Of a stretch of 64,000 bases of DNA, positions 1 through 64,000 are shown piece by piece. Location: NCBI GenBank assembly GCA_031763025.1, contig JASSKH010000043.1:563501-627500 (forward strand), read 5' to 3'. A program made the position numbers and the translations under genes. This stretch comes from Macrocystis pyrifera (taxonomy: Eukaryota; Sar; Phaeophyceae; Laminariales; Laminariaceae). Positions within the stretch are counted from its first letter, which is position 1. Every line of letters starts with the position of its first letter. Under the pieces are notes generated by a model, which saw only the letters and a program-made list of their open reading frames with translations, made no database searches and was not told where the DNA came from.

Positions 1-879
1 CACGTTAGTTTTCCCTCTAATGGTCCCAGTCGACTGACCCTCGAACCAAACCCAAAAGAAAAAATACATCAGAGTCAAGAGCGAATGATGCCGTCGCAGC
101 CGCTCAGCCCCTAGAGCACAGGTTAAGTCAAACATTCGAGGCAACGATTTTCATGGCGGATACCAAGGTGTGGCCGAGGGTTGAGTTTCTCCCTGTGGAT
201 TGACTATTGTACTTTACTTTGATGATCTGGGGGATGAGTCAACATCGCACAAACAGGTGCATCGTTTCATCATCTCAACGATGACGAGCAGTAATTGCCG
301 GCAGCTCTGCCTCCACAGCAACAGACAGTGTTTGATGCAGGCAAGCGACACCATCACGCATACACTGCTGCGCTCACGGCTGGCTGTGTGAATCGCCCAT
401 CTGCTGCTGCACCCTGTACCTGCTGCATCCTGTAGCGAAAACAGCACAATTGTCTTCACTGCAGAGAGTCTCAATGAATATTACCGTAGAGATTCCTGAG
501 AGCTTCTTTAGATGTTGCCTGCCCTGACAAAGAGGTACTGTATTCACAGGGTACCCCCGATCAAGCCGTGAACAAACGATTAAGTAGTTTTCAAACACGG
601 TGTAGTAGTGTCGGGACTTTGAACAGTGCGGAGGTCGAATTGAAACAAACCAGGACCAAAGGTGTGAAATGAAATTGACGTCTAACAAAAGTCGACAGCA
701 GCCGGGATTTTTATCACGAACAAACCCACGTATTTAGTGCATCCTTTGGCAGTATAATCGCTCTTGTGTTGCCTGTTACCTACACCTCTTGGTCAATCTG
801 GGCAACAGCGGAATCACAGGCGCCGCGGAGAAGACCCCTTTGTACACGAATGCACATTCTTTGATGTTTTCGTGCCAGT

Positions 880-1640
880 GCCCCTGGCTTGTCGCAGAAA
901 ATCCCACGGGTTACCATCTGCCCGTAAATATTTCCTTGCCGTAGTATCCCACGGGACACTCCCAGGGCAATATCCACAAGGCAAACCCTAAGGCAAGACC
1001 AGTGGCGACAACCCCCCGACAAACCCCACGAAAAGACCCGCGGCAAGACTCACGACAAGACTCGGCGCAAGTACCGCGGCAAGACTTGCGACAGCACCAG
1101 CGGCAACTCCCGCGGCAAGACCGACGACCGCACCCGTGGTAAGCCCCGTGGCAGGATCCACAGCACGAATCGCCGCAGGACCCGCGGCAACACCCGCGGC
1201 AGGTACCACGAGAAGGCCCATGGCGATGTCCACGGTAGGACACCCACCTGACACCCTGCTTCCGCTTGATACTTTCACCCGGTAGTGGACCCATCCCATT
1301 CGACATTCTGCATCCCTCAAACACGGTGCAAAAATTTAACCATCTATCCCCGGGAGCCGCCGGAAGCCCACCTGGCACTCTATTCACAGTAGGGCTTGCC
1401 GCGGGTTTTGGAGCGGGTCTGGTTGGTTGTGTTTTGTCGCGGTACTTGCCGCGGGGTTGTGGCGGGACTTGTCACGGGTGTTGCCGCTGTATCTACCGTG
1501 TTTCTTGCCGTGGACATGGCCGCGGGTCTTGCGATGGATACAGCGGGAATTTCCGAGACGTGCCGCGAGGATTGCCGTGGGCCTTGCCGCGGCAGTCCTT
1601 CCGTGGCATGTCGTGGCATGCCGTGGCGTTTTCCGCGGGA
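880..1640. repeat. Minisatellite inverted repeat (hairpin), copy A
   Basis: A degenerate 12-15 bp minisatellite with core CCGCGGCAAGAC runs in one orientation from about 880 to 1,240 and in the opposite orientation (CTTGCCGCGG) from about 1,380 to 1,640, around a spacer of about 140 bp. The result is a large imperfect inverted repeat. Translation of either strand gives Arg/Gly/Cys-rich strings such as CRGSCRGVCRG. These open frames are by-products of the repeat and not a defensible gene. The same structure is in copy B at 32,790-33,560. Confidence 0.8.
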
Positions 1641-2439
1641 GTGCCCAGTGTATACCACCAAAACGCATGAAGGGCGTGCACAAACCCGCTAGCAGTATCG
1701 TCGGTATTCGAGGGTTATTTCTAGACTGTGACCACATAAGTCGATACGTGCTTTTCGCACACAGCGTAACGACCGCCCCCGCGAGTCTTCGCTTCACAGA
1801 GCACGAATCACGATACAGCTTTCAATAACACATGGTGCTTTGGTCTGAACATCGTCTCTGCCAAGTTTTAGGGTCGTAGGTGGCCTGTGTTTGTAGATCT
1901 CACTTGGAACGAGGGAGCATGACCCATTTCTGGATCAAGTGTTTCTGACCGGAAGCGACCTCTGTTGGACTCTACGAACAACTTTCTCTTCTGTACATCA
2001 AGAACTTGAGACAGAAGTGGACCAGGGGCTCTACGCCCCAAGCGATAACTCTAGACCCAGAGCACCTACAGCCCTGGAAATTGCTACCGACGACTCTCTC
2101 TGCTCAAAGGATCATACAATATCGAAGTGCTGAAGCTACCCGTGCTCTGTGGGGCAAGCACTTGGTGGCGGAGGCTAGCGAAGTGTCTAAAAGCAGGTAA
2201 TATTGCCTTCTTGGGCAGGTTTTAGAACAGAAAAATGAGGGAATATTGTGTGGGTGTTATATCACCACCACAAAGGGGAAAACCTGTTTTGGATTATAGT
2301 TTCGTCTCCAACAACTGTCGGCCTGATATCTCAAAGAAGCCGTTCGTTGTTCTTCGAATACATGTCGCATGATTATATTTCTTCGAAATGTAAAAACAAA
2401 CAAACGGGCTATTCATAGAATCTCTTGACATACCAAATT

Positions 2440-3110
2440 GTAGGGCAGGGCAAGGGTTGCCCTGCTGTTCCCTAGGTGTTACCATATAACAAAAATGGTT
2501 GGACGGAGGTATGAAAATTCTTTCGCGACGTCGATATTTGCCACGTAGAATATTACTTGTTTGAAGATGCTGCAGTTGCCGCTATTTCGAAGCAAAAAAA
2601 CAAAACATAACTTCACAGTCGCATCGCGCTTATTGCGATAACCTCGACGTGCGCGAACACAGCCATACCAAATAAAACGCCGCAGTGAAATCCAAGATGA
2701 CAAAAGGCATACAAGTTGACTGTTCGCCAATGATCGTTACGTACATACATGCACCCCGTAAACAACACTCTGTCGACCGAACAGTTACCATAAATGTAGC
2801 TGTGCAGAACTAGAAAGGCTGGACGCGCCGTGCAACATTTCTGCACAATGCGTTCTAGCAAAAAGACGGAAACAAGAAGGCAGGCAGTCCGAATCGAGAA
2901 GCAATATCATACAAAAAAAACTATACGTTTCAACACACATTGGGATGCGGTTATCTCGGTATGGCCATGGTCCTCGACATGGCAATCGGTAGTGTAGTTG
3001 CCAGTTGAATCCGAGAGCCGTCCGAGTGTACATGATACGAGCATGCCGTTCCACGACGTCACATGGCCATCCACTGTTGGGGTGGAGTTGATCATCAGGT
3101 CGAAGGGTGA
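2440..3110 (-). pseudogene. Partial, deleted copy of the C19-peptidase gene region
   Basis: Bases 2,440-2,940 match 3,950-4,445, the 3' flank of the helicase/peptidase pseudogene. Bases 2,940-3,030 match 5,150-5,247, and 3,032-3,110 match 6,101-6,180. The segment corresponding to 4,454-5,148, which encodes the peptidase His-box region, is missing; both breakpoints carry ACACAT, which suggests a microhomology deletion. This copy lacks the insertion present at 5,248-6,100 and so records the uninterrupted site (GTACATGATACG). The translated minus strand keeps peptide pieces such as YTTDCHVEDHG. Confidence 0.75.
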
Positions 3111-3419
3111 TACAGAGAGGTCCGATCGAGACCCCGGCCGCTAAGCGGCAGCACCGTTGTTGACGTGGGCCGTCATCGTTCTAATGATAATGTGAGTATC
3201 AAGAAAAGTACGTAGGAAGCACGTATTCGTACCATAGAATTTCCGCTTTTTTCTTGTGGTGTTGGTACTATAAAATTTGGTTTTGGCAATATAAGAGGTG
3301 GGTACCGTAGGTTGCAGGTATCGAGAAGTCAGTATCACTGCAGTCTTGTTTCGACCAGCTGTGTAGGGTGTTAGAAGGGTAGGTTGTCTGTCGTCCAACG
3401 ATTTTGAGGCGTTTCAGTC

Positions 3420-3960
3420 GATTTTCGTCCGCCCCAATGCCGGTCGAGCAACGTTTGCACAGCAAGATATAGGCGGTGTGCATGGTGTGGAGGCAATGGA
3501 CGACCGCAGGGACTATACTGCTACTACTACTGCTGCGCTCTCAGGTGGTTGCAGGGGGCACCCTGCTACTACTGTGACGCAGCTTTTGGGTCCACTATAT
3601 ACGCGAATGAAATTATGACGAGCTTGTCGATCCAAAATACCAACCACGCAGCTCGGACAACAGCAGAGACGGCGGTGCGTGGTGGTGGCGCAGGCAAGCG
3701 GTGGCGACAGCAGGCACATGCGTACTGCTGTCCTCTCGATTGGCTGTGAGAATTGCACTGCTGCTCAGAACAACAGCAGAGGAGTACAGCAATTTTTTTC
3801 TGGTGGCGGTTGTTGATCGTTGTGGTCGGTGTGGTTTGGAGTCGGGATGTCATTCATGCTGTACATGCGCCCGTGCCCCCAGCTCTGCCTACTATCCGTC
3901 CTCGTTGCTGCATCGTAGGTTCCGATACATGCAACTAATCATAAATTATTGTAGGGCAGG
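3420..3960. repeat. Inverted partner of the 18.8-19.4 kb repeat
   Basis: The reverse complement of this stretch matches about 18,835-19,395. Shared landmarks are the CAGCAAGATATAG end at 3,460-3,475, the block with CAACGATCAACAACCGCCAC on the minus strand, and the unit start TCGGAACCTACGATGCAGC. It is one unit of the family that forms a five-unit tandem array at 17.9-19.0 kb. No coding function is apparent. Confidence 0.75.
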
Positions 3961-4450
3961 GCAAGGGTTGCCCCGCTGTTCCCTAGGGTTTTACCATAAA
4001 ACAAAAGGTTGGCCGGCGGTATGACAGTTCTCTCGCGACGTCGATATTTGCCACGTAGAATATTACTTGTTTGCAGACGCTGATGTTGCCACTATTTCGA
4101 AGCAAACACATAAACAAAACGTCACAGTCGAGCATCGCGCAGATTGCGATGACCTCGACGTGTCGCGAACACACCCACACCAAATAAAACGCTGCCGTGA
4201 AGTCAAAGATGACAAAAGGCATACAAGTAGACTTTTCGCCGATGATCGTCACGTACATGCACCCGTAAACAAAACTCTGTCGACCGAACAGTCAATATGT
4301 ATGTAGCCGCGCAGAACTCGAAAGGCTGGATGCGTCGTGCAACATTTCTACAAAATTCGCTCTAGCAAAAAGAGGGAAACAAGAAGGCAGGCAATTCCTA
4401 GTCGAGAAGCAATATCACATCAAAAATCGGAACGTTTCTACACACATGTG
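3950..4450. repeat. Direct repeat of 2,440-2,955
   Basis: This is about 500 bp of direct repeat with the earlier segment, starting TTGTAGGGCAGGGCAAGG and containing the shared block TATTTGCCACGTAGAATATT. It lies directly 3' of the C19-peptidase reading frame on the minus strand, so it is the 3' flank of that gene. The repeat shows that the gene and its flank existed at least twice in this block. Confidence 0.8.
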
Positions 4451-5247
4451 AAGAACACGGGAGACGCTCAAGGCGGCGGAACGTCGGAGTCGCGTCGGCA
4501 AGGCACAGCTGCGCTCCCCACGTCGTAGCGGCCAGGACTTCGGTAAGGCGGAGGCATGATGGGTCCTTGCCTAGTCGCCTCGATTATCTTCGCGCGTTCT
4601 TGGCTTGCGCGCTCATGGTAACTAGCACTACGGTATGGTGTCGTTTGTGCCTGGAGAACAGGCAAGGTCATAGACTTTCGAAGGTAGACATACATTTGCT
4701 GGAAACCATGATACCAGCCATAGTCGAAATCGTCGCAAGACGTGGTACTCCCCCCGAGTATACAATCGTACTTCAACCACCGCCCTCTCGAACGCAACTG
4801 GGTCACGAAATGATTCGGAAGGGAGTAGATGACAGCTACAAGGCAGTACTCAACGCCTATCATCAAAATGGGTGACGGTGCTGGCGGCTCTCCGGCGTCC
4901 TCGTAGATGTCTACACGTGCAGACGCGAAGAAAACGCGATCTGGGGCGTTGTCCGCACTCCCAGAAAGAATCGACCATGTGGATGTGCTGATGTGCCGTG
5001 CGCACCTCTCGTCGCAGGGGGGGCACGGAGCAGGTCCAGGAAATGGGAAGTCGGAGGCGGCTCCAGTTAGGAACAAGGCATTGACTGCATCATGGAGTGA
5101 CTGGGGTGGTCCATGCGGAATCAAGACTGGTGCGGGATCTCGCCATCGTGCACATTGGGACGGGGTTATCTCGATACGGCCATGGTCTTCGATATGGCAA
5201 TCGGTAGTGTAGTGCCAGTTGAATCCGAGAGCCGTCCGAGCGTACAT

Positions 5248-6100
5248 ATTATCCTTATGAAAGAAGTACCACATAGTGGGTGGGTGACGAGCGTATTTTG
5301 GCCCACTCACTATTGCTCTTTTTACTTAGTTAAGTGTTCACCGGGATGCATAGTCCCCTTTTTCCTTCTCGTATCTTTCCCCTTGCACGTCCCTATTGGC
5401 TCATGCTCGGGGTAAGTATGTATGTGTCTGAGCTTTGGCTTCCCATTTTATTTATTTATTTGGGATTCTTCTCCTTTTCTTTTTCTTTTTCTTGTTCTTG
5501 TTCGGTTTGGTTTTTTCGTTGCTTCTCTTTCTTTATGGTGTATTTTGGTTGCTGGCGTATGTATGTATGTTGTGTCGGCCGCACCTAGTGCGAAGGCATG
5601 GTATTGCGTAGGCTATTAATGCATTACGGTGTGTTATCTCTGTGTCGCAGTCTGTGACCACAGAGCTCGTATTTCTAGGGTGAAGAATCAGCACGGACAC
5701 TGGGCTTGCTGGATGTCGGCGAGTAGAAGAACGGTTTAATGTGAAGAACACACACACACATATAGCCGGCGTCCCCGGTGGCTTGGTAGGTGGTCCGCGT
5801 GCCTGTCAAGATCAATTTCGTGGGTTCAAGTCCCACCGAGTGCATGCTCATAGGGACTTTTTCTTGCATAAAAAATTGATAAGCGGAAAGCGCGAAGGGG
5901 TGAGTTGGCTACATTCGATGAAAATCGACGAGCAGTGGGAATGCTGAACCCTATGCGCGACAAAATTAAAGGCACGTACCGGGGGGGAGAAGGGACGACA
6001 CCTGTGACCACGGCTTGTCCAGAAGATCGTCGAGGGTAAAACCTCCTACGAGTGGACTGGGAAGTAAAAATGATGGATAAAAAAAAAAAAAAAAAAAAAA
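5248..6100 (+). mobile_element. Insertion interrupting the helicase/peptidase gene
   Basis: Comparison with the uninterrupted site at 3,020-3,040 shows 850 bp inserted after GTACAT (ending 5,247), with the old sequence resuming as CATGATACG at 6,101. The insertion ends in about 22 A residues (6,079-6,100). A 4-bp ACAT overlap may be a short target duplication. The 3' part (5,766-6,100) is the SINE described separately. The 5' part (5,248-5,765) is T/C-rich with CTTTTTCTTTTTC tracts and a short CACACA run, and I recognise nothing in it. Confidence 0.7.
5766..6100 (+). mobile_element. tRNA-derived SINE, copy 1 (full length)
   Basis: The head resembles a tRNA: a D-arm-like GGCTTGGTAGGTGG and a perfect T-arm, GTGGG-TTCAAGT-CCCAC (box B like). 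The acceptor stem pairs poorly, so it is not a working tRNA. Next comes the junction GGGACTTTTTCT, then a unique body (GCGGAAAGCGCG, GAGCAGTGGGAATGCTGAAC, CCGGGGGGGAGAAGGGACGA, GGCTTGTCCAGAAGATC) and a poly-A tail. Head, junction and body recur at 9,436-9,770 and 52,064-52,416. The body alone recurs at 41,326-41,553. Confidence 0.75.
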
Positions 6101-6444
6101 CATGATACGAGCATGCCGTTCCACGACGTCACCTGGTCACCCGCTATTGGGGTGGAGTTGATCATCAGGTCGAAGGGTGATCGCTTCGTATATGGAGCCT
6201 GGCGTTCCCATTGCGGATCCATCGCCCGGTAGGCCGCTACTACCAAGGATCTTGCCACGTGCTTGAGCCAAAGAATCCTGCATTCCGCTAAAGAATGCGA
6301 CGCATACCGAACGAAATGATACAATACGTTTAAAAGACACATGAAAGCACAACGTAGTATTTACGTATATATGGGTACTTGCGGGCGCCGGTAAGTATTG
6401 GGCGGTATTATTACGACGAGATGTGGATAGCAGAACAAGCAAGA

Positions 6445-6450
6445 ACTTAC
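6445..6450 (-). other. Candidate 5' splice site in the helicase/peptidase gene
   Basis: The minus strand reads CTCTTG|GTAAGTTCTTG, a strong donor in phase 0 directly after the peptide GKPLQRPLL. Coding quality drops after it, which supports an intron starting here. The acceptor was not found with certainty; the next recognisable peptidase sequence is on the far side of the 5,248-6,100 insertion. Confidence 0.55.
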
Positions 6451-7149
6451 CAAGAGGGGGCGTTGGAGAGGCTTGCCGTCGAACATGCAGGCACGCACAG
6501 CCGCAAGAGTGGAGAAGAAGATGGCTGCAGCTGGTGTTGCCATGGTTGGGTTGGGGAGAGGGTGTCCTTCCCAAGCAGCTATGGTGGAGGCGATGGCGGT
6601 GTTGAAGAAGCAATTGTTGTTCTCATTGGGCGGCAGAAAAGATGAAGGGCGGATGGAGCCGGTGTCTGTTTGTCCGTCGTTGGTGTGGGATGTATAACTA
6701 GCCGGAGGACTTGTCGTGGCCGGTCGGAATGAAGAGGGATCATTCAAGAACAAGGCTAGTGTAGCCTTGTCGAGGCGTTCGAGGTAGTCGATCATAGCCG
6801 CTACATCGTCGTCCTGTGGATGGGTCAGATCGTCGAGAGTAACCGGCGACAGCAAGAAGAGCTTGCTGGCATCGGTCGCTCGGTACAGAGCGACGTAGAC
6901 AGCCGCGCTGTCCATATAGCCGTCTACTGGCTCACGAATGTCGAGCACAAGTTTAGGGATGGTTTCGCCTTGTGCTCGATAGACTGGGGAAAGAATACCA
7001 AGAGACGGAGGCACCTGCATTCTGTTGATGGTGAATTTCCGCTTGCCTTTACCAACGATGGAGAACTTCCTGTAAACCGGACAGCAGCCGATGACACCTC
7101 GAGGGAGCCCGTCCAGCTTTAGCCCAGCTCTGTCGGCGGCGTCGATGTT

Positions 7150-7415
7150 TGGAAGGCTTGAGCTATAGGTGGTACTTCATCTGCACATGTTTTGAAGGTT
7201 TGAGCTACAGAAGATAGCTCATCTACACACATTTTCCCAGGCTGAGCTATAGGAGCTACATGAGTTACAGTAGCTCATCTGCGCCCGAGATGAGCTATAG
7301 GAGCTACATGAGCTACACATGTTTCCCCCGGCTTGAGCTATAGGCGGTAGCTCATCTGCACATGTTTTCGAAGCGTGAGCTATGCAATAGATGAGCTAGC
7401 TCATGAGCTGTCGGG
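7150..7415. repeat. AGCTCATCTGCACATG / GCTTGAGCTATAG tandem repeat
   Basis: Variants of GCTTGAGCTATAGG alternate with AGCTCATCTGCACATGTTTT about five times. GAGCTA and TAGCTC are complementary, so the array is also rich in small palindromes, ending in GATGAGCTAGCTCATGAGC. It lies directly upstream of the truncated 5' end of the helicase frame and may mark the breakpoint. Confidence 0.7.
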
Positions 7416-7419
7416 GGGG

Positions 7420-8500
7420 TGCAGAAAGTTGAGTATCGACCGATCGGTTGAACTCACAGCTGACGTACAGATCCGACCAACCAAACAGGGACACATTCGA
7501 CCCAAGGAAAAAAAACTGCTGTGAATCAACAGCCAAACCCTCTGGTCAAGAGTCACGAGCGACAGCGATAGATACAACGGTAGGTCGGTCTACAGCAGTC
7601 TACACCATCTGCACATCTGCACCCACCTCTTTTTTGAAGGCATGCTTGAACCTGGACTGCTGTGTAGTTATTGTTAGGCTTCTCGCTGCTCGTGCCGAGG
7701 TAGCTGCTCGAATCTAGCGCTTTAGACTAGACCACAAAAGGACAAAGGCTACTGCGAGCGATTTTGCTTTCGTATCTTGCTCAGCCGCGGTTCGTGGCCG
7801 CGTCAGTCTCAGCCTTGGCATGTGTTCGGTACGTAAGATCGCCTGACTTGCTGACCGAGTATCCAACGGTTTGTATGTTTGTATGGGGTTGGACGACGCG
7901 GGTACAAGGGGATAGTTACTTATCGTCCCCTGAGTTAATTTTTTAAACATGACTCACGAGTTGCGTTTACCGCTTGCCCGTTCCACCGGTCAAAAAGAAA
8001 AAAAAACGAACAGCAGAGCTTCCCTCTTAGCCTTGTACGCCGCCCGCCCGTCTCGCGACCACTTCATCATCGATTGGGTCCGGATAAAGTTTTCCTCCCT
8101 CTCTGCCACAGTGAGCGTCGTCGCCCGCCTCGCGTCAAGCCCGGTGCTCACCGTGGCCCTGCTTCGCCACTTCGACAAAGTTATTGCTCAAACTGCATCG
8201 AAGTCTCCTTGACGTTTAGTTTAGTCGCAAAAATAAGCACCGCTTGAATACTATTTCACATACCTTATATCTCGTATATGGTGCAAGCGGAGCCTCACAA
8301 GGAGGCCAGACAGATACCATTTGTGCTTCCTGCGTGTCTCGAGACACACGCGACGCCTAGCCATGCAAACGGCGAAGGCGCTATTTGCAACACCCCCTCT
8401 GCTTGCTAGCACCCGCTGACACCCGCGGCGGCGCCGGGCTCGCCCGCAGTACCGTGTTCTGACTACACCCACGAGCACGAAACGAAATAAAATGGCTTCA
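7420..8500. other. Sequence without a recognisable gene
   Basis: Short open frames occur on both strands (for example 7,949-8,212 plus), but none shows a known motif, splice context or a counterpart in copy B. I see no repeat or RNA gene here. Confidence 0.4.
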
Positions 8501-8624
8501 GATTATGTAAGCAACGCTTGACTCGTACGTGGTATATTCGTATGAATATGAGTACGAGAAGGCGCTTCTATTGACGCACGCAGTGTTTGTTCGAAAATAT
8601 AAGCTGTACCGGGACATTGTTTAG

Positions 8625-8925
8625 TTGCCAGAAAACGGTATACCTTGACAGAAAATGTCATATGACTTGGGTTTGGTGTGCGCTGATCACCTCGTTTGAC
8701 TTTTCGTACCGTAAACTGGCAAAAATACGGTGGAGTACCGTTTTTTGGCATTTTTGCAAGTGAGACGGACGGACATGGATGTTTCGCCAAAAAACGGTAT
8801 ACCTTGACAGAAAATTTCATTTTAGTTGGGTTGTGTGTACCCTGATGGCCTGGTTAGAGTTTTTCGTACCGTAAACTGGCAAAAAAGCGCTGATGTACCG
8901 TTTTTTTTGTCATTTTGTCCGTTAG
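8625..8925. repeat. Two-unit tandem repeat, each unit a hairpin
   Basis: Two units of about 150 bp (from about 8,630 and 8,786) share the ordered blocks AAAACGGTATACCTTGACAG, then TTTTCGTACCGTAAACTGGC, then GTACCGTTTTTT. The first block and the last are complementary in their ACGGTA/TACCGT cores, so each unit can fold back. Open frames across it are short and repeat-derived. Confidence 0.7.
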
Positions 8926-9042
8926 GACAGGAAATTAATTTTGCTTCTAGATTACCCTGGGGTAAACCCTAGGGAACACCCCGCATATGCCAACGTGCGC
9001 GTATGATTTACATACCAAACTGGCCGGGAATCTACTGTACTA

Positions 9043-9146
9043 TTGCGTAGGGCCATAGTAGTCAGGACCCGTCATGCACACCAAAACCTATCAAATACGT
9101 TTTTTTTACCGAGCGTATTGGGTCCTGAATGCTATGTTTGCCCGTA
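9043..9146. mobile_element. TA-target MITE (family 1), diverged copy
   Basis: The element follows CTGTAC-TA and keeps the family outline: a GGGCCATAGTAGTCAGGACC left arm, a central CACACCAAAACCTATCAAAT, and a right arm GGGTCCTGAATGCTATG ending CCCGTA. It is more diverged than the 28.9- and 44.5-kb copies. Confidence 0.65.
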
Positions 9147-9435
9147 CCCATCCCCGTCCTGTTTGTGATAAGAACACCAAGCCGATATTTCATACCTGGT
9201 AGAGCATTGCCGACGGCATAATGGCATTGAGCTAGTAATCAAATACCTAATGCCTGAAGCCCGCGTGGCAGACTGACATTCTACGTTAGAGGTGACACTA
9301 AACCGACCGGTTGAAACAAAAAACGGGCTTGTTATCGCTGCTACTCACGTGCACATATCCACGGCGATCGCGACTGCGACACCTCGACCATTCTGCCTTT
9401 TGTGTTCTCCAGTGAATTGATTTGATCAGGGTACT

Positions 9436-9770
9436 CTTTTTTTTTAATTTCTTTTTGATCGTCACTCTTGATTCCCACCTCATCTCCTGAGCGTTTTGAC
9501 AAGCCATCGTCACAGATGTCGTCCCCTTTCCCCCTCGGTACGCACCCCTTCATTAGTAACGCTCACAGGGTTCAGCACTACCACTGCTCGCGGATTACCA
9601 TCGGATTTTACAACTCAAGCTCTCGCACTTTCGGCGAACGGAAGGAGGTCAGAAAAAGTCCCGGTGCGGATACATAAGCCGAGATTCGAACCACAGCGCA
9701 ACTGCCAAGAATGGTAGTCTACCGCCGGCCCGTAACGAAACTGCTGTACTACCACTGGGTCCCCACATGT
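9436..9770 (-). mobile_element. tRNA-derived SINE, copy 2 (minus strand)
   Basis: Read on the minus strand, it begins with a tRNA-like head containing GGCGGTAGACTACCATTC and a box-B-like GTGGTTCGAATCTC. The same GGGACTTTTTCT junction as in copy 1 follows, then the same body in diverged form (GAGCAGTGGTAGTGCTGAAC, GAGGGGGAAAGGGGACGACA, GGCTTGTCAAAACGCTC). It ends in an A-rich tail, which is the T run at 9,437-9,447 on the plus strand. It lies in the A-only block. Confidence 0.7.
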
Positions 9771-10254
9771 TCGCCACCATCGCTGCTTGCTGACAATCCC
9801 GATGACCGAATCGAGCACTGCTACCTGAGCGCCCTAGTTGCCGTCTCGTCGAACGCCACGGGTGTGACGCTGTGGGACGGTTAGCTGCGGACCAAACACA
9901 ACACGTATCGCGGGGAATGCACTCTCCATCGCTATATTAATAGCGGCATAGGACGATCGAATAAGCAATCGCTCTCAAATCAGGCACAATCACCGCGGGA
10001 GGCATTTATTGTGGCACCATTCTTGCATCTTTGACAGATATTTGCTTACTAACGACCCGATACACGTGCATACCGCGTGCCATGACTAACCCCAGACCCG
10101 CCAATCCGTTCTGGTCAGGTTCATCGGGACGGGAGAAAAGCAAGCAATTGGAATTAGCTTCTAAGTCTCAAAATCTACGGCCTACTTTATTGAGGCCGCT
10201 TTGAACTCAACAGTACTTTTTTTGGTTGACACCAAACTAACGCAGAATGACCGT

Positions 10255-12345
10255 TCAGGTCAAAATAGCTTGGCACACCCCTCTTTCGAAGCGAACCAGA
10301 TATAATGCCGTTGGAGGGGCACTAGAAGGCACGGAAGCGCGGCGTACCAACCCCCCATTGGTGCGCTCTGCGTCCGTCCCACCACGATGGGGTCGTGATC
10401 GCGACACTGAGCAGGTCGCTTCCCGTCCAGTCCGTCCTTGGTCTCTTCCAACACCTGGCACACCTGGCAATGCGCTTAGAAATTGGGGGCAGTACAAGAG
10501 ATCATTCCTAAGCCAGGCGCATAATGTGGCGGCACAGTCCGCCATATGCTATACTAACACCAGTTGCCTCAAGCAGCAGACATGCGAGCAGTCCTTGCTG
10601 GGGTTGTTCACGACGATTTCCTCAGCATGCTGCTTGCAACACCCCGTCGCCTAGCTGCTCTTGAAAACTAAGTGTGTCCCCCGGACGTTGTGACAAATGC
10701 ATACCACGAACGTTCAACATGATATCCCCATCGTGTGGCTTGAAATAAACTGCCGTCTTGCTGCTCCGATGTTGAAGGTCGATTTCGACGTGCAATGGTC
10801 ATGTGCGCAAACCTACGGACTCACACCATGCCATCCTTGGGATGTTGTTCGCAGCACGCCGCCGTTATGTTGCCCTCAAAGTTGGAAGATGATTGCCTCG
10901 TGCACGTGTCATGTGAACAGCGGTCGCAAATGATGTTTCAGCATGCCGTCCTTAGCATGCTGTTTGCAATACGTTGCCTACTTGCTGTCCTCGACACTAA
11001 ACGTCGGTGTCTTTGTGCAGGGATCAAATGAGTATTGCTGAAGACGGACGTTCACCATGCCACCCGTTGCTTGCTGCTTGCAGTACACCGGCGTCTTGTT
11101 GCCTTAGACACTGAACTTCGGCCGCGTCTCGCAAGAGTGGTGCGAGCAACTCCAGTTGAGGACGTCAACCATGCCCTGCTCGGCTTACTGCTGACAATAC
11201 GCAGGCTCATTACCGTCCTTAACACATAAAGTCGGCGGCCTTATGTAGGAGTCATATTAGCACTGTTTGGCAAAAGGGAGTTCACCATATCATCAGTTGC
11301 ATGCTGCCTGCAGTACACCGCTGTCTTGTTGTCCTCGACATTAAAGGTCGGTCGCGTTTCGCAAGAGACATGTCCACAGCTCTTGTAAACCACGTCAATC
11401 ATGTCGTCTGCAGCAAGTTTCCCGCAGTACACAGCCGTAATTCTGCCCTTGGTATTGCAGTACGAGAGAAATGTGAAGAACGCCTATCACGGACGCTTAC
11501 CATGCCATCCTTAGCATGCTGCTTGCAAAACAGGCCCTCCTTGGACCCCTCATAATTGAAAGTCGGTTGCGTGCAGCATGAGTCTTGAAAACAACGTCTG
11601 GAACGAACGTTCACCATGCCGTCCAAGGCATGCTCTTTACAGTACACCGCCGTCTTGCTGCCCTCGGTATTGAAGTACGGTCGGTTCTTGCAAGAGTCAT
11701 GTGGGCAACGCTTATCTTTCACGTTCACCATGCCATCCTTAGCATGCTGCTTGCAAAACACACCCCTCCTGCTGCCCTCTGTATTGAACACCGGTTGTTT
11801 CGAGCAAGAATCGTGTAAGCAAACTCTGCTACAGACGTCCACCATGCCGTCCTGAGCATGCTCCTTGCAGTACCTCGGCACCTTGCTGCCTTTGACGTTA
11901 TAGCTCGGACGTTTTGTGCAGATGTCATGCGAGCAATGCTTATCACGGACGTTCACCATGCCGTCCTCAGCATGCTCCTTGCAGTATACTCCTGATGGGC
12001 TGCCCTGGACATTGAAAGCCGATCGGTTCGTGCAGGAACCATGCGAGCAAAGCTTGTTCTTGACGTTCACCATGCCATCTGCGGCATGCTGCTTGCAGTA
12101 CGCCGCCGTCTTGCTGCCCCTGGTGTTGAAGGCCGGCCACTTGGTGCAGGAGCTATGTGAGCAATAAGTGCCACGGACGTACACCATGCCGTCTTCGGCG
12201 TGCTGCTTGCAGTACGCCGGAATCTTACTGCCCTTGATATTGAACGTCGGCGGCCTTGTACAGCCGTCTTCTAAGCAACGCTTGATAAAGACGTTCACGC
12301 TGGCTTGCTTGGCATGATTCTTGCGGTGCACAGCCTGGCTACCCT
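10255..12345 (-). pseudogene. EsV-1-7 repeat gene, copy A minus-strand locus (3' half decayed)
   Basis: The minus strand from 12,331 to 11,399 is open for about 310 codons and encodes seven full EsV-1-7 repeats (C-X4-C-X16-C-X2-H, linker DGMVNV), with all Cys and His retained. The eighth repeat (SSHFSRT...) has lost part of its core and the frame. Repeats continue in another frame (CGHVSCETRPTF at about 11,340) and then decay with stops down to a C-terminal remnant GLDGKRPAQCRDH at about 10,420. That remnant corresponds to the last repeat of the intact gene at 61.6 kb. The 5' end shows a decayed extra repeat and no in-frame ATG, so an upstream exon would be needed. The same core lesion is in copy B, so it predates the duplication. 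The preserved part may still be expressed as a short array. Confidence 0.8.
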
Positions 12346-14940
12346 CGGTTTTGACCTCCGATCGCCTTGGTGAGCAACTCCTAACTCTCGATACAGATGC
12401 GTGCTGTTTCGAGGCCCGGGGATGCCGTGGAAAGAAATGTGAGGAACAGCAGGGACACGTTTAGACTGAGTTGGGCACACCTGCCGTTGGTGAACCAGAA
12501 GTAACGACCAGCAAATTCAAAGGTGGCTACCCTTCAGTTTGAAAACCAACACGTGGTTGATAGACAACCCACGCTGGATAACTGGTCGTAGGACATTTCT
12601 CGACTTCATTCTGAGCTTCATGCTGCAGTTGGATGCCTACTCTCGCCTGCAGTTTTAAGTAAGATATCAAAATGGCTCGGCACAATTCATGCTTGAAAAG
12701 AAAGAGGCATTTTAGTCGATTCCCCGATTCCCGTACCACGAACGCACTTCCTGGAAACACCTGAATAAACTAGCACGGCGGCTCGGCAGCAGGGGGCGGG
12801 AGGGAGGGCGTGAACTACAAAATTGTGACTCATGAATGGAAGCAACTGTGCATATACTGCATCTTGTCTTGGAGTACTGCACTGCGCAGCACAGCATGCT
12901 CGAGTACTGCACAGTGCTGCATAGCCAAACGCACCCCGTACAGTCGTAGGAGCTGTGAGTTGGCTGGACTTCACCGCTACCCTCTTAGTAATTAGTTTGA
13001 CGCAACACTAAGCTAACTATTGTCTTTAATATTGAGTTAAATATTATACCCTACTTATATTTCTTTTTACAAAAAAATGCACATCGAGTCACCAACGCGC
13101 CAACCGGATGCAAAACAGCATAACCCCCAGTTACTGCACGCATCTATCTGAATTACCCAGTCCGCTATTTGTAGTCAGCCGACTCACAGCCTAGATAGTG
13201 GTACCGGTACACGGCAGTGCTTTGTTGCTGGTTGATAGGGGCGTTTTACGTCAGGGGCAGGTAGCCCTTTGGGGCCGGAGTATTGGTCACTGGGACGGAA
13301 CTCGTGAACTGAGGAACTACCCGGTAGTTACCCGGTAATTATATCTAACCTGTGCGGCACAACAGGTTTCGCTGGCACATAGACCATGGAGGTGTTCAAC
13401 GAACTACTGTGAACTACTGCAAGCATACATCATAATCAAAAGTCAACTTTGGGGCGAGTTCCTCTCAAACCACGAGGCTCAGAAAATCGCAGGTGTACGT
13501 CTACCGCAGCATGCTTCCTTAGTTTGAGTCACTGTACGCAGCAAATGAAAGATACCGTGTACTCGTATTTATTAGTGCATCTCACACGTCGGTCATCCCT
13601 AACAATGGGGTGTTGTTTTCGGTGTCCTCTAAACCACACGCAAGCTCATGGAAAGACATGTTATTCGATGTACGCGAGGATTTTCGTTTATATCGAGCAT
13701 TCGCTCTATGAACAGAACTCTCTCTCGTAGGAGTGCTGGTTCAAGACAGGCCAGTCGAGCCTGACACATATCTCTCTAAAACCGCGACCCGCACGGTATA
13801 GACCGATAAAGCCATGTCAAACCCAAAGATCCGGTCATAGAAACAACACAGAAACAAACAAGCAGCAGCAACAGCAATAGCGAAGAACACCGAGAGCCCC
13901 GCAGTTCCAGCGACTTACCATCTGCCTTTAGCCAGCGCACACAGTTGATGGGCTTCTAATATCGACCAGCACATATTTCTCGCAAGAGCTACCCTCTACT
14001 ATAGTCACGTGTTTGGTATTCCTGTCTTCACCATTTTAGCGGCGAAATCCTATCTGCGCTCTGCTTCCACGGTCTGATCGGTGAACCCCACTTCCAAAAA
14101 AACTACAAACAGATAGAGCACAGCACGAGGACATACCGTACTATTGGTGTTGCATGCGCAAGCAACACGATACTGTTCTAGGGCAGTACGATCCTGCAGG
14201 TAATGCGTTGTAATGTGTCATCCTATGGAGCTATACTACAAGTTTGGTATTTCGAACTCGGTACTGTTTGGGGGGGGGGGGGGGCAACAATGTACTATAA
14301 ATAGGCCGTTTATTGGTACCTGGTATATACTATCGTTCTTGTATCCGGTTAGATTTAGGCTTTCGAGCCAATGGCAGACGGTTAGCGCCCCCAAAGCAAC
14401 AGAGTAGGTGTACGCTTCCAGGAACAAATCCACCTAATCCCCGTGAGATACCCAGCCCAAAAGTTGACTTTTCCACGGGCGCATTTGGAATGGTTGCCGA
14501 CCCCGCAAACAAATGACTAAACACATCGGAAATAGCTAAAAACCAGAAACTAGGCCTACTTTCCTGACGAGGGACACGTTCAGACATTAATTTTATCTGG
14601 ACAATACACTGCGGTCAAAAACCTCGAACTGCTCCTCTGAGGAAGCAGAAGTTAGGGCCTGGTACCTACCGGAGAGACTTCGGACACGATCCGAGAAGGG
14701 TGCGGCTGATTTCCTCGGGATATCAATCAAAAACGGGCGTACACGTCAGTCCGAAAGACCAGAGTCGAATCGAAAACATCAGATCCAGACGATAAACTGC
14801 CTGTGTGAGAGCAGCGCATGCGCTACTCCTGGAATCATGGTGACCAAGTACACCGAGGGAAAGGTTGATTTAGGACAGATCGTTGGTACTGATTACTATG
14901 GCACCACGTAACAGCAATGTACTTGTACACAATGGCTGCA
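12346..14940. other. Conserved-in-B non-coding stretch upstream of the EsV-1-7 array
   Basis: Almost the whole stretch aligns with 36,370-38,990 in copy B, without a shared long reading frame. The part next to the gene (12,440-12,640) holds the EsV-1-7 leader, read on the minus strand: TTCACCAACGG followed by CAGGTGTGC and CTCAGTCTAAA. It also occurs in related form before the 30.2-, 36.4- and 61.5-kb loci and probably includes promoter, leader or first-exon sequence. A G tract of about 15 lies at 14,269-14,283. Confidence 0.5.
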
Positions 14941-14951
14941 GTCGTACGGAC

Positions 14952-15120
14952 CTCTCTCTGGTTCCCGTCGGGGTCTTCTCTCGCCCGCTTGGCTGCCGCC
15001 CCGCTCGTCCAATCGGCGGCCGTCTCACCCCCCGACTTCTCGCCGTCACAATCGTCCTCGACCTTCACGGCGCATGGGACGAAGTGGCCACCACCTTCCT
15101 CGTCCACGCTCCCCAGGGTC
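14952..15120 (-). CDS. Candidate internal exon, family E (copy A, minus strand)
   Basis: A 169-nt coding-like segment is bounded on the minus strand by CCCTGTCAG (acceptor) and GAG|GTCCGT (donor). It encodes a charged peptide with GHFVPCAVKVEDDCDGEKSG and a basic AAKRARE stretch, then DGNQRE. A segment of identical length and frame occurs at 38,992-39,160. A related exon lies at 23,971-24,120 and 46,422-46,563 in the opposite orientation, with the same LVP...K.E...AKRAR...GN.KE layout and the same border position. I do not recognise the protein. The basic stretch could be nuclear-targeting, but that is a guess. Neighbouring exons were not found. Confidence 0.45.
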
Positions 15121-15886
15121 CTGACAGGGTGGCGACAAGGCATACCACTAATTAGCCTCTTCATAATTGTGAGGCCCAGGTGTTTCAGCCTAGAACGCGA
15201 GAGGTCTTATCAACCTTTTGGACAGAGCGTGCAACCTGTACAAGTATCGCGACGTCGGGTTGGGTTGGGTTGGGCTGGATTGGGGTCCGGCAGCACTGAT
15301 GGACTAGTGGACGGGTTGGTTGGGTGGATGGGTGGGTGGGTATTCCCCTTCGCTTCACCGATTGGGGGCAGCAGCCCGATCTGGCTTGTATGATGGATGA
15401 TGCAAACGACATTGGTCTCGGCAGTTTTTGGGCCTCAAGTCCATAAGGAGTTGAAAATTGCTGACTGCAGCTGCGGTAGCATTCAGAGCATGAATGTCAC
15501 TATCGCAAGGCTTGTTGGAACGAGTCGCTCGCGCAAAAGCCTACTCAGATGGTGACTTTTCAGAGCCAAGAGGGTCGGAACCAACGATGAGACAGGAGTG
15601 GTGTCATGACTTTTGAGCCTGATCGATCTTTGCAATAGTTCTGTAATCATCGCGAACTCAGCGGGCCTGAGCGAGAAAACGAGAGGCCCTTACAATGTAG
15701 AAAGCGCTCGTTGATACCAGGTATGTATTATTTCCGTGTGACTTGCAGGAGACTCATAGACTAATTATGACGTTCTGGAGGGATCGCCACCACTTCGTTG
15801 CTGTCGGCCCGTAGCGGATTCCATGCTTGCTCATAGGGGGGAGATCACGATGAACCAGGGTTGGGAGCGAGCAATACAGAGACAAT

Positions 15887-16567
15887 ATGGCCCATAGAGC
15901 GTCGTCACCTTCGTCTCAAAAGACTCGGTCGTCGGGACATATTTCCCCTGGCCCGCCCCTGGGGCGCACTCCTCCGACTTCGGCGGGGGCTACGCCGACC
16001 CAACCGCCTCCCACGCCGGTCCCTTCAACACCCGCTGACCCGACCGTCCTGTGGGCACACAGGAGGACGCCGCGGCTAGATTCGGCTACGTCGACACTTC
16101 TACGTCTAAACACCGCGTTCCCGGACCTGCTCTGCATGTCGGGGGGGGGCGGTTGTCTGTCGACGCCCAGGGAGGCGCCGAGGCAGCATTTGGCTACCGG
16201 TAGGGCAAACTCTTTTGCTACCAAGCACCCGGTTCTCGGACCTGCCCCGCAGGTCTACAAGGAGCCTGGCAGCTGTATTATCTGTATGAATATGATCAAG
16301 CACACTTCTCCTGTGGGTCGGATGTGTATCGTACAAATTCTGCACAACACTTCACAACGGCAATTTAGGATCTACACGGCCTGCTTTTACTCTGTGTTCA
16401 TCGTGATATGTTCGACATGTGCAAACGTTCCCCTAATTACTACGAATTCCTCGCGGGTAGGGGCGCATACACGGGCGAGACCAGGGGCGCTCGTATGGCA
16501 CACTTCTTGGGGACAATCGGCAGAGTGCCTTGCAGGGAATGATGTGGTGTCGATTCGTGGCCGGTGA
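15887..16567 (+). CDS. Unrecognised Pro/Thr-rich open frame, intact only in copy A
   Basis: An ATG-started frame of 226 codons has a Pro/Ser/Thr-rich first half (for example GATPTQPPPTPVPSTPADP), an internal degenerate duplication (about residues 66-80 and 100-120) and a Cys-containing second half. No known domain is visible. In copy B the matching frame (39,970-40,370) has a stop after the PPT of the Pro-rich segment and indels, so at least B is not coding. It is probably a chance frame in GC-rich duplicated DNA. Confidence 0.25.
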   Translation: MAHRASSPSSQKTRSSGHISPGPPLGRTPPTSAGATPTQPPPTPVPSTPADPTVLWAHRRTPRLDSATSTLLRLNTAFPDLLCMSGGGGCLSTPREAPRQHLATGRANSFATKHPVLGPAPQVYKEPGSCIICMNMIKHTSPVGRMCIVQILHNTSQRQFRIYTACFYSVFIVICSTCANVPLITTNSSRVGAHTRARPGALVWHTSWGQSAECLAGNDVVSIRGR

Positions 16568-16639
16568 CATGGACGGGGGCACGTTAAGCGAGCGACAGGC
16601 GGGTTTGGGGGCATAGAGGGTAGTCAAATTGAAGTTAGG

Positions 16640-17255
16640 AGACAGAGAAGTATAAAGTATATTTTACTTCTGAGCCGACGCCCGATTGTGCGTAGATTTT
16701 CCCATGATGCGTACCAAACATACGACGTACTACAGATACTAGTAGTATGGTTTCGTATTGTACGAGTACTATAAACAACTGCTACTGGTCGTGCAGCAGT
16801 TCCGATGGTAGCACAGCGAACATGGTACTCGTATACCTAGCACTCTGCCGTAGCACTATCGGTATGCATACTACGGCTTAGTGCAACTGCTAGCAGTACT
16901 GCTGTGTCAAAACGTACGCACGGTACATGCTATTAATAGTGACATCTCTATCGTACGCCACTTTTGATACGTAACACATACGTACCTGCTGTTTGGTTTA
17001 CAACAACACTGTTGCTGCCGTATCATACGTGAGTACAGCAGCAGTACAGCATAAAATGTACAGCAGCAAGCAGGAGTACAGCAGTGACCCCTCTATAGTG
17101 CCGGTTGCCCGCTCAAGTGTCTGTGGTATCGCTTGACACAAAAGGAACTAACCAGTGTCGTAGTGTGCGGAGTAGTGCCGGTTGCCGCTAGAGTGCCGGT
17201 ATTTTTAGCGGGCGCATACTGGCACAATAGAGGGCCCACTGCTGTATTTGTAGCG
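16640..17255. repeat. AGTAC/CAGTA-rich low-complexity stretch
   Basis: The stretch is dominated by short near-palindromes such as GTACAGCAG, TACGTAC, GTACTCGTA and CAGTACTGCTG. It aligns with 40,790-41,320 in copy B, with many small TA-flanked indels between the copies (see findings). No gene is seen. Confidence 0.6.
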
Positions 17256-17349
17256 GCAGGAGTAGAAGTAGTAGCACTAGTAGTAGTAGTACTAGTAGTA
17301 TAGTAGTGGTAGTAGTAGCAGTAGAGTAGGAGTAGTAGTGGCAGTAGTG

Positions 17350-17641
<292 letters not shown>

Positions 17642-17699
17642 AGGCGGTAGTAGTGCCGGTAGGTAGGCTAAAGCTGGAAGAGTTCTTTTGGGACTTTTG

Positions 17700-19430
17700 C
17701 CCTCATCCGCCATTTCGGCACCGGGCCAAGGAATAGTTACAAAGTTATGACTTACGAGCAAAAAACAAAGTAAAAATATACTACACTACTGTTCGAGCAT
17801 GCACTAATCAAACCAGAGAGCTATGACGTATATTACGACTTACAAATGGCCGTGATTGGCCAACAGTGCCGTTGCAACTGCTGCTGAGCACATCGCTGCG
17901 GCCGTGCCGCCCAGCAGCAGCAGGCAAAAACCATGCGCGATAGGTGGTACACCCGCAGTATACTCAATGGCTCGTTGCATGTATCAGAGCATGCGATGCA
18001 TCACGGAGGATGGATAGGTAGAGCTTGGAGTGCGGGCGCATGTATATATCCCGACTCCCGACCACACCCACCACGACGACCAACAACAACTGCCGCCTGC
18101 TGTTGCCCAGCAGCAGCAGCAGGCCAAACCAGTTCGTGTGGTGGCACATCCGCGGTGTACTCTTGCAACTGTACCCGTAGTTAAACTGTTGCAAATGTCG
18201 GAGCCTACGACGCATCATCGAGGATACATGGGCGGAGCTTGGTGTGCGGGGGCATACATGGATGTATTCCGACTCCCGAACACGCCCACCACGACGATCA
18301 ACAACCGATTGCCACCAGGCAAAACTGCGTGAGGTGACACATTTGAGGTGTACTCTTGGCTACTGCAGACTGTACTTACTGGTAGTTAATACATGTGTCG
18401 GAGCCTACGATGCGACATCGAGGATAGATACGCATAGCTTGGGGTGCGGGCGCATGCTTTTATGTATGTAGTCTACTGGTACGTATCCCAACTCCCAACT
18501 ATGCCCACCACAACGATCAACGATCAACTGCTACCAGACATAGCTGGGAGAGGTGGATCATCCGGGGTGTAATCTTGGCTGCTGCTGTACCTGTAATTGC
18601 AAGTGTCGGAGCCTAAGATGCATCATCGAGGAAAAATAGGCAGAGTTTGGGCTGCGGGGCGCGAGGTACCAGGTTTATATGTATTCATGTATCCTGACTC
18701 CCGACCACGCCGACCACAACGATCAACCAACTACCACCAGACAAAACCACTCACCCTCCAGCAGCAGCAGCAGCCGCCCAGCAGCAGCAGCAGGCAAGAT
18801 CATGCGCGTCGGGTGGCACATCGGGGGTGTATTTTATGGTTAACTGAATGTACCGGAGCCTACGATGCAGCACCGAAGATGGATAGTAGGCAGAGCTGGG
18901 GCCGTGGGTGCATGTACAGCATGATGACATCCCGACTCCGACACCGGCCACAACGATCAACAACCGCCACCAGGAAAAAAACAAAAACAAAAAAAAACTG
19001 CTGTACTCCTCTGCTGGTGTTCTGAGCAGCGGTGCAATTCTCACACGACCGGTCAAGAGGACGGCAGTAAGCACGTGCCCGCTGTCGTCACCGTGTGCCT
19101 GCACCACCACCACGCACCGCCGTCTCTGCTGTTGTTCGACATGTGCGGTTGATATTTTGGATCGACAAGCTCGTCACACTTCCAATGACGTTGTGAACCC
19201 AAAACTGCGGCACAGCAGCAGGGAGTCCCCTGCAACCACTCGAGACGACAGCAGTAGCAGTAGCAGTAGCAGTATAGTTAGTTCCTGAGGTTGCCCTTTG
19301 CCCCCACACCACACACTACCTATATCTTGCTGTGCAAAAGTTGCTCAACCGGCATTGAGGCGTACAAAAATCGACCGAAACGCCTCAAAACCTTTGAATT
19401 GACGAAAGTTGTCCCTATCCTCCCATTTTC
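17700..19430. repeat. A-specific block with five ~200-245 bp tandem units
   Basis: Copy B passes from sequence like 17,700 directly to sequence like 19,430. Inside the block, five units begin near 17,990, 18,213, 18,411, 18,618 and 18,863. Each carries a GGAGCCTACGATGCATCA-like start, a GAGGATGGATAGG...GAGCTTGG stretch, a CCACCACGACGATCAACAA stretch and, in units 1 and 4, CAGCAG runs. The last unit continues into 19,000-19,395, which is the inverted partner of 3,420-3,960. No plausible protein is encoded. Confidence 0.8.
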
Positions 19431-21352
19431 GGCAGCAACGCCCTCAAGCGCTGCATGATACGAGTTGCTCGAGGAGGGGTGTGGTCCTTGTTCAGCTTGA
19501 TCGACAGGGCTCGCTTCTTCGCGGGAAAAGGGCCAGACTATAATTACCACCAATTACTAGTATTAATAGTATTAATAGTATAATGCCGGACGCGGAGTTC
19601 GGAATGGAGTGTGAAAAAAGTAGGCATTTTGGTTCGGAGAGGAAGTTGCGAATACAATGGGTGCCTGTTGTTGTGTTCGGGATACGGACGGTAAGGCAGG
19701 ACCCCTGGACAAAGCAGTCGCGATGCAAGCTCCGTGTGCCTTGACTTAGGCGGGTAAGAACAAGCTTGCGCTCTAGCAGATGATGGTCGTCTTCGTGTTA
19801 TTCGTGCGCGGTAACTCATCGTCAGCGGGGCACCCACCATGAGGAATTTTATCAAAACCCACCTGAACAACACCATACAAAACAGCAGGAGTACACCCTG
19901 GTATATAGACATGTAGTAAATACCACCGCACGGTAAAAAACAGGGCAGTGAAGAGCAGTAGGCTGGTGCAATTCTCACCTGCCGCTCGTTGTGCGCCTTT
20001 TGCCCCTCCGTGTCTTCATATCTCACCCCACTATACGAATACGCAAGATATGTGGGGTCGTTCGCAACTGGGCACTCCTTCCTCCACAGCGCAGACCTGA
20101 TACTTTCTACCACCCTGTCTCAACCTTTGAGGAGCTTTTCACATCAATAATGAATACAAATGGTCCTTATATATCGAGACAGATTGGTATCATCCTTTTC
20201 CCTGTCCCCGTTCTAGTGCCGCCTCTAAACATTGGAATTCCCAGCTTTAACCTTGGTTTTGGGGCTCCTTTCTTTTGTACCTGATGTGCTGTTGAGGTGT
20301 GTGTGGTGTGTGTACGAGGGTAGTGAGTAGCAGCACTCGAGTGGGACGAGACCCTCTGGCAGGCTGAGATGGACAAGGAGCGGGATGAGCTAAAGACTCA
20401 AGGTTGACAGGTAAGAGTTGCACCGCTGCTTGTGTGTATGTTCTTTGTTCTCTCTACAAGTATTAAAATTAATATTAATAGTACCCATCGACATCCAGGA
20501 TACCTGGTACCTCTTACTGTTGTGTCTGATATGTACCACTGCTGTTGACGTAAATATAACGACCTTTGACAATATAATAAGAATACAAATTGCTCCTTAT
20601 ATTTACGTCCATAGTGGTACAGGAGCATCACAGGACGCCTATGATACGTACCAGGTACACAGACAGTACTATTCGTAAGAAACCGGAAAACTTGTTCGGG
20701 CTGGAGTTCTTATTTGAGCATGGGCCTGTTCTGCGTTCTGTACTAACTTCAGTATAACCGATTCTGGATTTTTCATTCTCCTGCAAATCCCAATCCCAGC
20801 CCGCCTTTAGTCTTGCCCGCTGTGTTTTCTTGGTATGCGTTCTACTACCTGTATTGGTAGAGATGTGTGTCGTATTATACAAGCTCCAGCTCTGAGTTCT
20901 GTGGTCACAATTACTAGTAAATGGGACATCGCGAATTTAACTGCAAGGAGATCACCGTATGACACGAACGAAATCACAACCCGTTATCTTATCAAATACA
21001 GTAGTAGTACAGCAGCAGTGCATGTTTGACATTTTGGGATGTTATCACGGGATGTATGGGCTGCTGCAGGCGAATGTGTGATCACCGGCACGCACGGGAG
21101 CCGCCGCAGCTGGAGGGGGGGGGTGCTGTATAACGAGGGGCTGTGATAGCGAGGGGGTGTTTGAACGGAACATTGCTTGCCGACGAGTGCGACTAGACTC
21201 GACCAGATTATAGGACGTGTGGTAAGGAGGAGGGTGGGGTGCAAGCTGTATCTTGGATTGCTACTGCTGTAAGTGGTGTGAACAGACCCCGACTAGAATG
21301 CAAGAAGTTTGATATCAACGGGGTGTGTCACAGCGGGAGTGTCAACAAGGGG
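19430..21352. other. Duplicated non-coding stretch
   Basis: It aligns with 41,760-43,646 in copy B. Open frames here are not conserved between the copies, so I call no gene. Small indels, including two TATTAATA motifs in tandem at about 19,561-19,578 and one at about 20,475, separate A from B. Confidence 0.5.
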
Positions 21353-21516
21353 TTTGTATGCCATCCCACGAGAAGTTTGGGTCTGAAAACAGTTTTTGCT
21401 TTTTCTATTCCTGCACGCAATGTCGGTGGTGGTATTTGTATGCCATCCCACGAGAAGTTTGGGTCTGAAAACAGTTTTTGCTTTTTCTATTCCTGCACGC
21501 AATGTCGGTGGTGGTA
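21353..21516. repeat. 82-bp tandem duplication
   Basis: The unit starting TTTGTATGCCATCCCACGAG occurs at 21,353-21,434 and again at 21,435-21,516, almost without change. Copy B has a single unit at 44,282-44,360. The duplication is therefore recent and specific to A. Confidence 0.9.
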
Positions 21517-22124
21517 AGGCCCACGGTTGAACCCGGCTGCAAAGAGAAACAAACGCCTTGCTGCGATACTGGAGAACGGTTACCGGTACCACGCTCGATG
21601 ATGAAACTACCGAGGATTGCACGTCAGAGGCCTTATCCCACTGAAAACCTGACTGATGACATCTTGCTGTGAAGCGTTTCTTCCTGCCCACACCTATAAA
21701 CGCAATACCGTATTACTGCTGTAGTCGCGCTGGTTTGTAACAAGTTCCGTGTTCGGCCCACTACGGCGATGGGGCGCAGCAGTAGCCTCCATGCTGGTAC
21801 CGGTTTGCATGCGGGTGCGTGTTGTGAGTGTAAGGTATCCACCGGAGGTGTGGTCACATATCGAATTGATGGTTTCTTGGCAACACATTCACAGTTTGCT
21901 TGAGGTTTACCCTTTTACAGTAGTACTGCACAGTACGTGCACCTTAATTTCACTCTAATTTCAATTGTTTAGTCCCTGCCACGGGAGTACGGTCCCAAGG
22001 AGGGTAAGCAGGGAATTTAGGTAGGAGATGACTAAAAATGGATGGGTTTAGACGTTGTAATACTCGTAGCGTTCATAGGCCGGGGATTTTAAGTTAAGTT
22101 TCGTGACAGAGCCTAGTAGCTGAC

Positions 22125-22806
22125 CACCTGTGTTGCACTGCCCACCAAAAAAACTGGTATTGCCTAAAGTCCCCACAACAAAGACACTCGGATCACGTCT
22201 GCCGCCGTTTTTTTCACGAGGACGTTTCGTTGTTCTGCTTCAGCTCTGAACGTTTCTATCGGGCCAAAATTTAGCAGACCGGATATGAGCCCCTTGGTGC
22301 ACTCCCGTGAGTGTGCCAAAGCGACAACACTTTTCGTGTCCTCCTTCAAGGCGGACGTTGTCGCCGGAGTTTGAAAATGTGGTTCCAGGCGCTTGAGTTT
22401 TTGGTTTCTTGTACTGTAGCCAAGTATTTTTTTTCGAATGAAGAAGGAGAAGGAGAAACCTACTCATTACGACTCCTGGGTCCCTCCTGCTCGTTCTACA
22501 GCAGAAAAAATGCTTGCCTACAGTACAAGAAACCTAAAAATCAAGCGCCTGGAACCACATTTTCAAACCTCTAGCGACGAGGTCTGCCCCGAACGAGGAC
22601 ACGAAAAGTGCTGTCGCTCTAGCACACTCACGGGAGTGCACCAAAGAGCTCATATCCGGTCTGCCTAATTTTGGCTCACAAGCAACGGTCGGGGTTGAGC
22701 AGAAAAACCATATGTCCTCATGAAAAAAAACGGCGGCAGACGTGCTTCCAGTGTCTTTGTTGTCGGAACTTGTTTTTTATGTTTTGCGGGCAGCGCAACA
22801 CAGGCG
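22125..22806. mobile_element. Fold-back transposon with ~290-bp inverted arms
   Basis: The left arm (22,125 to about 22,440) and right arm (about 22,495-22,806) are inverted copies. Both ends carry CCTGTGTTGC(A/G)CTGCCC, and inner shared blocks include GACCGGATATGAGC, GGTGCACTCCCGTGAGTGTG and AAAATGTGGTTCCAGGCGCTTGA. The loop is about 60 bp. The element is flanked by TGAC (22,121-22,124 and 22,807-22,810). Copy B has the unoccupied site, AAACTGACGTCACTGG at about 45,329. No transposase frame is present, so it is non-autonomous. Confidence 0.85.
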
Positions 22807-22810
22807 TGAC

Positions 22811-23970
22811 GTTACTGGAAATGCCCCAGTTTCTGCTGTAGTAGCGACGCAAGAAAAATTACTTTTGCTGTAGTAGTCTCATATACATGATAGTGTCATA
22901 GGGTAGGGTAGAAGGGGTACCGGGTACTTGGCGTCCCCCAGGTGTCTACCACTAAAATTCGCACCATGTGCCTGGCAGATGTGTACAGCTTTTTTGGCGG
23001 GAAACTGAGCCTGAACACCCTTAATGGTTGATTAGTGACCCTTTTAGCGCCGTGCGGTACAGACACCTAAGTATCACTCTAATTCCAAGTGTCTTTGTGC
23101 CCGAAACGGGAGTTCAGTCCTGGAGGCATTATGTACAGATCATATTGTAAGAGATACAGCAGTAGTCAAGTGCGGCCTGTTTCATGACTCCTTCCATCAA
23201 CCCGAGGGACAACTCGTGCGATCTCTGCGCGCAGGCGACGCGATACGGGATTTACAGCACCTCGCATTATTGGACAAAAAACTACAGGTCGACTTGCTGG
23301 TTCTTCGTTGATAATCATGTATAGTGTCCTGGCGCTTACCGGACATGCCTGGTACCAATATATTTGAAGGACAATCGCATCCACAGCATTTTGTTTTTGG
23401 CGCAACTGCCAGATCACTTCGACACGTTCTTCAACCCGAAAAAACGCCCTCGAGACGAAACGCTATTGGAATCACTCCGCTATCTCTTGGTCAGGTCGAA
23501 AAACATACCTGGTCCGGGGGGTATCGCGCCACCGATAATTTTCGACCTTGAAGCTGCTGCATGCTCATGTTTTTTTTGTCAATGGGCGCTGGTGAGTTAA
23601 GATCAAGCATCTCATCGCAACTCGTGAACAAAGCGGTGGTTACAAATGACAATTGCTGCACCGGTCGGGTCAAAATATTCAGTGTTCAAACTGCTATTCG
23701 CGGAATCATACGAAGGTCACGGGTGCGGCCTGATCCTACTCCTACTCGCTTGGTACGGCCGTGCGCTCATCTTGCTCGTGTAGATACTGCTGAAGCGACT
23801 AAATTTACTGTTTTCGTTTATTTTTCTTGTTCTCCCATATCTCTGGTATAGATACTGCTGAAGCGACTAAAGCTACCGTTTCCTTTTTTTTTTGTTGTCA
23901 GATATCTCTGGGTTCCGAGAGAATTGTCAGGCTCATGAATGGTGTTGCTGTGTTGTCGTCCCCTTGCCAG
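22811..23970. other. Duplicated non-coding stretch with an old MITE
   Basis: It aligns with 45,340-46,420 in copy B. It contains a diverged piggyBac-like MITE at about 23,038-23,126 (CCCTTTTAGCGC at one end, CCCGAAACGGGAGTTCAGTCC near the other). The same element sits in B at about 45,566-45,657, so that insertion predates the duplication. The 3' end is a pyrimidine-rich tract leading to the exon at 23,971. Confidence 0.5.
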
Positions 23971-24120
23971 GACCCAGGAATACTTGGAGGTGACATAGGT
24001 GGTGCGTGCTTGGTCCCGATCGACCTGAAGGGCGAGGCCGGTGGCGGCGGCGGTGTCGAGAAGTCGGGAGAGGGGATTACTGCCAAGCGGGCGAGAGCCC
24101 TCAAGGGGAACGCGAAAGAG
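23971..24120 (+). CDS. Candidate internal exon, family E (copy A, plus strand)
   Basis: The segment is bounded by CCCTTGCCAG (acceptor, after a T-rich tract) and GAG|GTACTA (donor). It is 150 nt in phase 0 and encodes 50 residues including GGACLVPIDLKGEAGGG, VEKSGEG and a basic TAKRARALKGNAKE. The same exon type occurs at 46,422-46,563 (plus) and, more diverged, at 15,120-14,952 and 39,160-38,992 (minus). Repeated splice borders argue for a real exon rather than a chance frame. The protein is not recognised. Confidence 0.5.
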
Positions 24121-24189
24121 GTACTATTAAAAATCATTTTTTGTAGCAGGAGTACGGGCCTGACGCCTCTCTCGCGTAGAAAACGTTAC

Positions 24190-24278
24190 CCCTTTTAGAA
24201 CCGCGGTCCCATTTTGGGGACAACCCAGTCAAAATCCAGGTAGCTTGTCCCCAAAACGGGACTGCAGTCCTATGTGGG
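24190..24278. mobile_element. piggyBac-like MITE (family 2), A-specific copy
   Basis: This is 89 bp with inverted ends CCCCTTTTAGAACCGCGGTCCC and GGGACTGCAGTCCTATGTGGG, each followed inward by a GGGGAC/GTCCCC block. It lies between TTAC and TCAG, a degenerate TTAA target. Copy B lacks it near 46,627. Confidence 0.75.
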
Positions 24279-24279
24279 T

Positions 24280-26360
24280 CAGGCATCCCGGCAGCAGCAC
24301 GGTGGTACCTGTTTGCCGCGCGTGTTACTCGCAAGCAAACACCCCTCCCCCCTCTCGAGCGACTTCCAAATGCTGGGTTTATCGACAGCGGGGAGGGCGT
24401 ACTGAAGGCGACGAGCGATGCTGTCTATGCAACCTCCCCGACGAAATATTTCCAAAAGGCCACCCTTTTTGTTGTGCGTGTACGTGCCTCCCACATTTTG
24501 AAGGAAACCGGGTGTGAAATTTTTCCGAGGGGGTGTGTTATGTTTTCACCCTGGTGTGATACGGTACTAGTTACGCCCGCTCTGTTTTAAGCCGCCGCTG
24601 CTGCTGTTATTGTATTGTTTATACCCAGGTGGTGGTTGTTGTTTTGTGCTGGGTATTTGTGGTGGTCTCAGGTAGCAGCGCACTCGCTTTCTCTTTCTCC
24701 TTTTGTTTTAGAATGGGGATATGTGCCAGGTACTACTGTGCTGGTATCATTTTTATTTTCCAGTTCAACTTGTAGGAGTTTATTCCCTCAATGGCCTTCC
24801 GGATAAGCCGCGGTCACATCATCACATAATTATCAAAGTCTTTTTCCTCGCACGAAATATTTTTTCCTTCTCCCTGCAGTACCTTATGGGCACAAAACCA
24901 ATACCGTATCGCCCTTTCAACACGAAAAGCACTGCTTGTACCAGCTGGTCCAGCCTTAAAACTGGCAGGTTGTCCTGAAGCTCTAGTGACAGCACATTCG
25001 CTAGTTCGGACTTGAAAGTGGGAAGCACTGATGCCGACACTTTGAGCATTATGCAAAAAATAAAACGTCTGAAAAATTCTAAGCTGTTTAAAAGTTCGAC
25101 TCGATCTCGCCGAGATATATCCGCGAAGACTCTAAAAGTTCCTCTTTTTTCGATAGTTTACAGGCATGTAGCACTAAACTCATACTACGGCTCCAAAAAT
25201 CGCCGTCCCCGATCGAACTTGATGTAGACAGCAGTGCTGAAGATACAAGGAGACGATCGTTACAACTTACATTGCCCTAATTCATCACCCAGTCAAGATG
25301 TACATACAAAAACGATTCCTCACTAAAAACAAGTAATAACCGCCCAATTGTGTGCGAATTTCGGACAATGAATAAACTACCAAAATATTCGACGATAATA
25401 AACCAACAAAGCTTGAGATAGTTGTGTATTTATGCGATACACGCTGAACAACGTGACGGCAGAATAGGAAGATTTGTATCCCAGCTTGTGTTCCTGGCTC
25501 GAACTCCTATATATGTGCAGACAAAACAAGTTCTCTCCCAGACTGCCAGGTATCGTTTTCACATACTTACACTGGTAAGTTTGTAGGAAATCCACGAATG
25601 TTTATGGTTGTTTATGAGTAGAGGGATTAATGAATATATTCATACTATGGGAACACCTGCTGTAACCTCTCGTCGCATTGTTCCACCGCCACCTCCCCCC
25701 GGGCAGGCGATGGTGCAGGGGTGCTTATGCTTGCTGACAGATGTGCTCGCTGTGAACAGACAGGGGGGACTATCTTCCTCTCTCGTTCGGTTTATATCCC
25801 ATCTCGCAGCGAGGTGTTTTCTTTGCGCTACGTTCTCCAGCCAAAAATGGCAGTCGTCCCCCCTCTCCATCACTGAGCGGGCCTTTCGTTTTTGTTTTTG
25901 TTTATCGCGACAAAAGTTCAGTATTGTATCCCCTCGTCGAATCTCGTCAAATAGTGCGTACACACGCTGCGTAATAATATGCCGCTTTCTGCATGCCAAT
26001 TTCGGCGCAGGAAAAAGAAACTCCTTTGGGGAAGGGCTCGAAGTCGCGAAATCGACTGTAGCAGTTTGGAGATTTGCCATTAAGCCATTGGGGGCTCGAC
26101 ATGGATGCACTGGTGGCGGCGACGTTTGGGCAAATGTGTTGAGCGAGAACCCGGACGAGCCTGTTTATGAATAGCATGTGACATACATACCCTGCCGGAA
26201 ATGCCTTCATACGTACGTTTAATCGCCTGAAACTATGCCGAGCGCGGAGGTATATCTGCTACACAATTGGCTGTGTTCGCTTATACTTGCTGTCGTTCGC
26301 TTGTGAACTCAGCAGCTGTTCTTGCTGGGGTCGTACCACGTTGCAAGCTTACTAGTCCAG
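24280..26360. other. Duplicated stretch without a defensible gene
   Basis: It aligns with 46,640-48,650 in copy B. Open frames such as 25,640-26,110 (minus) and 25,608-26,174 (plus) are broken or different in B and show no known motif. I see nothing else here. Confidence 0.45.
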
Positions 26361-26364
26361 TGAT

Positions 26365-27161
26365 ATGTGCCTCACATGTGTGAGCATCAAGCAAAAACAG
26401 GTCGGAGTCCCGGTAAAGCAAGCAGCCCCACTGCTGACACACGACTTTGCCAGGTTGCTGGAAGACATGCGCCAACGAGCTCAGTCCGCAGGGTCGACAG
26501 CCACACGGATCGAGATCATCGGCGACATTGCACTGTTTTCCTTAGCGTTCGAATCGATGAGGCGAGGGTACGACCTCGCTTTTACCATAGGCTCCCAGGT
26601 GCTGGGACTACCAGAGTCGGCCGGGCTCATCTATAACGTTTAGTTCCGGAAAACGTTGCGGCGATCGGCCGAGGCGGTAGTCGTGCTGATGGACAAGGAG
26701 TTCCCGCAGGTCTGCGCGTTTCGGCGGGTTATAGAATACATTCTCGCCGCACAGAGTATTGGGAGGGACTTGGCGAAGGCCCACCTGTTCCAGGTATTCC
26801 TCGCGGACGCGAGCCGAGGACCAATATCAATGACAGAACAGCGCATGACAGCGGCGCTTCAGGGACACCTGCGAGCGGCGGAAAGACCCGACCACTTCGC
26901 GATGCACTCCTTTCGGGTGGGAGGCTCAGGGAGCAAGTCATTAGCGGGGACGGCGGTTGACGAGATCATGAAGATAGGGGGGTGGAAGACAAAGCGAATA
27001 ACGAAGTGGTACATCGGGTCGACACGTTGAGTGCACGGGTCTCGGAGTCCAAGAGGAAACGGGACCGCGACTATGCAGCCGCGGGCGAGCTACCACTGTC
27101 TCAGGCATTTGCGTCAGATTTTTCCGCGTGCGCGCCCAAGCACACCTCACGACGACGGTAA
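26365..27161 (+). pseudogene. Tyrosine recombinase (Crypton/integrase-like), disrupted
   Basis: One frame starts at ATG 26,365. It includes RRGYDLAFTIGSQVLGLPES, then a TAG stop at 26,641-26,643, and continues in the same frame with FRKTLRRSAEAVVV and the catalytic C-terminus: HSFRVGGS (the H-x-x-R box), IMKIGGWKTKRITKWYIG with the likely nucleophile Tyr near 27,010. The frame then ends at TGA 27,028, but a -1 shift near 27,015 restores a charged tail (SARVSESKRKRDRDYAAAG) to a stop at 27,159-27,161. The in-frame stop and frameshift make it a pseudogene. It lies in an A-specific insertion (about 26,370-27,650), as expected for a mobile element. A Crypton or DIRS-type source is possible; no RT is seen nearby. 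Confidence 0.8.
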
Positions 27162-27282
27162 TTAAAAAAGGTTTGGTGAGGCCACACAACATCCGGCAGG
27201 TGGACAATGGTAACCTAAGGAATATATCGAAGTCTGGGTGGGCCCATCGACCAGGGCAGGAGGCCTCACCCAACACAATACT

Positions 27283-27655
27283 AACATTGAATGATCGGCG
27301 GCAGCGTAAAGTAATATTGCAGTAAAATCGCCAACTAATCAACGGAAACTCAAGTTGGGCACCAAAAGGTGGTTCCAGCGTTTGTGAGATTGTCTCGGTT
27401 TCATTACAGCCGAGCGATTCATTCGGCCCAAAACGAGCCTCGCAGCGAGGACAGGGAAAGGGGTGCAGGTAAGAATACAGGCCTTCCCACCCTCCCTACA
27501 AGCGTAGTATAGGGGTTCCTGCACGGTCATTTCAATCCCAGGAGGAGATACCGCGCTGAGTGCGCACTCAGCTCGGAGTTTATCCCGGGTGAGGTCAAAC
27601 CCAATACTTACGTTAAATGATCGGCGGCAGCGTAAACGAATACTGTAGTAAACCT
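27283..27655. repeat. Direct repeats flanking 3' part of the recombinase insertion
   Basis: A block of about 50 bp with the core ATGATCGGCGGCAGCGTAAA occurs at 27,283-27,330 and again at 27,606-27,655. Copy A/B homology resumes just after the second block, so these repeats could be element ends or recombination (att-like) sites. That reading is inference. Confidence 0.6.
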
Positions 27656-27789
27656 CAGATCACGAACATCACGAGATTTGCGCGATGGTGAGAGAACAGC
27701 ATCGGAATAGGCTGTGAAACGTGTCGGGCTTGAATTATACCCACAAGACACTCACACGGCCCCCCAGCCGAGAATAAAGGGGCCTCAAT

Positions 27790-27881
27790 CCCTCTAGAGC
27801 TGCAATCCCGTTTGGGGGACAAAACACTTGTAATTTGAATGATTGGTCCCCAAACGGGACTGCAGTACTACTGTTAAAGGG
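27790..27881. mobile_element. piggyBac-like MITE (family 2)
   Basis: Inverted ends CCCTCTAGAGCTGCAATCCCG and CGGGACTGCAGTACTACTG...AAAGGG surround GGGGGACAAAACACTTGTAA. The layout is the same as 47,425-47,513. The right end contains an extra TTAA just inside AGGG. It is not found at the corresponding place in copy B (about 49,000). Confidence 0.7.
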
Positions 27882-28869
27882 CCAAGAATGCCTCAGCAGG
27901 CCTGCCTGCGGCAGTGCCCTGTGTCGCGTGCAATGGCCAGCGATTGTTGGGTATTGTGCTCACGAGCTGTCCGGAACGAAACGTAGCTTCCGACCCTTGA
28001 GCACGCAAAGCTGCAGCTCAGGTGAACGTCTGCTGGACGTTTCCCCCCCCCACGCCACCCGACGTCATCCGATATGCGGGCACAAATAATGTATACCTGT
28101 ATGGATCTGCCTGCAAGGAATCCTCGGTCGACGGTGTGAGTGGCGGCTTGCGTAACCAATAGTTTCCTGCTCTGACTCCCTAGAAGAGAAAGAAAATAAC
28201 GAAAATACCGGGACAGCACCCCAACGCAGGCGCCAATACGTTTTGAAATAACACTTGGAGGGCGGCGAGGTGTCTGTACTCACTGCAGCACGGCCACCGC
28301 TGCCACACCGATATGTAAGGCTTGCTACCGAATGGTTGCGCCAACCATTTTTGGTAAAAGTGGATGCCTGTCGATAACTCTGTACAAAAATGAAGTGTCT
28401 CCGTCGCGCGTGAACCACATTCTGGGAAATCGGTAAATTTTGAAGTCTTCTTGGAGCGCGCAATGATTTGTTGTATGAGTATTACCAGGCATATGTTGCC
28501 GAATACGCTGTACCCAAACTGTTGCTGGCGTCGTCGTGTCCGTGTGTGTTGATTCGTGCCGCAGTAGATCGTCCCGAGGCATCACACCCTGACCGCAGCG
28601 GTACAACGCAGCAGAGTGTAGAGTGCACGTTTTGGTTTTTAAAAATGCGTACAAAGCCGTTGCGGTAAAAGAAAAACACAACAAGGAACACGGAACACAC
28701 ATAGCGAACTCGCGCAGCACCGTCAATTGTCCAAGCAGCGATGCCCGCAGCCAGCACTTGAGCTCCCTCCCTTGGTTGCTCAGTCAGCGCGGCAGTGCCA
28801 TCGCCACAGCCCCCCCCCCCCCCCACTCCTTTGCTCCCCCACGTCAATCTATCATTCTAAGCTGTACTA

Positions 28870-28974
28870 TTACGGGGGACCATAGTAAACAGGACCAAAT
28901 ATTATTAGCAAAAATAGGTAAATATACAGGTTTTTATGTATACCATAGGTCTTATTAACTATGGACCTCCGTAA
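28870..28974. mobile_element. TA-target MITE (family 1), well-preserved copy
   Basis: The element is 105 bp with terminal inverted repeats TTACGGGGGACCATAGTAAA and its complement near 28,950-28,974, and an A/T-rich centre with TAAATATACAGGTTTTTATG. It is flanked by TA on both sides (28,868-28,869 and 28,975-28,976). Size, TA target and lack of coding capacity fit a Tc1/mariner-type (Stowaway-like) MITE. Confidence 0.85.
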
Positions 28975-28979
28975 TAGTG

Positions 28980-30000
28980 CACTTGTGTTAGGCCGACAAA
29001 CTAACAAGGCGCTATCTCCCAGGGAATCCGCGACTACCACATCTCAAGCCCCTATTATAGCTCAGCGCGAATACCTATCTTTGAAGTAAGGGCGACGGAC
29101 GGTTCCCGTTAGATAGGGCTTTGTGGTTGACTCGTGCCCGTCTCAGACGAGGGTCTGCTGCTGTAGTCACAGGTGCAGGTCGATGCGATGCACCGGCGAG
29201 ACAATCGCTCCATTCGACCGGTCAAATTCGCAACACCTCGGGGTTTAGTGGGCCAGCCAACGCGGTGTCTTTTGCCTTGGAGAGATCTTGACCAACCGAA
29301 TGTCGTGGTCGTTGGATTTTCTGGCTCTACCAACTTCCGCTCTCCAAATTTGTTTGCTCGGAATATTTGTCCAAATTCGCCTTGAATCTGGAAGCGTGGT
29401 ACGACGAACTGTCGGTAACGGGTTGATTAAAGTGGTCGTTATGAGCCAAGTTTTGTAACGCTTAAACACTTTAGTGAAACAAGCTCCGGGAATTGTATCA
29501 CAGGCTTAAGCTTGTCCACTTCTGTACACGTCAGGTTGGTCGAAACCCCTCGTGTCCTGCAGTAGTCTCGCAATCAACGATAGTATTCTTGTGGCGTATG
29601 CGCACAGACCCACACAGACACACCGACTAGATATATCATGGAAGTTTTTACATACCCCGTGGTGGTGTAGCATTCTTGTCGAAACGTTGAACGCGTATGT
29701 ACCCGCGCTTTCCTCCCTGCAATTCTCCACTATTAGTGGAATAGCAATGAAACGAGACTACCGCATATTTCCTGTAGGCTGTGTTTTGGTACGTTCACAG
29801 ATATTATTTTGAAGAAGAGAATATGGGAAGAAGGAAAGGCAGCACAGCCTTTCTGGACGAAAACTAAACACGGATCTCGAGGAAGAAGCTTTAAATGCGT
29901 ACTGCGTTCGACACGGTTTTACAGCGAAGCAAGTGCCACAAGTGAGCGCAGGCTCGTCCGCTTCTGCAGACGCCGGGTTTGTCGAAACCCGTGACTTTTT
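28980..30000. other. Stretch without a recognisable gene
   Basis: Homology to copy B is weak here (29,510-29,590 resembles 50,510-50,580). A block at 29,505-29,545 (GTTGGTCGAAACCCCTCGTG) recurs at 29,958-30,000. No coding evidence was found. Confidence 0.4.
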
Positions 30001-30241
30001 CCAGATATCGACATGGCCTTAAAATGTATGTGTAGGTGGGTTTGATGAAGTGACGTTGAGCACGAGCATTGCAACGGAATGGCACAAGCATCCTCTGTTT
30101 TATTGTGCTTGATCAGAGCTTCATTCGGTTGTTTGATACTGCTGTTTGTATCAAGGCCGTTTTGGTCCTCAAGCTGGCGAAAACTCACCTGTGTGAGACC
30201 CTCCATTCCGTCGTGTTTTTTCTGTTTCACCAACGGAAGGT

Positions 30242-31195
30242 GTGCAGAGCTCAGTCCAACTTATCTCTGTTGTGCCCACTTTCTCTCGACGGCTGCCCCA
30301 GGTATCTAAACAGCACGAGCCCGTGTCCAGAAGGTGGTGTTGCTCACATGCTTCCTGCACACGGAGGGCTACTTTCATTGTCAAGGGCAGCAAACGACGG
30401 CGTACTGCAAGGAGCGTGCTGAAGACGGTATGGTCTACCCTCTGTCGTGAGTGTTGCTCGCATGACTCGTGCACGAGGGTGAGGAGCTCCAATACCGAGG
30501 GCAGCAAGACTTCGGTGTACTGCAAGCTGCATGCTGAAGACGGCATGATGAACGTCAAGGCTAGGCGTTGTGCACATGGCTCCCGCACGACGCGACCGGG
30601 CTTCAATACCGAAGGAAGCAAGAAGCCCACATACTGCATGAAACATGCCGAGAAAAGCATGGTGGACATCTGTGACAAGATTGCACACGTGGCTCCTGCC
30701 GAAAGGAAGCGAATTTCCATGTCGAGGACAGGAAGAGGCTGGCTTTTTGCATGGAACCTGCTGAGGAACGGCATAGTGAACGTCCGTTCTAAGCGTCGTT
30801 CACATATGTCCTGTACGGAGATTGCGAAGCTCAATACCGAGGGAAGCAAGACGGCCGTCTATTGCAAGCAGCGTGCTAAGGAAGGAATGGCAGACATTAA
30901 TAGCAAGAGTTGCTCACATATCGCCTGCTCGAGGTAGCGTGCGTGGGGTATAACTATCTGCGGTGCCGCCACCGGTCATAGGAACGACCTCTCGGACGGT
31001 AAGGTTATCAAACTATAATCAAACCGTGCCGGCGGGTTGTGGTATGCGGTCGAGGTGGGGTCTTGACGGGAAACAGCCTACCCACTGCAATGATCACAGC
31101 CCCCTCGAGGACAGGCTGGTCCACTCTGTGGATAAAGACAGCGGCAAGGGGAGTTTTCGTACCTCGTATTCCCGCACCCCGAAAGGGCGCCCATG
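30242..31195 (+). pseudogene. EsV-1-7 repeat gene, decayed (copy A plus-strand locus)
   Basis: Reading from 30,242, repeats like CCSHDSCTRVRSSNTEGSK and YCKLHAEDGMMNVKARRC are recognisable. Several have lost ligands: one reads CAHGSRTTRPGF, the next has lost its whole C-X4-C part, and another ends CKQRAKEG instead of C-X2-H. A stop at 30,935-30,937 is followed by remnants matching the end of the 61.6-kb gene (WGITICGAAT; the KQPTHC region at about 31,070), with further stops. The leader (30,009-30,300) and 3' flank (31,500-31,570) match 61,215-61,550 and 62,610-62,670, so the two are paralogous loci. This one is dead. Confidence 0.85.
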
Positions 31196-31233
31196 ATCAA
31201 CAAAAAAGTGAATATTCGTTTCGAGTTATGATA

Positions 31234-31498
31234 GGGTCGATCTTAACGAGGACTGTTTTTACGTTTATTTTCAGTATTTTTGTATTCGGTTTTTTCCTAT
31301 AGGAAAATACCGAACTTTCGGGAAAACACCGAAAAAAACTGAAAAACATTCCTCGTTAAGAAATGTTCGATCTTGACGAGAACTGTTTCTTAGTTTTTTA
31401 TTCAGTATTTTCAGTATTTCAGTTTTTTCCTCTGAGAAAATACTGATTGTTTTTTATACCGAAAAAAACTGAAAAACACTCTTCGTTAAGATCGACCC
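31234..31498. mobile_element. Two tandem palindromic TIR elements (family 3)
   Basis: Two units lie head to tail: 31,234 to about 31,360 and about 31,366-31,498. Each starts GGTCGATCTTAACGAGGACTG or close to it and ends with the complement (CCTCGTTAAG; CGTTAAGATCGACCC). The interiors (TTTCAGTTTTTT..., GAAAAAAACTGAAAAAC) also fold back, so each is nearly a perfect hairpin. The same termini bound the element at 43,647-44,245. The insertion lies just 3' of the EsV-1-7 pseudogene and is absent after the 61.6-kb paralogue. Confidence 0.8.
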
Positions 31499-31499
31499 A

Positions 31500-31892
31500 T
31501 TTACGGTTCGGCATTTTGTGGCTGAGGCTCTCCAGCCCTCGAGTATTTTGATTGCAAAAATACAGAATAGCCTGCACAAGAGACCCTAGCCTCCTAGGCG
31601 GGCCTCGAACAAGTAGTGTGTGCACCTTTCGCCAATTTCGTTGCCTATGTCGCTGTTTTGCGACCTCTCAAGCCCATCCACAGTAGGCGTAAGGTACATT
31701 CTTAGGGACGGGCAAGTTGTCTTTAGTGAGCAACTCCTGTGGAGGCGAGGCTGCGGCTTATTTAGCCGGGGGCGTCGACGATAGAGCGCGTGTATTTCGC
31801 CTTGAGAAGTATATTCGGGAAGCAGCCGACCACCGTACCGAATGACCACTCCCAGCAGGTCGTCATTTGGCACGTTCAACCCTAAAAGACAT
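31500..31892. other. Junction between copy A and copy B
   Basis: The first 70 bp resemble the 3' flank of the 61.6-kb gene. The rest is not recognised. An open frame of about 97 codons on the minus strand (31,586-31,879) has no visible motif. Confidence 0.4.
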
Positions 31893-32789
31893 GTCTCGAT
31901 TTTCTTTTGCCACTAATGAACCAAGTCGATTGACCCTCGAACTGTAACGACAGAAACAATACATTTGAGTCAAAGCGAATGATGCCGCCGCAGTCGTTCA
32001 CCCCCTAGAGCACATATTGAGCTAAACCATTCGAAGCAACTTTTTTCGTCGCCGATACCAAGGGGTAGAAGAGGGTTGAGTTTTCTCGCTGTGGCTTGAA
32101 TTCTGTAATTTACGTAGATGATCTGGGGGACGAGTCACATCGCACAGACGGGGGTGTCATTTCAATACAAAGGTGACTAACAGTAGTTGCTGGCAGCACA
32201 CCCTCCACAGCAAGAGACCGTGCTTGACGCAGGCAAACAACAACATCAGGCATGCACCGCTGCGCTCTCGGCTAGCTGTGTGAATCGCCCATCTGCTGCT
32301 GCTGCACCTGCTGCATCCTGTGGCACAGACAGCAGAGTTTCTTCGCTGCAGCGAGTCTCCATGAATATTACCGTGGGCATTCCGGAGAGCTCCTTTAGAT
32401 GTTGCCTGCCCTGGTAAAGAGACAATGCATTGACAAAGTACCCGCGATCAAGCCGTGAATAAACGACTACCAGGTACGTAGTTTGCAAACACGGTACAGT
32501 AGTTTGGGAACTTTGAACAGTGCGGAGGCCGAGTTGAAACAAGCAAAGACCAAAGATGTAAAATAAAATGGACACCTATCAGAAGTCGACAGCAACAGAG
32601 ATTTTAATTACGAACGAACGAATCTAGTGCACCCAAAGTTGGCAGTACAATCGCTCTTGTGCTGCCTGTGACCTATACACAACTTGGTCAACCCGGGCAA
32701 CAGCGGAATCACAGGCGCCGCGGCGATGTCCCCTCTGTACACGAATGCACAATCTTTGACTTTCTCGTGGCAGTCCCCGTGGTATGTCG

Positions 32790-33560
32790 CATAAAACCCC
32801 ACGGGTTACGATCTGCCGCGGGACGTGCCACGGCTGTGCCCGTGGATATTGCCTTGCCATGACATCCCACGGGATACTCCGTGGCGAATATCCACACGGC
32901 AAACCCTACGGCAAGACCCGCGTCGACAAACCCCACGGTAAGACCCGTGGTAAGCACCGCCGGCAAGAGTCACGACAGCACCCGCGGCCATTCACGCGGC
33001 AAGACCGACGACCGCACCCGTGGCGAGTACCGTGCAAAGTCCCGCGGCAGGATCCACAACACGAACCGCCGCGGGACCCGCGGCAACACCCGCGGTAATT
33101 ACTGCGAGAAGACCCAAGGCGATGTCCACGGTAGGACACCCACAAGGCACCCTGTTTTCTTTTGATACGTCCATCCCGCTGTGGATTCATCCCTTTTGGC
33201 ATTCTGCTCCCACACACAAGGTGCAGACATATATTCATCTCTCCGCCGGAGCCCCTGGAAGCCCTCTAGGCGCCCTGTTCACATTAGGCCTTGCCGCGGG
33301 TTTTGGCGCAGGACTCGTTGCTGGTGTTTCGCAGCGGTACTTGCCGCAGGGTTGCAGCGGGACTTGTCGCGGGTGTTGCCGCTGTATCTGCCGTGGATAT
33401 GGCCGCGGGTCTTGCCGTGGGTTCTGCGGTGGATACAGTGGGACTTACCGAGACCTGCCGCGAGGGTTGCCGTGGCGCTTGGCGTGTACCTTGCCGCGGC
33501 ATTTTGTAGCAAACCGCAGCACGACCCGCGGCATCCCGCGGCATTGCCCGCGGCAGTGTC
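32790..33560. repeat. Minisatellite inverted repeat (hairpin), copy B
   Basis: This is the counterpart of 880-1,640: CCGCGGCAAGAC-type units from about 32,790 to 33,120 and the opposite orientation (CTTGCCGCGGG) from about 33,290 to 33,560, around a unique spacer. Unit order and number differ from copy A, yet both arms and the inverted arrangement are kept. Frames rich in CRG/AAG are repeat by-products. Confidence 0.8.
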
Positions 33561-34171
33561 CACTGTGTGCCACCGAAAGTAATGAAGGGCGTGCAGAAAC
33601 CCATTAGCAGTACCGTCGGCAGTGGTAGGCTATTCTGGACGGTGTCCGCAAAACTAGATACGTGCATTTTGCACACAGCACACCCACCGCCGTGGCGTGT
33701 CCTTGCTTCACAGAGAACGGATCGCGCTAAACCTTCCAAGGATATACGGTCCTTTGATCAGAGCATCCTCGCTGCCAAGTTTTAGGGTCGTATGTGGCCT
33801 GTGTCTGGAGGTCTCGCTTGGGACGTGGGAGCATGACCCATTTCTGGATCAAGTTTTTCTGATCGGAAATGACCTCTAAACAATGACGCTCTCCTTGCCT
33901 CCTTGACAAGATTTCCTAGTAATGACGCGATACACGTGCACACCGCATGCCATAGACTAACTCCAGACCCGCCTTTCCGTTTTGTTCAGGTACACCGGGA
34001 CGGGCGAAAAAAGCAGCAAGCAATTGGAACTGGCTTCAAAGCCTCAAATGGCCTACTATATCGAGGCCATTTTGAACTTACAGCATTTTTTTCGGTTCAC
34101 ACCAAACTAACGAAGACTGACCGTTCAGGTCAAAATGGCTTGGCACACCCCTCTGTCAAAGCAAGCCAGAT

Positions 34172-36400
34172 CTAATGCCGTTGGAGGGGTACTTCAAGGC
34201 ACGCAAGTACGGCGTACCACCCTGCACTCTCATCTCGTCCCACCTCGACGGGGCCGTGATCGTGGCACTGGGCAGGCCGCTTCTCGTCTAGTCCGTCCCC
34301 GGTTTCTTCTCGAACCTGTCCACCTGGCGATAAACGAAAAAATTGGGGTCCGTCTAAGAGATCGTGCTTGTGCCAGGCGGATAACGTGGCGGCACAGTCC
34401 GCCATGCAATACAACACACCGGTTGCCTCAACCAGCAGACATGCGAACAGTCCTTGCTGGGGTCGTCCATGATGATTTCCTCAGATTGCTGCTTGCAATA
34501 CCCCGTCGCCCAGCTGCTCTTGATAAAGAAGTGTAGTCGCCAGGACATCATGTGACAAACGCTCATCACGGACGTTCACCAAGCTATCCCCAGCGTGTGG
34601 CTTGCAATACACTGCCGTCTTGCTGCTTCGATGCTGAAGGTCGATTTCGTCGTGCAGGGGTCATGGGCGCAAACCTTGCTACGGACTCACACCATGTTGT
34701 CTTCGGCACGTGCTTCGCAACACCCCGCCGTTATGTTGCCGTCAAACTAGGAAGATGATTGCCTCGTGCACGTGTCATGTGAAAATCGGTCGCAAAGGAT
34801 GTTCACCATACTGCCCTTAGCATGCGGGTTTGCGATACGTTGCCTACTTGCTGTCCTCGACACTAAACATCGGTGTCTTTGTGCAGGAGTCAAGCGAGCA
34901 TTGCTGAGGACGGACGTTCACCATGCCATCCGTTGAATGCTGCTTGCAGTACACCGGCGTCTTGTTGCCATAGACATTGAACGTCGGCCGCGTCTCGCAA
35001 GAGTGGTGCAAGCAACTCCTGTTGAGGACGTCAAGCATGCCCTGCTCGGCTTGCTGCTGGCAATACGCAGGCTCCTTACCGTCCTTAACACAGAAAGTCG
35101 GCGGCCTTGTGTAGCAGTCATATTAGCACTGTTTGGCAAGGGCGTTCACCATGCCATCCGTTGCATGCTGCCTGCAGAACAACGTTGTCTTGTTGCCCTT
35201 GAAATTGAAGGTCGGTCGCGTTTCGCAAGAAACATGTCCGCAGCTCTTGTAAACCACGTCAATCATGCCGTCTGCAGCAACTTGCCCGCAGTACACAGCC
35301 GTATTTCTGCCCTTGGTATTGCAGTACGAGAGAAATGTGAAGAACGCCTATCACGGACGCTTACCATGCCATCCTTAGCATGCTGCTTGCAAAACAGGCC
35401 CACCTTGGACCGCTCATAATTGAACGTCGGTTGCGTGCAGCATGAGTCTTGCAAACAACGTTTGGAACGGACGTTCACCATGCCATCCACGGCATGCTCC
35501 TTACAGTACAGTACACCGCCGTCTTGCTGCCCTCGACGTTGAAGGTCGGTCGCCTCTCGCAAGACTCATGCGGGCAACTCTTGTGAACGACGTTAACCAT
35601 GCCATCCAAGGCATGCTGTTTGCAGTATTTCCCCGTCTTGCTGCCCTCGGTATTGAAGTACGGTCGGTTCTTGCAAGAGTCATGTGGGCAACGCTTACCC
35701 TTCACGTTCACCATGCCATCCTTAGCATGCTGCATGCAAAACACACCCCTCCTGCTGCCCTCTGTATTGAACACCGGTTGCTTCGAGCAAGAGTCGTGCG
35801 AACAAAGTCTGCTACGGACGTCCACCATGCCGTCCTGAGCATGCTCCTTGCAGTACGTCGGCACCTTGCTGCCCTTGATGTTATAGGTCGGGCGCCTTGT
35901 GCAGATGTCATGTGAGCAATGCCTATCACGGACGTTCACCATGCCGTCCTCAGCATGCTCCTTGCAGTATGCCCCTGTTGGGCTGCCCTGGACATTGAAA
36001 GCCGATCGGTTCGTGCAGGAACCATGCGAGCAAAGCTTATTCTTGACGTTCACCATGCCATCTGCGGCATGCCGCTTGCAGTACGCCGCCGTCTTGCTGC
36101 CCCTGGTGTTGAAGGCCGGCCACTTCGTGCAGGAGCTATGTGAGCAATGGGTGCCACGGACGTACACCATGCCGTCTGCAGCGTGCTGCTTGCAGTACGC
36201 CGGCATCTTACTGCCCTTGATATTGAACGTCGGCGATCTTGTACAGGCGTCTTCTGAGCAACGCTTGATAACGACGTCCACGCTGGCTTGTTTGGCATGA
36301 TTGTTGCGGCGCACAGCCTGGCTACCCTCGATTTTGACCTCCGATAGCCTTGGTGAGCAACTCCTCACTCTTGATACAGATGCGTGCTGTTTCGAGGCCG
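34172..36400 (-). pseudogene. EsV-1-7 repeat gene, copy B minus-strand locus (frameshifted)
   Basis: From 36,368 down to 35,475 the frame encodes a decayed first unit and then seven EsV-1-7 repeats with all Cys/His kept, the last one reading CPHESCERRPTF. A 5-bp duplication (ACAGTACAGTAC at about 35,507) shifts the frame inside a YCKEH. The next repeat (CLQDSCCTQPTF) continues in a second frame to about 35,340, where the SSHFSRT lesion shared with copy A shifts it again. More repeats (CHHSCETRPTF; DSCTKTPMF) and the C-terminal remnant GLDEKRPAQCHDHG at about 34,260 follow. B has one repeat more than A, and A's sixth unit looks like a fusion of B's sixth and seventh. No ATG is at the 5' end of the repeat frame. 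Confidence 0.85.
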
Positions 36401-38990
36401 GGGGCAGCCGTGAAAGGAATTGTGAGGCACAGCAGGGATACGTTAGACTGATTTGGGCACACCTGCCGTTGGTGCACCAGAAGTAACGACCAGCAAGTTC
36501 GAACGTGGCTACCCTTCAGTTTAAGAAACAAAACGTGGTTGATACACGACACACGCTGGACAATTAACGGTAGGACGTTTCTCCGTTTCAGGCTGAGCTT
36601 CATGGCGTAGTTGGACTACTGTCGCCTGCATTTTTATGTAAGAGCGATCAGAATGGCTCGGAACAATGCATGCTTGAAAAGTAAAAGGTATTTTTGTCGA
36701 TTTCCTAATTCCCGTCCTACATATGTCGAACGGGAAACACCCGCAAAGACTAGCTCGGTGGCTCGGCAGCAGAGTATGGAAGGGGGGGCGTGAACTACAA
36801 AAGTCCGGCTCATGTGAATGGAAGCAACTGTGCATATACTGCTTCTAGTGTGGCGTAATGTACTGCGCAGTACAGCATACTCGAGTACTGCACAGTGCTA
36901 CATAGCCAAACGCACCGTGTACAGTCCTAGGGACCGTGAGTTGGCTGGACTTCACCGCTACCCTGTTAGTTGTTAGTTGGGCGCAAACTAAGCTAACTAT
37001 AAAGTACCGACTTTAGTAATATACTCTACTGGTGTTAGTTTATACAACAACACACATTTCGAGCCACAAACGCGCCAACCGGTATTACTACACGCACCTA
37101 ACTAAATACCCAGTCCGCTATTTGTAGTCAGCCAATTCACAGCCCAAGTAGTGGCACCGGTACACAGCAGTGTTTTGTTGCTGGATGATAGGGACGTTCT
37201 ACGCCAGGGGCAGGTAGCCTTTTTGGGTCGGAATATTGGTCACTGGGACGGAGCTCGTCAACTGAGGAACTACCCGGTAGTTACCCGGTAATGATACAAA
37301 ACTTGTCTTGCACGATAGTAGTTTTTCTTTAGCCCCTATTGCGGGGGACCATAGTAAATAGGACCAAATATTGTATATAAAGGTAGCGAAATATAGTTTT
37401 TGTGTGTACCGTACTATTTTTTGTGGTCCCCCGTAAATAGGCCATGTGAGTGTTCATTGAACTACTGTATGCATGCATCATTATCAAAGTCAATTTTGGG
37501 AGAGGTACGAAGCTCCTCTCAAAACGATGAGGCTCAGAAAATCGCAGGTGTACCTCTATCGCAGCATTCTTCCTTGGATAGAGTCACTGTACGCAGCAAA
37601 TGAATGATACCATGTACTCGTATTTATTAGTGCATCTCACACGACGGTCACCCTCAAGAACGGGGCGTTGCTGTCGGTGTCCTCTAAACCACACGCAAGC
37701 TCATGGAAAGACATGTTACTCTATGTAAGCGAGGCTTCTCGTTTATATCGAGCATTCGTTCTATGAACAGAACTCTGTCTTGTAGAACTGCTGGTTCAAG
37801 ACAGGCCAATCGGGCCTGCACACCCCTCTCTAAAACCGTGACCCGCACTGTATACACCAATTAAATCACGTCTACCCCAAAGATCAGGTCATAGAAACAA
37901 CACAGAAACAAACAAACAGCAGCAACAGTAATAGCGCAGAACACCGAGAGCCTCGCAGTTCCAGCGACTTATTATCTGTATTTCGCCAGCGCAAACAGTT
38001 GATGGGCTTCTAATATCGGCCAGCACATGTTTCTCGCAAGAGCTACCCTATACTATAGTCACGTGTTTGGTACTCCTATCGTCACTATTCAGCGGCGAAA
38101 TCCTATCTGCGCTCTGCTTCCACGGTCTAATCGGTGAACCCCACTTCCACACAAACTACAAACAGATAGAGCACAGCACGAGGACATACCGTACTATTGG
38201 TGTTGCTTGGGCAAACAACACGATACTGCTTTGCGGTAGTACGATCCTGCAGTTACGACGTTATATTGCGTCGTAAGAGCAATACTACATATTTGGTATG
38301 TCGTACTGGTATTGCTTGGGGGGGGGCAACAACGCACTCTAAATAGATCGTTTATTGGTACTTCGCATATAGGATCGTTCTGGTTTCCGGTTCTATTTAA
38401 GCTTTCGAGCCAATAGCAGACGGTTCGCGCCCGCAAAGAGACAGAGTAGGTGTACGCTTCCAGGAACGCATCCACCTAATTCCCGAGAGATACCCCGCTC
38501 AATAATTGACTTTTCCACGGGCACATTTCGAATGGTTGCCGACCCCGCAAACAAATGACTAAACACACGTGAAATAGCTGCAGATCAGAAATTAGGCCTA
38601 TTTTTCTGACGAGAGACACCTTCAGATATTCGTTTGGTCGGACAATACACCGCGGTCGAGAACCCGAATTGAGTTTCTGGGGAAGCGGAGGTTGGGGCCT
38701 GGTACATACCGGAGAGACTGCGGACACAATCCGAGAAGGGTGTTGCTGATTTCCTCGGGATATCCGTCAAAAACGGGCGTACACGTCAGTCAGAAAGACC
38801 AGAGTCGAATCGAAAACATCAGATCCGCACGGTAAACTGCTTGTGTGAGAGCAATGCATACGCTACTCCTGTAATCATGTTGACCACGTACGCAGGGGGA
38901 AGGGTGGATGTGGGACCGATCGTTGGTACTGATTACTATGGCACCACGTAACAGCAACGTACTTGTACACAATGAATGTAGTCGTACGGA
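36401..38990. other. Duplicated stretch upstream of the copy B EsV-1-7 array
   Basis: It aligns with 12,400-14,950. The minus strand from ATG 36,603 is open through the leader (HQRQVCPNQSNVSLLC) to 36,322, and related peptides occur upstream of the other three EsV-1-7 loci. The leader may therefore once have been coding, although copy A has a stop in the matching frame. Otherwise no gene is seen apart from the MITE at 37,339. Confidence 0.45.
37339..37437. mobile_element. TA-target MITE (family 1), B-specific copy
   Basis: TTGCGGGGGACCATAGTAAA at one end and GTGGTCCCCCGTAAA at the other flank a short A/T-rich centre. TA lies on both sides (37,337-37,338 and 37,438-37,439). The corresponding place in copy A (about 13,360) has no element. 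Confidence 0.8.
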
Positions 38991-38991
38991 C

Positions 38992-39160
38992 CTCTCTCTG
39001 ATTCCCGTCGCGGTCTGCTCTCGCGCGCTTGGCCGTCGCCCCGCTAGTCCAATTGCCGGCTGTCCCACCCCCCGAGTTCTCGCTGTCACAATTCTCCTCG
39101 ACCTTCACGGCGCATGGGACCAAGTAGGCTCCACCTTCCTCGTCCACGCCCCCCAGGTTT
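38992..39160 (-). CDS. Candidate internal exon, family E (copy B, minus strand)
   Basis: This is the counterpart of 14,952-15,120 with identical length (169 nt), acceptor CCCTGTCAG and donor GAG|GTCCGT. It encodes a peptide with AYLVPCAVKVEENCDSEN and ATAKRARADRDGNQRE. There are no stops or indels relative to copy A, unlike the surrounding DNA, which hints at selection on the exon. Function unknown. Confidence 0.45.
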
Positions 39161-41325
39161 CTGACAGGGTGGCGACAAGGGACACCACCAATCAGCCTGT
39201 TAATCATTTAGAGGCCCAGGTGTTGAAGCCAAGAACGCGAGAGATGTTATCAACCTTTTAGGCCGAGCGTGCAACCTGTACAAGTATCACCATGCCGTGC
39301 GTGTGTGTCGCACATGTCGGGATGGGCTGAGTTGGGCTGGGTTAGGCTGGATTGGGGTCCGGCAGCACTGGTGGACTGGTGGACGGGTTGGTTAGGTGGA
39401 TGGGTGGGTGGGTATTCCCCTTCGCTTCACCCGGGGGGGCAGCAGCCCGACGTGGATCGTATGACGGATGCTGCAAACACCGTTTATTTCGGCACTTTTT
39501 GGGCCTGAAGTCCATAAGGAGTTGAAAATCGCCGACTGCAGCTTCGGCAGCAATCAGAGCACGAATGTCATTACCGCCAAGCTTGTTGGAACGAGTCGCT
39601 CGCTGAAAAGCCTACTCAGATGGTAACATTTCAGAGCCAAGAGAACCGGAACCAACGATGAGACAGGAGTGGTGTCATGACTTTGAGCCTAATCGACCTT
39701 TGAAGTAGTTCTGTAGTCATCGCGAACTCAGCAGGCCAGAGCGAGAAAACGAGAGGCCTGTACAATGTAGAAAGCGCTCGTTGATACCAGGTATGTATTA
39801 TTCCCGTGTGACTGGCAGGAGACTCATGGGCTAATTATGACGTTCTGGACGGACCGCCGCCACCTCGTTGCTGTCGGCCCGTAGCGGATTCCATGCTTGC
39901 TCATAGGGGGGAGATCAGGATGAACCAGGGTTGGGAGCAAGCAATACTGAGAAAATACGGCACATAGAGTGTCGTCGTCTTCCTCTCGAAATACTCGATC
40001 ATCGGGGTCGTCGGGGCATATTGCCCCTGGCCCGCCCCCGGGGCGCATTCCTCCGACTTAGGCGGGGGCTACGTCGACCCAACCGCCTCCCACGCCGATC
40101 CCTTCGACACCCGGTGACCCGACTGTCCTGTCGGCACACAGAAGGGCACCGCGGTCATGTTTGGCTACGTCGACTCTTCTGCTTCTAAGCACCACGTTCT
40201 CGGATCTGCTCTGCATGTCGAGGGGGAGCCGGCTGATCTGTCGATGCCCAGGGAGTCGCCGAGGCAACATTTGGCTACCGGTACGGCAAACTCTTCTGCC
40301 ACCTAGCACCGGGTTCTCGGATCTGCCCGGCAGGTCTACAGGGAGCCTGGCAGCTGCATCATCTGGATGATCGAGCACACTTCTCCTGTGGGTCGGATGT
40401 GTATCGTACAAATTCTGCACAACACTTCACAACGGCAGTTTAGGATCTACACGACCTGCTTTTACTCTGTGTTAATCGTGATATGTTCGACATGTGCAAA
40501 CGTTCCCCTAAATACTGGGAATTCGTCGCGGGTGAGGGGGCATGCATGAGCGAGACCAGGGGCGCTCGGATGGCACACTTCTTGGGGCGAATCGACAGAG
40601 AGCCGTGCAGGGAATGATATGGTGTCGATTCGTGGCCGGCGACATGAACGGGGGCAAGTTAAGCGAGCGACAGGCGGGTTTGGGGGCCTGCAGGGTAGTC
40701 AAATCGAAGTCAGGAAGTAGAAAAGCATTTTTTTCTTTTCTTCTGGGCCGACGCCCCATTTTCCGTAGATTTCCGCGTCCTGCGTACATAACATACGACG
40801 TATTGCAAGTACTAATATTAATAGTACGGTTTCGTACGGTACGAGTCCTACAAACAACTGCTGCCTACGAGTACTACAAATAATTGCTGCCGTGCGTGCA
40901 GCAGTTCCGGTGGTAGTACAGCGAACGGGGTGCTCGTATACCTGGCACTCTGTAGTAGCACTACCGGTATGCTTACTACGGCTTACAGTAGTACAACTGC
41001 TATTAATACCAGTACTGCTGTGTCATACGTACGCACGGTACCAGCGACATCTGTATAGTGCGCTACTATTGATGCGTAACATATACGTACTTGCTGGTTT
41101 GTTTACAACAACACTACGAGTATTGCTGCCATATCATACGTGAGTACAGCAGCAGTACAGCAGTACGTAAGAGTACAGCAGAAACATATATAACCCCTCT
41201 GTAGTGCCGATAACCCGCTCAAGTGCCTGTGGAATCGCTTGGCACTAATGGAACTAACCAGAGTGCGCTATTAGTAGTGTGCGGAGTAGTGCCGGTTGCC
41301 GCTAGAGTGCCTTTTAGCGGGCGCA

Positions 41326-41553
41326 TTTCTTGCATGAAAAAAATATTAGCGGAAAGCGCGAGAGCGTGAGTTATGAGCCACATTCGATTAAAATCGACGA
41401 ACAGTGGGAATGCTGAACCCTATGCGCGACAAAAAATGAAGGCACGTACCGGGGGGGAGAAGGGACGAAACCTGTGACCGCGGCTTGTCCAGAAGATCGC
41501 TGAGGGTAAAACCTCCTACGAGTTAGGCTCGAAAGTAAAAGTGATCAAAAAAA
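41326..41553 (+). mobile_element. tRNA-derived SINE, copy 3 (5'-truncated)
   Basis: Homology starts at TTTCTTGCAT, just inside the tRNA-like head of copy 1, and runs through the body to a short A tail (GATCAAAAAAATT). Identity to copy 1 is high (GAATGCTGAACCCTATGCGC, CCGGGGGGGAGAAGGGACGA). It is inserted in copy B after GCGGGCGCAT. Copy A at 17,200-17,215 has that sequence without the element. 5' truncation fits target-primed reverse transcription. Confidence 0.85.
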
Positions 41554-41557
41554 TTGT

Positions 41558-41656
41558 ACAATGGAGGGACCACCGCTGTAGTACTAATAGTAATAATAGG
41601 TAAATATATAGGTTTTTATGTGCACCATAGATCCTATTAACTATGGACCCCCGTAA
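41558..41656. mobile_element. TA-target MITE (family 1), degenerate left end
   Basis: The right half is well preserved (AGGTTTTTATGTGCACCATA, then ATCCTATTAACTATGGACCC and CCGTAA followed by TA). The left end is reduced to GGAGGGACCACC. It abuts the A tail of the SINE. Confidence 0.7.
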
Positions 41657-41659
41657 TAG

Positions 41660-43646
41660 TACGAAGTAGGAGTACGTATGATTAGTATTGATAGTAGTGG
41701 TAGTGCAGGTAGGTAGGCTGGAAGCTGGAAGGGATCTTTTTAGACTTTGCTCCTCATGTGCCATATTCGGCAGCGATGCCCACAAGCGCTGCATCATGGT
41801 ACGGAATTGCTCGAGGAAGGGGGTGGTCGCTGTCCAGCTTGATCGACAGGGCTCACTTTTTCGCGGGAAAAAGGCCCGACCAGTCGTAGTATGAGCTTGG
41901 CTAAAAAATGCCCGACTTCACTCAGATTTCGGACTGGAGTGTGAAAAAAATTGGCATTTTGGTTCGGGGAGGAAGTTGCGAATACAACGGCCAGGCGTTG
42001 TTGTTTTCCAGATACCGACGGGAAGGACCCCTGTGTGGAGCAGTCGCGACACAAGCCCCGTGTGCCCTGACTTAGGGGGGCAAGAACAAGCTTGCGCTCT
42101 TGCAAATTATGGCCGTCTTTGTGTCATTCGTGCGCGGTAACTCATCGTAACTCATCGTCAACGAGGTATAACTCACCACGAGAAATTTGATCAAAACCTG
42201 AACAACACACGAAAGAGCAGGAGTATCAATTGTGAATACCTGGAGTGTCCACTGCAAAAACAGGGGCTATATTGTGTTTGAAAGCAGAGAAAGCAGAGAA
42301 GAGTAGCTGGCTGGTGCAATTCTCACCTGCCGCTCGTTGTGCGTCTTTCGCCTCTCCGTGTCTTCATATCTCACCGCACTATACGAATACGCAATATGTG
42401 TGCGGTCGTTCGAAACTGGTCACTCCTTCCTCCAGGCAAACCTGATACCTTCTGCTTCTACCACTCCGTCCCAATTTTTAAGGACCATTCAACATCAATA
42501 ATGAATATAAATGGTCCTTTTATTTCGAGACAGAGTTTTATCATACTTTTCCCCGTCCCCGGCCTAGTGTCGCCTCAAAACGTTGAAACTCCCACCTTCA
42601 ACCAGTGCCTTTGGGGCCACTTGCTTTTGTTCGACTTGTGTGCTGCTGTGGTGTGCGTGTAGTGTGTGTACCAGGGTAGTGAGTAGCAATACTCGTGTGG
42701 GACAAGAGCACTGCTCGATACCCTCTGGCAGACTGAGATAGACAAGGAGCGGGATGAGCAAAAGACTCAAGGTTGACAGGTAAGAGATGCACCGCTGCGT
42801 GTGTGTGTTCTTTGTTCTCTCTACCCGACGACATCCAGGATATCTATCAGTCTTGTTTCTAATACCAGGTACTCGTATGTACCACTGATGTTGACGGAAA
42901 TATAACGACCTTTGACAGAGTAGTAATAATACCACTTGATCCTTATATTTACGTCCATAGTGGTACAGGAGCGCCTATGCTACGTACCAGGTACAGAGTA
43001 CTATTCGTAACAAACAGAAAAAACTGGTTCGGGCTGGATTTCTTGTTTGAGACTGGGCCTGTTCTGCATTATGTACTAACTTCAGTATAACCGATTCTGG
43101 ATTTCTTATTCTCCTGTAAATCCCAATCCCAGCCCGGATTTGTTGGCCCGTTGGGATTTCTTGGAATGCACTCTACTATTAATATCTGTATTGGTAGAGA
43201 GCTATTAGTCGTATTATACAAGCTCCAGCTCTGAGTTCTGTAGTCACACTTATTAGTACATGGGACATCGCGCTGTAACCGCAAGGAGACCATCGCATGA
43301 AACGAACGAAAGCACAACCCGCAATCTTATCAAATACAGTGGTAGTACAGCAGCAGTGCATGTTTGACTTTTTGAGATATTATCACGGGATGTATGGGCT
43401 GCTGCAGGCGAGCGTGTGATCAGCGGCATGCACGGAAGCCGCGCAGCTGGAGGGGGGGGGGGGGTGCTGTACAACGAGGGGGTGTGATAGCGAAGGGGGT
43501 GTTTGATCGGAACATCGCTTGCCGACGAGTACGAACAGACTCGACCAGATAACGGGGCGTGTGGTAAGGAGGGGGGGGTGCAAGCTGTATCTTGGATTGC
43601 TAAGGGGTGTGAACAAATCCCGACTAGAATGCAAGAAATGTGCCAA
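41660..43646. other. Duplicated non-coding stretch
   Basis: It aligns with 19,430-21,300 and, in the first 100 bp, with 17,640-17,720. Open frames are not shared with copy A. A TATTAATA micro-insertion lies at 43,177-43,184, where copy A has TA. Confidence 0.45.
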
Positions 43647-44245
43647 GGGCCGATCTTAACGAGGAGTGTTTTTCAGATTTTTTCCGGTGTTTTCCCGAAA
43701 TTTTTGCAGGAAAAAGCCGAAAAACTCCAATCCCGAAAAACGACGTCTTGAAGTTTTCAAGGTTTTATTAGGAAATTTAGGTAAAAGGCTATAGAGGATC
43801 GGGCAACACCACCGCTCGAGCTGTGCCCCCACTCGCGAGCGCACAAGACTGACAAGGGTCGTTGCCAAGGTCATTCGCAAGTCATGGCCGAACGCAGAAG
43901 GCGCAATAGCTTTCTGGGCTCTCGTGGCCGAGCTCGCAAGCTGACCGCACCGAGGCGGCCGACCGACTGAGCTCGGTAAGGGCTATAGCTGAGACGTTGT
44001 CGCGTTGGACGTTGTAGCGTGACGAGTTCGTGATGGATTTTACTCCCCAAAGCACCGACACCTGCCTACGACTCAGGCCGATGACAGTGGGACCATCGCA
44101 CGGACGGGTTCTGCGAGCGCAGTTGCTGTAGCGACGGTTCTGTGGCACGTACTCGATGAGATTCAACCCTCGCTGAATTTGGTGCAATACCGAAATTTCA
44201 GCGAGAAAAACGAGATATAATAATACGTACCGTTAAGATCGACCC
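43647..44245. mobile_element. 599-bp TIR element (family 3), B-specific
   Basis: The ends are GGGCCGATCTTAACGAGGAG and the complement-like ACCGTTAAGATCGACCC. Copy A has the uninterrupted place at about 21,313. Short minus-strand frames inside (43,656-43,880; 43,882-44,187) show no transposase motif, so I treat it as non-autonomous. It shares termini with the two hairpin units at 31,234-31,498. Confidence 0.8.
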
Positions 44246-44516
44246 TAGCAACGGGGTGTGCCACGGCGAGAGTGTTAGCAAGGGGTATGCCAACGCACGA
44301 GAGGTTTGGGTCTGAAACCAGTTTTGTCTTTTTATGTCCCTGCACTCGATGCCGGTGGTATAAAATAGTAAGGCCCACGCTTGAGCCGGGCAGCAAACAC
44401 AAAAACGCCTTGCTGCGATACTGGAGAACGGTTACCGTTGCCACATTCGATTATTGTATGAAACTCCCGAGGATTGTAACTCAGAGGCCTTTAGTTATCC
44501 CGCTGAAGATTGACTA

Positions 44517-44622
44517 TTACGGGGGACAATATTAAACAGGACCTATCGCTTACATAAAAACCTATATATTTCGCTATTTTTACTAACAAAATTTGGTCCT
44601 ATTTACTGGCGTTCCCCCGTAA
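44517..44622. mobile_element. TA-target MITE (family 1) with an empty site in copy A
   Basis: The 106-bp element starts TTACGGGGGACAATATTAAA and ends TTCCCCCGTAA, with TA on both sides. Copy B reads GATTGAC-TA-[element]-TA-GTGACATC, and copy A reads CCTGACTGATGACATC at about 21,645. Insertion therefore followed the duplication. Confidence 0.9.
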
Positions 44623-44915
44623 TAGTGACATCTTGCTATGGAACCTTTGTTCCTGCCCACACTCTCGTACGAACGTAATACCATACCGTACACTGATGAT
44701 CGCGCTGATGTGTGACAAGTTCCGTGACAGGCCCACTTTGGCGATGGGGCGCAGCAGCAGCAGTTGCGTCCACGCGGGTACCGGTATCCGCAGCGGTGCG
44801 TGTTTGTGAATGAAGAGTGTCCGCCGGGTGCGTTCACACGTCGAATTGAGAAATCATATTCGTTGATTTTTTTGTTGGCAACACGTTCGTATGAGTTTGC
44901 TTGGTGTTGGGTTAA

Positions 44916-45117
44916 CTCTGCTACAACTGCAGTCGGTTCCGCTCAGGGGGGACCGCAGTAAATGGGACCAAAGGTTGTTTCGTAGTAAAAATAGATAAAC
45001 ATATACCAGGTAGGTTTTTGTGCGTACCGTAACAGTAGGTCCTATTAACTATGGTCCCCCGTAATACTTAGAGTTTGAGTGGCCTGTCCCCGAAACGGAA
45101 CTGCAGTCCTAAAAGGG
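44916..45117. mobile_element. Nested MITEs: family 1 inside family 2
   Basis: After TTAA (44,912-44,915) comes a diverged left end of the piggyBac-like MITE (CTCTGCTACAACTGCAGTC). It is interrupted by a family 1 MITE at 44,943-45,064 (right end GGTCCCCCGTAA then TA). The right half of family 2 follows (GGCCTGTCCCCGAAACGGAA, CTGCAGTCCTAAAAGGG), then TTG-TTAA. Copy A near 21,905 has neither. The family 1 copy itself carries a TACCAGGTA micro-insertion at 45,004-45,012. Confidence 0.8.
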
Positions 45118-45119
45118 TT

Positions 45120-46421
45120 GTTAAGCGTTCTGCTGTAGTACTGCACCGTACGTGTACCTCAATTTCACTCTATTAATAATTCCATCTGTTTAGTCCCTAC
45201 CTCGGGAGTGCGGTCCTGTGAGGGGTAAGCGGGGAACTTAGGGAGATGACTAAAAATGGATGGGTTTAGACGTTGTAATAGCGCTCATAGGCGGGGGATT
45301 TTAAGTTAACTTTCGTGACAGAGCCCGGTAAACTGACGTCACTGGGAATGCCACAGTCTCTACTCGTAGCAAAGGGGGGCGACGCAAGAAAAAATACTTG
45401 CTGTAATAGTCTCATATGCATGATAGTACGATAGGGTAGGCTAAAAGGGATACCGGGTACTTGGTGTCTACCACTAAAATGCGCATCATGTGCCAGGCAC
45501 ATGTGTACAGGATTTTTGCCGGGAACCTGAATCTGACCTCTCTTAATGGTTGACTACAGTAGTGACCCTTTTGGCGCTGTGCTAACTGTACAGACACCTA
45601 AGTCTCCCTCTAATTCCAAGTATTTTTGTGCCCGAAACGGGAGTTCAATCCTTGGAGGCATTGTTTACACATAGCATATAGCAGTAGTCAAGTGGGACCT
45701 GATTCATGTCTCCTTCGATCAGCCCGAGGGACAACTCGCTCGATCTCTGCGCAGACGACGCGTTACGGGATTTTCGGCGCCTCGCGTATATTCGACAAAC
45801 CTTGTCGACTTGCTGCTTCGTTGATCATCACGTATGCCGTCGTGGCGTGTACCGGGATATACCTGTTACCAGTATGTCTGAGGAAATGCTGCATCCACAG
45901 CATTTTTGGTTTTGGCGCAACTGCCAGATCACTTCGACGCACCCTTCAACCCGAAAAACGCCTCAGATACGAAACGCTGTTGGAACCACTCCGCCATCTC
46001 TTGTTTGAAAAACATACCTGGCCACCTATGATTTTCGACCTTGAAGCTGCTGCGTGCTCTTTTTTTTTATTTTTCAATGGGCGGTGGTGAGTTAAGACCA
46101 AGCATCTCATAGTTTTGGTCGCTATGAACGAAGAGGCGGTTACGACTGACATTTACAGCACCGGCCACCGCTTGGTCGGTGGGTCAAAATATTCCGTGTC
46201 CGAACTGTTGTTCGCGGAATCGTACGCACATCACGGGTACGGCCTGATCCTACTCATACTCGCCTGGGACGGCCGTACGCTCAGCTTTCTCGTGTGTGGA
46301 GACGGCTGAGGCGACTGAATTTACCGTTTTCGTTTTTTTCTTTTTGGTCGCATAGCTCTTGGGTTCCGAGAGAATTGTGAGGCTCATGAATGGTGTGGTT
46401 GTGTCGTCGTCCCCTTACCAG
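45120..46421. other. Duplicated non-coding stretch with an old MITE
   Basis: It aligns with 21,930-23,970. It includes the diverged piggyBac-like MITE shared with copy A (about 45,566-45,657), the empty site of the fold-back element at about 45,329, and a TATTAATA micro-insertion at 45,171-45,178. No gene recognised. Confidence 0.5.
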
Positions 46422-46563
46422 GAACCAGGTTGACTTGCGGGTGGTAGATGGTGCGTGCTTGGTCCCGATCGATCTCAAGGATGAGGGCGACGGCGGTGGC
46501 GAAAGCTCGGGAGAGGGGACCGCTGCCAAGCGGGCGAGAGCCCTGGAGAGGAACGTGAAAGAG
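46422..46563 (+). CDS. Candidate internal exon, family E (copy B, plus strand)
   Basis: This is the counterpart of 23,971-24,120. It keeps the donor GAG|GTACTA and the coding block DGACLVPIDLKDEGDGGGES and TAAKRARALERNVKE. The acceptor side (TTACCAG|GAACCAGG) has an indel, so the length is 142 nt and the first codons are out of frame with copy A. It may be non-functional in B or use a shifted acceptor. Confidence 0.4.
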
Positions 46564-46599
46564 GTACTAGTAAGAAGCATTTTTTGTGGCAGCAGTACG

Positions 46600-47216
46600 G
46601 GCCTGGTGCCTCTTTTGGGTAGGAAACACGAAGCATGGCGGCAGCAGCACGGTCGCACTGGTACCTCTTTTCCGTATGACACTATCACCCTAGGGTGATA
46701 AGATAACACACCCCCTCCGACGATTTTCAGAGCTGGGTTTCTCGACAACGGGGAGGGCGTACTAAGTACGACGACCGATGCGTTTATTGCAACGTTGTCG
46801 ACGAAATATTCCCAACACCACCATTTTCGTTGTGCGTGCCCCCCCTTAAGGCACGTTTTGCAGGAAACCGGGTCTGAAATTCGTCCTCCCAGGGCGTGTG
46901 TTGTCTCGCGTGTCACTACACGGTATTTGTTTCAGCTGCTCTGTTTCAAGCCGCTACTGCTGTTGTTATGTTTTTCTTCAAGCGGTTTTTGTTTTATGCT
47001 GGGTATTTGTAGCGGTTTCAATTAGGAGGGGCACGCACATGCTCTTCCTTCTTTGTTTTTGATTACAGGTATGTATATACCGGGTATATACTGCTGTACC
47101 ATTTTTATTTTGCAGCTCAACTCGTAGGAGTTTATACCCTCGATCTCCTCTTCCGGACAAGCCACGGCCACTCTTCTCTTAGCTTTGCAGAATCGCCCCC
47201 CACGCGACAGCATTAT
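46600..47216. other. Duplicated non-coding stretch
   Basis: It aligns with 24,150-24,850 without the A-specific MITE. It has a small palindrome, ATCACCCTAGGGTGAT, at about 46,684. Nothing else is recognised. Confidence 0.4.
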
Positions 47217-47289
47217 CCCGTTTTAAGACCGCAGTCCGGTTTTGGGGACAAATTACTTATAATTTGACTGGTTTGCAAACCAAAAAGGG
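47217..47289. mobile_element. piggyBac-like MITE (family 2), short copy
   Basis: The ends are CCCGTTTTAAGACCGCAGTCC and AAAAAGGG, inside TTAT and TTGA. The right inverted repeat is mostly missing. There is no element at the matching place in copy A (about 24,835). Confidence 0.65.
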
Positions 47290-47424
47290 TTGAAATATTT
47301 TTCCTCGTAACACGATACATGTTTGTCTTCTCCCTGCAGCACCTCAAGGGACACAGCACGAGTTTATACCGTATCGCCCGGTCAGCACGAAAAGCACTGC
47401 TTGTACAAGCTGGTCGTACCTTGA

Positions 47425-47513
47425 CCCTTTTAGTGCTGCAGTCCCGTTTCGGGGACAAATAACTTGGAATTAGAGTGGTTTGTCCCCATAATGAGACTGC
47501 AGTACTAAAAGGG
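47425..47513. mobile_element. piggyBac-like MITE (family 2), best-preserved copy
   Basis: This is 89 bp with about 36-bp inverted repeats: CCCTTTTAGTGCTGCAGTCC, then CGTTTCGGGGACAAAT, and the complement at the other end. It is flanked by TTGA (47,421-47,424) and TTAA (47,514-47,517). Copy A reads CCTTAAAACTGG at about 24,955, consistent with an empty TTAA site. TTAA target plus CCCT termini are the signature of piggyBac-class elements. Confidence 0.85.
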
Positions 47514-47519
47514 TTAACA

Positions 47520-49646
47520 GTGGCATGTTGCCCTGAGCATGCTCTAATAGTAGTGAAACCACGTTCACGAGTTTGGACATGAAAATGAGAAGCACTGATG
47601 CCGACACTTTAAGCTTCATGCAAAAAATGAAGTGTGTGAGAACTACGTACCCACCTTTTTTGAAAAAAAAAATCGACTCGATCTCGCCGAGATGTCCGCG
47701 AAAGACTAAAAAACCTACTTGTTGTACTGATGTGTTACCGACATTTTGGCGGTAAACTCTGCGCTACAGCTCCAAAAAATCGCCGTCTTCGGTCAAACTT
47801 GGTCAGTGCTGAAGACGCACGCGGACGATCGCTGCGAGCTGCATTGCCCGATCTATCACCCCATCGAGATATGCAGCGAAATAAACGATGCCCAACTAAA
47901 AACAAGTATTAAATAATGGCGTTGTTGCTGCGATGCCCCGCTCAATTTTGCGAATTTCGGACAATGAATGAAGAAAATAAAGTGCACGACGATAATAAAT
48001 CAACAAAGCTTGAAATAGTTGTGTATTTTTGCGACACACGCTGAATACCATGACGGCAGAAGAGGAAGGTCTGTATCCGAGCTTGTATTCCTGTTTCCAT
48101 TCCATCTAGCGGCGCGGTGTTTCATTTGCGCTACGTTCTCCAGCTAAGGCGGTCCTCTCCCGCGGGCGGGCCTCTCGTTTTTTTTTATTTTATTGCGAGA
48201 ATAGTTCAGCGTTGTATCCCCTCGTCGACTCTAGTCGAATTTTGCGTACACATACTGCGTGCGTAATGATATGCCGCTTTCTGCGTGCCAATTTTGGCAC
48301 AGGAAAAAAAATCCTTTGGGAGGAGCCCAAAGTCACGAAAATCGACTGTAGCAGTCTCGAGATTTGCCACTAGGCCATCGGGGACGCCGGCATGGATGCA
48401 CTCGCAGCTGCGACGCCGGGGAAATATGTTGAGTGAACCCTGACGAGACTGTTTTGAATGGCATGTGACATACATACCCTACTGCTGGAAACGCCTCCAT
48501 ACGTACGTTACATCACCTGAAACTATGCCGAGCATGGAGGTATTTCTGCTGTTCAACTGGATGTGTTCGCTTCAACTTGCTGGCATTAGCTTGTGAACTC
48601 AGCCGCTGCTCTTGCCGGGGTCGTACCAGGTTGCAAACTCACTGTTATGGTCCAGTGGTATTTGTTCAAGGCTGCTTCATACCCACTCTGCAGCGGGCAG
48701 TGTGCGTTCGAGGTCAGCAGCTGATTTTTTTTTCGATAAGAGGTTTAGAGAAAAAAAATCTTGGTTGAAGACCACGAAAAAGAAGCAGAAAAGCCAACGA
48801 AACAGGCAACCTCTGCCCCGCCGCTTGATGCATGTTGGGCGACCTGCGACTGCACTAAAGCTCAGTTTTGCGAAATTCACGAGACTTCCGAGATGCAGCG
48901 AAAGCAGCATTGAGAAGAGGCTGACGAACGTGTTGAGCCTGAAACGCACGGGGTACCCGCGCAGCTCCCAACGAAGACCAAGAGGAGCATCGCAGATACC
49001 GCAACGGCCCTCCTGGCTCTGCCTGCCTGCCCGCCTGCCGCCATTCTCTGTGTCGCGAGGAATGGCGAGCGATGCGCGTGTTTTTTTGTTGGCTCACAAA
49101 TGATCGCCCAAAACGCCTCACTGCGATTTGTTTAAAGCTTACAAAATGTGCAAGCTTATGTTGGCATCTGCTGTCCGTTTTTGGTTTTTTCCACCCTGCA
49201 TGCTACCACCCAACGGCATAGTTGTCAAGTGTGGGTGCTATTAGTCAATATTATAACCTGCGCGGGTTGGTTCGTCTGCACCGTTCCTCGGTCGGCGGTG
49301 TAGGCAGCAGCTGGCGTCCGTATTAATAGTGCATTCACTGATCTAGTACCAAGAAGAGAAAGCAGTTCATCGAAATCCTGGAACGGCAGCCAAACGCAAC
49401 TGCCTTTTTTTTCAATGACATGCCTGGACGACCGACCGTAGCAAGGTGCCTTCACGCACCACAGTACAGCTGCCGCTGCCAGCTTGAGGCGGCTTGTAAC
49501 GAAACAAGGTCAACGCGAGTTTTGCCCAAGCTCGTTTCGTTTTTGCGGACCCACGGTCGCTCGAATTAGGCCATATGCAGGTCGCAGCAAATAGTTGTAA
49601 AGACATAGGATAAACCGTGCCGGCACACACATACACACACCAACTA
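47520..49646. other. End of the recognisable copy B
   Basis: It aligns with 25,000-26,340 and then 27,660-28,300 of copy A. B lacks the recombinase insertion and has 200 bp of its own (48,670-48,870). A TATTAATA micro-insertion lies at 49,321-49,328. No gene is defensible. Confidence 0.45.
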
Positions 49647-49752
49647 TTACGGGGGACCATATTAAAGAGGACCTACGGTTCACATAAACACCCACATATT
49701 TGCCTATTTTTATTATCACTATTTGGTCCTATTTACTATGATGCCCCGTATT
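49647..49752. mobile_element. TA-target MITE (family 1)
   Basis: It starts TTACGGGGGACCATATTAAA after TA (49,645-49,646) and ends CTATTTACTATGATGCCCCG followed by TATTA. The centre has CATAAACACCCACATATTTG, the reverse orientation of the 28.9-kb copy. Confidence 0.8.
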
Positions 49753-49759
49753 AAACGCA

Positions 49760-51443
49760 TCATGGAAGCCTCTGCGCATCCCCGCGATGGAGGTATTATA
49801 GCGGAACGCCTGGCGCATCCCGGCGCTTCGCTATTGAGCCTTGCTCCATTGCTCTGACAGCGATAGCGAGGAACAACTGCCTCACATTTACTGTAGACTT
49901 TGTCATATTGATAGTGGCTTCAACCAATGTAGGAAGAGGTAGAGGATGTGGTAAGAAAAAGCGACCGCAGCCTTTGTGGAAACACGTTACACAAATCATG
50001 AGCCGGGAGCTTCGAAATAGGCACAGTAGCACGGCCTTCGCCGTTTGCAAGGAAACGGGGTGTCACGAGTCAATGCGGGTTCGTGCGCCTCTCCGCAAAT
50101 CCCGAGCTGGTCGAGACCGGCCACGCACAGCTGTCGAAGGCAACGATGGGAAAACGCAACAAACGGTGTACAGTGGACACGCAGGCAGGCAGACTGACTG
50201 ACAGGGAGACGGACAGCCTGCTTAAAAAGTGAGACCTTGTACGTACGCACCCTGCAACGAGGAGCTTTTTCGTTTGCCGAAACGCTTCAAACGGCCGGCC
50301 TTATCAGTGGTAATAGAGGTGAACTAGGCAAGGCTTCCTGATAACTGAAGGAGGCAGTGTGCCCTCGAAGGGAAACAAACGAGGGGGGGGGGGGAAACCC
50401 CGACGTGTTTATATGGCGCAACGGCTAAGGTCGCCATGGTTCAGCAGTACGTCCACCACTGGGTGAACTCTAGACGACTTGCGACGAACCAAGTCCCACG
50501 AGATAGAGAACGATCACCCGTCTGTGTAGAAGCCGCGTTGCTCGAAATCGGCGGTGTACAGGTCTCGCAATCAGTGATGTAGCCGCCGCACACAGACTAG
50601 AAATCGAGCAGACGAATAAACTGGAGTACAGGCAGACATACAGACGTAAAGACTATTTCAAAAATGAAAGCCCACATGCGCTCCTCAATTAAGAGTTTCT
50701 TTACTAGTGAAGAAAACGGCAACGCGCTCGCCCTAGTACCTTAAGATGAAGAGGGTTTTTAGCCGAACCGAAGGCTAATAAATAGGTTCGGCCTACGCTG
50801 GTTAGAATAGACCCTACTGACTTTCTGCTGCGGGCCATGGTTCAGCAGCTCTAACGTCTTGCCAGGCGATTGTTTTTGATGAGTACTTTTTTCTCTCTGT
50901 CTCTCTCTCTCTCTCGCCTTCGGGCTTGTCGCTAGGGATACTGCGATTTACTACCCCAGTTGAATTCCGGGAAGCAGTGCAATGCTGCTGTTTTACCGGG
51001 TATGCCGTAGCTCGTCAGGAGTCTACTAGAACTTGTAGAGCTGAAGCCGCGTTAAGCCGCAGCCGGCGGGCAGGTCTGTCTGTGTGTTCGTCACCCGTGA
51101 GAGCTGAAAGCGCATTTCCACTCACACAAGACGGCGAGCTTTTGGCATCGCGGTACTTTTGCAATGGCGGGAGATTCCAACGCGCGACGAAAACCTAGGG
51201 GTGCACAGAACCGGTTGAACGCGTAACAATTGCAGAAGAGCCTCGGGTCAGAGTATGACGAAAAAGTAACGGGAATCGCTCTTTTGATAAACCACGGTGG
51301 TTTTGCCTGTAGGACGCAAGATAGCACACCCCCCCCCGAGGTAGAACGGATTTTCAACCCCAAGTTTCCGCAAAGCGGAGAGAATTCCTTTACGCCGAGC
51401 GGAACCTTCACGAGACGCTCCCGAAGCACAGCCCCCCCCCCCC
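49760..51443. other. Stretch without a recognisable gene
   Basis: It contains small homopolymer and simple repeats (G run at 50,384-50,394; CT repeat at about 50,895-50,920). Weak similarity of 50,510-50,580 to 29,520-29,590 may be a remnant of the segmental duplication. No coding motif seen. Confidence 0.4.
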
Positions 51444-51519
51444 TGTGCTCCGTCTCGAAAGGGATGCGTGGTCAATGGTCAAATGACTAAGGCAAGCAAC
51501 AAATGAGTACCCCCCCCCG

Positions 51520-51554
<35 letters not shown>
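51444..51554 (+). mobile_element. LINE 3'-end fragment plus poly-C tract
   Basis: Bases 51,444-51,511 match 57,388-57,453 nearly exactly: GTGCTCCGTCTCGAAAGGGA through the stop codon in AACAAATGAGTA. A C-rich tract of about 45 bases follows at once (51,511-51,554), and a run of about 12 C precedes it (51,432-51,443). The fragment is therefore bounded by poly-C on both sides. Confidence 0.75.
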
Positions 51555-51555
<1 letters not shown>

Positions 51556-51748
51556 CTTGTGGCGCGTGTTTGCCTTATAGGGATGGCACCTAAACATGTT
51601 GAGGCTCTCACGTGTGGAGCTCTGTCTATGCCTCAGTCAAGAAACATTTTTTAGTGCAAAAAACCCCCCGGCAAGTAGAGCCCGATGATCGACATTCCAA
51701 AAAACTATACACTTGTAGGAATGTCACGAACAATGCTGTAAAACACTA

Positions 51749-51854
51749 TTACCGGGGACCCTAGTAAATAGGACCTACGGTACGCACAAAAAACTATATA
51801 TTCACGTATTTTTTACTAAGAATATTTGGTCCTATTTACTATGGTCCCGCGTAG
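51749..51854. mobile_element. TA-target MITE (family 1)
   Basis: It lies between TA (51,747-51,748) and TA (51,855-51,856). The left end is TTACCGGGGACCCTAGTAAA and the right end CTATTTACTATGGTCCCGCG. The centre (GCACAAAAAACTATATATTC) matches the 44.5-kb copy. Confidence 0.85.
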
Positions 51855-52063
51855 TACCCAGTATAATGGTATTCCAACGATGTTGGGGCTGAGGAGGCCG
51901 GTCAGTGGGAAATAGTTCGGAAAAAAAAAAAAAAAACGAATGCTACCCCTGTAACGCGACATGCCTCTTGTTCTCGAGGAAATATTTTCGAAACTTCGTC
52001 CCCGGGAGCGTGTTGTCTTGTCGCCCGTGTGATACGGCAGCCGCGGAGTGTGGGACTCTGCGG

Positions 52064-52416
52064 TTTGGCGGTAGACTGGCTGTCGGCCAACGACCCTCTG
52101 CTGGCGGTGGCGCAATTGATAGGGCTTGATTCTCGGCTGGTGTATTTTTGTTGAGCACACGGTCGTTGTTTTTTTCTGTATTTTTTCGTCACGTGGCCGC
52201 TTGCGCGAGAGAGCGCGAGTTGGTCGATGTCGATGAAGAATCCGGCGAGAAAAATGGAAAACTGTGGACTCCTGTGTGTGACGAAGCTGACGGCAAGTGC
52301 CGGGCGGGCGAGGAGGAAAGAAAGCTGTGACCACGGCTCATCCAGCAGGCTGCTGAGTGTCGAACCTCCTGTGATACAAGTTGAGGTTGAAAGTAAGAGT
52401 GAAAAACTAAAAAAGT
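52064..52416 (+). mobile_element. tRNA-derived SINE, copy 4 (diverged)
   Basis: The head has GGCGGTAGACTGGCTG and a box-B remnant GGGCTTGATTCTCGG. The junction is the T-rich CGTTGTTTTTTTCTG. The body matches copies 1-3 in diverged form (GAGAGAGCGCGAGTTGG, GGCGAGGAGGAAAGAAAGC, ACGGCTCATCCAGCAGGC, AACCTCCTGTGATACAAG) and ends in GTGAAAAACTAAAAAAG. The long minus-strand frame over this region (51,902-52,549) is not credible as a gene. Confidence 0.65.
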
Positions 52417-52429
52417 GTAGTCGCGCCAT

Positions 52430-53160
52430 GGGCTCGACTACGGTGTATAGAGGTGACATTCCGCTACCGAAATTCGTCAGACTGGTTGGAGTGGCCTTGC
52501 GAAAAAAAAAAACAAAAAACGGAAACATTGAGCGTTTGCCTCTCGCCAAACTACGCTATTTTGCGCTATATTATTACGAGCGATGCGACTTTCTACTTTT
52601 TTCGACGACGCCTAAAATATAGGGTCCAGTTTCATAACTTCCTGAATCTCCCGCCAAGGCGGGTTTTCCTGAATATGGTACGGCGTTTATAACGTTTTTG
52701 TTTTTTTTGTTAGTCCCCGGGTTGTCCGCAAAAAGTCGTCCGCGGACCGTCAGCAGCAGTTGATCGGTATCGCATCAGCGCAGACAGGGAGCACAGCGGG
52801 CTCACTCACACGGCACCGCGCGGCAAGACAGCCGCCGCCGAGACCGTGGGCTGCCCGTGGGCTGCCAGTGTCTCGGATGCGAAAAACGGCCCGCTGGGCT
52901 GTACCTGCTGTGCTCTTCTGAACTCTCGGCTGCTTCCTGTTGTCCGATCTCTTCTACAGCGAAACCTCTACCTCCGGACTTATTGATGCTTGGGTACCCA
53001 ACAGGAACCCTACTATATACAGAACTGCTGCCGTATCATACGATTTTTAACCAGAGGATAGTTTTAGAGGTGTAGCTGGTCGAGAACGATACAGCTTTAC
53101 GGCGAAGCGCAGCACGGCTAGGGGTGCTGATCGGGGGTGATCGGCGGCGGGCTAGTCAAT
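52430..53160. other. Stretch without a recognisable gene
   Basis: An open frame at 52,227-52,622 runs out of the SINE and has no motif. GC content rises at 52,740-52,930. Nothing further supported. Confidence 0.35.
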
Positions 53161-53420
53161 GGTGGATGGTGGGTGGGGTGGGGTGTGATCGGCGTGCTCG
53201 CGTAGTGTAGTTGTTGCGTGTTCTGTCTTTCGTTCCCAGTACGTTTCGATACAGTTGTTGATTTTGTTTTTCGTTATTCTTCATCAGCACGGTGGATGGT
53301 GGGTGGGGTGGGGTGTGATCGATGTACCCGTGTACTGTAGTTGTTGCGTGTTCTGCCTTTCGTTCCCAGTACGTTTTGGTACAGTTGTTGATTTTGTTTT
53401 GCGTTATTATTCATCAGCAC
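53161..53420. repeat. 130-bp tandem duplication
   Basis: The unit starting GGTGGATGGTGGGTGGGGTG and ending TATTCTTCATCAGCAC occurs at 53,161-53,290 and 53,291-53,420, with few differences. Confidence 0.9.
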
Positions 53421-53747
53421 GTCCATAGCATCTTCGTTCGTAGACGACAGTTGTATTAAAAAATGTAAGCATCAACATCTCGGCGCTGCAGGCGAAATTT
53501 ATCTTGACATTTGTTAGCGTACATCGACGTGTTTGGGGAAAACGTACACCTGGTAGCTGGAAACGTCAGTGTAGAACGGAGACTGGTTGCGTCAGCAGTC
53601 AGTACACTGAGCTCGATCGTCGCGACTATCGTTAAGCGAAACTGTTTAATAGTAACGCCGAGCGTGACGTGGCCTATCTCCACCCCGGCCGGCGAAGTAG
53701 GCTCACTAGATGGGCCGCCAAAGGTGACACAAGTACGAGTATTGAAT

Positions 53748-54325
53748 TTTCCCCCCCCCCCCCCCCCCCCTATTATGTATATATATATATATATATATTA
53801 TATATGGGTTGGGTTGGCGTCGGTTGGCAACGACACTGTAAAACATGCCGCTCACTACGTGAGCTAGACATCCAGGGTACAGTTCCTTGTTTTTTCTTTT
53901 GTTTTTTTTTTGGCGGTCGCCCATAACTGGTCGTTGAGTTAGATCATTTGTGCGAGGTAAAGAACCTTTACTCTGCACAAGGGAATTGATCGTATCACGT
54001 AGTGTTCAAGGTAAGGCACCCGAGAGGCAGTTACATAGTACTCCCATTGCTGTCTCTGGAGATGGCTGCACCGGAAATTAAACTAACCCATTGAAGCTGC
54101 CATCCATATGCAAGTCCGCCTCACGAGCGGTTCTTAGTAGGATGCAGCTCACCCTTCATGCGAATCGCCGGACACCTCACGAGGCTTCACGCTTGGTGCA
54201 AGCAATGTCGGCCTGGTCGGTGAAAACCCGACATACTCCGTCCCGGCCTTGTAGGGATGCGAGGGTCTATGGTCATACGACTACGGCCATGCATCATATC
54301 GAGTACATCTCTCCTATCGAGTACA
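53748..54325. repeat. Dispersed element Q, copy 1
   Basis: After a poly-C run (about 53,750-53,770) and a TA repeat comes GGGTTGGGTTGGCGTCGGTT, then about 550 bp matching 56,527-57,082 in the same orientation, up to the second poly-C at 54,326. Shared blocks include AAACATGCCGCTCACTACGT, CAAGGGAATTGATC and GTCTATGGTCATACGACTAC. It is unassigned and probably an untranslated part of the same retroelement as the LINE tails. Confidence 0.8.
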
Positions 54326-54577
54326 CCCCCCCCCACCCCCACCATCACAATCGGGGCGCATTGGCGTGTTGAGGAGTGGTATTAATAGCGGGCGTCGGCA
54401 CATACGAGAGCGAGAAAAATAAAGCACAACTAACAAGAAATCAACGTATGAAACTTGCGGCAGCGATGAGACGGTTGTTATTTTTCTTTCAGTTGGCGCA
54501 GGTGTACCGCGTGACACAGTCAACGCATGAAAAAAACGATGATTGAAGCATCGCTTTTTCCGGGGCTGTTGACGGGT

Positions 54578-55650
54578 CAGGTCAAACCTCACGGGTTAGC
54601 GGGTCGGGTTGAGACCCGACCCGCGATTTAGTTTAGATGTCTTGACCTGCCCCAACCCCGACCTGCGAGATTTTGAAAACCTCCTGACTCGACCTGACCC
54701 GACCCGACACGACCCGACACGACCCGCCAGATTCCGACTGACCCGTGAGATACAGGTCATGTCGCAGGTCGGTTCACCTTGACCCGGGAGGGACTATCTC
54801 GGGTCGACGCTTTATAGAAAGTTCAAAATTATTTTTTGTACCCCAGTGATAATAGGCCTGGCTGTAGTGGATATCGATTGATGTGGACATAAATATATAG
54901 ATTTGGCGATTATTTTAGTGTTCAAGTGTGATACCAATTTACTTCTCGGCACGAGAGAGGCCTTTCGGCAGCAAGCCGCATTATCTGGAGTGTCGGATCT
55001 GCGAGCAGGTTCAGTGGGTCCGACCCACGGAACGGCGAATAAACACTCGTGGATCAAGGTGGACCGCCCCCGGCGACATGACCCGTATCTCAGGGGGATG
55101 AGCCGACCCGACCCATTAGAGTTGTAGATGTTCGAAGCAAGCCGCAAGATTTGGAGTGTCGGATCAGCGAGCAGGTTCCGTTAGTCCGACCGACGGGTTG
55201 GCGAATAAACACTCGCGAATCAAGTTGGACCGACCCAGGACATGACCCGTATCTCACGGGTATGAACTGACCCGACTCATAAGAGTTGTAGATGTTCAAA
55301 GCAAGCCGCAAAATTTGAGCGTCGGATCTGCGAGCAGGTTCCATGGGTCCGGCCCACGGGTCGGCGAATAAACACTCGCGGATCAAGGTGGACGGACCCG
55401 CGACATGACCCGTATCTCACGGGTATGAGCTGACCCGACCCACAAGAGTTGTAGATGTTTAAACCTGACCCGACCCAAACCCTGACAGTTTCAACACCTC
55501 CTGACCCGACCCGACCCGTGAGATGTTTCCGAATTCAAAAATACCTCGACCGGACCCGTGAGATTTTGAACACGTCCTGACCCGACCCGACCCGACCCAA
55601 CCCGTCAGGTTCTGAAAACATCCTGACCCGACCCACGGGTCGGATCATGA
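54578..55650. repeat. GACCC-rich satellite with three ~165-bp units
   Basis: Both flanks (54,578-54,790 and 55,463-55,650) are arrays of GACCCGACCC-type units mixed with GTGAGAT. Between them lie three direct units of 166, 164 and 162 bp starting at 54,971, 55,137 and 55,301, each beginning GCAAGCCGCA and ending GAGTTGTAGATGTT. Frames crossing it are repeat by-products. Confidence 0.85.
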
Positions 55651-55659
55651 CCCGTGAAC

Positions 55660-56117
55660 AGCCCTGTTTTGTTTTTGCGTGGAATCGCAGCTTCGTGATT
55701 ATTTTTATCATGTTCATCTTGACGGGCCTCTCCCCTCCCGTCACTAAGTTTTGTGGCTTTCTGCCATATCATATGCAATGACATTTCTTGGACGTATATA
55801 AGCATGATGGAGCTGAAGGTGTGCTCTGAGAGCTCGACTTTTTTTTTTTTTTTTTCGGGTTTCGAGCCGTTTTCACGTTTCCGTGCGTTGAGATCCACCT
55901 CTCCGTGCGCCATGTCGTCGCTCTACCTGGTCGTGCCTCCGCCGACTTTGCAGGAGGGTGGTGGCCTCGGCCTTGCTCGCGCCGTAATCCCGGCAGAGTG
56001 TGCTGTTTGCGTACATTTGTTTTTCAGGAGTATCTACCTTGATTTTGATCCGATCCTCTCATGTATGGTATGTACCGCCTCACTAGCGTAGACATGTTGA
56101 TGTCTAAGAGAGGAGTA
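55660..56117. other. Stretch without a recognisable gene
   Basis: A plus-strand frame at 55,753-56,091 is interrupted in quality by a T run of about 18 at 55,838-55,856 and shows no motif. Confidence 0.35.
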
Positions 56118-56228
56118 GGTATCAAGAGTCTGGGATACATTCTCGTTTCTGACCCCCGAGTGTTTTCATGGCATCAAGATGTCTGGGATTACATTCTCGA
56201 TTCTGACCTCTCCCGAGAGTTTTCATGG
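56118..56228. repeat. ~53-bp tandem duplication
   Basis: TCAAGAGTCTGGGATACATT...GAGTGTTTTCATGGC (from about 56,121) is repeated as TCAAGATGTCTGGGATTACATT...GAGAGTTTTCATGGGC (from about 56,174), with small indels. Confidence 0.8.
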
Positions 56229-56526
56229 GCAAAAACCCCAGCCCCCCTTGATGCGTCTACGGCCCCCAAGCCCGAAAGACGAGATATACCTGCGGCGGAA
56301 CTACTGTAGTCTATGCCGCCCGTGCCTTAGTTGGGGCTTCGGCTGGGATCTCGAAATTTACCCAGCACTTTTTTCTCGTTCGAGTACAAGCACCTGTACG
56401 TTCTGCTGTTGCTACGATGTATTTGGCACCGAGGTGCTTGACGGCGCGACCGTCGATAGTCTGCTGTATGTATGTACTGTAGTGCGGCAACTACAGCAAC
56501 TGCTCAGCATGCGCTGTACAATAACT

Positions 56527-56638
56527 ACCCCCCCCCCCCCCCCCCCCATATATATTATATATGGGTTGGGTTGGCGTCGGTTGGCAACGACACTGTAAAA
56601 CATGCCGCTCACTACGTGAGCTAGACATCCAGGGTACC

Positions 56639-56671
<33 letters not shown>

Positions 56672-57082
56672 GGTCGCCCACAGCTGGTCGTCTAGTTAGA
56701 TCATGTGTGCGAAGTAAAGAACCTTTACTCTGCACAAGGGAATTGATCATATCACGTAGTGTTCAAGGTAAGGCACCCAAGAGGCAGTTACATAGTACTC
56801 CCATTACTGCCTCTGGAAGTGGCCACACCGGAAATTAAACTAACCCATTGAAGCTGTCATCCATATGCGAGTCCGCCTCACGAGCAGTTCTTAGTAGGAT
56901 GCAGCTCACCCTTCATGCGACTCGCCGGACACCTCACGGGGCTTCGCGCTTGGTGCAAGCCATGCCTGCCTAGTCGGTGAAAACCCGACATGCTCCGTCC
57001 CGGCATTGTAGGGATGCGAGGGTCTATGGTCATACGACTACGGCCACGCTTGATATCGAGTACATCTCTCTTATCGAGTACA
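56527..57082. repeat. Dispersed element Q, copy 2
   Basis: It is bounded on the left by a poly-C run (56,527-56,547) and on the right by another (57,083-57,091), as in copy 1. It differs from copy 1 by a shorter TA stretch and a T run of about 29 (56,640-56,668) in place of a mixed T tract. The LINE coding fragment follows directly after the right poly-C. Confidence 0.8.
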
Positions 57083-57453
57083 CCCCCCCCCTGGCTGAGG
57101 CCGACAAAGCAATAGAGAGTAGAACTCACATAGTAGGAGAATGTGAAATATACAAGGAGGAACGGGATGTGTTAGAAGAGGAGATGAGGAAAATAGACGA
57201 ATGTGACATGGAGGAGTTTGATACAATTAATAGCAGCGAGAAAACGATCGCTATCCTAGGAGATAGATGGTGGCCACAGGAGGCCAAACAGGAAGGGGAT
57301 AAGATTAGCAAATTGTTTCGATGTAATTTATGGAAACAACGTAGTGAGCGCCCAATTGTTGGAGGTGTCTCTATTAGGAGTAGGAACGGTGCTCCGTCTC
57401 GAAAGGGATGCGTGGTCAATGGTCAAATGACTAAAGCAAGCAACAAATGAGTA
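57083..57453 (+). mobile_element. LINE 3'-terminal coding fragment
   Basis: After poly-C, an open frame ends at 57,450 and encodes a C-terminal tail typical of non-LTR retrotransposon polyproteins: a zinc-binding-like THIVGECEIYKEERDVLEEE, then AILGDRWWPQEAK and a basic Arg/Ser-rich end. No catalytic reverse transcriptase motifs are present, so this is only the 3' end of a truncated element. It is followed by a second poly-C run (57,453-57,469). The 51.4-kb fragment is the same 3' end. Confidence 0.7.
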
Positions 57454-57550
57454 CCCCCCCCCCCCCCCCCTGGCTGAGGCCGACGTGCTCCGTCCCGGCA
57501 TTGTAGGGATTCGAGGGTCTATGGTCATACGACTACGGCCATGCATGATA
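57453..57550 (+). repeat. Poly-C joined to a third fragment of element Q
   Basis: Poly-C is followed by CTGGCTGAGGCCGAC, the same 15 bases that follow poly-C at 57,091. Here it switches into GTGCTCCGTCCCGGCATTGT and GTCTATGGTCATACGACTAC of element Q, instead of the LINE frame. The join looks like a template switch. Confidence 0.7.
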
Positions 57551-57559
57551 ATGCGTACG

Positions 57560-60500
57560 TGGCATATTCAAACATTCTCGATGACGATGGAGTGCCAAAA
57601 ATCCGCCATGTATTTGTTTCTGGAAACCAGCAGACAGCTGCTGTACTGTAATGCCTGCTCGTCATGTTGCGTCACAACCGACGGGATGGCAGGAAGGATA
57701 CTCAGGCGTCCTGGATTCGGTTGTCGAGTCAAACAACAGAGATGGTGGGGAAGACGTTGTCATCCATTGACAGTAGAAAACCCTGATAAAGCTGATTCAA
57801 TTGAAATTGAAGACTCATAAAACCGTTTAAAGCTGCCTTAGTCGATTATTCGCCTGCCGTGCTCGATACCACCGTAGGTGTACACGCGTTCGCGCTGTGT
57901 CGCGGTAGAAAGTGGTTTATTTCTGATCATCGATGACCACCAATGAGTAAGGTCATCTGCAAGCAGGCAGTAGACTTTGGGCATTTGGTACTAAGATTGC
58001 ATTATCAGCGTGTTCGCTAATTTCAAGTCCGGATGGTCTGACTGCCCCGTAGTCGGAGGATGAGTGCAAATGTATTTATCTCAGAACGCATTTTTTAATG
58101 CGCGTACACTAAGGCGCGATATACTATTGCTGTAAAGCACGCGACGCCACATAAGAAACTCGTAATATGGACCAGGCTCGAATTTCGGCTGAAAACAAGA
58201 GTGTTTTTATGCGTTCTGTACAGAAATCGAGCTCAAGTTTGTACCCTCCCAATTTGTTGAGTGCTGTCGCGCACTGAATGCTGAATTGATCGGTATGTGA
58301 CAAGACAAAACCTAGGAAGTTCCTGGCATAGAGGGCCTTGGCAGCCCAACCCTACTAGGTAACGTTATGATAGCAGGGTATCTGCATGTAGCAAGTTCGG
58401 TGGACGTCCGCTGTTAACCGGGCTTGTGAGCTTCGAACGTAAAGTATAAGAGACGATGAGAGGCGACCATAGAGAAAGAAGTGATCCAGGTGGGCGCCAC
58501 CAACCTCAATGAAATTGGAAAGATACACGCTCTACCGAAATAAATACCATACAGGCCATTGTTGTGACAGACCCTCAGAAACGTCCCCTGTTACTTGCTG
58601 GTGGGGGTCGATACCCCCTCGTGGCAGGTCGGCTACATGCTCCGTGCTTTTGTCTATGTTCCGACTACCAACATCCGACGACCGGGACTCTTCTTGAAAC
58701 GTTCTTGTACGTCTAACCGTGGCAGCGCCGCATGGTGATGACTATTTCCGCGTGTCACGTAGATAGACCGCGGAATATTGTCCGTCGTTTATAGTGCTCT
58801 TCTTACTTCAAGATCCGACCGTCAGCCCGGAAAAAGATCATTATCGATATACCTGCGGCTGTTTGAGATCGAAAGGAGTCTTCCCACAGCTAGGTCGCCG
58901 GATCGTGAGGACCCCCTTAAATCTCATGCGTTTTGGGTTGTTGCAATGAGCAATGCGCTTGATTAACGACGCATCAAACGCGTTCGCGGACGATATGGGT
59001 GCACGGCATGTAGCTTTTGTCAGATGGATGAGACGGTTGGAACAGATCGCTTGACTAATTTGCTTTATTTCCTGGGCGGTACTAAAACGTACCAGGTGAT
59101 GAATGTTTTGTATCCGTTTCTAGTTTCCCGCAGCATGTGAGGCGTCCCCAGGCCGGGACAGATGTTTATTGCCGCTGATGTCGCCCCCTATTGCCACACC
59201 AATAGACCCATCGCGTAGCACTGATCTTTCGCCATACGTATTCGTACAGTGCAGGACACCTGTAATAAGAAACAGGAGTTCGGGCTCGAGCTCAATTTTC
59301 TATTCTTATTCGTTTTTTATTTTTCTGAGCCTTAATTTCGCTAGGCAGATTTTTTTGTTTGGTTTTCAAACGGTCGTCACTCATATTGATACCATTATGG
59401 AATTTCCGCCCGTCGCCAGTCGCGCATACTTACGATCGGCGTCCGGAATCTACCGCGTGTACTCTTGCTGGTGAGCACTGGCGGTAGAAACAAGCCGGCA
59501 AAAACCACAATGCTGTCAAAACAGTTTAACGCCGTCCACGAATATACTGCTGTCCCAGGTCGAACCTGAAAGCATAGGTTTGCTGAGAATCTGAATGTGT
59601 TACTCGGCCACCGGGGCAGGCGGCAGGGTGACTCGACGGCGTCAGGGCTTCTCCCCAGGGGGGTAAAAGGCATGTCTTATATCGCAGCCAAGGCCCAGCC
59701 TGGCGGCTTTCTTCTCTTGGGGAATTGTTTGCCTGCCTTTCTTGTTGCCCAGTTTTTCTAGTATTTATAGGTGTCCTGTACTGTGCTGGCTCCGAGCGCG
59801 CAAGTGTGTGTCCTGACTTTCAGATTGTACGGCTTCCAACCTGGCACTTGACTATGTGGGCTGCGTAGTGCGTCGGCCTGCTGTAGATGACTCAGTTGCC
59901 CATCAGTTACTCGGTATGTTACTGGCTACGTCTACTGCTAACACCAACACGACCCCTTGATGGAGGTGAAACAATATTTGCCATCAGCCATCGAAACTGC
60001 TTACCCAATCAAATTGGTCTACATTGACGTTCATGATAAGTACATACTAAAACTTGTGTGCAAAATACACAAGCGGCGACTGATGCGCGCCGTCGGTGCC
60101 GTCTTCAGGAAATCCCAGACAACCGTTTTCCTTTGGATACTTGAAAGCCGTGTCGAGTAGAACATCGGCCTCCGTACCTACGCCTTTCAAGTCGGCGTAT
60201 AGTCGGTTTTCCGACATCAACACAGCTAAGACATGGGTAGTATTTGTGCAATATACCACGTAAGTACTTGGTCTACGTGGTTAAGGTTCCGCCCTAATGG
60301 CGCGAGGAAGACAACCCAGAACCATCGCACCGCTCTCCGCAGGGGTATAGCCATCTCTCTCGAGCGCTCGTTGGCTTGTTTATCTGATCTCCTGCAGAAC
60401 TAGACTCCACTGAAAAAGCTATTTCTACTCCCAGTTCTTAATTTTGCGGGGCTTGACCGCTTGACCACTTGAAGATGTCTGTATTCTTGAGTCTCCGCCA

Positions 60501-61209
60501 CGAAGAATTGACTGAATGTGTAGCGCGGGCAGGTGGTGCCTCACCGAGGGTTTCGTCATAGCAACTGTTCCCTCAGTACCGCCGAGCTCCCGTCATTTTG
60601 TCTTCGCCCCCATGGTTTATACAATACATCTCCCTGCATTATCTGCCGCTATTCTCATCGCGGCTCTTGTACTTCATTGCCAGGCCCCCCATGGGCCAAT
60701 CTCTTGGATGGCTCTCCGAAAATCGCTGGCATCAGACATCTTGAGCCACTACGGCGGCGTGTCGCCGAATCTCAAGTCCAAGTTTATCCGTTTCCACAAG
60801 CTCGCGATGCGGCAATCGTGATACATCCACGTAGTGTCGACCACGCACTAGAAGCACTATTTATAGAGCTACAATAGATTTGGTGATTTCTTGATATCAA
60901 AACTACTGCAGTTCCAGGTATATTACTGAAAATACCCACTGGGCGACTGGGCGCTAGTGAGTTCAAACGTAGATACCTTGGTCATGAGATATGCCCACTA
61001 TCATTACCACCTTCTCTAGCCGTAAAGCCACGACAATGTATCGGTAGAACAGCAAAACGACAGAAGCTTGTGCTGCCCTGCAAACGGTAAATCTTAGTGA
61101 TGCGTTTGACGACGCTGTTGTTCCTTATGACTACATAGTGGAACACGCCAGTTTGTCGAGGAGCACAAGTGGACCTTGCTCCGTCCGGCCTTTTCGCTGT
61201 CGTGCTAAA
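57560..61209. other. Mostly unique sequence without a defensible gene
   Basis: Several frames of 60-115 codons exist: 57,485-57,820 plus (Cys-containing end CRVKQQRWWGRRCHPL), 59,395-59,673 minus, 60,047-60,259 minus, and 60,516-60,821 and 60,533-60,877 plus (overlapping). None has a start/splice context or motif that I can name, and none recurs in the window. Two neighbouring frames at 60.5-60.9 kb on the same strand look coding-like in composition and could be fragments of a decayed gene. No repeats of note. Confidence 0.35.
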
Positions 61210-61561
61210 GTACCGACATGGCCTTTAGCTTAAAATCAGCTCTTGCCGTCAGTTGCATTCCATAGACGGGCGCTCCGCACAAACAATGCAACAAAACACC
61301 ACAAGCAACCATTTTGTCTATGCGTTTGGTCGGAACGAATAGCGTTCGGTTTTTATGTATTGCTGCGCGCGTGTCAAGCCGGCGTCAACCCTCAAGGCGG
61401 AAAACACCCACGTTTGCGAGACCCTCAAAGTCGTAATTAGTTGTTATTTGCTGGTTCATTAGAGGAAGCTGTGCTCTGCTCAGTTTAACGCACTCCTCCT
61501 GTGCCCCCCTGTCCCTCTGCAACTTCCGAATGCATCAAAGCACCAACCTACCGTGGCAAGA
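61210..61561 (+). promoter_or_regulatory. Conserved 5' flank/leader of the EsV-1-7 gene
   Basis: This flank matches 30,009-30,300 in front of the decayed paralogue (CGACATGGCCTTTAGCTTAA; TGCGAGACCCTC; GAAGCTGTGC). It is also related to the minus-strand leaders at 12.45 and 36.5 kb. In the frame of the repeats it is open from 61,463 (peptide KLCSAQFNALLLCPPV), but no upstream ATG is present. It may be promoter and 5' UTR, or the end of an upstream exon. Confidence 0.5.
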
Positions 61562-62584
61562 ATGAGGCGTTGCTTACACGACTCCTGCACGAGTATCCCG
61601 ACTTTCAATATCGAAGGAAGCAAGCCAGGGGTGTACTGCAAGGAGCATGCCGAGGACGGCATGGTAGATGTCCGTATCAAGAGCTGCTCCAGTATTTCCT
61701 GCACAAAGCGACCGACATTCAATGTTGATGGCAGCAAGACGGCGGTTTACTGCAAGAAGCATGCTGAGGACGGCATGGTGAACGTTCGTTATAAGCGTTG
61801 CTCGCATGATTCCTGTGCGAGGGTGCCGAGTTTCAATGTCGAGGGCAACAAGAAGGCATCGTACTGCAGGCAGCATGCCGAGGACGGCATGGTAGACGTT
61901 CGTAGCAGACGTTGCTCACATGTTTCGTGCACAAAGCGACCAACGTTCAATGTAGAGGGCAGCAAGATGGCGACGTGCTGCAAAGAACATGCCCAGAAAG
62001 GCATGGTGAATGTCCGTGCCAAGTGTTGTTCACATGACTCCTGCACAAGGCGACCGAATTTTAATTTCATTGTGGAGGGCAGCAGGATCGGAGTGTACTG
62101 CAGAGAGCATGCTCTGGACGGCATGGTCGATGTCCATAATAAAAGTTGTTCACATCACTCTTGCAAGAGGCGGCCGACGTTCGACGTTGAGAGTAGCAAA
62201 ACGGCGAGGTACTGCAGGCAGCATGCCTTTGAAGGCATGGTGGACGTCCTCAGCAAGCGTTGCTCACATGTCTCTTGCGTGAAGCAGCCGACATGGGGTA
62301 TAGCGACCTACGGTGCCGCCACTGTATGCGTCCGTCACAGGGACGACCTCTTCGACGGTCTCGTCATCAACTTTAAAGCAAATTGTAAAGTCGCTGGTTG
62401 TGGAAAATACTCGAGATGGGGAACCAACGGGAAACAACCAACCCACTGCCGGGATCACGGCCCCTACGAGGAAGGGCTTATCGACATTGTGGGAACGGAT
62501 CGCGCCAAGGGGGGCTTCCGTTCCCCACCGTCCCGTGCGCGAAAAATCCCCTCCCACGACGTTAAACCTGAATGTTCGTTCTGA
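61562..62584 (+). CDS. EsV-1-7 repeat protein, intact, eight repeats
   Basis: The frame encodes 340 residues from ATG 61,562 (MRRCLHDSC) to a stop at 62,582-62,584. It consists almost wholly of eight consecutive units starting near residues 4, 42, 80, 118, 156, 196, 234 and 275. Units 1-4 and 6 are 38 residues with C-X4-C-X16-C-X2-H and the linker (D/E)GMV(N/D)V. Unit 5 has two extra residues in the core, unit 7 has a longer linker, and unit 8 has X15 and the form CKVAGCGKYSRWG...HCRDH. A basic tail with PPSRARK follows. Cys and His spacing suggests metal binding; the biochemical role of the family is not established, though one Ectocarpus member is a developmental regulator. No signal peptide or membrane segment is seen. 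Upstream sequence is open without ATG, so an extra 5' exon is possible. Confidence 0.88.
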   Translation: MRRCLHDSCTSIPTFNIEGSKPGVYCKEHAEDGMVDVRIKSCSSISCTKRPTFNVDGSKTAVYCKKHAEDGMVNVRYKRCSHDSCARVPSFNVEGNKKASYCRQHAEDGMVDVRSRRCSHVSCTKRPTFNVEGSKMATCCKEHAQKGMVNVRAKCCSHDSCTRRPNFNFIVEGSRIGVYCREHALDGMVDVHNKSCSHHSCKRRPTFDVESSKTARYCRQHAFEGMVDVLSKRCSHVSCVKQPTWGIATYGAATVCVRHRDDLFDGLVINFKANCKVAGCGKYSRWGTNGKQPTHCRDHGPYEEGLIDIVGTDRAKGGFRSPPSRARKIPSHDVKPECSF

Positions 62585-64000
62585 GTCGTTTTTGTGAACC
62601 CGAACGTTGGTGGCTACGGTTCCTCCAGCCGGCCCTTGGTGCGATTGCTTGCAGGAATGCGAAACAGCCTATAATATACAGTAGTCATTGGCCTTTAACC
62701 TTACACAGTAGTCCCTACATATATTGTTCGTTTAGCCAGAAGCACTTGCGCATATCGTGCTCGGGTACCATCGAAAGGTCATGTCCGTGGGAGGCGCAAT
62801 CATAGGGGGCAGTCCGAGCGATCGAAAATACACTTGATGTAGCCTGCTGTAGACACGTTTGCCCCCCAATATCTCGTCGTTGGTAGCTAATGAATCACAT
62901 GAGGAGAATGCAGCAAGGCCTGTAGACCAGGTCGTAGCATTTTAAGACTTGCCTTCAAAAGTTTATCTACCGTGCCCTTTTCGCCTGAGGGATAATACTG
63001 TGGAATACTTCGCCTACAATTTTGTCTTGATGCCCACTTCCGTGCAAGTCACTCATGCCCATAGTATAACGGACCTTTAGTCTGAGGCATGTCGTATGCC
63101 CGTTTATCTCGTTGTTAGCATGGAACTATATATGAAAGAGACATGGGCTACGAGTACGCTACAGAATCGCCACCCGCGATGCTTCGGCGTGAGGCGAAAG
63201 CTGTGTCTTATCTGATTGTCGCATTCTATACAGTAGTGGAGAGCGCATCTCCTGCCTCAAAGCTTGTTTTTGGCGACCACCCGACGTCCGCAGTTAACCA
63301 CTGGTCGGAGCGAACCGTTTTTTTTTGCTGCGTCACAGCGGCGGCCTTCGACGTGGCGGCCACAAGGGCACTCAGCATTGTTTATTCCCAAATCGTTGAT
63401 CGAGATTAACAACATAACGGGTAGTTAGCGGGAAAGGAGTTGTGACACACTGGCAGGGTGATATTCTGGTCGGGCTGGTTCACAGGACATTCCAACGATT
63501 CTTAGTTTGTTAAACTGAGTGTCAGCTGCGGTAATTGCAAACTTGTCTGTCTGACTGCCTGTCCGCATGTCTTTTATATTCGAACAAGTTCCAATGGTCG
63601 ATATAAAAGGTCGTTGCAGATGATGTTTGTACCACGTATTCGACGCTTACGGGCCTTGTATTCTGAAACTTATCATATCACCAAGCAAATTTTAGCCATA
63701 TAATACATCCACCACACCGTACCATCATACCATACCATTGCCACATACCTTGTATTCTCCAAATACCATACCACCAACATACCACATCACATGCCGTGTT
63801 TTTCGCCTTTTGTGATATGAGTGGAGTACTCATGGGCTATAGATATAGATAATATGTTGCAGGCTTGTAGTCTCACGAATACGTTCTTCTCGGAATATTC
63901 CCTAGGGCGGATACCCCGTTAGACGAGAGTAATGTTCCTTAACGCAGATAGGACCACGAAGTGAGAAGTTCTTATATTAGCAGAAGAACGATCGGTAGTC
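62585..64000. other. 3' flank of the EsV-1-7 gene and unassigned end of window
   Basis: The first about 80 bp match the 3' flank of the 30.2-kb pseudogene (TTCCTCCAGCC...ACAGCCTATAATA). The rest is unassigned. A frame of 88 codons at 63,143-63,409 (plus) has an ATG but no motif. From about 63,695 to 63,800 there is a run of ACCATACC/ACCACA-type short repeats. I see no third copy of the segmental duplication starting before the window ends. Confidence 0.4.

Follow-up and report, generated by a model that had tools for sequence, protein, structure and literature searches.

Paralogous copies, candidate scars and MITEs in the window

The window, the whole stretch of 64,000 nt of Macrocystis pyrifera DNA that was analysed, contains two paralogous copies, A and B, family 1 MITEs, and 11 occurrences of the palindromic 8-mer TATTAATA, several of which are candidate excision scars (Table 1). 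The alignment of A and B comprised 15 blocks, 13 of them at 72-90% identity and one short block at 67%; the last block, at 45%, is not truly aligned.

Table 1. Occurrences of TATTAATA and family 1 MITEs, in window coordinates
Feature	Position	Remark
Candidate TATTAATA scar, copy B	40816..40823	A (16743) has TA; shift-tolerant survey
Candidate TATTAATA scar, copy B	41001..41008	A (16891) has TA; plain in alignment
Candidate TATTAATA scar, copy B	43177..43184	A (20846) has TA; plain in alignment
Candidate TATTAATA scar, copy B	45171..45178	A (21956) has TA; survey and block alignment
TATTAATA, copy B, no clean scar/empty pair	49321..49328	A counterpart is TAACCAATA
TATTAATA, copy A	16931..16938	within a 10-bp A/B difference
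Double TATTAATA (TATTAATAGTATTAATA), copy A	19561..19577	starts at 19561 and 19570; B poorly aligned there (69%)
TATTAATA, copy A	20473..20480	within a 27-bp A/B difference
TATTAATA	9935..9942	without aligned counterpart in the window
TATTAATA	54380..54387	without aligned counterpart in the window
Family 1 MITE, 105 bp, TTACGGGGG...CCTCCGTAA between TAs	28870..28974	
Family 1 MITE, 98 bp, copy B	37339..37436	aligned part of A without MITE
Family 1 MITE, 106 bp, copy B	44517..44622	A (about 21648) without MITE
Family 1 MITE, 105 bp	49647..49751	mutated right end
Family 1 MITE, 106 bp	51749..51854	

An earlier note on this DNA had listed five positions at which B carries TATTAATA where A has TA, and four of these were recovered; the fifth, 49321 against 28153, is not a clean pair, as A has TAACCAATA and the alignment there reaches only 70%. 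Two of the four are plain in the alignment, while the pairwise aligner shifted the 6-bp gap by a few bases at 40816 and split it into 5+1 at 45171, and reading these two as TA versus TATTAATA requires that the gap be placed at the TA. The further copies that the note had described in A are present, including the two in a row, but none of them forms a clean pair with a TA in B. The survey of all indels that had been called for was made on paralogous alignments covering 304 kb of the same contig and 8 short loci, tolerating shifted gaps and filtering on the flanks. Nine of the 36 six-bp indels that passed could be written as TA versus TANNNNTA, and 5 of these 9 were TATTAATA: the four in the window and one outside it, with its TA counterpart near window position 7305.

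Family 1 elements are about 105 bp long and lie between TAs, with termini TTACGGGGG...CCCCCGTAA; in the consensus, the two ends form a stem of 26 bp. A sample of 288 kb from this genome combined the window and neighbouring sequence with 8 loci picked for the MITE end, and contained 41 copies of 98-110 bp (modal length 105). The search that gathered these copies demanded that they end in TA or a near match to it, so that their TA is partly built in. The family is short, uniform in length and high in copy number, has terminal inverted repeats (TIRs) and lacks a long reading frame, the structural class of a MITE. Its exact end TATTACGGGGG occurs 66,605 times genome-wide on both strands (control, 212), which equals about 33,000 two-ended elements. 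Since allowing one mismatch raised the ends found in 304 kb from 43 to 79, the real count of elements probably lies at about double this figure. The MITE end had 0 matches when viral contigs were scanned with its pattern. The search for empty sites with joined flanks in the 288-kb sample returned, among the matches listed, just imperfect paralogues and microsatellite noise.

The window also carries EsV-1-7 cysteine-rich repeat frames, which suggest a brown alga, with 114-base repeats at 11399-12331 (minus strand), 35475-36368 (minus strand) and 61463-62584 (plus strand), the Pfam match having been tested for the first and the last of these only. A Tc1/mariner transposase carrying an EsV-1-7 domain is described for Ectocarpus in PMC12477816. 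Between 17262 and 17700 lies a long repeat with 9-base spacing, which gives poly-leucine when read on the minus strand.

TATTAATA is enriched in the window and genome-wide

A dinucleotide model predicts 0.57 occurrences of TATTAATA in the window, corresponding to a 19-fold excess (Poisson p = 3e-11). The possibility raised in the earlier note that the word might be no commoner than expected is countered by the 537-Mb, 223-contig assembly, which holds 94,130 copies of TATTAATA compared to 7,522 of the reversed word; the latter, although of the same composition, is thus 12.5 times rarer, leaving an excess of about 86,600. In the 288-kb sample, no word of the form TANNNNTA other than simple repeats was enriched as strongly as TATTAATA (43 versus 3.2 expected under the dinucleotide model). 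Among the words that keep 0-5 bases of both MITE ends between TAs it stood out with 22.7-fold and 6.5-fold excess under order-2 and order-3 models, respectively, followed by TAGTAATA (6.2 and 2.2) and TATTTAATA (4.5 and 1.9).

The sequence context of TATTAATA resembles that of MITE targets. At positions +1/+2/+3 outside the TA, G, T and A had frequencies of 0.62, 0.49 and 0.45 at MITE targets and of 0.40, 0.55 and 0.62 outside TATTAATA (288-kb sample), compared to 0.20, 0.30 and 0.29 for all TA sites. The match is good but not complete, the +1 G being lower in the scars.

One host site occurs intact, occupied and scarred

Family 1 MITEs insert into one another, and a TA site inside the MITE, TTTTTAC-TA-ACAATATTTGGTC, was found genome-wide in 9,583 intact copies and in 226 matches to the MITE-occupied pattern. 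All 100 occupied matches listed show family 1 sequence, in both orientations; by hand count about two thirds of these inserts are exactly 105 bp long, and the rest fall short of this by a few bases or exceed it by up to 14. Some of the 100 are near-identical neighbours on one contig and therefore not independent. Six-bp insertions at the same site numbered 151, and among the 100 listed 71 were exactly TTAATA and 18 further ones differed from it by one substitution. Reversed-pattern controls of the intact, occupied, six-bp and TA-N-TA searches gave 0 matches each. The earlier note had looked to related strains for one site in both MITE-occupied and footprint states; both states are present, together with the intact TA, among paralogous copies of a single host repeat. 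Its consensus carries just one TA at this position, so that the direction of the change, from TA to scar, is known.

Altogether 245 sites of the form TA-N(1-12)-TA were detected at this position, and the 100 listed displayed a graded series of junctions. TTAA, that is TATTAATA, accounted for 37, and 9 more contained TATTAATA within compound junctions such as the double scar TATTAATATTAATA and a scar joined to TACTGTA. Less frequent were TTTAA (6; 2+3 terminal bases kept), TTAAA (3; 3+2) and TTATAA (1; 3+3), as well as the shorter TTA (6) and TAA (3), which may represent 2+1, 1+2, 3+0 or 0+3, and A (5) and T (1). CTG and CAG occurred 4 and 3 times. In total, 38 of the 100 fit no simple combination of kept ends, the 9 compound ones included. 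At one copy (C190:7151410) TATTAATA is followed by a MITE.

Scar frequency depends strongly on the host site

At a TA site within a high-copy SINE-like repeat, tRNA-like by eye (copies L003, L004, L006 and C133), TATTAATA was found in 0 of the 100 listed of 199 matches, while TACGTA, which may mark a subfamily, made up 47 of these 100 by hand count. A second SINE TA site yielded 0 exact and 1 compound TATTAATA in 31. At a second MITE site TATTAATA occurred in 10 of the 100 listed of 540 matches, along with 21 CAG and CTG scars taken together and 21 TG, plausibly a slippage product. A TA in another repeat had exact TATTAATA in 2 of 9 matches. These uneven counts imply that scars abound at certain sites and are scarce elsewhere; this dependence would follow the site preference of the MITE itself, for which occupied counts come from one site alone.

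Two other junction types were noted. TACAGTA/TACTGTA lies near 45553 and 40984 in the window and also occurs genome-wide at MITE sites; of the 100 junctions listed for one MITE site, 12 were CAG and 9 CTG, the roughly equal numbers that a 3-nt CAG overhang with a single mismatch should produce. This suggests a further TA element, one with CAG...CTG ends as in Sleeping Beauty-type elements. The pair TACTCGTA/TACGAGTA, located near 22061 and 41115, was enriched in the 288-kb sample (42 versus 6.1) and was present in 8 and 4 of 100 listed at the SINE TA site (hand count). It is possibly a further scar type or a tandem duplication, CTCGTA being a plain tandem duplication at the SINE site.

Probable excision mechanism and proposed assignment to Tc1/mariner

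With a probability of about 0.9, we interpret TATTAATA as the scar that family 1 MITEs leave on excision. The earlier note had proposed an element with termini TT...AA inserted at TA, and this agrees with the termini of family 1 and with the TA that flanks the insert at either end in the 226 occupied matches. Its further proposal, a Tc1/mariner-type excision that leaves two terminal bases on each side and thus TA-TT-AA-TA, is supported by the six-bp insertions and the side-product junctions. A transposase acting in trans would insert the MITE at TA and duplicate the TA. On excision, the 3' cuts would coincide with the element ends and the 5' cuts would mostly lie 2 nt within the element, presumably leaving 3' TT overhangs on both flanks; both overhangs would read TT because the element ends are TT...AA. 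Since two TT overhangs are unable to pair, host repair would fill in and join them, yielding TA-TT-AA-TA. Retention of 1 or 3 terminal bases would be less frequent, and a cut or a loss varying by one base would give rise to 2+3, 3+2, 3+3 and 2+1, all four of which were seen. The main junction itself is not uniquely splittable, as 2+2, 1+3 and 3+1 kept bases look alike.

Two traits of Tc1/mariner elements were found. The TA target is duplicated, with one TA at the intact site and a TA at each flank of the insert in the occupied matches, a pattern that demanded this form and left other forms of duplication outside the count. Furthermore, few terminal bases remain between the TAs after excision, mainly 2+2 (or 1+3, 3+1) and to a minor extent other combinations. 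Two other assignments were not supported. The 3-bp TAA/TTA duplication of PIF/Harbinger (Tourist) elements was not observed, since at the host sequence CTAA the two flanks of the insert have just TA in common among the 226 matches, whose pattern fixed this form. CTCCCTC is the Stowaway end, and it differs from the TTACGGGGG termini of the MITE. Rice Mariner elements are listed with TIRs starting with CTCCCTC in Table 1 of PMC4423477.

Several described systems are comparable. For Stowaway MITEs of grasses, PMC1925063 reports footprints of 1-4 bp of terminal sequence between TAs. As in that report, family 1 is found at TA, its empty sites carry short terminal pieces between TAs, and loss recurs at one site. 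Unlike the Stowaway elements described there, it has different ends, leaves one dominant palindromic footprint rather than several footprints at one gene, and has left tens of thousands of candidate scars in a single genome. The Tc1/mariner transposase of ISY100 is reported to cut two nt inside the 5' ends, and in vitro it shares the TA target with family 1; this system, however, is bacterial and its transposase is known, whereas here we infer the cut from the scars alone (PMC2170065). Among brown algae, the Mariner-Tc1 MITEs described for Ectocarpus, such as TcMar-N1_Ec32, depend on an autonomous partner, as family 1 presumably does; TcMar-N1_Ec32 measures 217 bp compared to about 105 bp here, and the likeness was drawn from the description of these elements (PMC12477816). 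The words 'footprint' and 'excision' have 0 occurrences in the main text of that paper.

The assignment to Tc1/mariner is by mechanism only, and an element of some other superfamily that targets TA and cuts with a similar stagger is an unlikely but not negligible alternative. The superfamily is unreadable from a MITE alone, and a search of the genome with the DDE_3 profile alone gave 0 matches at E <= 0.001 (3 candidates scored). On the other hand, a TA target, its duplication and scars of short terminal bases are the Tc1/mariner pattern in the systems described in PMC1925063 and PMC2170065, and Mariner-Tc1 copies, mostly MITEs, are reported as abundant in Ectocarpus (PMC12477816).

Other sources of the scars

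We consider it distinctly improbable that the scars stem mainly from another, perhaps autonomous, TA-targeting element with TT...AA ends instead of the 105-bp MITE. A partner with the same ends would leave an identical scar, and a longer, 361-bp element with these ends is located on the same contig. However, the TA-flanked inverted repeats of the 288-kb sample (pairs 40-600 bp apart, low-complexity filter) showed only two starts listed more than twice, TTACGG (18) and CGGGGG, a word inside the same ends (13), and thus no other TT start; moreover, the 100 inserts listed for the occupied host site are family 1 MITEs, mostly of exactly its modal length.

The counts inside MITEs could also reflect one scar amplified as a MITE subfamily, since transposition of a MITE could carry along a scar inside it. 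We compared 40 scar-bearing MITE copies, 36 with TATTAATA and 4 with other junctions. For 21 of the 40 the nearest neighbour was itself scar-bearing, not more often than by chance (16.8 expected; p = 0.25), and near-identity was confined to one pair, L065/L066. The mean distance was 0.340 among scar-bearing copies and 0.228 among 54 unscarred copies, a gap that arises partly by construction, since a recognisable left end was required of the unscarred copies but not of the scarred ones. The scar-bearing copies thus appear as independent events with no sign of a subfamily, although one might account for part of them. Amplification is further opposed by the different junctions and the double and compound scars at the same site, and by the location of TATTAATA in the 288-kb sample, where 0 of 43 occurrences, among them the four A/B scars, fall inside the 41 MITEs; it is very improbable as the general explanation.

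Least credible of all is that TATTAATA is a slippage by-product of AT-rich or microsatellite sequence, for although TATATATA and TAATAATA are enriched too in the 288-kb sample and a fifth-order Markov model shrinks the excess to 2.3-fold, that model contains the word itself, as high-order controls do, so that we placed no reliance on them, and both the rarity of the reversed word and the predominance of exact TTAATA at one host site speak against slippage.

Extent and meaning of the excision record

Excision by family 1 is thus the preferred source of TATTAATA, and the candidate scars, counted as the excess over the reversed word, are of the same order as the surviving elements, or above; in this balance some TATTAATA are not scars, and strongly mutated elements fall outside the count. 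The mechanism is already known, while what is new, as far as our literature search showed, is the MITE family and how large a record it has left; the search found no genome-wide scar count of this kind, which does not prove that none exists.

Normally, excision is invisible once the element is gone. Here, the palindromic 8-mer scar is countable from one assembly, and host repeats show a single site empty, occupied and scarred. Excisions per surviving copy can thereby be estimated, and double-strand-break repair in the alga read, without a cross. We give even odds to the broader proposal that a single MITE family has left about 87,000 readable scars, at least as many as its surviving copies, at sites that were re-used, as suggested by double scars and by a MITE re-inserted at a scar, and that at least one further family is recorded by the scar type TAC(A/T)GTA. 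The genome would then constitute a quantitative natural assay, in a brown alga, of both the cut-and-paste balance and the repair of double-strand breaks.
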